Shown piece after piece: positions 1-44,762 of a stretch of DNA of 44,762 nt; position 1 is the first letter of the stretch; every line of letters starts with the position of its first letter. A model generated the notes under the pieces. The model had not been told where the DNA came from. It did not search any database and saw only the letters and a list, made by a program, of their open reading frames with translations. The stretch is from Asanoa iriomotensis. GTDB lineage: Bacteria > Actinomycetota > Actinomycetes > Mycobacteriales > Micromonosporaceae. The position numbers were made by a program, and so were the translations under genes. The stretch covers positions 1 through 44,762 of the forward strand of contig NZ_BONC01000064.1 in NCBI RefSeq assembly GCF_016862515.1. Reading direction: 5' to 3'.

Positions 1-2979
1 TCAGCAGGGGGCCCTCCCGTCGTCCAGTTGGGCACCGGCTCTCCGGCCTCCCGACAGGGCGGCGCTGGCTTCCTCCGGGCGCATGCCGGCGCCGATGAAC
101 AGGTCGTACGCGGTCGCGGCGGCCGACTCGGCCCGCCCGGGGTCGGTGCGGCGCAACGCGGCGGCAAGCCCGGCCCACGCCCGCGCCTCCTCGTACCGCA
201 GCCGGCGCTCCTTCGCCTGCCGCAGCGCCGTCTCGTGCGCGGCGCCGGCCTCCACGGTCCGGCCGAGCGCGGTGAGAGTCTCGCCGATGTCGTTGCCGAT
301 GGCCGGCTCGAAGAAGCCGTCGCGCAGCTCGCGGACCGTGTCGTACACGGCCTGCTGGATCCGCAGCGCCGACTCCGGATCGCCGGTGGTCACCAGCAGC
401 CGCCCGTACTCGCTGGAGGCCTCCACCGCACTGGCGATGTTGGAGCCCTGTCGTTTCAGGGCGGCGGCCCGGCGCAGCAGGAGCGCGGCGACCCGCGGAT
501 GGCCGAGGTCCCGGTGCACACATCCGAGCTCCATGAGCGCGCTGCCCAGGCCGACGCGGTGGTGCGGCCAGACCGCCGTCGCGGTGCGGCGGAGATGCCG
601 GAGTGCGACCTCGTACCGGCCGAGGTACCGGGCCGCGGTGCCGGCCTGCAGCCGTGCGTAGGCCAGCCGGCCCGGGGTACCGGCCGCGGCGGCGTACGTC
701 TCGGCGGTGAGCGCGCTGTCCAACGCCTCGCTCAGCCGGCCCTCGTACCGGGACACCACGCTGAGGTTCGCGTACACGGTGCTCAACAGCCGGGCGTCGC
801 CGAGGCGGTGATACAGGTCGGCGGCCCGGCCGAGGTGCGCCCGGCAGGCGCTGTGGTGACCGAGGCGCAGCAGGTGACCGGCGATGATGCGGTGGCACAT
901 CGCGCGCAGGTCGTCCGTGCCGAGCCGGCGCGCGGACTCCAGCGCCTGCTGCCCGAGCTGGACGGCCGTGGCGTTGTGGCCGTGGCCGAGGGTGAACGGG
1001 CTGGCGGCGCGGAACAGCAGGCAGGCGTGCAGGTGCGCGCCGCTGCGGTGGGCGAGGTCGGCGACCGCCGCGACGGTCGGCCAGTACGTGCGCATCCAGG
1101 CGAGCCGGTCGTGCTCGTCGGTGAACGGCCGGCCGGTCAGGTTCAGCATCGGGTGTTCCACGTTGTCGCCGAACTCGCGGTGCCGGTTCGCGTCCGCCGT
1201 GGTGCGCAGGTAGTGGTCGAGCATCCGGTCGACGGCGGCGCCCCGCTCGGGCTCGTCGACCAGGGTGGCCGCGAATGCCTGGAGCAGGTCGTGCATCCGG
1301 AACCGGCCCGGCACGTCGGCCTCGACGAGGTTGACCTCGACCAACTGGTCGAGCAGCCGCCGCGTCTCGTCGACGGGCAGGTCGGCCAGGGCCGCCGCCG
1401 CCCAGTCCTCGAAGTGGCCGGACGGGTGCAGCCCGACCCGCCGGAACAGCAGCTGCTCCTCGGCCGTCAACTGCCGGTAGGACCACGCGAACGCGGCCGC
1501 GACGCTGTGCCGCTCGGCCGACACGTGCAGCGGCGCAGGCGCGTCACGCAGCTGGTCGGCCAGCATCTCGAAGGTCCAGTGTGGGCGATGCTTGAGCCGG
1601 TGGCCGGCGAGCCGGATGGCCAGGGGCAGCCGCCCGCACAGCCGGACCACCTCGCGCTGGCCCTCGGTCACCTCGGCATCGTGCCGACCGGCGCTCTGGC
1701 GCAGCAGGTCGACGCCGTCGGCCAGGTCCAAGGGCGGCAACGATAGCTGGCGCGCGCCGTCGATCGGGGCGAGCCGGTGCCGGCTGGTGACGATGGTGAC
1801 CCAGCCGGCCCCGGCCGGGAGCAGCGGCTCGACCTGCTCGGCGCTCGCCGCGTTGTCCAGCACCACCACCCCACCCCGGGCGGCCATGCCCGCGTGCCAC
1901 CCGGCCAGCCGGCCCGCCTCGGTGTCGGGCATCGCGTCCGGCGCCGGCCGCACCTGCTCCAGCAGCGTGCCGAGGGCGTCGTACCGGCTCGCCGGCGCGC
2001 GTTCGCTGTGGCCGTGCAGGTCGATGTAGAGCTGGCCGTCCCGCGCACCGGCGGCGAGCCGATAGGCGAGCGTGATCGCGAGGGCCGACTTGCCGACGCC
2101 CGGCATCCCGTCGATCAACAGCAGGCGTGGCCGCACGTCATCGGTGAGCTCGGCCAGCAGGCGGTCACGGCCGACGAGTCGCCGGGGCGGTCGGGGCAGG
2201 GCCCGGGGCGGCGGCGGCTCGGGTGCGGGCGCCACGACGGTGTGACCGTCGCCCCCGATGGTCGTCAGGTACACCGCCCGGAGCTCCGGGCCGGGCTCCA
2301 CGCCGAGTTCGTCACGCAGGGTCGCGGCCCGCTCGTGGTAGACGGTGATCGCCTCGGCGTGCCGTCCGTCGGCGGCGAGAGCCCGCATCAGCAGGCCGGT
2401 GATCCGCTCCCGGAGCGGATGGGCGCCCGCGAGGGTCTGCAGCTCCGGCAGCACCTGGCGGTGCCGGCCGAGGCGCAGCTCCACCTCGCCGCACTCCTCA
2501 AGCGCGGCCAGGCGCAGCTCGTCGAGCCGGTGCGCGTGCAGCGCGACCGCCTGGCCCGGCAGGCCGACGAGCGCGGGCCCGCGCCAGAGGGCGAGCGCGG
2601 CGCGGAACGCCGCCGCGGCGCCGGTCAGGTCGCCGCCGGTCACCAGCGCCCGCGCCGTCGCCAGCCCGGTCGTGAACCGTCCCAGGTCGGTTCGCGCGCG
2701 GTCGACGTCAAGGCGGTACCCGGCCGGGTCGGTGGACAACACCGCACCCGGATGCGTGGCGAAGAGGCGCCGCAGCCGGGACACGACCGTCTGCAACTGC
2801 TTACGTGCCGTGGTGGGCGGCTCGGTGTCCCACACCAGCTCGACGAGTTCGTCGACGCTCACGGTGCGGCCGGCGGCGAGCAACAGACCGACCAGGACGA
2901 GTTGGGACCGGACGCCACCGACGACGAGTCGGCGCCCGTCCGCCTGGACTTCGAGCGAGCCGAGCAAGCGGAACTCCAC
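1..2979 (-). CDS. SARP/AfsR-family transcriptional regulator (winged helix-BTAD-NB-ARC-TPR)
   Basis: Predicted DNA-binding activator of about 992 residues. The N-terminal ~95 residues read as an OmpR-like winged helix, residues ~95-240 as a bacterial transcriptional activation domain, and then a Pro-rich linker leads to an NB-ARC ATPase with P-loop GMPGVGKS near 291-298 and an MHDLL motif near 560. The rest is rich in TPR-like helical repeats. This matches large AfsR-type regulators, which in actinomycetes usually control secondary metabolism or nutrient responses; the target here is unknown. The TGA stop is at the window edge, so the gene is complete. A GTG at 2991 is also in frame, but it directly abuts the AGGAGG (2991-2996); the GTG at 2979 lies 11 nt from that Shine-Dalgarno and gives the usual VEFRLLG family start. 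It is probably a single-gene unit. A role in pectin gene control is only a guess from position. Confidence 0.9.
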   Translation of the reverse strand: MEFRLLGSLEVQADGRRLVVGGVRSQLVLVGLLLAAGRTVSVDELVELVWDTEPPTTARKQLQTVVSRLRRLFATHPGAVLSTDPAGYRLDVDRARTDLGRFTTGLATARALVTGGDLTGAAAAFRAALALWRGPALVGLPGQAVALHAHRLDELRLAALEECGEVELRLGRHRQVLPELQTLAGAHPLRERITGLLMRALAADGRHAEAITVYHERAATLRDELGVEPGPELRAVYLTTIGGDGHTVVAPAPEPPPPRALPRPPRRLVGRDRLLAELTDDVRPRLLLIDGMPGVGKSALAITLAYRLAAGARDGQLYIDLHGHSERAPASRYDALGTLLEQVRPAPDAMPDTEAGRLAGWHAGMAARGGVVVLDNAASAEQVEPLLPAGAGWVTIVTSRHRLAPIDGARQLSLPPLDLADGVDLLRQSAGRHDAEVTEGQREVVRLCGRLPLAIRLAGHRLKHRPHWTFEMLADQLRDAPAPLHVSAERHSVAAAFAWSYRQLTAEEQLLFRRVGLHPSGHFEDWAAAALADLPVDETRRLLDQLVEVNLVEADVPGRFRMHDLLQAFAATLVDEPERGAAVDRMLDHYLRTTADANRHREFGDNVEHPMLNLTGRPFTDEHDRLAWMRTYWPTVAAVADLAHRSGAHLHACLLFRAASPFTLGHGHNATAVQLGQQALESARRLGTDDLRAMCHRIIAGHLLRLGHHSACRAHLGRAADLYHRLGDARLLSTVYANLSVVSRYEGRLSEALDSALTAETYAAAAGTPGRLAYARLQAGTAARYLGRYEVALRHLRRTATAVWPHHRVGLGSALMELGCVHRDLGHPRVAALLLRRAAALKRQGSNIASAVEASSEYGRLLVTTGDPESALRIQQAVYDTVRELRDGFFEPAIGNDIGETLTALGRTVEAGAAHETALRQAKERRLRYEEARAWAGLAAALRRTDPGRAESAAATAYDLFIGAGMRPEEASAALSGGRRAGAQLDDGRAPC

Positions 2980-3065
2980 CTGCGTGACCACCTCCTGACG
3001 TTGTGTCTCGTCGGGTGGTCAATTTAATGCCCTTCGACCGGTACGGGAACGGTACCGACGGTCGG

Positions 3066-3096
3066 GACGGGGGCGGCCGTTGCGGCCGCCCCCGTC
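3066..3096 (-). terminator. Strong hairpin terminator after the tandem pectate lyase genes
   Basis: A perfect 14-bp stem (GACGGGGGCGGCCG and its complement) with a 3-nt loop TTG starts 13 nt past the pectate lyase stop. There is no U-tract, which is common for actinomycete terminators. It separates the pectate lyase unit from the promoter region of the SARP gene (about 2997-3065), which also contains a small dyad CGGTAC-N7-GTACCG. Confidence 0.8.
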
Positions 3097-3108
3097 ATCG
3101 CATCGAGG

Positions 3109-4659
3109 TCAGGGGTTGATCCGGCCCGCGCCGGCACCCGAGGTGACGATCGACTTCACGTTGTTCGCGTTGTCGAGCTGGTAGGAGTACGGGATCGACG
3201 ACGTGCTGCCGGCGCTCTGCGGTGTGCCGCTGCCGACGAACACGTTGTTGCGCTGCACGAGGGCGCCCGGGTCCGAGTCCGCGTAGCCCACGAGGGTGGG
3301 CTCGTCGACGTTCTCGAAGTAGTTGCCCTCGACCAGCACACCCGCGTCCATCGTGGACGCGACGCCGTACTCGTTGTTGTAGTAGTAGTTGTTGTAGACG
3401 TGCACCGGGTTGCCGAAGCGCACCCGCGGATGCCGGGTTCCGGAGCCGTCGAACCAGTTGTGGTGGTAGGAGACCCGCAGGTGCCCGACGTCCTGTGACG
3501 CGTTGTCGTCGGAGTGGCCGAGCAGCATCGACTTGTCGTGGCCGTACACCCGGTTCCAGGAGACCGTGACGAAGTCGGAGCCGCGCTTGACGTCGACCGC
3601 GCCGTCGTACCCGTTGGTGAAGCTGTTGTGGTCGACCCAGATGTTGGTCGCCGACTGCTCGACGTTGATGGCGTCGTCGTCCCAGTCGCGGAACGACAGG
3701 TTGCGGATGATGACGTTGCGGTCGCCGTTGACGGTGAAGCCGCAGCCAGCGATCGTCGCGCCCGAGTTGCCGAGGATCGTCTTGTTGGACCGCACCCGGA
3801 TCATGCCCGAGCACGAGATCGTGCCGCTGACCCTGATCACCGCGGCGCCGGTGGCACCGACCGCGCTGGTGAGCGCGGACGCGCTGGTGACCGTCGTGGC
3901 CGAGGTGCTGCCGCCGCCGGTCGTGCCGCCGTTCTGCGTGGCCCAGCCGACCAGGCCGGTCTGCGGCGGCGTGGTCGGGCCACCGGTCGGCGGGTTCGTC
4001 GGCGGCGGCGTGGTCGGGTTGCCGGTCGGCGGCGTCGACGCGTCCGAGCTGACCACCACGTCGTCGAACCGGGCCGACGCGAACACCGTCACCAGGCCGA
4101 TCCGGCCCGCGCTGTGTGCGCTGTTGCTGCCCGAGGCGATCCGGGTGCCGTTGACGAAGCCCGAGACGGTGCTGCCGTTGGCGTCGATCCGCAGCGTGTA
4201 CCAGGTGCCGGTGGACACGGTCAGCGACGCCGAGCCGATCACCGTCACCGACGAGCCGTCGACCGCCTGCAGTTCGGCGCGATTGGCGTTGGTCAGCGCC
4301 AGCCGGTACATCTTGGTGGCCGACGACGACCGGGCCGCCAGCGCGACGAGCCGGTTGCTGCCGTTGAAGCTCAGGGGCTTCACCCGGGCCTGCACCGAGT
4401 ACGCGGTCCAGCTCGTCTGGCCGGCGAACTCGCGGGCCAGCTCACTGTCTGTCTTGGACTGCGTAAAGGTCGGTGAACCCTCGGTCACCACCGACCAGTC
4501 GCCGCCGGACTTCGACCAGCCGCTCGCCTCGCCGTCGTTGAAGTCGTCGGAGAAGAGCGTCGCCGCCCGCGCGACGCCGCCCAACCCGAACGCGACCACG
4601 ATGGCGGCCAGGGCGCCCGCGACGACCGCGAGCAAGCCCCGGCGTGCCGTTCTGCTCAT
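3109..4659 (-). CDS. Secreted pectate lyase, PL1 family, with N-terminal ConA-like (LamG/DUF1080-type) domain
   Basis: Predicted extracellular enzyme (516 aa) that cleaves de-esterified pectin by beta-elimination. An Arg-containing, hydrophobic signal peptide ends near ARA-A (residues 30-33). Residues ~34-205 look like a concanavalin A-like sandwich domain; a Pro/Thr/Gly linker (~206-235) leads to a right-handed beta-helix PL1 domain. Visible PL1 motifs are WVDHNSF (341-347), the Asp-rich calcium segment DGAVDVKRG (352-360) and RHPRVRFG (409-416), which holds the candidate catalytic Arg. The ATG at 4659 follows GGAGGAGA at good spacing. It lies only 11 bp after the stop of the paralogous upstream lyase, so the two are probably cotranscribed, and they share the same domain order. 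The N-terminal domain may bind substrate, but this is inferred. Confidence 0.93.
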   Translation of the reverse strand: MSRTARRGLLAVVAGALAAIVVAFGLGGVARAATLFSDDFNDGEASGWSKSGGDWSVVTEGSPTFTQSKTDSELAREFAGQTSWTAYSVQARVKPLSFNGSNRLVALAARSSSATKMYRLALTNANRAELQAVDGSSVTVIGSASLTVSTGTWYTLRIDANGSTVSGFVNGTRIASGSNSAHSAGRIGLVTVFASARFDDVVVSSDASTPPTGNPTTPPPTNPPTGGPTTPPQTGLVGWATQNGGTTGGGSTSATTVTSASALTSAVGATGAAVIRVSGTISCSGMIRVRSNKTILGNSGATIAGCGFTVNGDRNVIIRNLSFRDWDDDAINVEQSATNIWVDHNSFTNGYDGAVDVKRGSDFVTVSWNRVYGHDKSMLLGHSDDNASQDVGHLRVSYHHNWFDGSGTRHPRVRFGNPVHVYNNYYYNNEYGVASTMDAGVLVEGNYFENVDEPTLVGYADSDPGALVQRNNVFVGSGTPQSAGSTSSIPYSYQLDNANNVKSIVTSGAGAGRINP

Positions 4660-4670
4660 GACTCTCCTCC

Positions 4671-6272
4671 TCAGATCCGGCCGGTGCCGGCTTGCGCGGA
4701 CACGGTCGACTGCACCTGGGCGCAGGGCAGCAGGGTGTACGGGTACGGGACGGCGGACACGCTGCCGCCGGCTTCGCCCGCACCGGAGTTGGTGAAGCAG
4801 TTGTTCCTGGCCACGATCCGGCCCGGCCCGGACGATGCCTCGCCCAGGTGGAACGGGTCGTCGACGTTCACGAACGCGTTGCCCTCGACGATCACGCCGG
4901 CGTTCTCGGTGGACGCGACGCCGTAGTTGCCGGTGTCGTTGTAGTAGTTGTTGTAGACGTGCACCTGGTCGCCGAACCGGACGCGCGGGTTGCGCTGGTT
5001 GGTGGCGTCGAACCAGTTGTGGTGGTAGCTCACTTTCAACCGGCCGGTGTCCTGCGCGCCGTTGTCGTCGTCGTGGCCGAGCAGCATGTTCTTGTCGGTG
5101 CCGTCCGCGTGGTTGTAGGAGATCGTCACGTACGACGAGCCACGCTTGACGTCGACGCCGCCGTCGGTGCCGGTCGTCCAGGTGTTGTGGTCGATCCACA
5201 CGTGGTGGCTGAACATCTGCACGTTGATGGCGTCGTCCGGCCAGCCGCGGAAGTTCAGGTTGCGGACGATCACGTTGTGCACCGCGTCGGACGGCGGTGA
5301 GGTGATGTCGTCGTCGATCGGCAGGCCGATGTTGAGGCCGCCGCCGGTCAGGCCGGAGCCGGAGCCCAGCCCGACGATCGTCTTGTCGGACGTCACGTCG
5401 TGCATCGGGCCGGGCAGCGTGAGCATGCCCTGCACCTGGACGATCCGCGGGCCGGGTTGGGCGATCGCCGACAGGAACGCCGACGCGCTGGTCACGGTCA
5501 CGGTCGGGCCGCCGGCGCCGCCGCTGGTGCCGTTCTGGCCCCACGCGTCCACCGAAGCCCAGCCGTCGGCCACGTTGGGTTGCGGCGGGTTGGTCGGCAC
5601 ATTCGTCGGGGTCGCCGTCGGCGTCGGCGTCGGTCCGGCGCCGGTGGTGACCGCGACGTCGTCGAAGCTCGCGGTCGTGTAGAAGGTGGCCACGCCGACC
5701 CGCCCGCTGCTCCAGTTGCTGTCGCTGGCCTCCGTGAGCAGCGAGCCGTTGACGTAACCGCGCAACGTCGAACCGGTGACCTCGAGCCGCAGCGTGTGCC
5801 AGGAGCCCGCGCTCACGCCGACGGAGGCGGTGTCCAGTGTGGTCGACGAACCGCCGACCAGTCGCTTGAGCTCGACGGTGTTGTTGGACCGCAGGGCCAG
5901 GTAGTAGTAGCTGGTGCTGCTCTGCACCCGGGCGAGCACGGCCGCGAAACGGTTGCTGCCGTTGAAGCTGATCGGCCTGACCCGGGCCTGCACGGAGTAG
6001 TCGGTCCAGCTCGCCGTGCCCGCCAGGGCCCGGGCGTCGCTGCTGGTGCTGCTCTGGCGGAGCACGCGGGAGCCGTCGGTGGTGACCGTCCAGCTCCCTC
6101 CGTTCGTGGTCCACCCGGCCGAGTTGCCGTCCTCGAAGTCGTCGGAGAGCAGCGTGGCGGCGCTTGCTCCCGTGGTGGTCAGGCCGAGGACCAGCGCCGC
6201 GGCGGCCATGCCGGCCCCGAAGGCCAGCAGCAGGCCGCGGCGACGTGATCGCCAGGCTGGGTTGGGTGACAC
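4671..6272 (-). CDS. Secreted pectate lyase, PL1 family, with N-terminal ConA-like domain (paralogue)
   Basis: Predicted secreted pectate lyase of 533 aa with the same layout as its downstream neighbour: signal peptide with RSRRR n-region and a cut near ASA-A, ConA-like domain, Thr/Pro linker, PL1 beta-helix. PL1 motifs include WIDHNTW, DGGVDVKRG and RNPRVRFG. The GTG start at 6272 is chosen because it follows AAAGGAGG at ideal spacing and opens directly on the signal peptide; longer readings of this frame add about 98 residues without protein-like character. The two tandem lyases share phrases such as VSYHHNWFD and RVRFG-x2-VHVYNNYY, pointing to a local duplication followed by divergence. 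The promoter is not obvious, since only 76 bp separate it from the stop of the third lyase. Confidence 0.93.
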   Translation of the reverse strand: MSPNPAWRSRRRGLLLAFGAGMAAAALVLGLTTTGASAATLLSDDFEDGNSAGWTTNGGSWTVTTDGSRVLRQSSTSSDARALAGTASWTDYSVQARVRPISFNGSNRFAAVLARVQSSTSYYYLALRSNNTVELKRLVGGSSTTLDTASVGVSAGSWHTLRLEVTGSTLRGYVNGSLLTEASDSNWSSGRVGVATFYTTASFDDVAVTTGAGPTPTPTATPTNVPTNPPQPNVADGWASVDAWGQNGTSGGAGGPTVTVTSASAFLSAIAQPGPRIVQVQGMLTLPGPMHDVTSDKTIVGLGSGSGLTGGGLNIGLPIDDDITSPPSDAVHNVIVRNLNFRGWPDDAINVQMFSHHVWIDHNTWTTGTDGGVDVKRGSSYVTISYNHADGTDKNMLLGHDDDNGAQDTGRLKVSYHHNWFDATNQRNPRVRFGDQVHVYNNYYNDTGNYGVASTENAGVIVEGNAFVNVDDPFHLGEASSGPGRIVARNNCFTNSGAGEAGGSVSAVPYPYTLLPCAQVQSTVSAQAGTGRI

Positions 6273-6284
6273 GGATCCTCCTTT

Positions 6285-6302
6285 GATCGATGTTTGTCGA
6301 TC
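6285..6302. promoter_or_regulatory. Inverted repeat upstream of the tandem pectate lyases
   Basis: GATCGA-N6-TCGATC is a perfect 6-bp-arm dyad just upstream of the lyase Shine-Dalgarno; it also reads as TCGAT direct repeats 10 bp apart. The half-site resembles the arms of the dyad at 7715-7737 before the third lyase (TATCGAA/TTCGATA). It may be an operator for a shared pectin regulator or just a small hairpin in the leader. Confidence 0.4.
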
Positions 6303-6308
6303 TCTGAA

Positions 6309-6345
6309 GGTGCGGGAAGCCCGGGCTGAAAACGCCTCCCGCACC
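6309..6345 (-). terminator. Hairpin terminator after the third pectate lyase gene
   Basis: A 9-bp perfect stem (GGTGCGGGA/TCCCGCACC) encloses a 19-nt loop that itself contains the palindrome AGCCCGGGCT. It starts 4 nt beyond the stop of the upstream lyase and precedes the tandem lyases, so it may terminate or attenuate transcription between them. No U-tract is present. Confidence 0.55.
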
Positions 6346-6348
6346 GGC

Positions 6349-7659
6349 CTAGATGGACAACCGACGGGCGCCCGCGCACAGCTCGACGACCAGCGCCGCC
6401 GCCGGAGCGGGCAGGACGGGACCGGCGCGCAGGCTGGGCGTCCAGCCGGCGTCCGGCGCGATGTCCGGGTCGTGCGCCGAGTTGTAGGCGGCGAGCAGGT
6501 TGACCGGCTTCGGCAGCGACCACCCGGAGCGGACCCACGTGCCCTTCTCGGAGAGCACGGTGCCACCCCAGTCGAAGACGAACGAGTCCGGCGGCACGGC
6601 GGCGCCGAGCGCGACGTAGTTGTTCTCGGCGTAGATGGCCGACTGCACGCCGACGCCCCAGCTGTACTCGTAGGGGTCCGCCACCGGCACCCGGTAGAGG
6701 TTGTTGTAGACGTCGACCTGGCCGAACCGCACCCGCGGCGCGCGCTGCACGCTGCCGTCGAACTCGTTGTGGTGCAGCGTCACCTTCAGCGCGCCCACGT
6801 CGGCGCCCGGCGTGTTGGTCGAGCCGATCAGCATGGTCTTGTCGTGGTTGGTGAACCGGTTGTAGGAGACCGTCACGTAGTTGCTGCCGTTGGTGATGTC
6901 GACCTGCCCGTCGTGCACCTGGTACGGCCGGCCGAAGCGCAGCGGCTGCGCCGCGTCCGGGTTGTCGGCGTCGGTGAACGTGTTGTGGTCGACCCAGACG
7001 TGGTGCGAGTTGCGGATCCAGATGTTGTCGTACGCCGCGTTCCAGTTGCCGGTCTCGCCATCGGTCGGGGACCAGACCGGGAAGCAGTCGCGGGCGTCCT
7101 CGTGGGTGATGTTCCGGATGATCACATTGGAGCTGCCGTCGAGCCGGAGGAAGACCCCGTTCAGCCGGGCGTCGCCGAGGCCGATGATGGTCTTGTTGGA
7201 GCCGACGTTGACCCGCACCCGGGCGCTCTGGTTGGCGGCCGAACGCACCCGCGCCTCCTCCAGCGGCCCGCTGGGCGCGACGCGACCCCAGACCGCCGGG
7301 TCAAAAGCGGCGAGAAACGCGTCGAGGGAGTACGCCGGGTCGGCGAACTGTTCGCACGACAGCGGCGCACCGGCGGCGTCGGCATTTCCACGAATGGTGC
7401 CGCGGACGAAGACGATCGCCGGTGTCGTGCCGGCGACGGCGGCCGCGAGTTCGTCGCGGTTGGTCACGTGGAACACGTTTTCCGGCGCGGCCGCCGCACC
7501 GCCGGTCGTGCCGGTCCCCTCGGCCGCCCAACCGTCGCCGGCGGGCAGCATTTGCCGGGCGACCCGCTCGCTGAGCGGCACGGACGCCGCCGCGGCGGGT
7601 GCCGCGACGGCGATGACAAGCACGCCGGCCACGCCGGCGGCGAGACCTCGAAATCGCAT
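6349..7659 (-). CDS. Secreted pectate lyase, PL1 family (single-domain)
   Basis: Predicted secreted pectate lyase of 436 aa, without the extra ConA-like domain of its two neighbours. A signal peptide (MRFRG, then a hydrophobic Ala/Val core) ends around AAA-A near residue 24. The beta-helix carries WVDHNTF, the calcium-site segment around DGQVDITNGSNYVTVSYN, NHDKTMLIG and QRAPRVRFG, all typical of PL1 enzymes of the PelC type. The ATG at 7659 is preferred over an in-frame codon 14 codons upstream because it opens on the signal peptide and follows CGGAG at about 8 nt. It is read from a recognisable promoter embedded in two dyads (7684-7737) and is followed by a hairpin. It is probably the first gene of the lyase group and inducible by pectin products, by inference from the operators. 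Confidence 0.93.
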   Translation of the reverse strand: MRFRGLAAGVAGVLVIAVAAPAAAASVPLSERVARQMLPAGDGWAAEGTGTTGGAAAAPENVFHVTNRDELAAAVAGTTPAIVFVRGTIRGNADAAGAPLSCEQFADPAYSLDAFLAAFDPAVWGRVAPSGPLEEARVRSAANQSARVRVNVGSNKTIIGLGDARLNGVFLRLDGSSNVIIRNITHEDARDCFPVWSPTDGETGNWNAAYDNIWIRNSHHVWVDHNTFTDADNPDAAQPLRFGRPYQVHDGQVDITNGSNYVTVSYNRFTNHDKTMLIGSTNTPGADVGALKVTLHHNEFDGSVQRAPRVRFGQVDVYNNLYRVPVADPYEYSWGVGVQSAIYAENNYVALGAAVPPDSFVFDWGGTVLSEKGTWVRSGWSLPKPVNLLAAYNSAHDPDIAPDAGWTPSLRAGPVLPAPAAALVVELCAGARRLSI

Positions 7660-7683
7660 TGACACACTCCGATCACAACCTGG

Positions 7684-7737
7684 ATACCTATTGTGAAACA
7701 TAGGTATTGGTCATTATCGAAGTCAATGCTTTCGATA
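7684..7737 (-). promoter_or_regulatory. Pectate lyase promoter with two different operator-like dyads
   Basis: On the minus strand a -35 TTGACT (7721-7726) is 18 nt from a -10 TATGTT (7697-7702), placing transcription start about 30 nt before the lyase ATG. Dyad A, ATACCTAT-N8-ATAGGTAT (7684-7707), is perfect and covers the -10. Dyad B, TATCGAA-N9-TTCGATA (7715-7737), is perfect and covers the -35. The stretch is clearly more AT-rich than its surroundings. The repeat architecture suggests two separate repressors, or one repressor plus another regulator; the proteins are not identified. Confidence 0.6.
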
Positions 7738-7775
7738 TGCAGGAATGTTGCAGCGAATGGCGCCGACGGCGATCC

Positions 7776-7799
7776 GCCCGACCGTCGAAACGGTCGGGC
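7776..7799 (-). terminator. Terminator of the uronate operon
   Basis: A perfect 10-bp stem GCCCGACCGT/ACGGTCGGGC with a CGAA tetraloop lies 14 nt past the stop of the last gene of the leftward operon. It has no U-tract. It insulates the operon from the pectate lyase promoter. Confidence 0.75.
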
Positions 7800-7813
7800 A
7801 AGTGGCTGTTGCC

Positions 7814-9031
7814 CTATTTCCGGGCGGTGCCCGGCCCTGTTGTTTGCAGACTGTTTTCCGTGTGCGGCGGATGGGCCCACGGCACGCCCAGCTCCGACGG
7901 CAGCGCGTGCTGCTCCGCGGCCCGGCGGAGCACGCCGTTGATGCCGCGGATCGAGCGGACCCGCTGCGGCCCGGCGCCGAGGTCGGCGACGACTCCGTCG
8001 CCGAGCGCCGCCGGCGCGGGCGCCGCGCCGAGCGCCTCGACCACCGCGGTGAAGCCCGCGGTGGCCGCCAGTGCTGCCCGCAGCGGCACGCCGGCCCGGT
8101 CGGCGCGGTGCGCGAGCAGGTTGTCGAGCAGGTCGACCCGGCCGGGCACCTCGCGCATCCCGGGGTCGCCGGGCAGCCGGAGGCGGTCGGTCGGGTACTC
8201 CAGCGTCGCACTCCCCCGCGTCCCGGTGACGGTGATCTCCCCGGGGATGAGCTCCTCGCCGGCCAGCGTGACGGCGACGACCACCGGCGGGCGCCCCTGG
8301 CCGGTCAACCGGAGCACGGCCGTGTCGTCACTCTCGATCGGCCGCGTCCGGTAGCGCTCCACCTCGAGGGTTTTCGGCACGCTTTGCTCTGCATCCAGAT
8401 ACGCACCACCCCCGGTGACCAGCGGTGCGTATCTGGAAGCAGAGCAAACCCTGTCGGCGAGGGCCAGGGACTGCATGACCGCGTGGCCGAGTGGATTGAT
8501 CAGAGCGCCGTCCACCGCGCGCCTGCCCGCCCAGGGCGACCGGGCGTAGTACGCGTCGTCGCGCTGCCAGGAAGCGACCGCCGCGATGCCCGTGACCGTG
8601 CCGAGGGCGCCGCCCTCGACGGCAGCGCACAGCTCGTCGTAGGCCGCCGACGCCAGCGCCTGGAAGCCCACCTGGCAGGACCGGCCGGCTTCGGCCAGCG
8701 CCGCGACCAGCCTGGTGTGGTCAGCCAGCGACAGCAGCGGCGGCTTCTCCAGCAGCAGGTCGCAGCGGGCGGCCAGGGCGTCCAGCGCGATCGGCAGGTG
8801 GGTGCCCGGTGGTGTGCAGATCACCACGACGTCGGGGCGGGTCTCGGCGAGCAGCGTGTGGTGGTCGGGGAAGAGCCGGGTTCCGGGCGGGACCGGCGGG
8901 TCCGGGTCGAGCGGGTTCGGCTCGGCGATGCCGACGAACGCGATCGCACCCGACTCGTGTCTCGGGGCCAGCCGCCGCCGGTGCCAGCGGCCGTGGCCGT
9001 TGGCACCGATCAGCGCGACCCGGACGGTCAT
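7814..9031 (-). CDS. Gfo/Idh/MocA-family NAD(P)-dependent oxidoreductase with palindrome-encoded insert
   Basis: Predicted cytosolic sugar or polyol dehydrogenase of 405 aa. The N-terminal Rossmann fold shows LIGANGHGRWH (7-17) and the family EKP motif at E95-K96-P97; a C-terminal substrate domain follows, with EVERYRTRPIESDDTA around 223-238. It is the last gene of a five-gene operon, and its ATG overlaps the stop of the preceding gene (ATGA, 9028-9031), implying translational coupling. Substrate unknown; context suggests a pectin-derived sugar acid or side-chain sugar. Oddity: residues 195-217, between ...LALADR and the EVERYR strand, are encoded by a 66-bp near-perfect palindrome (8383-8448). 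From memory of the family this segment is normally short, so it looks like an in-frame insertion. Whether the protein remains active cannot be seen. Confidence 0.88.
   Translation of the reverse strand: MTVRVALIGANGHGRWHRRRLAPRHESGAIAFVGIAEPNPLDPDPPVPPGTRLFPDHHTLLAETRPDVVVICTPPGTHLPIALDALAARCDLLLEKPPLLSLADHTRLVAALAEAGRSCQVGFQALASAAYDELCAAVEGGALGTVTGIAAVASWQRDDAYYARSPWAGRRAVDGALINPLGHAVMQSLALADRVCSASRYAPLVTGGGAYLDAEQSVPKTLEVERYRTRPIESDDTAVLRLTGQGRPPVVVAVTLAGEELIPGEITVTGTRGSATLEYPTDRLRLPGDPGMREVPGRVDLLDNLLAHRADRAGVPLRAALAATAGFTAVVEALGAAPAPAALGDGVVADLGAGPQRVRSIRGINGVLRRAAEQHALPSELGVPWAHPPHTENSLQTTGPGTARK
8383..8448. repeat. 66-bp palindromic element inside a coding sequence
   Basis: Two 25-bp arms (8383-8407 and 8424-8448) are inverted copies differing at one position, separated by a 16-bp loop. 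The outer ends read TTTGCTCTGC and GCAGAGCAAA. The unit is 66 bp, exactly 22 codons, with no stop in the host frame, so the gene stays open. In size and shape it resembles REP/MITE or Rickettsia-type palindromic elements. No second copy is seen in this window. Confidence 0.85.
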
Positions 9032-10491
9032 GCGCCGGCCAACGTGGACTCGACGCCGTGCTTGTCGAACTCGGTCAGCCAGTCGACGACCAGCTCCCGC
9101 ACGGTCTCGTCGCCGGCCAGCTCCGCCGGGAAGACGGCGGTGAGGCCGAACAGCGCACCGGCGAGTCCGTCCGGAGTGGACGGAGCCGCCGCGACCGCGG
9201 CGCGGATCTGGGCGGCCAGCGGGTCGTCCAGCTCCAGCGTCCGGCCGTCGTCGGCGATGCCGCGGGCATAGCGCATCCACGCCGCCACGACCAGCGCTCC
9301 CCAGCGGGGAGCCGCGCCGGCCGCCCGGCGATCGCGGATCGTCTCCAGCACCCGCTGCGGCAGCTTCTGCGTGCCGTCCATGGCGACCTGGGTGGTGCGG
9401 TGGGCGATCGCCGGGTTCGCGAACCGCTCCAGCGCCAACTCGCCATATTCGACGACGGAGACGCCGTCCGGTGGGGTGAAGCTGGGGGCGATGTCCTCGG
9501 CGACGAACCGGCGCATCGCGTCGGCCAGGCCAGGCATCCGGTGCGCGTCGGCGATCGTCGCCCGGCCCGCCAGCACGCCCAGGTAGGCCATACCCGAGTG
9601 CACCCCGTTGAGGGCGCGCAGCTTGAGCCGCTCCCAGGGCCCGGCGTCGTCGGTCAGCACCGCGCCGGCCGCCTCCCAGGCCGGCCGCCCGCCCGGGAAG
9701 TCGTCCTCGATCACCCATTGCCGGTAGGGCTCGCCGTAGACCGCGGCCTCGTCGCGCACGCCCAGCACCGCGGCCGCCACGGCCCGGCTGGCATCCGTCG
9801 AGGCCGGCACGATCCGGTCGACCATCGTGCCGGGGCAGCGGACGTTGGCGCGCAGCCACTCGTCGTCCTGCCCGGCACGGTTGAACGCCGCCTCGAGCAT
9901 GCCGCTGGTGCGGCGCCCGTTGGAGGAGAAGTTGTCGCAGCTCACGATCGCGATCGGGCCGGCGTCGGCACGGGAGCGGGCGACCAGGCCGCGGAACAGC
10001 AGCCCCGGCACCGTCGTCGGCGGCCGGTCGCCGCGCAGGTCGGCGTCCAGCGCGGGGTCGTCCAGTAGCCGGCCGGTCGCCGGGTCGAGCCGATAGGCCT
10101 TCTCCGTGACGCACAGCGTCACCACCCGGATCGCCGGGTCGGCCAGCAACGCGACCACAGCCTCCGGATCGGCCGCGGCGGTCCGGGCGCCGGCGAACGC
10201 GCCGACCACCCGCGCCCGCGCGCCGTCGGCGGACATGTCGCTGACGCTGTAGAGCAGGTCCTGGGCCCGCAGCGCAGCGACGACGTCGGTCGAGCGGGGC
10301 GCGACGCCGACGATCCCCCATTCGCCGCCGGCCGCCGCGACCGCCTCCTCGGTGTAGACCGCCTGGTGCGCGCGGTGGAACGCACCGAGTCCGATGTGCA
10401 CGATGCCGGCCGGCACCGTGCCGGGGCGCACGAGCGGCCGGCTCTCCACGGGCAGCCGCCGCAGCGAGCCGAGCCCGAGCAGCGGGGTCAT
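9028..10491 (-). CDS. Mannitol dehydrogenase-family oxidoreductase, probable fructuronate/tagaturonate reductase (UxuB-type)
   Basis: Predicted NAD(H)-dependent reductase of 487 aa. The N-terminal cofactor domain contains IVHIGLGAFHRAH (30-42), and the C-terminal domain contains the polyol-specific long-chain dehydrogenase signature K290-x4-N295-x2-H298 (KLRALNGVH), including the catalytic Lys. In uronate catabolism this family reduces D-fructuronate to D-mannonate or D-tagaturonate to D-altronate; other members oxidise mannitol or arabinitol. Location downstream of UxaC supports the uronate role. The ATG at 10491 overlaps the stop of the FucD-like gene (ATGA), and its own TGA overlaps the next ATG, so this part of the operon is fully coupled. 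Exact substrate (fructuronate, tagaturonate or polyol) cannot be decided by reading alone. Confidence 0.87.
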   Translation of the reverse strand: MTPLLGLGSLRRLPVESRPLVRPGTVPAGIVHIGLGAFHRAHQAVYTEEAVAAAGGEWGIVGVAPRSTDVVAALRAQDLLYSVSDMSADGARARVVGAFAGARTAAADPEAVVALLADPAIRVVTLCVTEKAYRLDPATGRLLDDPALDADLRGDRPPTTVPGLLFRGLVARSRADAGPIAIVSCDNFSSNGRRTSGMLEAAFNRAGQDDEWLRANVRCPGTMVDRIVPASTDASRAVAAAVLGVRDEAAVYGEPYRQWVIEDDFPGGRPAWEAAGAVLTDDAGPWERLKLRALNGVHSGMAYLGVLAGRATIADAHRMPGLADAMRRFVAEDIAPSFTPPDGVSVVEYGELALERFANPAIAHRTTQVAMDGTQKLPQRVLETIRDRRAAGAAPRWGALVVAAWMRYARGIADDGRTLELDDPLAAQIRAAVAAAPSTPDGLAGALFGLTAVFPAELAGDETVRELVVDWLTEFDKHGVESTLAGA

Positions 10492-11774
10492 CGCCACACC
10501 GGCCCGTCCGGGAACGAGAACCGTTCCACCGACTCGGGTTTCATCGTGGCGCTGTAGCCCGGTGCGGTGGGCAGCAGATAGCGGCCGCCGCTCGTGCGCA
10601 CGGGGTCGACGAAGTGCTCGTGCAGGTGATCCACGTATTCCACCATCCGTCCCTCGAGTGCCGTGCCGACCCGCAGGAAGTCGAAGAAGGCCAGGTGCTG
10701 CACCAGCTCGCAGAGGCCGACGCCGCCGGCGTGCGGGCAGACCGGCACACCGAACTTCGCGGCCAGCAGCAGCTCGGCGAGCACCTCGTTGACGCCGCCG
10801 ACCCGGCAGGCGTCGATCTGCATGACGCCGATCGCGTCGGCCTGGAGGAGCTGCTTGAAGATCACCCGGTTGGCCGCGACCTCGCCGGTGGCCACCCTGA
10901 TCGGCGCGACCGCGCGCTGGACGCGGGCGTGGCCGAGCACGTCGTCGGCGTGGGTCGGCTCCTCGATCCAGTAGGGGTCGACCTCGGCCAGCCGGGCCAT
11001 CGCGGCGATCGCCTGGTCGACGTCCCAGACCTGGTTGGCGTCCATCATCAGCAGCGCGTCCGGGCCGATCTCGTCCCGGATGATCCGGGCCCGGCGCACG
11101 TCGTCCTCGAGGTCGCCGCCGACCTTCATCTTCATGGCCCGCCAACCCTCGGCGTACGCGGCGCGGGTCAGCGCCCGTACCTTGTCGTCCGGGTAGCCCA
11201 GCCAGCCGACCGACGTGGTGTAGGACGGGAAGCCCTCCCGCTCGACCAGCGCCAGCCGCTCCGCGTACCCCTTCTGACCGTTGTCGAGGATGGCCGCCGC
11301 GTCGTCCGGGGTGAGCGCGTCGGTGATGTGGTGGAAGTCGACGTTCGCGACGAGCTCGTCCGTCGGCATCTCGGCGAGCAGACGCCACAGCGGCACGCCG
11401 GCGGCCTTGGCCCGCAGGTCCCAGACCGCGTTGACCAGGGCGCCGGTGGCCATGTGGATGACGCCTTTCTCCGGGCCCAGCCAGCGCAGCTGCGGGTCGG
11501 CGGTCAGCGAGCGCCAGAACGCGACGGGCTCGGCGGCGATCTCCGCCAGCGTCCGGCCGGTGACGTGCCGGGACAGCGCCTCGACCGCGGCGCAGGTGAT
11601 CTCGTTGCCGCGACCGTTGGTGAAGGTGAAGCCGGCGCCGGTGAGGTCCCCGTCGGTGCGCAGCTCCACATAGGTCGCCGAGTAGTCGCCGCGGTTGATG
11701 GCGTCGGAGCCGTCGCCCGTGTCGGCGGTCGGGAACCGCACGTCGTGCACCTCGACGGCGCGGATGGTGGTCAC
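10488..11774 (-). CDS. Enolase-superfamily sugar-acid dehydratase, L-fuconate dehydratase (FucD/ENOSF1) type
   Basis: Predicted Mg2+-dependent dehydratase of 428 aa that would remove water from an aldonate to give a 2-keto-3-deoxy acid. Superfamily residues are all visible: K215 and K217 (KMKVG), metal ligands D245 (with N247), E271 and E298, and the D321/H348 dyad. The N-terminal DTGDGSDAINRGDYSATYV and TNGRGNEITCAAVEAL segments are hallmarks of the L-fuconate dehydratase branch rather than of mannonate or galactonate dehydratases. The GTG start at 11774 overlaps the UxaC stop (GTGA) and follows AAGGAG. Because it is coupled to UxaC and a UxuB-type reductase and no UxuA is present, it may act on the aldonate made by the reductase, or it may handle L-fuconate or a related acid from pectin side chains. 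The second reading follows the family; the first is inference. Confidence 0.9.
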   Translation of the reverse strand: MTTIRAVEVHDVRFPTADTGDGSDAINRGDYSATYVELRTDGDLTGAGFTFTNGRGNEITCAAVEALSRHVTGRTLAEIAAEPVAFWRSLTADPQLRWLGPEKGVIHMATGALVNAVWDLRAKAAGVPLWRLLAEMPTDELVANVDFHHITDALTPDDAAAILDNGQKGYAERLALVEREGFPSYTTSVGWLGYPDDKVRALTRAAYAEGWRAMKMKVGGDLEDDVRRARIIRDEIGPDALLMMDANQVWDVDQAIAAMARLAEVDPYWIEEPTHADDVLGHARVQRAVAPIRVATGEVAANRVIFKQLLQADAIGVMQIDACRVGGVNEVLAELLLAAKFGVPVCPHAGGVGLCELVQHLAFFDFLRVGTALEGRMVEYVDHLHEHFVDPVRTSGGRYLLPTAPGYSATMKPESVERFSFPDGPVWR

Positions 11775-13180
11775 GCCGGGTCTCCTTCCAGCCGGAAGAC
11801 CCGCTTCGGCAACCGGTAGGCGAGGTCCACGATGGTCTCGGCGGCCTCGTCGAAGGGCAGCCGGTGCTCGGCGACCAGCCGGGCGAGGTAGCCGGCGTCG
11901 ACCCGGCGGGCCACGTCGTGCCGCACGGGGATCGAGCAGAACGCCCGGGTGTCGTCGACGAAGCCGGCGGTGTTGTAGAAGCCGGCGCTCTCGGTGACCG
12001 CCTCGCGGAACCGGCGCAGCACCTCGGGCGAGTCCAGGAACCACCAGGGTGCGCCGAGGTAGACGGCGGCGTAGCCGCCCGCGATGGGTGCCAGTTCGCG
12101 GGTGAACGTGTACTCGTCGAGCGTGTAGACGACCAGGCGCAGGCGGGGGTCGTTGCCGTACGCGTCGAGCAGCGGGGTCAGGGCGTGCAGATATTCCGTC
12201 GCCTGCGGGATGTCGCCGCCCACGTCCCGGCCGTGTGTCGCGTGCAGCCACCGGTTGTGGTTGCGCACGGCGCCCGGGTGCAGCTGCATCACGAGACCGT
12301 CCTCGATGGACATGCGGGCGAACTCGATCAGCATGTGGGCGCGGAAGGTCTCGGCGTCGGCGGCGTCGGCCTCGCCCCGCAGGCCGCGGGCGAACAGGCT
12401 CGCCGCCTCCGCCGGGGTCAGGCGGGCCGTGCGGGCCGTCGGGTGGCCGTGGTCGCTGGAGGTCGCGCCGGCCGCGACGAAGGCCGCGCGGCGTGAGCGC
12501 AGGGCGGCCAGGTAGCCGCGGTAGGTGCCAGTGTCCTCGCCGGCCACCTCGCCGAGCCGGGCGACCCGGTCGGCCCAGCCCTCGAACTCCATGTCGACCA
12601 CGTCGTCGGGGCGGAACGTGGTGATCACCCGGCCGCCCCAGCCGTCGGCGGCGAGCTTGGCGTGCGCGGCCAGGTCGTCCAGCGGTGACTCGGTGGTGGC
12701 CAGCACCTCGATGTTGAAGCGCTCGAACAGCGCCCGCGGCCGGAAGTCGGGGGTGGCCAGCTTCGCGGCGAGCGCGTCGTACACCTCGTCGGCGGTCTTC
12801 GGCGTCAGCCGGGTGGTGACGCCGAAGACGGTCTCGAAGGTCCGCTCCAGCCAGAGCCGCGACGGCGTGCCGCGGAACAGGTGCCAGTGGTCGACGAACA
12901 GCCGCCAGATCGCCCGGCCGTCGGTCTCGGCCGGCTCGCCGTCGCGGGTCGGCACGCCGAGGCGGGCCGGCGGAATGCCCTGGCTGAGCAGCATCCGGGT
13001 CAGGTAGTGGTCCGGCACGATGATCAGCCGGGCGGGGTCGGGAAACGGCTCGTCGTCGGCCAGGACGGCGGGGTCCACATGGCCGTGCGGCGAGATCAGC
13101 GGCAGGTCACGCGCGAGCCCGTACAGCTCGCGGGCGATCGCCCGTTGACCCGGCTCGGCCGGAAACAGCAGGTCGGACAT
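11771..13180 (-). CDS. uxaC: Uronate isomerase (glucuronate isomerase), UxaC
   Basis: Predicted cytosolic isomerase of 469 aa, the usual family length, interconverting D-galacturonate/D-tagaturonate and D-glucuronate/D-fructuronate. It belongs to the amidohydrolase superfamily; the N-terminal metal motif SPHGHVDP (H32, H34) and family phrases such as RLWLERTFE, EVLATTESP, MQLHPGAVRNHN and GAPWWFLDSPEVLRRFRE are visible. The ATG at 13180 follows GAGGGAG. It is second in the operon, 14 bp after the first Gfo/Idh/MocA gene, and its stop overlaps the FucD-like start. It is the entry enzyme for uronic acids released by the pectate lyases, which makes it the best anchor for the function of the whole operon. 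Confidence 0.96.
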   Translation of the reverse strand: MSDLLFPAEPGQRAIARELYGLARDLPLISPHGHVDPAVLADDEPFPDPARLIIVPDHYLTRMLLSQGIPPARLGVPTRDGEPAETDGRAIWRLFVDHWHLFRGTPSRLWLERTFETVFGVTTRLTPKTADEVYDALAAKLATPDFRPRALFERFNIEVLATTESPLDDLAAHAKLAADGWGGRVITTFRPDDVVDMEFEGWADRVARLGEVAGEDTGTYRGYLAALRSRRAAFVAAGATSSDHGHPTARTARLTPAEAASLFARGLRGEADAADAETFRAHMLIEFARMSIEDGLVMQLHPGAVRNHNRWLHATHGRDVGGDIPQATEYLHALTPLLDAYGNDPRLRLVVYTLDEYTFTRELAPIAGGYAAVYLGAPWWFLDSPEVLRRFREAVTESAGFYNTAGFVDDTRAFCSIPVRHDVARRVDAGYLARLVAEHRLPFDEAAETIVDLAYRLPKRVFRLEGDPA

Positions 13181-13194
13181 GCACTCCCTCGCGG

Positions 13195-14508
13195 TCAGGT
13201 CGGATCGAGCAGGTCGGTGGCGGTGACCGGCGCGCCGGTCGCCATCGAGCGGTTGGCGGCCAGCCCGGTGAGCAGCGCGTTCGCGCCGTCGCGGGCGGTG
13301 GCCGAGCGGTCCATGGGGTCGGTCGCGCCGCCGAACAGCACGGCGGTCATCCGCGCGTCGGCGCCACCGTGGCCGCCGCGGCGGTAACCGGGCACCGGCA
13401 CCTCGCGGGCGGGTGCCCAGAACGGGTGGACGGTCAGCCGCGCGTGGCCGCGCTCGGCCGCGGCCACCTCGCCGTGCACGGCGGCACCCTTGACCTCGCT
13501 CGCGCCGGCGGGGCTGACGTGGTCGCTCTCGACGACCTCGAGCTCCAGCCGGCCGCGGCTGCCGTTGACCATGACGCGATAACCCTCCCACGGCGCGTAC
13601 GCGGTGAGGTGGTAGGTCATCGTCGCGCCCGTGTCGTAGCGGACCAGCACGGCCAGGTCGTCGTCGATGGTGACACCGGGCGCGAACACGTTCTGGTCCC
13701 GCAGGTAGCCGTCCTCGTCCTCGGCGTCGAGGTAGAGGGCGCGCAGCAGCGGGTTGTCGCCGAGTTGGAGGGCGAACGGGTCGTCCGCGGCCTGCGGGGC
13801 GCCGTGGCCGCGGGCGTAGTCGCGGGCGTAGCCGTGCCGCTTTCCGTCGGGGCCGTAGAAGAACCGCCGGCCCTGCGCGAAGACGGTGACGGGCGTCGCG
13901 TCGAGCCACCAGTTGACCAGGTCGAAGTGGTGGCCGGACTTGTGCACGAGCAGGCCGCCGGAGTTGGCCGCGTCGCGATGCCAGCGGCGGAAGTAGTCGG
14001 CGCCGTGCCGCACGTCGAGCAACCACTCGAAGTGGACGGAGCCGATCTCGCCGATCTCCCTCAGCGTCTCGCGGAAGGCCTCGTGCAGGGGGTTGTAGCG
14101 GTAGTTGAACGCCACCCGTACCCGGTGGCCGGTCTCTTTCTCTGTTGCCAGGATCCGCCGGCAGCCGTCGACGTCGGTGGTCATCGGCTTCTCGGTCACC
14201 ACGTCGCAGCCGGCCCGCAGGGCCGCCACGATGTAGTCGGCGTGCGTCGCGTCGACGGTGGTGACCAGCACCTCGTCGATCTGCTCGGCCTCGAGCATCG
14301 TGGCAAAGTCGGCCGCGTCATATTGCTTGGCCGGGGCGGCGCCCAGCTCGCCGAGCCAGCGGTTGTGCGCCGCCATCCGCGTGTGGTTGACGTCGGCCAG
14401 GGCCGCCACGACCGCGCGGTCGGCGTGGTCGACGGCCAGGGCGCGCAGGAACATGCCGGCCCGGGCACCGGCGCCGACCAACGCGTAGCGACGTCGTTCC
14501 TGAGGCAT
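13195..14508 (-). CDS. Gfo/Idh/MocA-family oxidoreductase, first gene of the uronate operon
   Basis: Predicted NAD(P)-dependent dehydrogenase of 437 aa. The Rossmann motif VGAGARAG lies near the N-terminus and the TEKPM motif follows about 110 residues later; the long C-terminal alpha/beta domain contains FEWLLDVRHGADYFRRWHR and HKSGHHFDLVNWW, a His-rich patch typical of the substrate site in this group. The substrate is unknown; family members act on sugars, inositols or glycosides, including keto-sugar chemistry. The ATG at 14508 follows AAGGGG. It is the promoter-proximal gene behind a consensus-like promoter with a perfect LacI-type operator, so its expression should respond to the divergent LacI regulator. 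Confidence 0.9.
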   Translation of the reverse strand: MPQERRRYALVGAGARAGMFLRALAVDHADRAVVAALADVNHTRMAAHNRWLGELGAAPAKQYDAADFATMLEAEQIDEVLVTTVDATHADYIVAALRAGCDVVTEKPMTTDVDGCRRILATEKETGHRVRVAFNYRYNPLHEAFRETLREIGEIGSVHFEWLLDVRHGADYFRRWHRDAANSGGLLVHKSGHHFDLVNWWLDATPVTVFAQGRRFFYGPDGKRHGYARDYARGHGAPQAADDPFALQLGDNPLLRALYLDAEDEDGYLRDQNVFAPGVTIDDDLAVLVRYDTGATMTYHLTAYAPWEGYRVMVNGSRGRLELEVVESDHVSPAGASEVKGAAVHGEVAAAERGHARLTVHPFWAPAREVPVPGYRRGGHGGADARMTAVLFGGATDPMDRSATARDGANALLTGLAANRSMATGAPVTATDLLDPT

Positions 14509-14527
14509 CGACCAACCCCTTCGCGCG

Positions 14528-14575
14528 GTGCAAACGTTTGCACGAAACTATCCATGCGGCCACCGTGGCCGTCAA
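14528..14575 (-). promoter_or_regulatory. Promoter of the uronate operon with a perfect LacI-type operator
   Basis: On the minus strand, TTGACG (14570-14575) is 17 nt from GATAGT (14547-14552). Immediately downstream, over the expected transcription start, lies the perfect 16-bp palindrome GTGCAAACGTTTGCAC (14528-14543), the classic CG-centred LacI-family operator shape. Binding there would block initiation of the leftward operon. Confidence 0.8.
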
Positions 14576-14657
14576 TGTCTTGTCCACTATTACCGGTTTT
14601 GCCGGCCGCAACCGCCTAGTCGGAGCGCCTCCGCAACCGAGTCGCAACAACTGACCG

Positions 14658-14686
14658 TTGACAGCCACGCAACCGTTTGCATTAAT
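14658..14686 (+). promoter_or_regulatory. Promoter of the lacI-ABC operon with an operator in the spacer
   Basis: A perfect -35 TTGACA (14658-14663) is 17 nt from ATTAAT (14681-14686). The spacer contains GCAACCGTTTGC (14669-14680), one base from the perfect operator core GCAAACGTTTGC seen 126 bp away. This suggests autoregulation of the LacI regulator and repression of the transporter genes. Confidence 0.72.
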
Positions 14687-14748
14687 TGGCGCACTTGAGT
14701 GACGGCCACCACAGCAGAAGGGGGCCCCGAAGCCGAGAGGATCGCCGC

Positions 14749-15801
14749 GTGCCAGCCACCATCCGCGACGTCGCGCGCGAGTCCGGGGTGCACATCTCCA
14801 CGGTCTCGCGCACGTTCTCGGCGCCGCACCTGGTCAACCCGGAGACCCGCAGCCGGGTGCTGGCCTGTGCCGAGCACCTCGGCTACCGCCCCAACCGCGC
14901 GGCCCGGGCGCTGATCACCGGGCGCACGCACAACATCGGCCTGATCGTGGCCGACATCGCGAACCCGTTCTTCCCCCCGCTGATCAAGGCCGCCGAGAGC
15001 CAGGCCCGCCAGCGGGACTACCACATCTTCGTCACCGACACCAACGAGGACGCGAGCGTCGAGGAGGACCTGGTCCGCGCCCTGGCCAAACAGGTCGACG
15101 GGGTCCTGCTCTGCAGCCCGCGGATGAGCAACAGCCTGATCGAGCAGCTCAGCCGCGAGGTGCCGCTGGTGGTGGTCAACCGCCAGCTCACCGGCCTGCC
15201 GACCGTGGTGATGGACGTCGCCCAAGGTGCCCGGCTCGCCGTCGACCACCTCAGCCGGCTCGGCCACCGGCATCTCGCCCTGGTCTCCGGCCCGCGCGGG
15301 TCGTGGACCAGCCGGGAGATCCGCCGGTCGGCCATGTCGGCGGCGCGGGCCAGCGACGCGGAGCTGACGGTCATCGGGCCCAACCAGCCCACCGAGGACG
15401 GCGGCATGGCGGTCGCCGAGCAGATCGTCCGGTCCGGGGTGACGGCCGTCCTCGCGTACAACGACCTCATGGCCATCGGCCTGATCGAAGGCCTTTCCGT
15501 TCACGGCCGCCGGGTCCCGGAAGACATCAGCGTGGTTGGCATCGACGACATCGCGCTGAGCCGCCTCACCCGCCCCAAGCTGACGACGGTGGCGACCCCA
15601 ACCGCCGCCGCCGGACGGGCGGCCGTCGACATGCTCCTCGCGCACGGCGACGACCGCCGCACCACCGCACAGGTAACCCTGCAGACCGAGCTGGTCATCC
15701 GCGACTCGACGGGGCCGGGCCCGGGCCCGCACAGCCATGCGGACCCGGGCGACGTGGTCGCTCCCGCCCCCGGAGAGGTCGCCTCCTACGCCAAGGAGTG
15801 A
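14749..15801 (+). CDS. LacI-family transcriptional regulator of the uronate/ABC divergon
   Basis: Predicted repressor of 350 aa. It opens on a LacI helix-turn-helix (ATIRDVARESGVHISTVSRT) followed by the hinge helix region YRPNRAARAL and a periplasmic-binding-protein-like effector domain (DIANPFFPPLI, VDGVLLCSPR, VVGIDDIALSRL). The GTG at 14749 is chosen because the helix-turn-helix starts at once and GAGAGG lies upstream; an in-frame TTG 21 codons earlier overlaps the promoter. It lies between two operators that match the palindromic LacI consensus, so it very probably controls both divergent operons. The effector is likely an oligogalacturonide, uronate or pathway intermediate, by context. 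Its stop overlaps the Shine-Dalgarno of the next gene, so it is the first gene of the transporter operon. Confidence 0.95.
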   Translation: MPATIRDVARESGVHISTVSRTFSAPHLVNPETRSRVLACAEHLGYRPNRAARALITGRTHNIGLIVADIANPFFPPLIKAAESQARQRDYHIFVTDTNEDASVEEDLVRALAKQVDGVLLCSPRMSNSLIEQLSREVPLVVVNRQLTGLPTVVMDVAQGARLAVDHLSRLGHRHLALVSGPRGSWTSREIRRSAMSAARASDAELTVIGPNQPTEDGGMAVAEQIVRSGVTAVLAYNDLMAIGLIEGLSVHGRRVPEDISVVGIDDIALSRLTRPKLTTVATPTAAAGRAAVDMLLAHGDDRRTTAQVTLQTELVIRDSTGPGPGPHSHADPGDVVAPAPGEVASYAKE

Positions 15802-15807
15802 GCGCAC

Positions 15808-17166
15808 ATGCACCGCGCACCATCCCCGCGTGCGGTCGAGCCGACCACGCGCCACCACCGTACCGCCTTTTCGGGGCCTGGCCTGCGGCGACGCCTGCTG
15901 GCCGCCCTGGTCGTCATCCCGCTCGCACTGACCGCCGCGGCCTGCGGCGACGACGGTGGCTCGGAAGCCGCCGCCGATCCCAACAAGCCGGTCGAGCTGT
16001 CCATCTTCTGGTGGGGCGCGGAGGGCCGCGCGAAGCTGACCGAGGACGCGCTGGCGCTCTACACCAAGAAGCACCCCAACGTCACCTTCAAGAAGACCTG
16101 GCAGGCCAACCAGGGCTACTTCGACAAGCTGGCCACCCTGACCGCCGGCGGCGACGCGCCGGACATCTTCCAGATCGACGACAACTATCTCACCGAGTAC
16201 GCGTCGCGGAACGTCACGTTGGACCTGATGTCCTACAAGGACAGTGGCAAGCTCGACCTGTCGAAGTTCCCGGAGTCGCTGTGGAACTACGGCGTCGTCG
16301 AGGGCAAGCTGGCCGGCGTCGCGTTCGGCGAGAACACCCAGGGCCTGGTGTTCAACAAGACGCTGCTCGACAAGTTCAGTCTGCCCGCGCCGACGACCGG
16401 GCAGTCCTGGGAGGACCACATCGCCTGGGCGGCCAACGTGTCCAAGGTCGCCAAGGTGCCCGGCACGCAGGACCCGAGCGCCGACTACAAGGCGTTCTGG
16501 GTGTGGCTGCGGCAGCAGGGCAAGGACCTCTACAAGGACAAGGCGCTCGGCTTCACTGAGCAGGACGTGGCGGCGTGGTTCACGTTGTGGCAGGGCGCCC
16601 GGTCGGCCGGTGCGACCCCGACGCCCGACGTGATCCACGAGGGCAACGTGACCGACATCAGCAAGCAGCTCGTGGTGACCGGCAAGGCCGGGACCTCCTG
16701 GGTGTGGGCCAACCAGATGCCGGAGCTGAAGAAGAACACCAAGGACGAACTGGGCGTGGTCGCGTACCCGGGTGACCCGAGTGCGCAGTGGGCCCGGGCG
16801 TCGATGTACTTCTCCGTGTTCCGCGGCACCGACAACAAGGACGTGGCGGTCGACGTCATCAACTTCCTGTCGAACGACCCCGAGGCCGCCAAGGTGCTCG
16901 GCACCGACCGTGGTCTGCCGTCCAACCTGGACATCCGCAAGGCCGTCTCGGACTCGGTGTCGGACGCCAACATGAAGCAGTCCATCGCGGTGCAGACCGA
17001 GCTGGGTACGAAGTTCGGCGCGTCGCCGCAGGTGCCGCTCAAGGGGCACAGCAAGGTGCGCTCCGAGCTGATCAAGGCAGCCGAAGAGGTGCAGTTCGGC
17101 CGCAAGTCACCGGCCGACGCCGCCAAGGCGTACTTCGCCGCCTGCCAGGCCGCGATCGGGGCCTGA
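15808..17166 (+). CDS. ABC sugar importer, extracellular solute-binding lipoprotein
   Basis: Predicted membrane-anchored sugar-binding protein of 452 aa, substrate-capture part of a carbohydrate (CUT1-type) importer. The N-terminus has a long basic segment, a hydrophobic core and the lipobox LTAAAC with C46 as the acylated residue. The mature part reads as a family-1 solute-binding protein (LSIFWWGAEGR, GGDAPDIFQIDDNYLTEYA, MYFSVFRGTDNKDVAVDVINFL). The Shine-Dalgarno AAGGAG is embedded in the end of lacI, 6 bp separating the two genes. No ATPase gene is present in the operon, so energy probably comes from a shared MsiK-type ATPase elsewhere. Expected ligand: pectin-derived (oligo)uronides, from context. 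Confidence 0.94.
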   Translation: MHRAPSPRAVEPTTRHHRTAFSGPGLRRRLLAALVVIPLALTAAACGDDGGSEAAADPNKPVELSIFWWGAEGRAKLTEDALALYTKKHPNVTFKKTWQANQGYFDKLATLTAGGDAPDIFQIDDNYLTEYASRNVTLDLMSYKDSGKLDLSKFPESLWNYGVVEGKLAGVAFGENTQGLVFNKTLLDKFSLPAPTTGQSWEDHIAWAANVSKVAKVPGTQDPSADYKAFWVWLRQQGKDLYKDKALGFTEQDVAAWFTLWQGARSAGATPTPDVIHEGNVTDISKQLVVTGKAGTSWVWANQMPELKKNTKDELGVVAYPGDPSAQWARASMYFSVFRGTDNKDVAVDVINFLSNDPEAAKVLGTDRGLPSNLDIRKAVSDSVSDANMKQSIAVQTELGTKFGASPQVPLKGHSKVRSELIKAAEEVQFGRKSPADAAKAYFAACQAAIGA

Positions 17167-17169
17167 CCG

Positions 17170-18153
17170 TTGGCGATCAGCACCGCGCCGCCGGCGGCCC
17201 GGCCCGCCGGCTCCGCCTCCCCCGGTCCCGCCAGTCGGCGGGGCCGGGGTGGCCCGCGCCGCCGGGAGAACATCGCCGGCTACGTCTTCCTGTCACCGTG
17301 GTTGCTGGGTCTCATGGGGATCACCGCGATCCCGATGCTGCTGTCGCTCTACCTGAGCTTCACCAACTACGACGCGCTCACCGACCTCTCCGCTGTCGAG
17401 TGGATCGGGTTCGACAACTACCGCACGATGTTCACCGCGGACCCGTCCTTCTGGCACGCGGTCCGGGTGACGGTCACGTTCGCGCTGGTCGCGGTGCCGT
17501 TGAAGCTGGCGGCGGCGTTAGGCGTCGCGCTGCTGCTCAACCGGGCGTTCCGGGGTGTCGGGCTGTTCCGGGGCTTGTTCTACCTGCCGTCGCTGCTGGG
17601 CGGGAGCGTCGCGCTGGCGATCGTCTGGGTCAACATGTTCAACCGGGACGGCGCGTTCAACTCGCTGCTCGGCCTGTTCGGCATCACCGGCGCACCGTGG
17701 GTCAACGACCCGCGCTGGGCGCTGGAGACGCTGATGGCGCTGGCGATCTGGCAGTTCGGCGCGCCGATGGTGATCTTCCTGGCCGGTCTGAAACAGATCC
17801 CGGTGGAGCTCTACGAGGCCGCGTCGGTCGACGGTGCCAACGCGTGGCGCCAGTTCCGGGCGGTGACGCTGCCGATGCTGTCGCCGGTCATCTTCTTCAA
17901 CCTGGTGCTGGAGACGATCAACGGCTTCCAGGGCTTCACGGCGGCGTTCGTGCTGAGCAACGGCACCGGCGGGCCGGTGGACTCGACCCTGATGTACACG
18001 CTCAACCTCTATATCAAGGGCTTCACCGAGCTGCAGATGGGTTACGCGTCGGCGATGGCATGGGTGTTCCTGGTGGCGATCGCCCTGATCACGGTGGTGC
18101 TGTTCTCCACCGGGCGGTTCTGGGTCCACTACTCGGACGGGGAGGACCGGTGA
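17170..18153 (+). CDS. ABC sugar importer permease (MalF/UgpA-type), contains a TTA codon
   Basis: Predicted inner-membrane permease of 327 aa with about six membrane segments after a basic, Pro-rich N-terminus. The EAA loop that contacts the ATPase is visible as ELYEAASVDGANAWRQFRAVTLPML. The proposed start is a TTG at 17170, 3 bp after the binding-protein stop; the Shine-Dalgarno is weak (GGGG) and no better start is seen before the first membrane segment. Leucine codon 117 (17518-17520) is TTA, a very rare codon in this DNA and, in actinomycetes, a possible bldA-tRNA control point. It pairs with the next permease, whose GTG overlaps this stop. Confidence 0.92.
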   Translation: MAISTAPPAARPAGSASPGPASRRGRGGPRRRENIAGYVFLSPWLLGLMGITAIPMLLSLYLSFTNYDALTDLSAVEWIGFDNYRTMFTADPSFWHAVRVTVTFALVAVPLKLAAALGVALLLNRAFRGVGLFRGLFYLPSLLGGSVALAIVWVNMFNRDGAFNSLLGLFGITGAPWVNDPRWALETLMALAIWQFGAPMVIFLAGLKQIPVELYEAASVDGANAWRQFRAVTLPMLSPVIFFNLVLETINGFQGFTAAFVLSNGTGGPVDSTLMYTLNLYIKGFTELQMGYASAMAWVFLVAIALITVVLFSTGRFWVHYSDGEDR

Positions 18154-18995
18154 CGCTTCCACGCGGTCGCACCCTGGTGCGCCTGGTCATCCTGGTCGCC
18201 ATCCTGGCGGTGGTGCTGTATCCGCTGCTGTGGATGGTCGGCACGTCGTTCAAGTCGCGCGAGGAGATCGCGACGAACATCGGCCTGTGGCCGGACGTGT
18301 TCACGCCGTCGAACTTCCGGGAGGGTTGGCAGAACTTCGACGTGAGCTTCGGCCGCTTCTTCGCGAACAGCGCGATGGTGGCTCTGCTGACCGTGGTGGG
18401 CAACGCGATCTCCTGCCTCCTGGCGGCCTATGCCTTCGCCCGCCTCCGCTTCCGGATGCGCAAGTTCTGGTTCGCCATCATGATCGGCACGCTGCTGCTG
18501 CCGGGCCACGTCTTGATCATCCCGCAGTACGTGCTGTTCAAGCAGCTGGGTTGGGTAGGCGAGCCCTGGCCCTACCTGCCGCTGCTGGTCCCCCAGTTCC
18601 TGGCCACGGAGGCGTTCTTCGTCTTCCTGATGGTCCAGTTCATGCGCGGTATCCCCTACGAACTGGACGAGGCGGCAAAGATCGACGGCGCGTCCCCGTA
18701 CACGGTCTTCGCCCACGTGATCGTCCCCCTGAGCCGCCCGGCCCTGGTCACGACGGCGATCTTCTCGTTCATCTGGACGTGGAACGACTTCTTCCGCCAG
18801 TTGGTCTTCCTGTCGGACCTACAGGACTACACGGTCCCGGTAGCCCTCACGCTCTTCATCGACTCCACCAGCGAAAGCGCGGTAGGCCCGATGTTCGCGA
18901 TGTCGCTGCTGTCGCTGGTCCCGGTCTTCCTGTTCTTCGTGGCCTTCCAGCGCCTCCTGGTGGAGGGCATCAACACGAGCGGCCTGAAGGGATGA
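18150..18995 (+). CDS. ABC sugar importer permease (MalG/UgpE-type)
   Basis: Predicted membrane permease of 281 aa. The EAA motif reads ELDEAAKIDGASPYTVFAHVIVPLSRP; the N-terminal part has the family phrase YPLLWMVGTSFK, and the C-terminus ends in the typical ...FVAFQRLLVEGINTSGLKG. GTG at 18150 overlaps the stop of the first permease (GTGA) and follows GGGGAGG. It completes the CUT1-type transmembrane pair with the upstream gene. The stop overlaps the ATG of the DUF624-like gene (ATGA), so translation of that membrane protein is coupled to the transporter. Confidence 0.95.
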   Translation: MTLPRGRTLVRLVILVAILAVVLYPLLWMVGTSFKSREEIATNIGLWPDVFTPSNFREGWQNFDVSFGRFFANSAMVALLTVVGNAISCLLAAYAFARLRFRMRKFWFAIMIGTLLLPGHVLIIPQYVLFKQLGWVGEPWPYLPLLVPQFLATEAFFVFLMVQFMRGIPYELDEAAKIDGASPYTVFAHVIVPLSRPALVTTAIFSFIWTWNDFFRQLVFLSDLQDYTVPVALTLFIDSTSESAVGPMFAMSLLSLVPVFLFFVAFQRLLVEGINTSGLKG

Positions 18996-19789
18996 AGCCC
19001 GACTGGCGCGACACGGTCCGCGTAGCCACCGACGTAGCGGTCCTGGGCCTCCTGCTGGTGGCAACGTCGCTGCCGGTCCTCACGACCGGCGCGGCGTTCG
19101 CCACGGCAAGCTTCGCGATCCACCATTTCCTGACCCACGACCGCTGGCCCCGCCCCCGAGCGGTGGTCACGGTCTTCCGCCGCACCCTCCTACCGGGCGC
19201 CGCGGCCACCGTCGCCGCCGCAACCGCGACCTGGCTGCTGATTGTGAACCTGACCGCGCTGTCGCGCGGCACGGTCCCCGGCGGCGCCGCCATCCTCGGC
19301 CTCACAGCGATAATCGCCGCGGCCGCGGCCGGCTACGCCGCACTGGCCCTGGTCAACCTCGGCACCCACCTCACGAATGCCTTCTCCACGCCCGCACCCG
19401 GCGCCGCCAATACGCACGCCGCCGGAACGTCCGCCGACACCCCCGCCGCAGGGCACGCCGTCGAGGCGGAGGTAGCCGCCGTGGCGGACTCGTCAACGGC
19501 ATCCGTCGCGGTCGCCGTCGCGACGCGTGAGCGCTGCGCCGAGACGAACGGCCAAGCCCGCGAGCCGGCCACCAACCCCAAAGCCGGCGTCTGGCGCCGC
19601 GCGGCCCGAGACGCCGCCGCCATGCGCCCCGCAACGGTCGCAGCGGCGGCAGGCGTGGTCGCCCTAGCCGCGCTGCTCGCGGTGCTGGTCCACCCGATCC
19701 TCGCCGCGTGCCTGGTCGGCTACGCCCTATACGCGGCGCACGTGGTCACCCGCCGCCTGGCACCGACACCCGGCCCATCCCACCGGTAA
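18992..19789 (+). CDS. DUF624/YesL-like membrane protein at the end of a sugar ABC operon
   Basis: Predicted integral membrane protein of 265 aa, function unknown. The N-terminal half resembles DUF624 (YesL) proteins: a first membrane helix with LLLVATSLPVLTTGAAFA, then SFAIHHFLTHDRWPRPRAVVTVFRRTL, then two more hydrophobic segments. DUF624 proteins are frequent neighbours of sugar ABC importers in Gram-positives, which supports the match. Residues ~130-205 are an unusual hydrophilic, Ala/Thr-rich insert before the last hydrophobic segment (VAAAAGVVALAALLAVLVHPILAA, quoted here as the span 213-236). The 3' end is repeated in degraded form immediately downstream. ATG overlaps the permease stop (ATGA). 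Confidence 0.7.
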   Translation: MKPDWRDTVRVATDVAVLGLLLVATSLPVLTTGAAFATASFAIHHFLTHDRWPRPRAVVTVFRRTLLPGAAATVAAATATWLLIVNLTALSRGTVPGGAAILGLTAIIAAAAAGYAALALVNLGTHLTNAFSTPAPGAANTHAAGTSADTPAAGHAVEAEVAAVADSSTASVAVAVATRERCAETNGQAREPATNPKAGVWRRAARDAAAMRPATVAAAAGVVALAALLAVLVHPILAACLVGYALYAAHVVTRRLAPTPGPSHR

Positions 19790-19967
19790 CTGCGCCACCG
19801 CCATGCGGCCGGCAACCGTGCCAGCTTTGGTCACCGTCGCCCCGCCGCTTGCAGTCCTGGTCCACCCGATCCTCGCCGCGTGCCTGGGCGGCTACGCCCT
19901 CTACGCGGCGCACGTCGTCGCCCGCCGCCTGGCGCCGACACCGACCCCCGGCCTATCCCGGCAATGA
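19617..19967 (+). repeat. Imperfect tandem duplication of the 3' end of the DUF624-like gene
   Basis: Segment 19617-19789 is repeated at 19798-19967. The core, starting at CTGGTCCACCCGATCC (19685 and 19857, offset 172 bp), is nearly identical over about 90 bp with a handful of substitutions; the 5' part is more diverged and has a 9-bp length difference. The second copy includes its own stop. Confidence 0.85.
19803..19967 (+). pseudogene. Orphan duplicated tail of the DUF624-like protein (54 codons)
   Basis: An in-frame reading from ATG 19803 to TGA 19967 gives 54 residues matching the last 55 of the upstream protein, sharing VLVHPILAACL, GYALYAAHVV and RRLAPTP. It lacks the rest of the protein and a clear ribosome binding site. 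The substitutions fall mostly at third codon positions in the core, hinting at some past coding constraint. It is probably a remnant of a tandem duplication, though a one-helix membrane peptide cannot be excluded. Confidence 0.6.
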
Positions 19968-20319
19968 CACCGCCACGGTGTGTTCCGGTGCGCTCGGGCG
20001 GTGCGCGGCTCAGGGAGCGCTTGATCGATGCGCCTTGCCTCAACCCGAGGCGCGCCCGGGCGAGCGCCGGCTGCGCGGCCGCCCTTCGCCACGACCGACG
20101 CGCCGGTCATGACCTGGCAGTCGGTGCCGAAACCCGCCGGGCCAAGGCTGCCCCGAAGCCCACGCACGCCACCCAGAACAACCGCGCCGCCCAACCAAAG
20201 CCGGCGACCGACGGCGGCGGGGTGACCGAGGCAATTGCGGAGCCTGCGGCGCAACTGTCTCGCCGCAGGCGCACGACGAGTGCCGCGACGCCTCGCGCAC
20301 GCCTGTCTGGGAGCCGCCA
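19968..20319. other. Intergenic region between convergent genes, no convincing gene
   Basis: About 350 bp between the duplicated tail and the AraC-type gene. Reading frames here are rich in Arg, Pro and Ala and match no family I know. The only structured element is the hairpin at 20242-20270. It may include further decayed remains of the duplicated DUF624-like gene. Confidence 0.5.
20242..20270. terminator. Bidirectional terminator-like hairpin
   Basis: A perfect 10-bp stem GCCTGCGGCG/CGCCGCAGGC with a 9-nt loop lies between the rightward transporter operon and the leftward AraC-type gene. There is no U-tract. It could serve both directions. Confidence 0.55.
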
Positions 20320-21123
20320 TTAACCCGTCAACAGCAATCGCACCTCCGTTGGGGTGTGGTCCAGGTGGGCGCGGATGGTGCGGCACAGGTGGGCCTGGTC
20401 CGCGAAGCCCAGGTCCGCCGCCAGGCGGGCGCCGTCGGTGTCGCCGTCCGATAGTCGGTCGAGGGCCCGGCCGACGCGGACCCGATTGCGGTAGTGCGTC
20501 AAAGACACCCCCATCTCCCGGCTGAAAGCCCGGCTCAGCCGATAAGGCGACACCGCCAGGTGCGTGGCCAGCGACAGCAGACCGCGGGCCGCCGGGCCAT
20601 CGGCCCCGATCACCGCGCGGGCCCGGGACACCACGGCACGGTCAGCAGCCGAGCCGCGGGCATCAGCCGGCACCGGCGAAGAACAGGCCCGCCGCGCCGC
20701 CAGCCCCAGGAGGTTCACCAACTCCTCGACCAGCCGAAAATCACCGTCAAACCCCGAAGCGGCACGGAGGAGTCGGCGGTGGGCCAGATCCAGACGGCCG
20801 TCGACGTAGACCCCTGCCCGCGGTCGCCGGTCGCCCGCCACGTCGTGCCACAGCGACGGGGAAACGGCGACCGCCGTGCAGGCGTCCCCGCCCAAAGGGT
20901 GGGCGAACCGCGCCTCGGCGTCCGGGACCGTCACATAGCCGACCGTCGGGTCCAGGTCGACCGCCACCCCGTCGACCAGCCGACGGAAGCGCCCCCGCCG
21001 CGGCAGGACGACCGCGTGGCCGCCGCGGGTCTCCGCCGCTGACCAGCGCGCGTGGTCGTCGGTGCAGGTCACCGACCGGACCGTGAACCCCCGCCCGGCG
21101 GCGACAACGCGACCCTCTCGCAT
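20320..21123 (-). CDS. AraC-family transcriptional regulator
   Basis: Predicted DNA-binding regulator of 267 aa. The C-terminal ~100 residues form the double helix-turn-helix of AraC/XylS proteins (LSLATHLAVSPYRLSRAFSRE-x-GVSLTHYRNRVRVGRALDRL, then GARLAADLGFADQAHLCRTIRAHLDHTPTEVR; shown in parts). The N-terminal half looks like a small cupin-type effector domain (VLPRRGRFRRLVDG). ATG at 21123 is chosen; an in-frame TTG 10 codons upstream is possible, and neither has a strong Shine-Dalgarno, so the mRNA may be nearly leaderless. It is divergent from a VOC-family gene 75 bp away, the likely target. Effector unknown. Confidence 0.9.
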   Translation of the reverse strand: MREGRVVAAGRGFTVRSVTCTDDHARWSAAETRGGHAVVLPRRGRFRRLVDGVAVDLDPTVGYVTVPDAEARFAHPLGGDACTAVAVSPSLWHDVAGDRRPRAGVYVDGRLDLAHRRLLRAASGFDGDFRLVEELVNLLGLAARRACSSPVPADARGSAADRAVVSRARAVIGADGPAARGLLSLATHLAVSPYRLSRAFSREMGVSLTHYRNRVRVGRALDRLSDGDTDGARLAADLGFADQAHLCRTIRAHLDHTPTEVRLLLTG

Positions 21124-21198
21124 GCCACGCACGCTACGACCCACGTACGACAAGAATCTTCAAGCCCGAAGCCAGCGCCACGCCGGAGGCTAGGCGGC

Positions 21199-21549
21199 AT
21201 GAACGCACCAGCCACGATCGCCACGATCGTTTTCGACGCCGCCGATCCCGCCAAGTTGGCGGCCTTCTACGCACAGCTCACCGGGTGGGAGGTCAGCTAC
21301 CAGGACGAGGACTTCCACCACCTCGGCAACGGGCCGATCAAGCTCGGCTTCCAACGGGTCGCGGACTACCGCGGACCCGGCTGGCCCGACCCGGCCAAGC
21401 ACGCCCACCTCGACCTGAACGTCACGAACCTCGACGCCGCCGTGGAGACGGCGCTGGGCCTCGGCGCCCAGAAGCCCGAGTTCCAGCCCGGCGACAGCTG
21501 GGTCGTGCTCACCGACCCCGAGGGGCACCCGTTCTGCCTGGTCAGCTGA
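21199..21549 (+). CDS. VOC-family protein (glyoxalase/bleomycin-resistance/dioxygenase fold)
   Basis: Predicted small cytosolic protein of 116 aa with the vicinal oxygen chelate fold: TIVFDAADPAKLAAFYAQLTGW opens the first beta-alpha-beta-beta-beta unit (quoted span 10-31), HAHLDLNVTNLDAAVETALGLGA the second, and DPEGHPFCLV closes it. The conserved H and E metal positions of VOC enzymes are approximated by HAHLDL and the DPEGHPF end, but metal binding is not certain. Such proteins range from glyoxalases to resistance proteins and ligand-binding proteins. ATG at 21199 follows GGAGG at about 10 nt. It is divergent from an AraC regulator, which suggests inducible expression. Confidence 0.88.
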   Translation: MNAPATIATIVFDAADPAKLAAFYAQLTGWEVSYQDEDFHHLGNGPIKLGFQRVADYRGPGWPDPAKHAHLDLNVTNLDAAVETALGLGAQKPEFQPGDSWVVLTDPEGHPFCLVS

Positions 21550-21553
21550 GAGC

Positions 21554-21559
21554 TAACGT
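21554..21559 (+). promoter_or_regulatory. -10 element for a probably leaderless gene
   Basis: TAACGT lies 7 nt before the GTG at 21567, the spacing typical of leaderless actinobacterial genes; no Shine-Dalgarno is present. The -35 would fall in the end of the VOC gene and is not clear. Confidence 0.45.
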
Positions 21560-21566
21560 CGACCGG

Positions 21567-22106
21567 GTGTACGGGTTCGCGCGCCGGGAGTTCACCCTCA
21601 CCCTCCTGCGGCGCATGGCCGACTACCAGCCTGAGCTGGTCAGGACCGCGTACACCCGGCTCGGCGCCACCAAGACCGACTACCTCAAGGCCTTCAACCG
21701 CTGGCAGACCATGCTCCACTCCACCCGGGCGCCGCGCGGCCTCGACCTCCTGCACGCGGTGCTGGGCCCGGAAGACCACCGCGAGACGGTGCGCCTCGGC
21801 GACGTCACCGCCTCCGTCGCGCACTGGCGGCTCCCCCTCTGGCCCGACCTGCGCTGGCAGGCCATCATCGGCGCCGCCAACGTCGTCATCGACAGCACCC
21901 TGGTCCGCGCACCGGACACCCCGCGACCCGACCTGCCGGACGACCCGGCGCCGTGGTCATGCGTCGTCGCCGACACCCTGCAGAGCTGGCCCGACGCCCG
22001 CCAGGTCAACCCCGACGTGCCCACCCGCTGGCTGGTCGAGACCGACCGCCACCGCCTCTGGTTCACCCACGGCCTGCTCCAACTGGTCGACGAGCGCGAC
22101 GACTGA
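21567..22106 (+). CDS. Conserved hypothetical protein
   Basis: A 179-residue soluble protein that I do not recognise by name. It opens VYGFARREFTLTLLRRMADYQ and has several Trp/Arg-rich stretches (HWRLPLWPDLRWQAIIGAANVVIDSTLV), with no signal peptide or membrane helix. The GTG at 21567 is set by a -10-like TAACGT 7 nt upstream and by the first protein-like residues; the gene starts 17 bp after the VOC stop. Its last 150 bp overlap the convergent LysR-type gene. Codon use is the usual G/C-rich third position in this frame right to the stop, which supports it as the real coding frame in the overlap. Confidence 0.65.
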   Translation: MYGFARREFTLTLLRRMADYQPELVRTAYTRLGATKTDYLKAFNRWQTMLHSTRAPRGLDLLHAVLGPEDHRETVRLGDVTASVAHWRLPLWPDLRWQAIIGAANVVIDSTLVRAPDTPRPDLPDDPAPWSCVVADTLQSWPDARQVNPDVPTRWLVETDRHRLWFTHGLLQLVDERDD

Positions 22107-22955
22107 CGGCCGCAGCCCGGCGCTCGACCGCCACAACGCGAACACCCGGCGCGACGGCGCCGGCGAGATCGGCACACACCGCACCCCGGCCGGCAGCGGC
22201 CCGCGTCCCAACCGCGGGATGACCGCCGCACCGAGCCCGGCCGCGACCAACGCGAGCTGGGTGGCGTGCTCCGACGCCGTGTGCACGATCCGCGGCGCCG
22301 CACCCAGCGAACGCAGCGTCACCACCAGCCAGTCATGACAGATCTGCCCGGCACTCCAGCCGATCCAGTCCATAGTGGCCAGTGAGGCGAGCGAGACCAC
22401 GGACCGGTCCGCCAGCGGGTGCGAAACGGGCAGGGCCACGTCGAACGGGTCGACGAGCAAATGCCGCCGGGCCAGACCGGCCGGCACGACCAGCGGATCG
22501 GACGCCCAGTCCTGCACGACCGCGACATCGACGAGCCCACGCGCCAGCAACGGCACCGCCTCGTGTGGTTCCTGCTCGACCATCGAGACGGTCAACAAGG
22601 GGTACGAAGCCCGCAGCGCCGCCAACGCCAGCGGCAACAACCCCCGCGCCGCCGTCGCGAACGCGGAAACGGTCAGCCGCCCCGTCACCGCTCCCCGCAA
22701 CGCCTCCAGCGACGCCGACACCCGCTCCGCATGATCGAGCAGGGCCTCCGCGTGCGCGGCCAGCACCGCACCGGCGCCGGTCAGCCGGATGCCCCGCCCG
22801 TGCCGCTCGACCAGCGGCTGCCCGACCTCACGCTCGAGCCGGGCGATCTGCTGCGACACCGCCGACGTGGTCACGTGCAGGGTGCGCGCCGCGCCGACCA
22901 CCGACCCGGCGGCCGCGACGGCGTGCAGCACCCGCAGCCGCTCCAGGACCAACAT
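21957..22955 (-). CDS. LysR-family transcriptional regulator with C-terminal tail overlapping its neighbour
   Basis: Predicted regulator of 332 aa. The N-terminal winged helix reads LERLRVLHAVAAAGSVVGAA and HVTTSAVSQQIARLEREVGQ, with LVERHGRGIRLTGAGAVL after it; the effector domain follows to about residue 295. LysR proteins are usually about 300 aa; the last ~35 residues (from about QAVGEPEAVAVGL) lie antisense to the end of the convergent hypothetical gene and read like a frame shadow, so the true function probably ends earlier even though the stop is here. ATG at 22955 is 77 bp from the divergent aldo/keto reductase start, the classic LysR-target arrangement. Confidence 0.9.
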   Translation of the reverse strand: MLVLERLRVLHAVAAAGSVVGAARTLHVTTSAVSQQIARLEREVGQPLVERHGRGIRLTGAGAVLAAHAEALLDHAERVSASLEALRGAVTGRLTVSAFATAARGLLPLALAALRASYPLLTVSMVEQEPHEAVPLLARGLVDVAVVQDWASDPLVVPAGLARRHLLVDPFDVALPVSHPLADRSVVSLASLATMDWIGWSAGQICHDWLVVTLRSLGAAPRIVHTASEHATQLALVAAGLGAAVIPRLGRGPLPAGVRCVPISPAPSRRVFALWRSSAGLRPSVVALVDQLEQAVGEPEAVAVGLDQPAGGHVGVDLAGVGPALQGVGDDA

Positions 22956-23031
22956 CGTAGAGATGCTACGCGGTCAGGTCGACAAAGTGTCGCTTGTGCT
23001 GAACAGTCGACCGGCGGCAGCCTCGACAGCC

Positions 23032-23742
23032 ATGGACACCATCACGATCGGCGGCGACCTCACCGTCCACCGCCTGGGCTTCGGCGCGATGCGCCTGACC
23101 GGGCCGGGCCGCGACCGGGCCGACGGCCAGAAGATCCTCCGCCGCGCCCTCGAGCTGGGCATCGACTTCGTCGACACCGCCGACTCGTACGACCTCGGCG
23201 ACAACGAGACCCTGATCGGCGACACCGTCGGCGCCCACGAGCCGGTGGTGATCGCGACCAAGGGCGGCCACGTCAACCTCGGCCGCCGATGGATCCCGCT
23301 GGGCCGCCCCGAATACCTGCGCCAGCAGGCACTGCTGAGCCGCAAGCGCCTGCGCCGCGACCGGATCGACCTCTACCAGCTCCACCGGGTCGACCCCGCC
23401 GTCCCGCTCAGCGACCAGGTCGGCGCGCTCAAGCAGCTCCAGGACGACGGCGTGGTGCGGCACGTCGGGCTCTCCCAGGTGACCGTCGAACAGATCGAGG
23501 AGGCCCGGAGGATCACCCCCATCGTCAGCGTCCAGAACCGCTACAACCTGCACGAGCGCCAGGACGACGAGGTCGTCGACCACTGCACCCGCCACGGCAT
23601 CGCCTACATCCCGTGGGCGCCCCTCGCAAAGGGCGTACACAGCAGAGAAGCCCTGTCCTGGCTCCTGGCCCGGTCCCCGGTGATCGTGCCGATCCCGGGC
23701 ACCTCCCGCCTGGACCACCTGGAAGAGAACTGCACACTGTAA
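23032..23742 (+). CDS. Aldo/keto reductase, internally shortened and C-terminally truncated
   Basis: Predicted NADPH-dependent reductase of 236 aa. The active-site tetrad is present: D48, Y53, K77 and H118 (FVDTADSYDLGDNE, VIATKGG, LYQLHRVD). The cofactor region WLLARSPVIVPIPGTSRLDHLEEN is intact. Family members are usually about 270-285 aa. Here the stretch between IPWAPLAKG and the SWLLARSP helix is about 20 residues shorter than I expect, and the protein ends at EENCTL without the final helix. It may be a degenerating gene or a compact variant. ATG at 23032 is the family-like start. It is divergent from a LysR regulator. Confidence 0.85.
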   Translation: MDTITIGGDLTVHRLGFGAMRLTGPGRDRADGQKILRRALELGIDFVDTADSYDLGDNETLIGDTVGAHEPVVIATKGGHVNLGRRWIPLGRPEYLRQQALLSRKRLRRDRIDLYQLHRVDPAVPLSDQVGALKQLQDDGVVRHVGLSQVTVEQIEEARRITPIVSVQNRYNLHERQDDEVVDHCTRHGIAYIPWAPLAKGVHSREALSWLLARSPVIVPIPGTSRLDHLEENCTL

Positions 23743-23786
23743 TCAACCGGACATGGGTACGCCGCGCGCGGTGGGACCATCGGCAC

Positions 23787-26357
23787 GTGGAGCTGTGGGA
23801 GCGGGCGGCGCCGCTGCGGGTGCTCGACGAGCTGATGCGGGCCGGCGGCGGGGTCGCGCTCGTCTGTGGCGAGGCCGGCGTCGGCAAGTCGGCGCTGGTG
23901 AGCGAGTTCGCCCGACGTGCGGCCCGAGCTCGGTTCCACTGGGGATGGTGCGACCCGCTGGTCACGCCGCGAGCGCTCGGTCCTCTGCACGACATCGCCC
24001 GGCAAACGGGCGGCACCCTGGCGAAACGGCTCGCGGCAGGTGCCCAGCCCGAGGAGATCCTCGCCGCGCTGCTCGACGAGCTGGACCACCCCGTGACGCG
24101 ACCAGTGCTGGTCGTCGAGGACGCCCACTGGGCCGACGACGGCACCCTCGACCTGCTCGTGCTCCTAGGCAGAAGGATCGCCCAGCACCCCGCACTGCTC
24201 GTGGTCACCTACCGCGACGACGAGATCGGCACCGGCCACCCGCTGCACCGGGTGCTGGGCGCCCTGCGCGGCACCCGCATCCGGCTCGCCCCGCTCTCGG
24301 CCGCGCGGGTCGAGGCAGAGGCCAACCGGGCCGGCCGCGACGCCCACCGCGTTCTCGCCCTGACCGGCGGCAACCCCCTCCTGCTCACCGAGCTGCTCGC
24401 AACGAAAGGCGACACCGCACCGGCGGGGGTACGCGGCCTGATCCTCGACCGCCTGAACACCCTGCCGCCGAAGGCCCGCGACCTGGCCCACCTGGTCGCC
24501 GTCGTCCCGACCCGCGCCGAGAAGGCGCTCCTAGCCGGCCGCGACGACCAGATCGACCGCTGCGTGGCCGGCGGCGTCCTCGTAACGGCCGGCGACGGGG
24601 TGGCCTACCGACACGAGCTGCTGCGCACCGCGGTTGAGGACGCGCTCGCACCTCGCGAGCGGGCGGCCCTCCACCAGACGGTCCTCGAAACCCTGGCCGG
24701 CCAGGACGGCACCGACCCCGGCCGGCTCGTGCACCACGCCCGCGCCGCGCAGGACGTCGACGCCGTGCTCCACTGGGGACAGATCGCCGCCACCGCCGCC
24801 GCTCGGCAGGGCGCCCGGCGCGAGGCCGCCGAGCACTACCGGGCCGCCGCCGCTCACGCCGACCGCCTCCCGCCACCCGAGCGGGCCGCCCTCCTGGAAC
24901 GCTTCGCGGTCGCGGCCTACCTCGCCGGCGCCGCCGCCGACGGACTCGCCCCGCTGCACACCGCGATCGCGATCCGGCAACGGCAAGGCGATCCCGTGCC
25001 GCTCGGCGCCGCCTGGCGCTGGCTCTCCCGGATCGCCTGGTGGTCCGGCGAGGGCACGCTGGCCCGCACCGCGGCGGACCGGGCGGTCGAGGTGCTCGCG
25101 GCACAGCGGCCGGGCCGCGAGCTGGCGATGGCCTACAGCAACCTCTCCGGGCTCAAGATGTTCGACTACGCCTTCGCCGAGTCGATCGACCTGGGCGAGC
25201 GGGCCCGCGCCCTGGCGGAGGAGTGCGGCGACCACGAGACCGCGATCCACGCGATGATCAACGGCGGCACGTCGGCGATGCAGCTCGACCGGCCGGACGG
25301 CCGGGCCGTCCTGGAGGCGGCGCACGCGGCCGCGGCCGCGGCGGGCTACGCCGACCAGGCGACCCGGGCGCTGCTCAACCTCGCCGGCGTGCTCGCCGAG
25401 CAGGCGCGGTTCACCGAGGCCACACCGGCGCTCGACCGCGCCGTCGAGCACGCGCGCGAGCAGGACCTCGCCGGCTACCTGCAGTGCCTGCTGGGCACCC
25501 GGGCCGGGGTCAGGTTCCAGGCCGGCGACTGGGCCGGCGCGATCGCGGACGCCGAGGAGTCACTGCGCCTGCCCGCTCAGGGCGGCATCGGCCGGGTGCC
25601 GGCGCTGGTCGTGCTCGGCCGCGTCCACGGCGCCCGCGGCGACCGCGAGCGCTCCCGCGAACACCTCGACGAGGCCGACCGCCACGCCGGCCCGTCCCGC
25701 GAGCTGCAGTGGGTCGCACCGACCAAGAGCGCGCGGGCCGAGCATTTCGTCTGGTACGGCGAACCGGAGCGGGCAGCCACCGAAATCCGGCACGCCCTCG
25801 ACCGGGCCACCCGCGAGCACGCCCCGCCGCACAGCGGTGAGCTGGCGTTCCGGCTCTGGCAGGCCACCGGAGAAGCACACGCGCCCGCGGACGCGCTCGC
25901 GCCGTACCGCTGGATGATCGACGGCGACTGGCAGTCAGCGGCCGCGGAGTGGGACCGGCGCGGCGGCCACTTCCTGCGACTGGAGGCGCTGGCCCTGGGC
26001 AAGACCGCCACCGAGGCGGTCCGCGGGCTCGACGCGCTCGGCGCCCCCCAGGCGGCCGACTGGCTCCGCGGCGACCTGCGCCGGCGCGGCGTCCGCGGCA
26101 TCCCCCGCGGCCCACGCCGGGAGACCGCCGGCCACCCGGCCGGGCTCACCCCCCGCCAGGCTGAGGTGCTCGGGCTGATCGCCGACGGCCTGTCGAACGC
26201 CGACATCGCGTTGCGGCTGCGGCTCGCGCCCAAGACCGTCGACCATCACGTCTCCGCCGTGCTGGCCCGGCTCGACGTGACCAGTCGCGGGCAGGCGGCG
26301 GCCCGCGCACGCAAGTTAGGGATTTCTCCCCATTCCCGGAACGGTTCGGCTGCCTAG
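23787..26357 (+). CDS. LAL-type LuxR-family regulator (AAA ATPase-TPR-HTH), contains a TTA codon
   Basis: Predicted large ATP-binding LuxR regulator of 856 aa. Walker A GEAGVGKS is at 28-35 and Walker B VLVVEDAHWAD near 110-120, followed by a sensor region, a long helical-repeat middle and a C-terminal LuxR helix-turn-helix (LTPRQAEVLGLIADGLSNAD... LAPKTVDHHVSAVLARLDV; quoted in two parts). This is the MalT/LAL type, in which ligand and ATP binding permit activation. The GTG at 23787 opens on the usual LAL N-terminus. Codon 844 (26316-26318) is TTA, near the C-terminus, so full-length protein could depend on the bldA leucyl-tRNA. The DsrE-like gene follows by 34 bp and is a likely target. Confidence 0.93.
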   Translation: MELWERAAPLRVLDELMRAGGGVALVCGEAGVGKSALVSEFARRAARARFHWGWCDPLVTPRALGPLHDIARQTGGTLAKRLAAGAQPEEILAALLDELDHPVTRPVLVVEDAHWADDGTLDLLVLLGRRIAQHPALLVVTYRDDEIGTGHPLHRVLGALRGTRIRLAPLSAARVEAEANRAGRDAHRVLALTGGNPLLLTELLATKGDTAPAGVRGLILDRLNTLPPKARDLAHLVAVVPTRAEKALLAGRDDQIDRCVAGGVLVTAGDGVAYRHELLRTAVEDALAPRERAALHQTVLETLAGQDGTDPGRLVHHARAAQDVDAVLHWGQIAATAAARQGARREAAEHYRAAAAHADRLPPPERAALLERFAVAAYLAGAAADGLAPLHTAIAIRQRQGDPVPLGAAWRWLSRIAWWSGEGTLARTAADRAVEVLAAQRPGRELAMAYSNLSGLKMFDYAFAESIDLGERARALAEECGDHETAIHAMINGGTSAMQLDRPDGRAVLEAAHAAAAAAGYADQATRALLNLAGVLAEQARFTEATPALDRAVEHAREQDLAGYLQCLLGTRAGVRFQAGDWAGAIADAEESLRLPAQGGIGRVPALVVLGRVHGARGDRERSREHLDEADRHAGPSRELQWVAPTKSARAEHFVWYGEPERAATEIRHALDRATREHAPPHSGELAFRLWQATGEAHAPADALAPYRWMIDGDWQSAAAEWDRRGGHFLRLEALALGKTATEAVRGLDALGAPQAADWLRGDLRRRGVRGIPRGPRRETAGHPAGLTPRQAEVLGLIADGLSNADIALRLRLAPKTVDHHVSAVLARLDVTSRGQAAARARKLGISPHSRNGSAA

Positions 26358-26361
26358 CGTC
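26338..26361 (+). promoter_or_regulatory. ECF-sigma-like promoter before the DsrE-like gene
   Basis: GGAAC (26338-26342) and CGTC (26358-26361) are 15 nt apart, resembling promoters read by ECF sigma factors. The element overlaps the end of the LAL gene and lies 30 nt before the DsrE-like ATG. The same bases also contain TAGCGT, a possible housekeeping -10. A match this short can arise by chance. Confidence 0.35.
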
Positions 26362-26391
26362 GACGGCGTAACCGTTACCCGAGGGGGAAAC

Positions 26392-26757
26392 ATGCCTGGA
26401 AAGGCCGTAGTCAGCCTGGTCACGGGGCTCGAGGACCCGGAGAAGGTCACCGTCGCGTTCCTGGTCGCCGTCGGTGCCGCCGAGCAGGGCCGGCCGACGC
26501 TGATGTTCCTGACCAAGGAGGCGACCCGGCTCGCCACGGACGGTGTCGCGACCGGCGTCGCCTGCGACGGCTGCCCGCCGCTGGCCGACCTGACCCGGCG
26601 CTACGCCGCGGCCGGCGGCAAGCTGCTCGTCTGCCCGATCTGCTTCGACTCCCGCAAGCTCGACAAGGGCGACCTGGTCGAGAACGCGGAGCTGGGCGGC
26701 ACGGTGCCGATGTGGCAGTGGATCGGCGACGAGGGCGCGACGACGTTCAGCTACTGA
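26392..26757 (+). CDS. DsrE-family protein with two CxxC motifs
   Basis: Predicted small cytosolic protein of 121 aa. The overall pattern (KAVVSLVTGLEDPEKVTVAFLVAVGAAEQG, quoted as span 4-33; then LMFLTKEATRLA and YAAAGGKLLVCPICF) fits the DsrE/DsrF/peroxiredoxin-like fold, in which Cys residues relay sulfur or redox equivalents. It has two CxxC pairs, C58/C61 (CDGC) and C81/C84 (CPIC), which could bind a metal or form a redox pair. ATG at 26392 follows GAGGGGG. It follows the LAL regulator closely and may be its target, or may be read from its own ECF-like promoter. Substrate unknown. Confidence 0.85.
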   Translation: MPGKAVVSLVTGLEDPEKVTVAFLVAVGAAEQGRPTLMFLTKEATRLATDGVATGVACDGCPPLADLTRRYAAAGGKLLVCPICFDSRKLDKGDLVENAELGGTVPMWQWIGDEGATTFSY

Positions 26758-26828
26758 ACCCGGTGCGGTCGTCGTGCGTACCCATGTGCGGCGGCCGCTT
26801 CTCTCCGCAAAGCCGAGCGACCACCGGG

Positions 26829-26856
26829 CCGCCGCCTCTCCCCCAGGAGGCGGCGG
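26829..26856. terminator. Bidirectional terminator hairpin
   Basis: A perfect 10-bp stem CCGCCGCCTC/GAGGCGGCGG with an 8-nt C-rich loop lies between the convergent DsrE-like gene and the response regulator, whose stop codon begins at the next base (26857). No U-tract. Confidence 0.65.
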
Positions 26857-27486
26857 TCATCCCTTAGGTGTCAACAGGCCGCGATGGAACGCCTCGGCGA
26901 CCGCGGCCGCCCGGTCGCTCACGCCCAGCTTCGAATAGATGTTGAGCAGGTGCGTCTTGACCGTCGCCTCGCTGATGAACAGCGCCGCGGCCGCCTCCCG
27001 GTTGGTCTTGCCGGCCGCGACCAACTCCAGCACGGTCAGCTCCCGCTGGCTCAACGGCCCGGCGCCGGGCGCGCGGACGCGGTGCATCAACCGGCCGGCC
27101 ACCGCGGGCGCGAGCACCGACTCGCCCCGGGCCGCCGCCCGCACCGCGCGCAGCAACTCGTCGCGCGGCGCGTCCTTGAGCAGGTAGCCGGTCGCGCCCG
27201 CCTCGATCGCCGGCACCACGTAGCTGTCGGTGTCGTACGTCGTCAGCACCAGCACGTGGCTGCGCACGCCGAGCCGGGCCAGCTCGCCGATCGCGGTGAC
27301 GCCGTCGGTGCCGGGCATCCGCAGGTCCATCAGGATCACGTCGGGCCGCAGCGCCCGGGCCAGCCGCACGGCCTCGTCGCCGTCACCGGCCTCGCCGACC
27401 ACCTCGAACTCCGGGTCGCTGGCGAACATGCCGGTCAGACCGTTGCGTACAACCGGATGGTCGTCCACGACCAGCAGCGAGATCAT
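26857..27486 (-). CDS. NarL/LuxR-type response regulator
   Basis: Predicted DNA-binding response regulator of 209 aa. The receiver domain shows the acidic pocket VVDDH and the phospho-acceptor D54 (ILMDLRMPG), with K at LLKDAP. The C-terminal helix-turn-helix reads LSQRELTVLELVAAGKTNREAAA, then ISEATVKTHLLNIYSKLGV (quoted as separate parts). ATG at 27486 overlaps the stop of the histidine kinase gene (ATGA, 27483-27486), so the pair is translationally coupled. It is the last gene of a four-gene operon with an ABC exporter, and most likely controls that operon in response to a cell-envelope or drug signal. Confidence 0.95.
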   Translation of the reverse strand: MISLLVVDDHPVVRNGLTGMFASDPEFEVVGEAGDGDEAVRLARALRPDVILMDLRMPGTDGVTAIGELARLGVRSHVLVLTTYDTDSYVVPAIEAGATGYLLKDAPRDELLRAVRAAARGESVLAPAVAGRLMHRVRAPGAGPLSQRELTVLELVAAGKTNREAAAALFISEATVKTHLLNIYSKLGVSDRAAAVAEAFHRGLLTPKG

Positions 27487-28721
27487 GCCGGCACCGCCGC
27501 CGAGATCGCCGTGCCGGCGGCCGGCTCCGACTCGACCTGCAGGGTCCCGGAGAGCCCCTCGATCCGTTGCCGCATGGCCAGCAGCCCGTAGCCGCCGGCC
27601 GACACCGGTGGCCGGGCCGGGTCGAAGCCGCAGCCGTCGTCGCGCACGTCGAGTGCCACCGAGCCGTCCAGATAGGACAGCGTCAGGCCCACCCGCCGCG
27701 CGCCGGCGTGCGCCGCGACGTTGGCCAGGGCCTCCTGGGCGGTACGCAGCAACGCCAACTCCGCCTCCGGCGACGTCGGCCGCTCGTCGCCGGTGGTGGT
27801 CACCTCGACCGGAATGCCGTGCCGGGCCGACCACTGCTCCGCCACCCCGGCCAGCGCGTCGGCCAGCCGGGCACCGCGCAACGGCTCGGGCCGCAGGGCG
27901 TGCACCGACCGGCGGGCCTCACGCAGGCTCTCCCGGGCCAGGTCGGTGGCCGCGGCCAGGTGCCGCCGCCACCGGTCGGGCTCGACGGCCGCCTGCTCGG
28001 CCGCCTGGAGCTGGGTGATGATGCCGGTCAGCCCCTGCGCCAACGTGTCGTGGATCTCGCCGGCCATCCGCTGGCGCTCGTCGTGGACACCGGCGTGCCG
28101 GGCCTGGGTCAGCAGCCGCTCGTGCAGCGCCGCGTTCTCGGCCAGCGTGGCCTCCAGCCGCCGGTTGGCCTCGCTCAGCGCGACCAGGGCGCGGGCCCGC
28201 TCGCCCTGCTCGAGGTCGGAGTGCCAGTCGATCCAGGCGAACGCGCACATCGGCACGGCGTTGATCAGGATGATCGCGGCGTACCAACCGATCTCAGCAC
28301 CGGAGAAGGCGATTCCGGACGCCTGGGCGATGCCGGCCGAGACGGCGACCGCGAACACCCCGGGGATCCGCCACGGCCACCGCAGCACGCTGAACGCGAA
28401 GAAGTAGCCCGCCGGCGTGAGGAAACCGAACCAGGGCGCGATCAGGACCAGCATGAGCAGGATCGCGTAGAAGCCGACGAAGAACACCGCCATCAGCACC
28501 GGCCGCACCCGCCAGGCGGGCCGAATCGTGTAGAGGCAGAACACCCAGACCGCCGCGAGCAGGCACAGCCCGAGGACCATCCGGGTCTCGGCGGTCGAGT
28601 CGGTCAGCAGCGGGCTGAAACCGCCCAGGATCGCCAGCAGCGCGTACGGCGCCAGGTTCGCCCACCGGGCCCACCGAAGTGTGCCCGGGTCCACGGCCTC
28701 CCACGGCATCGCGTTCGGCAT
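27483..28721 (-). CDS. Sensor histidine kinase (HisKA_3/DesK type)
   Basis: Predicted membrane sensor kinase of 412 aa. The N-terminal ~165 residues contain about five to six membrane helices with very short loops, so sensing is probably within the membrane. A coiled segment (ALVALSEANRRLEATLAENAALHERL, quoted as span 178-203) leads to the H-box GEIHDTLAQGL with H224 as the phospho-acceptor, and the ATPase domain ends with RDDGCGFDP and GGYGLLAMRQRIE. The family is the HisKA_3 kinases paired with NarL regulators. It is preceded by the ABC permease with a 9-bp gap, an arrangement common for drug- or lipid-sensing modules. Confidence 0.95.
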   Translation of the reverse strand: MPNAMPWEAVDPGTLRWARWANLAPYALLAILGGFSPLLTDSTAETRMVLGLCLLAAVWVFCLYTIRPAWRVRPVLMAVFFVGFYAILLMLVLIAPWFGFLTPAGYFFAFSVLRWPWRIPGVFAVAVSAGIAQASGIAFSGAEIGWYAAIILINAVPMCAFAWIDWHSDLEQGERARALVALSEANRRLEATLAENAALHERLLTQARHAGVHDERQRMAGEIHDTLAQGLTGIITQLQAAEQAAVEPDRWRRHLAAATDLARESLREARRSVHALRPEPLRGARLADALAGVAEQWSARHGIPVEVTTTGDERPTSPEAELALLRTAQEALANVAAHAGARRVGLTLSYLDGSVALDVRDDGCGFDPARPPVSAGGYGLLAMRQRIEGLSGTLQVESEPAAGTAISAAVPA

Positions 28722-28730
28722 GGTTGGAAC

Positions 28731-29477
28731 CTACTCCCACCGGAAGAGACGGATGCCGAGCAGCGCGGTCACCACCACGTACCCCGCGAGCAGCAGCAGC
28801 CGCCACGCCGGTGGCCAGTGGCCCGCGCCGGCGTCGCTCAGCGCCTGGACGGCCGCGCCGAGCGGTGTGGCCTCGCTCACGTGTCGCAGCACCGCGGGCA
28901 TCGCCTGGATCGGCAGCCACAGCCCGGCGAAGAACATCATCACGTAGAACAGCACGGACCCGATCGCGTTGGCCGCCTTCGCGGTCGGCGTGACCGCCGC
29001 GACCAGCACCGCGATGCCGATCAGCGCGAGCGCGGCGAGCAGCGCGCTCAACGCGAACGCGAAGGGTTGGCGAGGCAGCGGCACGTCGAACGCGAGCCGC
29101 GCCACCGCCAGCAGCAGGATCACCGACACCACGGCGGTGGCGAGGCAGATCGCGAACTGCGCTCCCAGCACGCGGGCCGGGCCGACCGGAGTGGTGCGCA
29201 GGCGGCGCAGCACGCCCTGCTCCCGGTAGCTCGCCAGCGTCGGCGGGAGCGTGTTGAGCGCCAGCATCGCGATGACGAAACCCACGAGGATCGGCGTGTA
29301 CGTGTGGAGCAGCGGCTGCCCGTCGATGCCGTTCGCCGGATCGGTGAAGAAGTCGATGTTGCCGAACACGCACAGCAGCGCGGTCGGGAACAGCACGCCG
29401 AAGATCGGCCCGACCTTGTCGCGCAGGAACAGGGTGAACTCGGTGGCGGTGAGCCGCCGCAGCGCGTCAGTGGACAT
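28731..29477 (-). CDS. ABC-2 type exporter permease
   Basis: Predicted permease of 248 aa with six hydrophobic segments. The N-terminal region TATEFTLFLRDKVGPIFGVLFPTALL (quoted as span 10-35) and the middle YREQGVLRRLRTTPVGPARVLGAQ are typical of ABC-2 exporters, where the RLRTTP loop contacts the ATPase. ATG at 29477 overlaps the end of the ATPase gene by 11 bp. With the upstream ATPase it would form a dimeric exporter of lipids, drugs or peptides; the substrate cannot be read. The adjacent kinase/regulator pair suggests that the exporter is induced by its own substrate. Confidence 0.93.
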   Translation of the reverse strand: MSTDALRRLTATEFTLFLRDKVGPIFGVLFPTALLCVFGNIDFFTDPANGIDGQPLLHTYTPILVGFVIAMLALNTLPPTLASYREQGVLRRLRTTPVGPARVLGAQFAICLATAVVSVILLLAVARLAFDVPLPRQPFAFALSALLAALALIGIAVLVAAVTPTAKAANAIGSVLFYVMMFFAGLWLPIQAMPAVLRHVSEATPLGAAVQALSDAGAGHWPPAWRLLLLAGYVVVTALLGIRLFRWE

Positions 29478-30210
29478 CGGCGTGCTCCCCGGTCAGCGCC
29501 ACGAAGGCGTCCTCCAGCGTGGCCCGTTCGACGCCGAGCTCGGCGGCGGCGCGCTTGGTCAGCGCGGCGGGGCTGTCGACGGCCACCACCCGGCCGGCCT
29601 CGATCACCGCGACCCGGTCGCAGAGCCGCTCGGCCTCGTCCATGAAGTGGGTGACCAGCAGGATCGTGACCCCGCGGGCCCGGACGTCCTCGATCAGCCG
29701 CCAGGTCTCCCGCCGGGCGCGGGGGTCGAGCCCGGTGGTGAGCTCGTCGAGCACCGCGACCCGCGGGTTGCCGATCAGCGCGAGCGCGATCGAGAGCCGC
29801 TGCTGCTGGCCGCCCGAGAGCTTGCCGAACCGGGTGCCCCGGATCTCGTCGAGCCCGAGCGCCGCCATCAGCGCCGCCGGGTCGGCGGGCGTGCGGTAGA
29901 AGGACCGGTAGAGGTCGAGCGCCTCACCGACCCTCAGCTTCTCGGGCAGGTGCGCGTCCTGGAGCTGGACGCCCAGTTGCTGGGTCAGCTCCGCGCGGTC
30001 GCGCACCGGGTCGAGCCCGAGCACCCGGATCGTCCCGCCGTCGGCCCGGCGCAACCCTTCGACGCACTCGACCGTCGTGGTCTTGCCCGCGCCGTTCGAC
30101 CCCAGGATCCCGAAGATCTCGCCCTCGTCGACGCGGAACGAGACGTCCGCCACGGCGACCGTGTCGCCGTACCGCTTGTGCAGCTCTTGAACCTCGATGA
30201 CCGTTGTCAT
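29467..30210 (-). CDS. ABC exporter ATP-binding protein
   Basis: Predicted ATPase of 247 aa. Walker A GSNGAGKTT is at 37-45, the ABC signature LSGGQQQRLS lies near 135, and Walker B AVLDELTTGLD follows, where the usual Pro of LDEP is replaced by Leu. The D-loop and switch His (LLVTHFMDEAE) are intact. It belongs to the DrrA/CcmA-like exporter ATPases. It is the first gene of the four-gene operon ATPase-permease-kinase-regulator. A perfect 16-bp palindrome lies 83 bp upstream of its ATG. The start MTTVIEVQELHKRYG is the family norm. Confidence 0.95.
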   Translation of the reverse strand: MTTVIEVQELHKRYGDTVAVADVSFRVDEGEIFGILGSNGAGKTTTVECVEGLRRADGGTIRVLGLDPVRDRAELTQQLGVQLQDAHLPEKLRVGEALDLYRSFYRTPADPAALMAALGLDEIRGTRFGKLSGGQQQRLSIALALIGNPRVAVLDELTTGLDPRARRETWRLIEDVRARGVTILLVTHFMDEAERLCDRVAVIEAGRVVAVDSPAALTKRAAAELGVERATLEDAFVALTGEHADVH

Positions 30211-30292
30211 GCCGTCAACGGTCCCAACGCGGGGCGCCGCCGGGCACCGACCAGCCGGCGACGGGCGACCCGGCCGTGGTGGATTCCGCGAG

Positions 30293-30308
30293 TCAACCGA
30301 TCGGTTGA
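30293..30308. promoter_or_regulatory. Perfect palindromic operator-like site upstream of the ABC exporter operon
   Basis: TCAACCGATCGGTTGA is a perfect 16-bp palindrome. On the minus strand its end overlaps a possible -35 TTGACT. Gap-free palindromes of this size are typical of TetR-family operators, but no TetR gene is in the window; the coupled NarL-type regulator is the other candidate. Confidence 0.55.
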
Positions 30309-30324
30309 TGCGGGTCAGCCGAGG

Positions 30325-30834
30325 CTAGTGGAGCGCGCAGCAGGGGATCTCTTCCGGCATCTCGAACGGTGCGATGCGGCCGCCGGTGTGGGGCAGGGTG
30401 ACCAGGGTCAGCTTGCCGTTCATCCACAAAGGACGCACATGGTCCCGCGTCTCGATCAACGTCTCCGGCATTGCGGGGGCGCCGCCCATCACCGTGACCC
30501 GCTCGATCGCGCTGCGGTCCAACAGGTCCGCGACGCTCAGCGTGCCGACGCAGGCGTCCTTGCCCGGATAGGCGAACGCCCGGCCGCCCTGGCCCGAGAG
30601 ATGCTCCTCCCGGGCCAGGGCCGCCGCGGCGACGAGGCCGTCGGGGACGGCTGGCAGGTCCAGCTCGACCCCCGACGGCACCGCGATGCTGAACGCCACG
30701 TGCGGGCTCGGCACGCGCAACAGGTGTGTGCAGGCGACGACGCGGTCCCGATGCTCGCCGAGTCGCTCGACGAGCCAGTGCTCCGCCTCCCGCACATCCT
30801 TGTCCCCGCGGTCGAGTCCGACGTGGATGCTCAT
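30325..30834 (-). CDS. Conserved hypothetical protein, partner of the PHP-domain gene
   Basis: A soluble 169-residue protein I cannot name. It has no signal peptide or membrane segment, a run of acidic and basic residues at the start (VGLDRGDKDVREAEHWLVERL) that may be helical, and a Pro-rich end with a Cys pair, PCCALH, at the C-terminus. ATG at 30834 is 1 bp from the stop of the PHP-domain gene, so the two are surely cotranscribed. The Cys-Cys-x2-His end could bind a metal, which would fit a metallohydrolase partner, but that is only a suggestion. Confidence 0.68.
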   Translation of the reverse strand: MSIHVGLDRGDKDVREAEHWLVERLGEHRDRVVACTHLLRVPSPHVAFSIAVPSGVELDLPAVPDGLVAAAALAREEHLSGQGGRAFAYPGKDACVGTLSVADLLDRSAIERVTVMGGAPAMPETLIETRDHVRPLWMNGKLTLVTLPHTGGRIAPFEMPEEIPCCALH

Positions 30835-30835
30835 C

Positions 30836-32554
30836 TCAGTAGGTCTCGACGAAGATGGGGTTGGTGTAGAACCACAGGTCGGCCCACGGGTCGGCGTCAC
30901 CGACAACGTCGATGGCCGGTCCCTGCGGGTCGACCGACACGCCCAGGTAGCCCGGCGCGCTGCGGTTGCCGTCGGTGCCCCGGACCCGCACGTAGTAGTC
31001 GGCCTCGGCGCGACCGAGCGCGTACGTGAAGGAGACCTTCTTCTGGCCCTTGCCGACCTCGAACGACTTCTCGACGCGCGTGTTCGGGGTGCTGAAGGTG
31101 TCCTTGTCCTGCACCTTGCCGGTGACCTTGCCGCGGATCACGTCGACCCGGGCCAGCTGCGGCACGAACTCCGCCCAGTTGGGCAGCGTCGCCAGGTCGA
31201 TGGTGATGACCAGCTCGAGCGCGGTGCCCTTGCGGACCGAGACGCTGCCACCCAGCGGGGTGCCGCCGTCGCGCGACCGGTCGCCGGCCTTGCGGACCCG
31301 CATGTCGAGGCCGGCGAGCAGGCCGCCGTGGTCGACCCAGACCCGGCCGAGGCGCAGGCCGTCCATGACCGCCTTGTAGGAGTCGGTGGTGGCGCCGACG
31401 TGGGTCTTGCTGTAGTAGCCGGGCCAGAAGTCACCGTTGGTGGTGTTGACCTTGCCGCCGTGCACCGGGTCGAGGTAGTAACCCAGGGCGTTGAAGTCGG
31501 TGCTGCCCCGGACCGCGGTCTCCAGGAAGATGGTGTGCGCGTCCGAGTTGGCGGTGATCCACCACGGCTTGCCCTCGGCGAGCAGGCTGTCCCACAGGCC
31601 GCCGACGGTCGAGGTGAACCAGTCGAAGCCACCCCAGGTGCGGTAGCTCTCCAGCGGGTACGGGAACGAGTTGGCCGACGGGCTGTTGCCGTAGAAGCCA
31701 CGGGCGCTGCCCGGGCCGCCGTTGGCGGTGGACAGACCGGCGGCCTGGTGGCCGGGTGCGCCCTCCCAACCGATCGCGATGCCCGGAGCCGCGTCGCGCC
31801 AGCCACGGACCTCGTGCGGCGAGTCGATGCCGTTGCGGGCCGGGTGGTTGGCCAGGAACAGCGCGTGCTCGACCTTGCCGCGCTTGACGGCGTCGCTGAG
31901 GAAGTTGAGGCCGGCGATGGCCAGCGCCTCGTTGGCCGGCGTGTTGGCGCCGGCGCCCTTGACGCTCGAGTCGTAGTCGTTCTCGAACTGCTTGAGAACC
32001 GCAACCTCGTTCTTGCCCGGGTGCACGAACACGGTGCCGTGCTCGGCCGCGGGGATGTTCCACTCGAGACCCTGGAAGATCAGGGTGTCCTTGAGCGCCT
32101 CACGGGCGGCGAGGATCTCCGGGTTGACGACGTCGACACCGATCTTGGCGTGCGCCTCGCTGCCGTGGTCGGTGATGACCATCCAGTCCAGGCCGTACGC
32201 CCGGCCGTGCTGCACCTGGTCGAGGACCCGGTACATCGCGTCGCTGCTGAAGCGGGTGTGGATGTGGTGGTCACCGGCGAGCCACTTGAAGCTGCCGCCG
32301 TTGTCGTCGTCGTGCTTGTCGTCGTCCTTGCCGTTGGCGGCGGCGGGGACGGCGCCGGCACCAGCGCCGGCGAACGCGCCGGCGGCGGCTACGCCCGCGC
32401 CGAGCAGGCCGGCCCGGCGCAGGAAGGCGCGCCGGCTGCGGTCCTCGGGGCGAAGCTCCTCGTCCGGGGTCGACAGGTCGAGAGCGGCGGGCAGGTCGCT
32501 GCCGCCGATCCCGACCTCGTCGTGGTGATGGTGGTGCCCATGGCCGTGGCCCAT
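30836..32554 (-). CDS. Tat-exported PHP-domain (CehA/McbA-type) metallohydrolase with native poly-His N-terminus
   Basis: Predicted exported hydrolase of 572 aa. The N-terminus is MGHGHGHHHHHDE, then an acidic stretch, then a twin-Arg motif SRRAFLRR (R41, R42) and an Ala-rich core, so it should leave through the Tat pathway fully folded. The PHP metal site is visible as HHIH (H97, H99) and TDH (D129, H130), with further candidate ligands in LEWN, NHPAR and NSDAHT. PHP proteins are phosphoesterases or hydrolases using two or three metals; the CehA/McbA subgroup also includes carbamate-type hydrolases. The true substrate is unknown. ATG follows AGGAGG at good spacing. A direct repeat lies about 60-90 bp upstream. 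Confidence 0.88.
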   Translation of the reverse strand: MGHGHGHHHHHDEVGIGGSDLPAALDLSTPDEELRPEDRSRRAFLRRAGLLGAGVAAAGAFAGAGAGAVPAAANGKDDDKHDDDNGGSFKWLAGDHHIHTRFSSDAMYRVLDQVQHGRAYGLDWMVITDHGSEAHAKIGVDVVNPEILAAREALKDTLIFQGLEWNIPAAEHGTVFVHPGKNEVAVLKQFENDYDSSVKGAGANTPANEALAIAGLNFLSDAVKRGKVEHALFLANHPARNGIDSPHEVRGWRDAAPGIAIGWEGAPGHQAAGLSTANGGPGSARGFYGNSPSANSFPYPLESYRTWGGFDWFTSTVGGLWDSLLAEGKPWWITANSDAHTIFLETAVRGSTDFNALGYYLDPVHGGKVNTTNGDFWPGYYSKTHVGATTDSYKAVMDGLRLGRVWVDHGGLLAGLDMRVRKAGDRSRDGGTPLGGSVSVRKGTALELVITIDLATLPNWAEFVPQLARVDVIRGKVTGKVQDKDTFSTPNTRVEKSFEVGKGQKKVSFTYALGRAEADYYVRVRGTDGNRSAPGYLGVSVDPQGPAIDVVGDADPWADLWFYTNPIFVETY

Positions 32555-32615
32555 GTGTCCTCCTGGTGTATGGCGTGCCGTCGGCCAACATCACGGAGGG
32601 TGGAGAACGTCACGT

Positions 32616-32641
32616 GTTACCTGAACGCTCCTTACATGAAC
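32616..32641 (-). promoter_or_regulatory. 11-bp direct repeats upstream of the PHP-domain gene (PhoP-box-like)
   Basis: On the minus strand GTTCATGTAAG and GTTCAGGTAAC are spaced 15 bp apart (9 of 11 positions identical). They lie 62-87 nt upstream of the ATG. The GTTCA start recalls PhoP boxes of Streptomyces, but canonical units are contiguous, so the match is incomplete. A CACGTG palindrome (32611-32616) abuts them. Confidence 0.35.
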
Positions 32642-32657
32642 TTTGGGAGTTCGTTAG

Positions 32658-34415
32658 CTATGGCAAGGAGTTGAGGAACGGCTCGTGCGCGAGACGGAAC
32701 TCGTCGCCGTAGTAGCGGTCCCAGTTGATGCTCCACGTCATCAGGCCCCGGAAGTTCGGGTTCGTCCCGCTGCGCGGTGCGTATCCGCCGCAGCTCTGGC
32801 CCCGCACCAGGCAGTTGACCGCCTGCTGCACGCCCGCCGGTGCCACGTACCCGTTGCCGGCGCTGACCGACGACGGCGTGCCGAACGCGATCTGGTCCTC
32901 GCGCAGCGGCGCGAAGACGTTGGCGGTGTTGCCGGCGACCGGGAAGCCGGCGAGCAGCATGTCGGTCATCGCGATGTGGAAGTCCGCGCCGCCCATGGTG
33001 TGGTACTGGTTGTCGAGGCCCATGATCGGGCCGGAGTTGTAGTCCTGCACGTGCAGCACGGTGATGTCGTCGCGCAGGGCGTGGATCACCGGCAGGTACG
33101 AGCCGGCGCGCGGGTCCTGCCCGCCCCACGGCCCGGAGCCGTAGTACTGGTAGCCGAGCTGCACGAAGAACGTCTCGGGCGCCATCGTCAGGACGAAGCG
33201 CGACCCGTACCGCTGCTTGAGCGTCCGCACCGCCGAGATGAGGTTGACGATCACCGGCGTGGTCGGGTTGCGGAAGTCGGTGTCGCCGGTGTTCAGCGAC
33301 AGCGAGTGACCTTCGAAGTCGATGTCGAGCCCGTCGAGGCCGTACCGGTCGATGATGGCGGCGACGGAGCTGACGAACCGGTCCCGGGCCGCGGTCGTGG
33401 TGAGCTGCACCTGGCCGTTCTGGCCACCGATCGAGATGAGCACCTTCTTGCCGGCGGCCTGCTTGGCCCGGATCGCGGCGATGAAGTCGGCCTCGCTCTC
33501 GACGCCCGGGCACTCGCTGGCCGGGCAGAGCTGGAACCGGATGTCACCGGACGTCACGCTGGTCGGCTCGCCGAACGCCAGGTTGATGATGTCCCAGTCG
33601 GCCGGCACGTCGGCCATCCGCAGGTAGCCGGAGCCGTTGGCGAAGCTGGCGTGCAGGTAGCCGATCAGCGCGTGCTTGGGCAGGCCGGTCGGCGGCGGGG
33701 TGGTGCCGTTGGTCGTGCCGGTCACCGTGGCACTGCGCGGACCCTCACCGACGCCGTTGTACGCGGCGACGGCGTACGTGTGCGTCGTGTTGGCGCCGAG
33801 CCCGCTGATCGTGGCGCTGGTGCCGGTGACCGTGGCCCGGACCGCGGTGCCCTCGTAGACGCGGTAGCCGGTGACGGTGCCGGTCGGTGCGTTCCACGCG
33901 AGCGAAATCGAACTGCTGGTGGTGCCGGTGACCCGCAGCGCGCTCGGCGCGCCCGGCACGGTCGGGTTGGGCGGGTTGGACGTCGGCGGGTTGGAGGTCG
34001 GCGGTGTGGTCGGCCCGCCACCGCCGCAGGAGGCCCCGTTGAGCGTGCAGTTGGTCGGCGTGGCGGCGCCGGACCCGTTGAACCCGAAGGAGACCGAGGC
34101 ACCCGGCGCGACGTTCCCGTTCCAGGACTTGCTGCGGAACGTGAACCGCTGCCCGGACCGCGTCATGTCCGCGTCCCAGAAGGTGTTGATGTTCGCACCG
34201 GCCGGCAGGTCGAACGCGACGGCCCACGAGGTGATCGCCGTCGTGCCGCCGTTGCTGACGGTGTAGCGGCCCTCCCAGCCGGAACCCCAGTCGGACACCT
34301 TGGTGAAGGTGGCGGTCGGCCCGGCCGCGGCGGCGCTGGAGGCGACCGCGACGGCACCGCCGGCGGCGGCCAGGACGGCGACCAAACCCATGACGATCGA
34401 TCGGGTACGACGCAT
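32658..34415 (-). CDS. Secreted chitinase: CBM2-FnIII-GH18
   Basis: Predicted extracellular chitinase of 585 aa. After a signal peptide (MRRTRS, cut near AAA-G) come a family-2 carbohydrate-binding module (~32-130, with surface Trp residues and a Cys pair), a linker of Thr/Pro/Asn, a fibronectin type III domain (~154-237) and a GH18 catalytic domain (~245-585). The GH18 motif DxxDxDxE reads D361-G-L-D364-I-D366-F-E368, with E368 as the acid catalyst. ATG at 34415 is preferred over the ATG five codons upstream because it sits 7 nt after GGAGG. A near-consensus promoter precedes it. It would release chitooligosaccharides from fungal or arthropod chitin. Confidence 0.96.
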   Translation of the reverse strand: MRRTRSIVMGLVAVLAAAGGAVAVASSAAAAGPTATFTKVSDWGSGWEGRYTVSNGGTTAITSWAVAFDLPAGANINTFWDADMTRSGQRFTFRSKSWNGNVAPGASVSFGFNGSGAATPTNCTLNGASCGGGGPTTPPTSNPPTSNPPNPTVPGAPSALRVTGTTSSSISLAWNAPTGTVTGYRVYEGTAVRATVTGTSATISGLGANTTHTYAVAAYNGVGEGPRSATVTGTTNGTTPPPTGLPKHALIGYLHASFANGSGYLRMADVPADWDIINLAFGEPTSVTSGDIRFQLCPASECPGVESEADFIAAIRAKQAAGKKVLISIGGQNGQVQLTTTAARDRFVSSVAAIIDRYGLDGLDIDFEGHSLSLNTGDTDFRNPTTPVIVNLISAVRTLKQRYGSRFVLTMAPETFFVQLGYQYYGSGPWGGQDPRAGSYLPVIHALRDDITVLHVQDYNSGPIMGLDNQYHTMGGADFHIAMTDMLLAGFPVAGNTANVFAPLREDQIAFGTPSSVSAGNGYVAPAGVQQAVNCLVRGQSCGGYAPRSGTNPNFRGLMTWSINWDRYYGDEFRLAHEPFLNSLP

Positions 34416-34445
34416 TGCGGGCCTCCACATATCGATGGATGCCCA

Positions 34446-34475
34446 ATTATTAAGACTGTTAACTGTTCCTGTCCA
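34446..34475 (-). promoter_or_regulatory. Housekeeping-type promoter of the chitinase gene
   Basis: On the minus strand TGGACA (34470-34475) is 18 nt from AATAAT (34446-34451), each matching 5 of 6 consensus positions. The spacer contains ACTGTT direct repeats around GTTAAC. No DasR-type site or chitinase direct repeat of the kind known from Streptomyces is evident. Confidence 0.6.
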
Positions 34476-34534
34476 GCCCCTCCTCCGGGGAAACCTGATT
34501 GCCCGCGGCGGCGGTGCCGGGGTAGACCCGAGCG

Positions 34535-35011
34535 GTGAAGAAGCCGCGCGTACGGGCCTCGTCCTATGTGACCCGCACCGGCCCGTCGGGCCTGGAACTG
34601 CTGGTCTTCCACTACCCCAGCCGACCGGACCAGGGACACCACGTGCCCGGCGGCGGCGTCGACCCGGGCGAACGCCCGGACCACGGCGCGGTCCGCGAGG
34701 CGGTCGAGGAGACCGGCATCGCCGGGACGCTCACCCACGCCGGCCTGGTCGGCACGGAGCTGGGCCACTACACCAACGGCTATCCGTTCATCGCCCTCTA
34801 CTTCCACCTGACCACCGACGAGCCCCGGAACGCCTGGACCCACACGATGATCGGCGACCCGACCGCCTGGGACACGGGCCTACCGGTCGCCTGCCGCTTC
34901 GTCCCACTGGCCGACGCGGGCCCCCTGCTGCGCACGAGCTGGCTCGACCAGTCCCGCTACCTCGTGCACCTGGCGCCCGACCTCACCGCAAGCGGTCAAC
35001 CAACTCGCTGA
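34535..35011 (+). CDS. NUDIX hydrolase
   Basis: Predicted hydrolase of nucleoside-diphosphate-linked compounds, 158 aa. The NUDIX box reads G-x5-E-x7-RE-x2-EE-x-G (GGVDPGERPDHGAVREAVEE followed by TGI), fully intact. Substrate specificity cannot be read. The GTG at 34535 has no Shine-Dalgarno but is preceded by TAGACC 6 nt upstream, fitting a leaderless mRNA. The 3' end overlaps the convergent HAD gene by 29 bp, so the two transcripts are partly antisense. Confidence 0.92.
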   Translation: MKKPRVRASSYVTRTGPSGLELLVFHYPSRPDQGHHVPGGGVDPGERPDHGAVREAVEETGIAGTLTHAGLVGTELGHYTNGYPFIALYFHLTTDEPRNAWTHTMIGDPTAWDTGLPVACRFVPLADAGPLLRTSWLDQSRYLVHLAPDLTASGQPTR

Positions 35012-35642
35012 TAGCCGCGATCGGCTCACCCGGCCAGGTCGGGTCGGTGTCCTGGAACTCCGTCGTGCGGATCACCGCCATGCCGACCGCCGCCGCGCCG
35101 GCCAACTCACCGTCGGCTCCGTCGCCGACGAACCAGCATCGGTCCGGGCGCACACCCAGGGCATCCGCGGCGGCGTGGTAGATCAGCGGGTCCGGCTTGG
35201 CCGCGCGGACCTGCGGCGAGAACGCCGCCGCGGCGAACCGGGTCGCCAGCGGACTTGCCGGCCACAGGTCGGCGGTCTCGGCCGTGGTGTTGCTGCAGAG
35301 CGCCAGTCGGTGACCGCGGGCGCGCAGGGCGTCCAGGGCCGCAAGCGTCGGCGGCGTGACGTTCGCGAGCAGTTCCGCACCCAGATCGCGGCGGAGCCGC
35401 ACCGCGTGGTCGACCTCCGCCGGCGTCGGGCGGGCACCCAATCGGCCCGCGAGGATCCGCACGGTCTCGGCCGCGTCCCACCGGACCAGCCGGTCCGACC
35501 AGGTCTCGTGGTGGGCGCGGACGAAGGCGGCGGCGTCCACGCCGACCACCTCGGCCATTCGCTCCAGGACCCGGTCGCGCTCGGCGTCGGCGCCGGGAAC
35601 GAGCGTGTTGAAGAGGTCGAAGATCAGAGCGTTGCGTGGCAC
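34983..35642 (-). CDS. HAD-family hydrolase
   Basis: Predicted HAD-superfamily hydrolase of 219 aa. The N-terminal motif is IFDLFNTLV with nucleophile D9; the second Asp of DxD is replaced by Phe, as in dehalogenase-like or some phosphatase members, so normal phosphatase chemistry is less certain. Motif II (CSNTTAE), motif III K (AAKPDPLIY) and the GDGADGE loop are present. GTG start at 35642, with little Shine-Dalgarno. Convergent overlap with the NUDIX gene. The start is divergent from the stress cassette. Confidence 0.9.
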   Translation of the reverse strand: MPRNALIFDLFNTLVPGADAERDRVLERMAEVVGVDAAAFVRAHHETWSDRLVRWDAAETVRILAGRLGARPTPAEVDHAVRLRRDLGAELLANVTPPTLAALDALRARGHRLALCSNTTAETADLWPASPLATRFAAAAFSPQVRAAKPDPLIYHAAADALGVRPDRCWFVGDGADGELAGAAAVGMAVIRTTEFQDTDPTWPGEPIAAISELVDRLR

Positions 35643-35711
35643 CTCAGGACTTTATCGTCGCCTCAGAGATTGACCATAATCGACAAAGGTTGCCATCGTG
35701 ACGTAAGCCGC

Positions 35712-35736
35712 GTTTCGTCCCTTGGCTCGTGGGTAA
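35712..35736 (+). promoter_or_regulatory. SigB/SigF-like stress promoter
   Basis: GTTT (35712-35715), a 15-nt spacer and GGGTAA (35731-35736) match the promoters of general stress sigma factors (B. subtilis SigB, Mycobacterium SigF, Streptomyces SigB). The ATG of the first cassette gene is 40 nt downstream, a sensible leader. The short motif can occur by chance, but position and strand are right. Confidence 0.55.
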
Positions 35737-35775
35737 GCGGCCACGGATGGGCATCCGCCGAGGGAAGGACGCGTC

Positions 35776-36111
35776 ATGAAGCCTGGTGGGAGCGCAGCGC
35801 TGGCGATGGGCGTCGGGTACGTGCTCGGCCGGCAACACAAGCTTCGCACGGCACTCATGCTCGGCGCCGCCGCGGCGGGCGGTCGCATGGCCGCACGCGG
35901 CCAGAGCGGGAACGGGCACAGCGGTGACGGGCACAGCGGCAACGGATCGGGCGGCGAGGCCAAGGGGCACAGCCACGGCCTGGCCGGCAAGCTCGGCAGC
36001 GCCGGCAAGTCGGCCGCGATCAGCGCGTTCGCGCGCTCCGCCGACCGGGTCGGTGACCGGCTCACCGAGCGGGCGGCCGCCATGCGGGGTTCCGGAGGGG
36101 AAGACAAGTGA
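35776..36111 (+). CDS. Small Gly/Ala/His-rich hypothetical protein of a putative stress cassette
   Basis: A 111-residue protein. The start MKPGGSAALAMGVGYVLGR is a short hydrophobic helix followed by basic residues; the middle is a Gly/His/Asn-rich low-complexity run (GNGHSGDGHSGNGSGGEAKG), and the end is a predicted amphipathic helix. It probably anchors to a membrane or another protein, but I know no function. ATG follows GAAGGA. Its stop overlaps the GTG of the SRPBCC gene, so they are coupled. From memory, proteins with this VGYVLGR-type start occur beside SRPBCC proteins in other actinomycetes. Confidence 0.7.
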   Translation: MKPGGSAALAMGVGYVLGRQHKLRTALMLGAAAAGGRMAARGQSGNGHSGDGHSGNGSGGEAKGHSHGLAGKLGSAGKSAAISAFARSADRVGDRLTERAAAMRGSGGEDK

Positions 36112-36998
36112 GCCAGGGTACGAACGGCAACGGCCACGGCACGATCACCGGCAAGTTGGTCGCGGGGCTGCAGGACATGGCCGGTGCGCTGGCCGACCGC
36201 GCGATGTCCGTCGTCAACGAGCGGATGGACGAGGTGACCGACCGGCTCAGCGACTACGCCGGCAGCGGCGAGGGCGGTCCCCGCCAGGCCGCCGTGGCGA
36301 AGGGTCTCGAAAGTCTCCAGGGCGGCGAGTCGCCGGTCAAGGCGGTCGGGCGCGCCGGGCTGACCGGTGGCCGGGAAGAGGTCAAGAAGGCCCTCGGCAG
36401 GGGCAACGGCAAGAACGACCTCAAGGTCACCAACATCGTCGAGTCGATCGAGGTCGGCGTGCCGGTCTCGGTCGCCTACAACCAGTGGACCGAGTTCAAG
36501 ACGTTCCCCAGCTTCATGAAGAAGGTGGAGGACATCGAGCAGGAGTCCGAGGAGAAGATGAAGTGGAAGGCCCAGGTGTTCTGGTCGCACCGCACCTGGG
36601 AGTCGACCATCACCGAGCAGGTGCCCGACGAGCGGATCGTCTGGTCGTCCAAGGGCGACAAGGGCGCGGTCGACGGCACCGTCACCTTCCACGAGGTCAC
36701 ACCTGACCTGACCCGGATCCTGGTTGTCCTCGAGTACCACCCGCAGGGCTTCGTCGAACAGACCGGCAACCTGTGGCGGGCGCCGGGCCGCCGAGCGCGG
36801 CTGGAACTGAAGCACTTCGTCCGGCACGTGATGCGCGAGACGATCCTCAACCCGGACGACGTCAAGGGCTGGCGTGGCGAGATCCGCGACGGCGAGGTGG
36901 TCCAGCAGGACGACCGCGCCGGCGACGAGGGCGACAAGACCAAGACCCCGGAGGAGCAGCCTGCGCAGAAGGAGACGGCGAAGAGCGGCTCCTCCTAG
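36108..36998 (+). CDS. SRPBCC (START-like, polyketide cyclase/dehydrase-type) protein of the stress cassette
   Basis: Predicted 296-aa soluble protein. The first ~105 residues are an amphipathic, Ala/Asp/Gly-rich region; residues ~110-250 form an SRPBCC domain (IVESIEVGVPVSVAYNQWTEFKTFPSFM quoted as span 110-137; then VTFHEVTPDLTRILVVLEYHPQG), and the end is a charged tail (DKTKTPEEQPAQKETAKSG). SRPBCC domains bind lipids or hydrophobic ligands and may act as enzymes or chaperones. GTG start overlaps the stop of the preceding gene. The stop abuts the stop of the convergent repeat protein (36998/36999). Genes of this type sit near gas-vesicle loci in some actinomycetes as I recall, but no gvp gene is visible here. 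Confidence 0.85.
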   Translation: MSQGTNGNGHGTITGKLVAGLQDMAGALADRAMSVVNERMDEVTDRLSDYAGSGEGGPRQAAVAKGLESLQGGESPVKAVGRAGLTGGREEVKKALGRGNGKNDLKVTNIVESIEVGVPVSVAYNQWTEFKTFPSFMKKVEDIEQESEEKMKWKAQVFWSHRTWESTITEQVPDERIVWSSKGDKGAVDGTVTFHEVTPDLTRILVVLEYHPQGFVEQTGNLWRAPGRRARLELKHFVRHVMRETILNPDDVKGWRGEIRDGEVVQQDDRAGDEGDKTKTPEEQPAQKETAKSGSS

Positions 36999-37691
36999 CT
37001 ACCACTCCCGCGGTTTGCGCCGGGGCAGGCCCCGGTTGCGGCGCGGCGCGCGGTCCGCGGCGACGGTCGCCCGGGCGGAGATGTCGGGTTGGTCGACGGC
37101 ACCGAGGTCGGCCTCCGCCGCGTGTTCGGTGACCTGCTTGCCCGCTTGTCCGGCCTGTTCGGCGACACCACCGACCGAACGGGTCGCGTCGCCCGCGCCC
37201 TCCCCGACCGCGTCGCTGAACTGGCCGACGTCGCCGGCGATCTCGCGGGTCGCGTGCGCGGCGCCGCCGCCGATCTCCCTGGTCGCCTCGCCCGCGCCGT
37301 AGCCGACCTCGCGGGTCGCCTCACCGGCGCCGCTGCCGAGGCGGCCCACCGCCGTGCCGGCGTTCTCCACCAGCGGCCCGATGATCTCCGGATGGTCGTC
37401 CACGGTGTCCAGCACCCGCTCGATCATGTGCGCGACGTTCTCCAGCCGGACCCTCAGCTGTGCCGCCGCCTCGACGCCCTCGATCTCGAGGTGCACCTGG
37501 TCGATCGCCGCGTCCACACCCACGTCGAGGTGCAGCAGGTTGAGCACGTGGGCGTTGAGCGACACCCGGGCCCGCAGGTTGGCCACGTCGACCGCGACCT
37601 TCTCGACCTCCAGCTTGGGGACGTCGAGGAAGACGTCCTCCTGGTGCCCGTCGGGCTGACGATCGGGCGGACGTACCCCATTTTCTGCCAT
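36999..37691 (-). CDS. Conserved hypothetical protein with 11-residue amphipathic repeats
   Basis: A 230-residue protein, not recognised by name. The N-terminal half reads DVFLDVPKLEVEKVAVDVAN and VGVDAAIDQVHLEIEGVEAA, a beta-rich region with alternating hydrophobics (quoted in two parts). The C-terminal half has 11-residue repeats such as GAGEATREVGY, GAGEATREIGG and GAAHATREIAG, then a basic tail. Such repeats form amphipathic helices like those of LEA or apolipoprotein-type proteins, which coat membranes or surfaces or protect against drying. Similar proteins with these repeats occur in Streptomyces from memory. Start ATG at 37691; no clear Shine-Dalgarno. Convergent to the stress cassette and likely related to it. 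Confidence 0.75.
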   Translation of the reverse strand: MAENGVRPPDRQPDGHQEDVFLDVPKLEVEKVAVDVANLRARVSLNAHVLNLLHLDVGVDAAIDQVHLEIEGVEAAAQLRVRLENVAHMIERVLDTVDDHPEIIGPLVENAGTAVGRLGSGAGEATREVGYGAGEATREIGGGAAHATREIAGDVGQFSDAVGEGAGDATRSVGGVAEQAGQAGKQVTEHAAEADLGAVDQPDISARATVAADRAPRRNRGLPRRKPREW

Positions 37692-37741
37692 GATTTCAGC
37701 ATTTCAGGGATCGACCCCTGCACACCCCCGCTTCGCGCCAG

Positions 37742-38182
37742 CTAGGTGCGGGTGATGCGGACGGGGCGCGCGAAGAACGACTCCAGCACCACGATCGTCT
37801 CCGTGCTGCCGACCCCGTGCAGCCGGCGCAGCACGTCCTGCAACTCCACCGTCCCCGCCGTGCGGATCTTGAGCAACAGCGACGCCGTGCCGGCGATCAC
37901 GTGGGCCTCCTCGATCTCCTCGATCGCCGCCAGCGCGTCGCGCGTATCCGCGTCGCCGACCCAGCGCTCGCTGCGGACCAGCACGAACGCGAGCACCGGC
38001 GTGCCGACGGCGGCCGGGTCGACCTCGATCGTGGTGCGCCGGATGACGCCTCGTTCGCGCAGCTTGCGTACCCGCTCATGGGTTGCCGCCGTTGACAACC
38101 CGGCGGCGGCCGCCAGCGCCGCGTAGGGCTGCGCCGCGTCGCGCTGCAGCTCGGTGAGCAGAATCGCATCCGCCTGATCCAT
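37742..38182 (-). CDS. Lrp/AsnC-family transcriptional regulator
   Basis: Predicted regulator of 146 aa with an N-terminal helix-turn-helix (ADAILLTELQRDAAQPYAAL, then AGLSTAATHERVRKLRERGV) and a C-terminal ligand-binding RAM domain (VLAFVLVRSERW, AHVIAGTASLLLKIRT). ATG at 38182 gives the usual family start MDQAD; an ATG six codons upstream at 38200 is the alternative. It is divergent from the SMP-30 lactonase gene with about 40-60 bp between starts, so it probably controls that gene and itself. Effector unknown; Lrp proteins usually bind amino acids or related small molecules. Confidence 0.9.
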   Translation of the reverse strand: MDQADAILLTELQRDAAQPYAALAAAAGLSTAATHERVRKLRERGVIRRTTIEVDPAAVGTPVLAFVLVRSERWVGDADTRDALAAIEEIEEAHVIAGTASLLLKIRTAGTVELQDVLRRLHGVGSTETIVVLESFFARPVRITRT

Positions 38183-38207
38183 CCAGATCCCGACTTTCAT
38201 CCGGCCT

Positions 38208-38235
38208 TTGCTTCAACCAACGAACAGGATACGGT
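38208..38235 (+). promoter_or_regulatory. Promoter of the SMP-30 gene, leaderless type
   Basis: TTGCTT (38208-38213), 16 nt, then TACGGT (38230-38235), which ends 6 nt before the ATG at 38242. No Shine-Dalgarno is present, consistent with a leaderless mRNA. It would overlap any AsnC binding site in this short divergent region. Confidence 0.5.
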
Positions 38236-38241
38236 ACGGGC

Positions 38242-39171
38242 ATGCTGACGCCATACGACGTTCGACGTGAGGTCGATCAGGTCCCGGCCAGGTTCGAGTC
38301 GCTCGACGAGCGTTTCGGCCGCACCGACGGCGACGCCTTCCTCGAGCGGCTGTTCGCCAACGGGCGCTGGACCGAGGGCCCGGCCTACTTTCCCGCCGGG
38401 CGCTACCTGGTCTTCAGCGACATCCCCAACGACCGCCTGCTGCGCTGGGACGAGACCACGGGCGCGGTGGGGGCGCTGCGGCAGCCGGCGGGCTACACCA
38501 ACGGCCACACCGTCGACCGCGCCGGGCGGCTGATCAGCTGCGAGCAGGGCAACCGCCGCGTCACCCGCACCGAGCCCGACGGCGCGATCACCGTGGTCGC
38601 CGAGCGCTACCGGGGCAAGCGGTTCAACAGCCCCAACGACGTGATCGAGCGGGCCGACGGCACGGTCTGGTTCACCGACCCGAGCTACGGCATCACCACC
38701 GACTACGAGGGCAACCAGGCCGAGCAGGAGCAGGACGGCTGCCACGTCTACCGGGTCGACCCGATCAACGGCGAGGTCCGGATGGTCGCCGACGACTTCG
38801 AGCGCCCCAACGGGCTGGCGTTCAGCGCCGACGAGCAGACCATCTACATCGCCGACACGCGGCGCAAGCACATCCGCAAGTTCACCGTCGCCGAGAGCAC
38901 CAACCTGATGGGCGGCGACGTCTTCGCCACCTGCGACAACGGCTCGTTCGACGGGCTGCGGGTCGACGCCAGGGGCCGGGTCTGGGCCGCCGCGCACGAC
39001 GGCCTGCACTGCTTCTCCCCCGAGGGCGACCTGCTCGGCAAGCTGCTCGTGCCCGAGATCGTCAGCAACCTGACGTTCGGCGGCCCGCAGCTCAACCACC
39101 TGTTCATCACGGCGACCACGTCGGTCTACACGCTGCGGGTCAACTTCAACGGCGCGCGCTATCCCAGATAG
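38242..39171 (+). CDS. SMP-30/gluconolactonase-family protein
   Basis: Predicted calcium- or zinc-dependent sugar lactonase of 309 aa with a six-bladed propeller. The metal ligands of the family can be assigned: E45 (WTEGPAYF), N132 (FNSPNDV), N190 (ERPNGLAF) and D237 (SFDGLRVD). No signal peptide, so cytosolic. It could hydrolyse aldonolactones made by sugar dehydrogenases and feed sugar acids to a dehydratase like the FucD-type enzyme elsewhere in this window, but the 26-kb distance makes this a loose link. The 3' end overlaps the convergent membrane protein by 13 bp. Confidence 0.93.
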   Translation: MLTPYDVRREVDQVPARFESLDERFGRTDGDAFLERLFANGRWTEGPAYFPAGRYLVFSDIPNDRLLRWDETTGAVGALRQPAGYTNGHTVDRAGRLISCEQGNRRVTRTEPDGAITVVAERYRGKRFNSPNDVIERADGTVWFTDPSYGITTDYEGNQAEQEQDGCHVYRVDPINGEVRMVADDFERPNGLAFSADEQTIYIADTRRKHIRKFTVAESTNLMGGDVFATCDNGSFDGLRVDARGRVWAAAHDGLHCFSPEGDLLGKLLVPEIVSNLTFGGPQLNHLFITATTSVYTLRVNFNGARYPR

Positions 39172-39992
39172 CCGCTGGCCACCGGCGCCAGCAGCACATA
39201 GGCCGCGGCCAGGCCGACCAGGGCCATGACCGGTGCGATCAGCCAGCGCTCGACCGGGCCGCCGGCCCGGAACCGCATGAACCGCGGCGTGCCCACCGTG
39301 CGCCACGTGCAGCCGCGCAGGCGGACCGGCCAGAACAGCGGGCTGCCCCAGTGGGTGAGCGAGTCGCCGAGCGAGTGCGCGAGCGTGCCCCAGCCGGCCG
39401 CGAGACCCACCCACCACCAGCTCGCCCCGGGCGCGGCCACCTCGCGCACGGCGACCGCGAACACCACGGCGGCGATCACCGAGCCGAGCGCCGCCGTGTA
39501 TTTCCGCGCCCGCTTGCCGCGCACCTGGCCCGGGATCAGCGCGTCGACGATCTCGGCGCGGGTGTTGGGGCGCAGCGCCGTGTGCGTCGCCAGCCAGACC
39601 GCGAACCCGACGATGAAGATGCTGACGGAGACGCCCCAGAGGTGGCCGGCCAGCGCGGCCGCGGCGGTGATGCCGACCGCGAACGGCACGGTGTGCGTGA
39701 CCAGGCGGTGCCCGCCCTGACCGGGGCGGCGGTCACAGTGGTCGCACGTGGCCTTGCCGAACGCGGCGGCGGCGTCGGACACGCCACGGGAGATCAGCCG
39801 GGTGATCGGGCCGAGCGTACGCGAGACCGTCGAGCTCGGGTGGTCGATGTCGGGTAGCAGCGCGAACCCGGCCGACACCGCCGCACCGGCCACAACCGAC
39901 ACCGGCGAGACCGAATGTCCCCATGCGACCATGCCGGCGCAACCACCCAACCAACCAACGGCTCCGGAGAGCGCGTGCGACTTGCCCATCAT
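39159..39992 (-). CDS. YdjM/DUF457-type membrane-bound metal-dependent hydrolase
   Basis: Predicted integral membrane protein of 277 aa with several helices. The start MMGKSHALSGAVGWL, the PDIDHPSST motif and HRLVTHTVPFA place conserved His and Asp residues at the membrane face, as in YdjM/DUF457 proteins (annotated as membrane-bound metal-dependent hydrolases). A Cys/His cluster CDHCDRRPGQGGH lies in a loop and is unusual. ATG at 39992 opens the conserved start; a second ATG follows directly. Biochemical role is not known for the family. Convergent overlap with the SMP-30 gene. Confidence 0.87.
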   Translation of the reverse strand: MMGKSHALSGAVGWLGGCAGMVAWGHSVSPVSVVAGAAVSAGFALLPDIDHPSSTVSRTLGPITRLISRGVSDAAAAFGKATCDHCDRRPGQGGHRLVTHTVPFAVGITAAAALAGHLWGVSVSIFIVGFAVWLATHTALRPNTRAEIVDALIPGQVRGKRARKYTAALGSVIAAVVFAVAVREVAAPGASWWWVGLAAGWGTLAHSLGDSLTHWGSPLFWPVRLRGCTWRTVGTPRFMRFRAGGPVERWLIAPVMALVGLAAAYVLLAPVASGYLG

Positions 39993-40053
39993 GGAGCCAA
40001 GTATCAGCGGCGCCCGCCAGCCGGCCCCGCCACGACACACGCGAGAATCTCTC

Positions 40054-40338
40054 TCAGTCCGGCTCCCAGCGCGCGGGATCCCGGGTCAGGCCCAGCAGGT
40101 AGGTGACCGAGCAGGTCAGCGCTTCCGCGAGGTCGGGCAGCTTGCCCAGGTCGAGCCGGCGGCCGTTCTCCATCGCGCTCACCGTGCGGTTGGTCAGCGC
40201 CAGGCCCCGCCGGGCCAGCAGGTCGGCGAGGTCGGACTGCGTGAGGTCGAGCTGCCGTCGCCGCTCACGGATGCGGCGGGCGCAGATCCACGCCCGCTCG
40301 GCGGTGCGGTCACTCGCCAGGTCGTCCGGCGCGTTCAC
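40054..40338 (-). CDS. Small XRE-family transcriptional regulator
   Basis: A 94-residue DNA-binding protein with a Cro/CI-type helix-turn-helix: RRQLDLTQSDLADLLARRG, then LTNRTVSAMENGRRLDLGKL and LAEALTCSVTYLLGLT (quoted in parts). It has no extra domain and ends soon after the fold. ATG at 40338; promoter not clear. The neighbouring genes give no certain target. Small XRE proteins of this size often act as local repressors or in toxin-antitoxin pairs, but no toxin is seen beside it. Confidence 0.88.
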   Translation of the reverse strand: MNAPDDLASDRTAERAWICARRIRERRRQLDLTQSDLADLLARRGLALTNRTVSAMENGRRLDLGKLPDLAEALTCSVTYLLGLTRDPARWEPD

Positions 40339-40617
40339 GACGATCGCCGCCTTCCCACTACGGAACGCGGCCTAGTTTTCGCGGCATCGGGGAGTGCCGC
40401 AAGCGGTGACCGCGCTGGTCATCCGTGCGGGTGAACGGGCGTCCGGGCAACACAGTGGACCGCTCTTGAGCGACGACCCGCGCCCGGCCTATGCTGGCCG
40501 AAACAGCCGACATGATCGCTTTTGCCCAAACAAACCCCGCACCACCACCGCGCTGCCCCGTGGGATCTCCGCCGGATCCATTGATCGCGCCACAGAAGCA
40601 GAGGTGCAGCAGCGCAC
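40339..40617. other. Divergent intergenic region with one candidate promoter
   Basis: 279 bp between the XRE gene and the orphan conserved gene. On the plus strand TTGAGC (40466-40471), 18 nt, TATGCT (40490-40495) is a plausible housekeeping promoter for the rightward genes, giving a leader of about 115 nt. No repeat, RNA structure or further reading frame stands out. Confidence 0.45.
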
Positions 40618-41481
40618 ATGGACATCGACGCGGCCCGGGCCATCGCCGACACCGTCCTCTGCGCGGGACCGGTGCTGCGGCCCTACCGGGCCGCCGGCCA
40701 CCGGGACCCGGGCCGGTGGCAGTTCGGCATGCTGATGCCGGCCGACCTCGCCGCCGCCGACGAGTCGCTGTCGGCCGTCGCGCAGACCGAGTGCCTGGTC
40801 GAGGGCGGCGGGCCGGTCCGGCTGCGGGTGCTGCTGCGGTTCCTGCAGGTCCAGCGCCGCAGTGTCTACCGTTGGCTGCCCGACCTGGGCCGGTTCAAGC
40901 CGGTCGGCTCGCTCGACGTCGACGGCGTCGCGCTCGTCTCCTGCGACGAGCCGGTCGAGCACGAGCAACTCGTCGAGGTCGACGACGCGACGCTGCCCGC
41001 CGCCGGCACCCGGCAGACCGTGCGGGTCTCGGGCGGCTTCGCCCGCACCGAACTGCACGACACCCGCGGCCGCCTGGTCGGCCAGGTGGTCCGCCACCGC
41101 CGGCCGCTGTGCGCGATGCTCAACGTGAGCGCCCAGCCCGTGCCGGCGCCCCGCCCGGCGCTGCGGCTGCGGGTCTGGGTGGAGAACCGCACCCGGGCCG
41201 GCGCCGACGGCGACGAGGTGGCGCTGACCACCGCGCTGGTCGCCACCCACCTGATCCTCTCGATCGAGGGCGGCGGTTTCGTGTCCATGGTGGACCCGCC
41301 CGGCTGGGCGGCGGAGGCCGTGGAGAACTGCGCCAACGTCGGGCTCTGGCCGGTGCTGGCCGGCCCGCCGGGCCGGCACGACACGTTGCTGGCCACCCCG
41401 CGCATCCTCCGCGACCACCCCGCCGACCTGCTCGACCACGCCGCCGACGAGCTGCTCCAGCTGCGCAACCTCGCCGGCTGA
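40618..41481 (+). CDS. Conserved hypothetical protein, resembling [NiFe]-hydrogenase-locus proteins, probably C-terminally short
   Basis: A soluble 287-residue protein. The pattern DTVLCAGPVLRPYRAAG, then RWQFGMLMP and TECLVEGGG, followed by a beta-rich middle and ATPRILRDHPADLLDHAADELLQLRNL (given in parts), recalls proteins found beside uptake [NiFe]-hydrogenase genes in actinobacteria; as I recall those are longer, so this copy may lack its end. No hydrogenase gene is present. No cofactor motif or membrane segment is seen. The ATG at 40618 has only a distant GAGG. It is followed after 3 bp by the MFS transporter gene. Confidence 0.65.
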   Translation: MDIDAARAIADTVLCAGPVLRPYRAAGHRDPGRWQFGMLMPADLAAADESLSAVAQTECLVEGGGPVRLRVLLRFLQVQRRSVYRWLPDLGRFKPVGSLDVDGVALVSCDEPVEHEQLVEVDDATLPAAGTRQTVRVSGGFARTELHDTRGRLVGQVVRHRRPLCAMLNVSAQPVPAPRPALRLRVWVENRTRAGADGDEVALTTALVATHLILSIEGGGFVSMVDPPGWAAEAVENCANVGLWPVLAGPPGRHDTLLATPRILRDHPADLLDHAADELLQLRNLAG

Positions 41482-41484
41482 GCC

Positions 41485-42699
41485 TTGCGCGAGGGCTTGC
41501 GTCGCTACCGCGACCTGCTGCGCACCCCGGGTGTCCTCCGGATCGCCGTGCCCTCGCTGGTCGGCCGCCTGCCGATCGGGATGCTGACGCTGCTGTTCGT
41601 GCTGGTGGTCGCGGCCGGCACCGGCTCGTACGGCGCCGCCGGCCTGGCCACGGCGGCCAACTCGGCGCTGACCGCCTTCGTCGGCCCCGTGCTGGGCCGG
41701 CTGGCCGACCGTGGCCGGGCGGTGGGCGTGCTCGTCTGGTGCGGCCTTGCCCAGGCGGGGCTGCTGGTCGGCCTGGTGCTGGCGTTGCGGGGCGGCGGCC
41801 CGGCCTGGCTCGCGATCCTGCTGGCCGGGCTGGCCGGCGCGGTCAACCCGCCGATCGACCCGGTCACCCGCGCGGTGCTGCCCCGCATCACCAGGGGCCC
41901 CGAACAGATGCGCACCGCGTACGCCCTGGACGCGATCGCCGTCGACCTGACCTACGTGGTCGGGCCGGCGGTGGTCGGGCTGATCACCGCGGTCGCCGAC
42001 GCGTACGTGGCGACGCTCGTGGCGGCCGCGGTGACCGTCGTCGGCTCGATCGGCCTGGCCACCGCCGGCCCTGTCCGCCGGGGCTGGCCCGCTCCCCCGC
42101 CGAACCGGCGGCGGGTGAGTCCGTTGCGGTCCGCCGGAATGCTGGTCGTGCTCGCGGTCGCGGGCCTGGCCTCGATCGCGTACGGCCTGCTGGAGGTGGC
42201 CATCCCGGCGCACGCGGCGCTGGAGGGGCACGCCCACCAGGCCGGGCTGCTGATCGCGGTGTGGAGCGCGGGCTCGATCGCCGGCGGCCTCTGGTACGCC
42301 AGCCGGACGTTCCGCACCCCGCCGTGGCGCCAGTACGGGATCCTCATGCTCGGCAACGTCGCCGGCTTCGGCGTGATCCTGCTCCAGCAGAACCTGTGGT
42401 CGCTGGCCCTGCTGCTGCTGTTCGCCGGCCTGTTCATCGCGCCGACCACCACGCTGGAGTTCACGCTGGTCGCGCAGCTCGTGCCCGACGAGTCCCGGGC
42501 CGAGGCGTTCACCTGGGCCAACACCTCGGTCTATCTCGGCTTCGCGGCCGGGTCGGCGCTGGCCGGCACCGCCCTCGCCCCGGTGCTCGGCACCCCCGAC
42601 GGCCTGACCATCGCCGGCGCCTGCGCGGTCGGCGCGGTAGCGCTCGGCGCCCTGCTCGCCTGGAGCGCCCGCGGCGCGCTGCGCGTGTCCCCCGATTGA
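41485..42699 (+). CDS. MFS transporter
   Basis: Predicted 404-residue membrane transporter with about 12 helices in two halves separated by a basic loop (RRGWPAPPPNRRRVSPLRS). Motif A appears as GPVLGRLADRGRAVGV, a drug:proton antiporter-like version, and the family resembles MFS exporters of unknown substrate. The TTG start at 41485 follows the stop of the preceding gene by 3 bp and has a weak Shine-Dalgarno; a second in-frame TTG four codons later is possible. It is likely cotranscribed with the preceding orphan gene. Confidence 0.92.
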   Translation: MREGLRRYRDLLRTPGVLRIAVPSLVGRLPIGMLTLLFVLVVAAGTGSYGAAGLATAANSALTAFVGPVLGRLADRGRAVGVLVWCGLAQAGLLVGLVLALRGGGPAWLAILLAGLAGAVNPPIDPVTRAVLPRITRGPEQMRTAYALDAIAVDLTYVVGPAVVGLITAVADAYVATLVAAAVTVVGSIGLATAGPVRRGWPAPPPNRRRVSPLRSAGMLVVLAVAGLASIAYGLLEVAIPAHAALEGHAHQAGLLIAVWSAGSIAGGLWYASRTFRTPPWRQYGILMLGNVAGFGVILLQQNLWSLALLLLFAGLFIAPTTTLEFTLVAQLVPDESRAEAFTWANTSVYLGFAAGSALAGTALAPVLGTPDGLTIAGACAVGAVALGALLAWSARGALRVSPD

Positions 42700-42744
42700 G
42701 GCGATCGGCACACCCGCGGCGCGCGACGGAGCAGAATCGGGCTT

Positions 42745-43320
42745 ATGGAGCTCATCGCCGCCTACCGCCGCGCGCTGGGCGAATTCGGTGACCAGGTGGC
42801 CCGGATCCGCCCCGACCAGTGGGACGACCCGACCCCGTGCACCGACTGGACCGTGCGGGAGCTGGTCAACCACCTGGTCTACGAGGACCGCTGGTCGGTG
42901 CCGCTGATCAACGGGGCGAGCCTGGGCTCGATCGGCGACCGGTTCGAGGGCGACCTGCTGGGCGCCGACCCGGTCACCTCGGCCCGGGACGCGGCCGCCG
43001 AGTCGGTGGCCGCGGCGAGCGCGCCGGGTGCGCTCAACCGGACCGTGGAGCTGTCGTTCGGCATGACACCGACCGAGGAGTACCTGCGCCAACTGCTCGC
43101 GGACCACGTCGTGCACGGCTGGGACCTGGCCGCGGCGACCGGCGCCGACCGCGACCTCGACGCGGACCTGGTCCGCGAGGTGGCCGAGTGGTTCCCGGCC
43201 AACGAGGCCGGCTACCGGGCCGGCGGCGCGATCGCGGCGGCGGTCGAGGTGCCCGCCGGCGCCGGCACGCAGGACCGGCTGATCGCCGCGTTCGGCCGCG
43301 ACCCGCGGTGGACCACCTGA
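42745..43320 (+). CDS. TIGR03086/DinB-like (mycothiol-dependent maleylpyruvate isomerase-type) metal-binding protein
   Basis: Predicted 191-residue helical-bundle protein. The motif DPTPCTDWTVRELVNHLV with H43, and ADHVVHGWDLAAATG further on, are signatures of the TIGR03086 family, whose members bind a metal through His residues and resemble mycothiol-dependent isomerases or DinB proteins. Mycothiol is the actinobacterial thiol, so the match fits the organism. ATG at 42745 has a loosely spaced GGAG. The reaction is not known. Confidence 0.9.
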   Translation: MELIAAYRRALGEFGDQVARIRPDQWDDPTPCTDWTVRELVNHLVYEDRWSVPLINGASLGSIGDRFEGDLLGADPVTSARDAAAESVAAASAPGALNRTVELSFGMTPTEEYLRQLLADHVVHGWDLAAATGADRDLDADLVREVAEWFPANEAGYRAGGAIAAAVEVPAGAGTQDRLIAAFGRDPRWTT

Positions 43321-43358
43321 CACGTCCCGCCATAGCTGAGGACGGCTCGCGCACGGCG

Positions 43359-43364
43359 TAACCT
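43359..43364 (+). promoter_or_regulatory. -10 element for a probably leaderless alcohol dehydrogenase gene
   Basis: TAACCT ends 6 nt before the GTG at 43371, and there is no Shine-Dalgarno. The -35 is poor. Confidence 0.4.
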
Positions 43365-43370
43365 GACGCG

Positions 43371-44444
43371 GTGCGTGCCGTCTACTACGAGGCCTTCGGC
43401 TCTCCTCCCCAGGTCAGCGACCTTCCCGACCCGACACCGCCGCCCGGTGGCGCGGTGGTGAGCGTGTCGGTGACGGGCCTGTGCCGCAGCGACTGGCACG
43501 GCTGGCGCGGCCACGACCCCGACATCGTGCCGCCGCACGTGCCCGGCCACGAGTTCGCCGGTGTGATCACCGAGATCGGCTCGGGCGTCACGCGGTGGCG
43601 GCCAGGCGACCGGATCACGGTGCCGTTCATCTGCGCCTGCGGCAGCTGCCCGAGCTGCCTGGCCGGCGACCAGCAGGTCTGCGAAAACCAGAGCCAGCCG
43701 GGTTTCACCCGGTGGGGCTCGTTCGCCGAGCTGGTCGCCATCGAGCACGCCGACGTCAACCTGGTCGGCCTGCCGGACACGGTCAGCGACGAAGCGGCGG
43801 TCAGCCTCGGCTGCCGGTTCGGCACGGCGTTCCGGGCGGTGGTCCACCAGGGCCGGGTCGCGCCGGGCGAGTGGGTGGCCGTGCATGGCTGCGGCGGCGT
43901 GGGCCTGTCCGCGGTGATGGTCGCCGCGGCCGCCGGCGCCCGGGTGGTCGCGGTGGACATCGCCCCGCGCGCCCTGGAGCTGGCCCGCCTCGCGGGCGCC
44001 AGCGAGATCGTCGACGCCTCCGCGATCCCGGGCGGCCCGGCCGACGTGGCGGCGGCCATCCGCGACCGCACGGGCGGCGGCGCCCACCTGTCGCTGGACG
44101 CGCTGGGCTCCTCGGTCACCTGCGTCACCTCGATCGAGTGCCTGCGCCGCCGGGGCCGCCACGTCCAGGTCGGCCTGCTGCCCGCGGTCACGGGCCGGCC
44201 CGCGCTGCCGATGGACCGGGTGATCGCGTACGAGCTGGAACTGCTCGGCAGCCACGGCATGCCGGCACACGCGTTCCCGGAGATGCTCCGCCTCATCGAG
44301 GCCGGCACCCTGCGCCCCGACGAGCTGGTCACCGACCACCTGACCCTGGACGAGGCCCCGGCGGCACTGATGTCGATGGTCCGCGCCCCGGTCAACGGCA
44401 TCCGCCTCATCAGACCGACGTCAAGGTCAAGTTCTGGTTCCTGA
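43371..44444 (+). CDS. Zinc-dependent alcohol dehydrogenase (MDR family)
   Basis: Predicted NAD(P)-dependent dehydrogenase of 357 aa. Catalytic zinc ligands C38 (GLCRSDWHGW) and H60-E61 (GHEFAG) are visible, as are the four structural zinc cysteines C90, C93, C96 and C104 (CGSCPSCLAGDQQVC). The Rossmann motif is GCGGVGLSAV. It belongs to the medium-chain dehydrogenases that oxidise primary or secondary alcohols, formaldehyde or polyols. GTG start at 43371 gives the family N-terminus MRAVYYEAFG. The C-terminus ends in a Ser-rich tail (RPTSRSSSGS) that reads beyond the usual fold and may not be structured. Confidence 0.94.
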   Translation: MRAVYYEAFGSPPQVSDLPDPTPPPGGAVVSVSVTGLCRSDWHGWRGHDPDIVPPHVPGHEFAGVITEIGSGVTRWRPGDRITVPFICACGSCPSCLAGDQQVCENQSQPGFTRWGSFAELVAIEHADVNLVGLPDTVSDEAAVSLGCRFGTAFRAVVHQGRVAPGEWVAVHGCGGVGLSAVMVAAAAGARVVAVDIAPRALELARLAGASEIVDASAIPGGPADVAAAIRDRTGGGAHLSLDALGSSVTCVTSIECLRRRGRHVQVGLLPAVTGRPALPMDRVIAYELELLGSHGMPAHAFPEMLRLIEAGTLRPDELVTDHLTLDEAPAALMSMVRAPVNGIRLIRPTSRSSSGS

Positions 44445-44762
44445 CTCGGGTCCGCGTCGGTCCGGACCGCTCCTCCCGCGAGACACCGCTCCGCTCCGCT
44501 GCGCTGCCAGGTCCGTCGTGGCACCTGGACGATCCATTCCAAAGATCGGTGCTATCAGACGGGCCGCGATCCAGACCATGATCATGTGTGGCTCATCTAG
44601 AAGGTCGGGGGCCACACCGATGATCGTGTGCACCGGGTCTGCTCGACTCGCCGCGCGGAAACACGACCAGCCGCACACGATCACGCCTCGCGCGTCCAAC
44701 CGACCCGACCCGCCGCACACGATCACTCGCGAGCGCCTCGACCCCGGCGGTCGCCCGCACCC
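44445..44762. other. Right-edge region without a convincing gene, four motif copies
   Basis: About 318 bp with no family-like reading frame. It carries four copies of a motif close to TGATCGTGTGCGGC: 44579-44592 (TGATCATGTGTGGC) and 44621-44634 (TGATCGTGTGCACC) on the plus strand, and inverted copies at 44670-44684 and 44711-44726. Each pair is spaced 41-42 bp. A 99-codon minus-strand frame (44427-44726) starts within the fourth copy and is probably a by-product of the repeats. Confidence 0.55.

Follow-up and report, generated by a model that had tools for sequence, protein, structure and literature searches.

A palindrome carried in frame by an Asanoa oxidoreductase gene belongs to a dispersed family of hairpin-forming palindromes in Micromonosporaceae

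The palindrome at positions 8383-8448 of the window, that is, of the whole stretch of 44,762 nucleotides of the Asanoa iriomotensis genome analysed here, belongs to a family of palindromes that form hairpins and are dispersed in Micromonosporaceae genomes, with a core that is mostly about 60-70 bp long and loops that are sometimes longer. The family is REP-like and probably non-autonomous. The copy in the window is translated in frame with its host gene, falls in a tolerated region of the protein and is absent from the A. ishikariensis orthologue and from those aligned of other genera, and is in these respects an RPE-like in-frame palindromic insertion; the Rickettsia palindromic elements are likewise inserted in frame in proteins. 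The explanation that we believe to be probably correct is that of a Micromonosporaceae family of REP-like palindromes with ancestral in-frame insertion, spreading in trans and rewriting of the arms.

The first-pass annotation described a near-perfect palindrome at this site, and this description was confirmed. The inverted repeat consists of two 25-bp arms (8383-8407 and 8424-8448) with one mismatch between them and a 16-bp loop (8408-8423), all on the plus strand; arm 1 runs from a TTGCTCTGC tip through a variable middle to GCA close to the loop, and arm 2 is the complement of arm 1 except for the mismatch. With laxer ends, there is an extended, unstranded inverted repeat (8375-8456) with 33-nt arms (8375-8407 and 8424-8456) that are 88% complementary. 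When up to three mismatches are allowed, the arm pattern has two matches in the window, one per arm, against 0.00 expected from 100 shuffles, and the sense RNA of the palindrome folds at -56.3 kcal/mol (z -8.99), a value that none of 200 shuffles equals. The host gene (7814-9031, minus strand) encodes a 405-aa oxidoreductase of the Gfo/Idh/MocA family (Pfam GFO_IDH_MocA, E 2.3e-16), and its frame stays open through the palindrome, as originally claimed, with codons 195-217, counted from the gene coordinates, contributed by it. In the AlphaFold model of the host protein (mean pLDDT 89.8), pLDDT falls below 50 in only two stretches, the C-terminal residues 398-405 and residues 201-214, the latter situated between a helix (182-200) and a strand (221-228); as modelled, the palindrome-encoded segment is a low-confidence, probably disordered loop. 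The upstream neighbour, a scanned stretch at 9028-10500 on the minus strand with the start not fixed, belongs by Pfam to the mannitol dehydrogenase family. A pectate lyase gene (Pfam; 6349-7701, minus strand) adjoins the sugar-acid genes, and further ORFs that resemble it in look are found at 3109-6566.

The suggestion that the palindrome belongs to a repeat family is borne out by the rest of the genome (8.57 Mb in 187 contigs) and by the relatives of A. iriomotensis. A search with the 86-base region as the query yields 20 distinct places at E <1e-8, one of which is a half copy, and the 25-base arm has 34 matches with up to three mismatches compared to 0 for the reversed pattern. The 34 arm matches make up 14 close inverted pairs and six singles; beside five of the singles lies a second arm that has diverged further, and the sixth is the half copy. 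On contig 18, two copies lie 350 bp apart with a further degenerate copy between them. By the predictions of a rough codon-usage caller, 18 of the 20 copies are outside genes or at a gene edge and two are inside. A covariance model built from 19 of these copies detects the family in all six Asanoa genomes, namely that of A. iriomotensis (G000), Asanoa siamensis NBRC 107932 (G005), Asanoa ishikariensis DSM 44718 (G001) and three others (G002, G003 and G004), and in at least 72 of 200 genomes and at least 17 of 44 genera of Micromonosporaceae. A second model, broader in scope and run with a stricter limit, has matches in at least 62 of 397 genomes from the order, of which at least 60 are from Micromonosporaceae; among the matches listed, two genomes outside the family have weaker ones. 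The approximate numbers of places per genome, obtained as half of the two-strand match numbers, are 20 for A. iriomotensis, 16 for A. siamensis, 18 for A. ishikariensis, 28 for G003, 29 for G004 and 53 for G002, all of these being lower bounds because 150 candidates per genome were scored. The plasmid and phage records contain no match to the palindrome, and the six loci given to Rfam produce 0 matches at the gathering score. A half element consisting of a single arm is located at G000:C26:58335-58367 (L030), with a full element at the matching place in A. siamensis (L130).

The history of the window site itself can be read from an alignment of the six Asanoa loci with 21 loci from other genera (L089 excluded). 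The palindrome occupies the same spot of the host gene in five of the six Asanoa species, the site in A. ishikariensis being empty, and is absent from the aligned host-gene segment in the 21 rows from other genera, which is what the orthologue comparison proposed by the first-pass annotation was meant to establish; among 80 named loci, paired exact tips occur in A. siamensis only. The A. ishikariensis orthologue reads through in frame and is 69 nt (23 codons) shorter than the A. iriomotensis segment, so that the earlier count of 66 bp, or 22 codons, stands for the core and fails for the insert. The borders are too diverged to name the exact insert or to show a target-site duplication, and the tip-to-tip core lengths in the five species are 60, 60, 65, 65 and 116 bp. 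By nucleotide identity, the nearest relative of A. ishikariensis is G003 (about 92%), which has the palindrome; therefore, the simplest reading of these identities is that A. ishikariensis lost the palindrome and that the insertion should predate the Asanoa species. The insertion of the window copy would have taken place in the Asanoa ancestor, in frame and within a stretch that forms a surface loop, where the copy could have been tolerated as translated filler. Between the five species, the arms at this site differ at 2-7 of 25 positions, compared to 0, 0, 1, 1 and 1 differences within a copy; the flanks of the A. iriomotensis site are 79-89% identical to those of the other species. Read from the alignment, the reading frame of arm 1 in A. 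iriomotensis and A. siamensis differs from that in G002, G003 and G004, with the palindrome kept, so that what is constrained is the DNA or RNA and not the peptide. The loops of A. iriomotensis and A. siamensis score 0.88 when one of them is inverted and 0.32 when it is not.

The second in-frame copy (G000:C2:239476; L027:1500-1557) resides in the linker of a MocR-type regulator, between the GntR domain (residues 16-77) and the aminotransferase domain (from residue 124). Sequence is present at this place in all six Asanoa orthologues (L281-L286), with both arms readable in five and a single eroded arm remaining in G004, and the palindrome is absent in the three other aligned regulator rows (G011, G012 and a G001 paralogue). 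Stop codons are scarce in copies of the family: of 540 frames, 455 are open, on average about 5.1 of the six per copy compared to 2.68 for shuffled letters, and in 35 of 90 copies all six are open, so tolerance in frame comes easily.

The most surprising feature of the family is the way its arms and loops change. The arms were compared in 90 copies (19 from A. iriomotensis, 15 from A. siamensis, 14 from A. ishikariensis, 17 from G003, 16 from G004 and 9 from G002) of roughly 164 in the genus, which are the best scores of the model built from A. iriomotensis copies, so that the sample favours well-kept palindromes. L017, which overlaps L011, was excluded from the counts, L109 from the arm site test and L065 from the loop tests; L087 and L090 are the second halves of L073 and L082. 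In 24 aligned copies, TTGCTCTGC and GCA are invariant, 97.5% of the cells are paired and both sides have changed in 13 of 27 pairs, and none of 500 shuffles reaches any of the five pairing measures. Thus, the arms stay complementary while changing. Among the 53 copies at shared sites, the mean arm difference is 2.03 for one species and different sites (246 pairs), 3.38 for one site and different species (58 pairs) and 3.18 when both site and species differ (1074 pairs); when species labels were permuted within sites, none of 2000 permutations gave a same-species value so low. Loops at the same site are more alike than permuted ones (0.702 vs 0.634, a value not reached in any of 2000 permutations) whereas same-site arms are not (3.15 vs 3.21, 579 of 2000). 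Hence it is the arms, not the loops, that are alike within a species, and likeness of the loops follows the site. Between A. ishikariensis and G003, the two nearest species, arms and loops are less clearly set apart, with arm differences of 1.50 at the same site and 2.02 at other sites and loop scores of 0.73 and 0.60, respectively (8 and 113 pairs). Of 18 same-site pairs with a loop score of at least 0.8, six gain in score when one loop is inverted; a single G004 copy takes part in three of these six, and another of them is the window site, A. iriomotensis compared with A. siamensis. In a direct test for copying between arms of different copies, 16 of the 49 copies with mismatched arms had both of these arms at other places of their own genome, and 15 had both in the other five species. 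Among four arms folded alone as DNA, those of the window fold weakly (-2.8 and -3.4 kcal/mol) and those from A. siamensis and G004 no better than shuffles. In G002, elements with different arm dialects lie side by side, two in L274 and three in L109.

The explanation that we favour, copying and arm rewriting within a dispersed family, would accommodate these patterns as follows. The spread of the copies would be due to a putative enzyme acting in trans and recognising the conserved tip, TTGCTCTGC ... GCA; repair templated by the other arm during replication and copying between arms of different copies would jointly maintain the palindromes and give rise to an arm dialect in each species. A narrower formulation is that of a hairpin-repeat system of actinobacteria that has no RAYT, with loops and positions inherited and the arms of all copies rewritten in place to the species dialect by a putative cellular enzyme; were this a recombinase or resolvase that acts on the hairpin, the inverted loops at shared sites would be explained as well. 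This formulation is offered tentatively and is, in our estimate, unlikely to hold in this form. Among the neighbours of 92 elements, no transposase-like family recurs beside unrelated copies in blastp clusters of three or more. The recurrent neighbour genes considered as sources of the enzyme were rejected: these clusters group orthologues from shared sites, to which some paralogues are joined, the scanned ones among the joined paralogues encode zinc dehydrogenases and an ABC ATPase, and the only cluster drawn from three different sites (L096, L160 and L161) consists of LacI-type regulators, all of these being common families and not transposases.

Much of this pattern would also follow from selection on a hairpin that is recognised. 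Under this possible but less likely alternative, each palindrome is a functional recognition site, a hairpin of DNA or RNA to which a protein acting in trans binds; this protein would have drifted in each species with the sites following suit, comparable to the species dialects of DNA uptake sequences. Conservation of the tip across genera, retention of places across species, species-wide arm differences at retained places and pairs changed on both sides are all expected of such a site. The dialect positions, however, vary within one genome (in A. iriomotensis, ATC is found in 16, TTC in 11 and TTA in 6 of 38 arms) and also among the Micromonospora copies seen, which makes a strict reading unlikely; furthermore, places can be empty, one in-gene copy has eroded to a single arm in G004, and the copies scanned have no common gene function beside them.

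Could the dialects instead result from repeated replacement, with hot-spot sites re-invaded by the currently active element of each species? The species-specific arms at shared sites and the two adjacent elements at one G002 site would fit, and some loop types are common enough that 119 of 984 unrelated pairs score at least 0.8. Nevertheless, this scenario is improbable, given that the loops keep a memory of the site that none of the 2000 permutations reproduces and that, in several same-site pairs (L005/L132, L008/L127, L008/L153 and L140/L158), loops score 0.88-1.00 with 2-6 arm positions changed, the changes affecting both sides; L140 and L158 have even an old arm mismatch in common.

Gain and loss of elements can be followed at individual sites, ten of which were searched as joined flanks, with two of them aligned base by base. 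At the L178 site (G003:C18:18142), the element is full in G003 and absent in A. ishikariensis (94% identical flanks), G004, G002 and A. siamensis, an apparent gain in G003, with room for at most 2-3 duplicated bases (CG/GCG); A. iriomotensis has an unrelated palindrome cluster at this site. Another site is full in A. ishikariensis, G003 and G002, with two elements in the latter, and empty in A. siamensis, G004 and A. iriomotensis. Of 92 elements classed by placement (85 from Asanoa and 7 from other genera), 42 lie in same-direction, 27 in convergent and 13 in divergent gaps, the rest being inside genes (8, orthologues of two sites) or unclear (2). Compared to 140 background gaps without an element (71 same-direction, 16 convergent and 53 divergent), there is an excess in convergent gaps (27/82 vs 16/140, p 0.0002) and a deficit in divergent ones (13/82 vs 53/140, p 0.0005), these p values being too small because orthologous sites are counted several times.

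Such placement is reminiscent of REPs, and several further likenesses can be named. According to the relevant passages of PMC3733652, GTAG- and CGTC-tagged REPs are short palindromes that lie mostly between genes, in convergent or same-direction gaps, with some in frame within genes, and the CGTC-tagged group is without a dedicated transposase; in the corresponding passages of PMC3116915 and PMC8049555, REPINs are two inverted repeats plus a spacer that form one hairpin and persist vertically, their copying being attributed to RAYT transposases (PMC8049555). The Asanoa family has in common with the REPs so described the palindromic form, the mostly extragenic placement and some in-frame copies, and with the REPINs the two inverted repeats plus spacer, the single hairpin and the vertical persistence; like both, it is a repeated hairpin palindrome found mostly outside genes. 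A canonical REP or REPIN moved by a RAYT could show all of this, together with the convergent bias (in the same passages of PMC3733652 and PMC3116915), but is highly improbable: neither GTAG nor CGTC is a conserved column in the 19-copy and 24-copy alignments, among 90 copies, 13 contain GTAG and 17 contain CGTC at some position, not at a fixed end, GTAG in the G002 dialect lies inside the arm, and, unlike in REPINs, Y1_Tnp (PF01797) was detected in one of the six Asanoa genomes, as a partial match with one stop. The arms (25-30 bp) are also longer than those of the REPs in the passages of PMC3733652. Because a conserved tag is absent and the Y1 match is limited to one of six genomes, we place the family outside the REP/RAYT system; canonical REP membership is not supported.

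As for a regulatory hairpin or terminator of the host operon, we give it next to no credence: the fold is strong (z -8.99), but it lies inside a coding frame, no T-run of an intrinsic terminator is seen beside 19 aligned copies, the same element stands beside many other genes and the site is empty in A. ishikariensis, and a special mRNA-hairpin role in the operon, the other reading initially put forward, is not supported because most copies are outside predicted genes, beside mostly unrelated genes.

The rickettsial elements, as told in part of PMC3733652, are in-frame palindromic insertions in proteins, which the Asanoa family makes as well, a likeness by description; the phylum is another one and, unlike the rickettsial elements, most copies of the Asanoa family are outside predicted genes. 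The family has in common with MITEs that its inverted repeats carry no gene, whereas the A. iriomotensis genome shows no parent element with the same ends and no pair of arms far apart, and the one site read for target-site duplication allows at most 2-3 bp. The family is a variant of REP-like/RPE-like palindromes, in-frame palindromic repeats as such being already known from the pertinent part of PMC3733652. In the main text of that paper, the words Micromonospora, Salinispora, Streptomyces and Actinobacteria are absent; the passages of the REPIN papers do not describe likeness of arms within species at kept sites such as that in Asanoa, and the word 'concerted' is absent from PMC8049555. Among the open-licence papers listed in literature searches, no title points to an earlier account of such a repeat; one of these papers, PMC5765111, uses 'palindrom' for CRISPR.

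In the Asanoa family, inheritance of sites and loops extends across the genus with no RAYT apparent, and the two arms of a copy change in step and agree with those of other copies in the genome, so that the upkeep of perfect palindromes becomes testable. For the same site, the family offers natural examples of the full, empty, eroded and loop-inverted condition, and one such site is inside a protein with apparently disordered extra residues. At L170:2492-2604 in G004, one element is partially duplicated in tandem, with arm and loop repeated, possibly a copying intermediate or a slippage product. The A. iriomotensis genome also contains a second, unrelated palindromic repeat with the core GGAACGGWCCGTTCC, spaced at 30 bp in L269 (G000:C32:26953-27047); the pattern CGATTGGAACGGACCGTTCC, with up to three mismatches, has 43 matches on each strand of this genome compared to 0 for the reversed control, and the GGAACGGWCCGTTCC-core repeat occupies one place where G003 bears an element of the window type.
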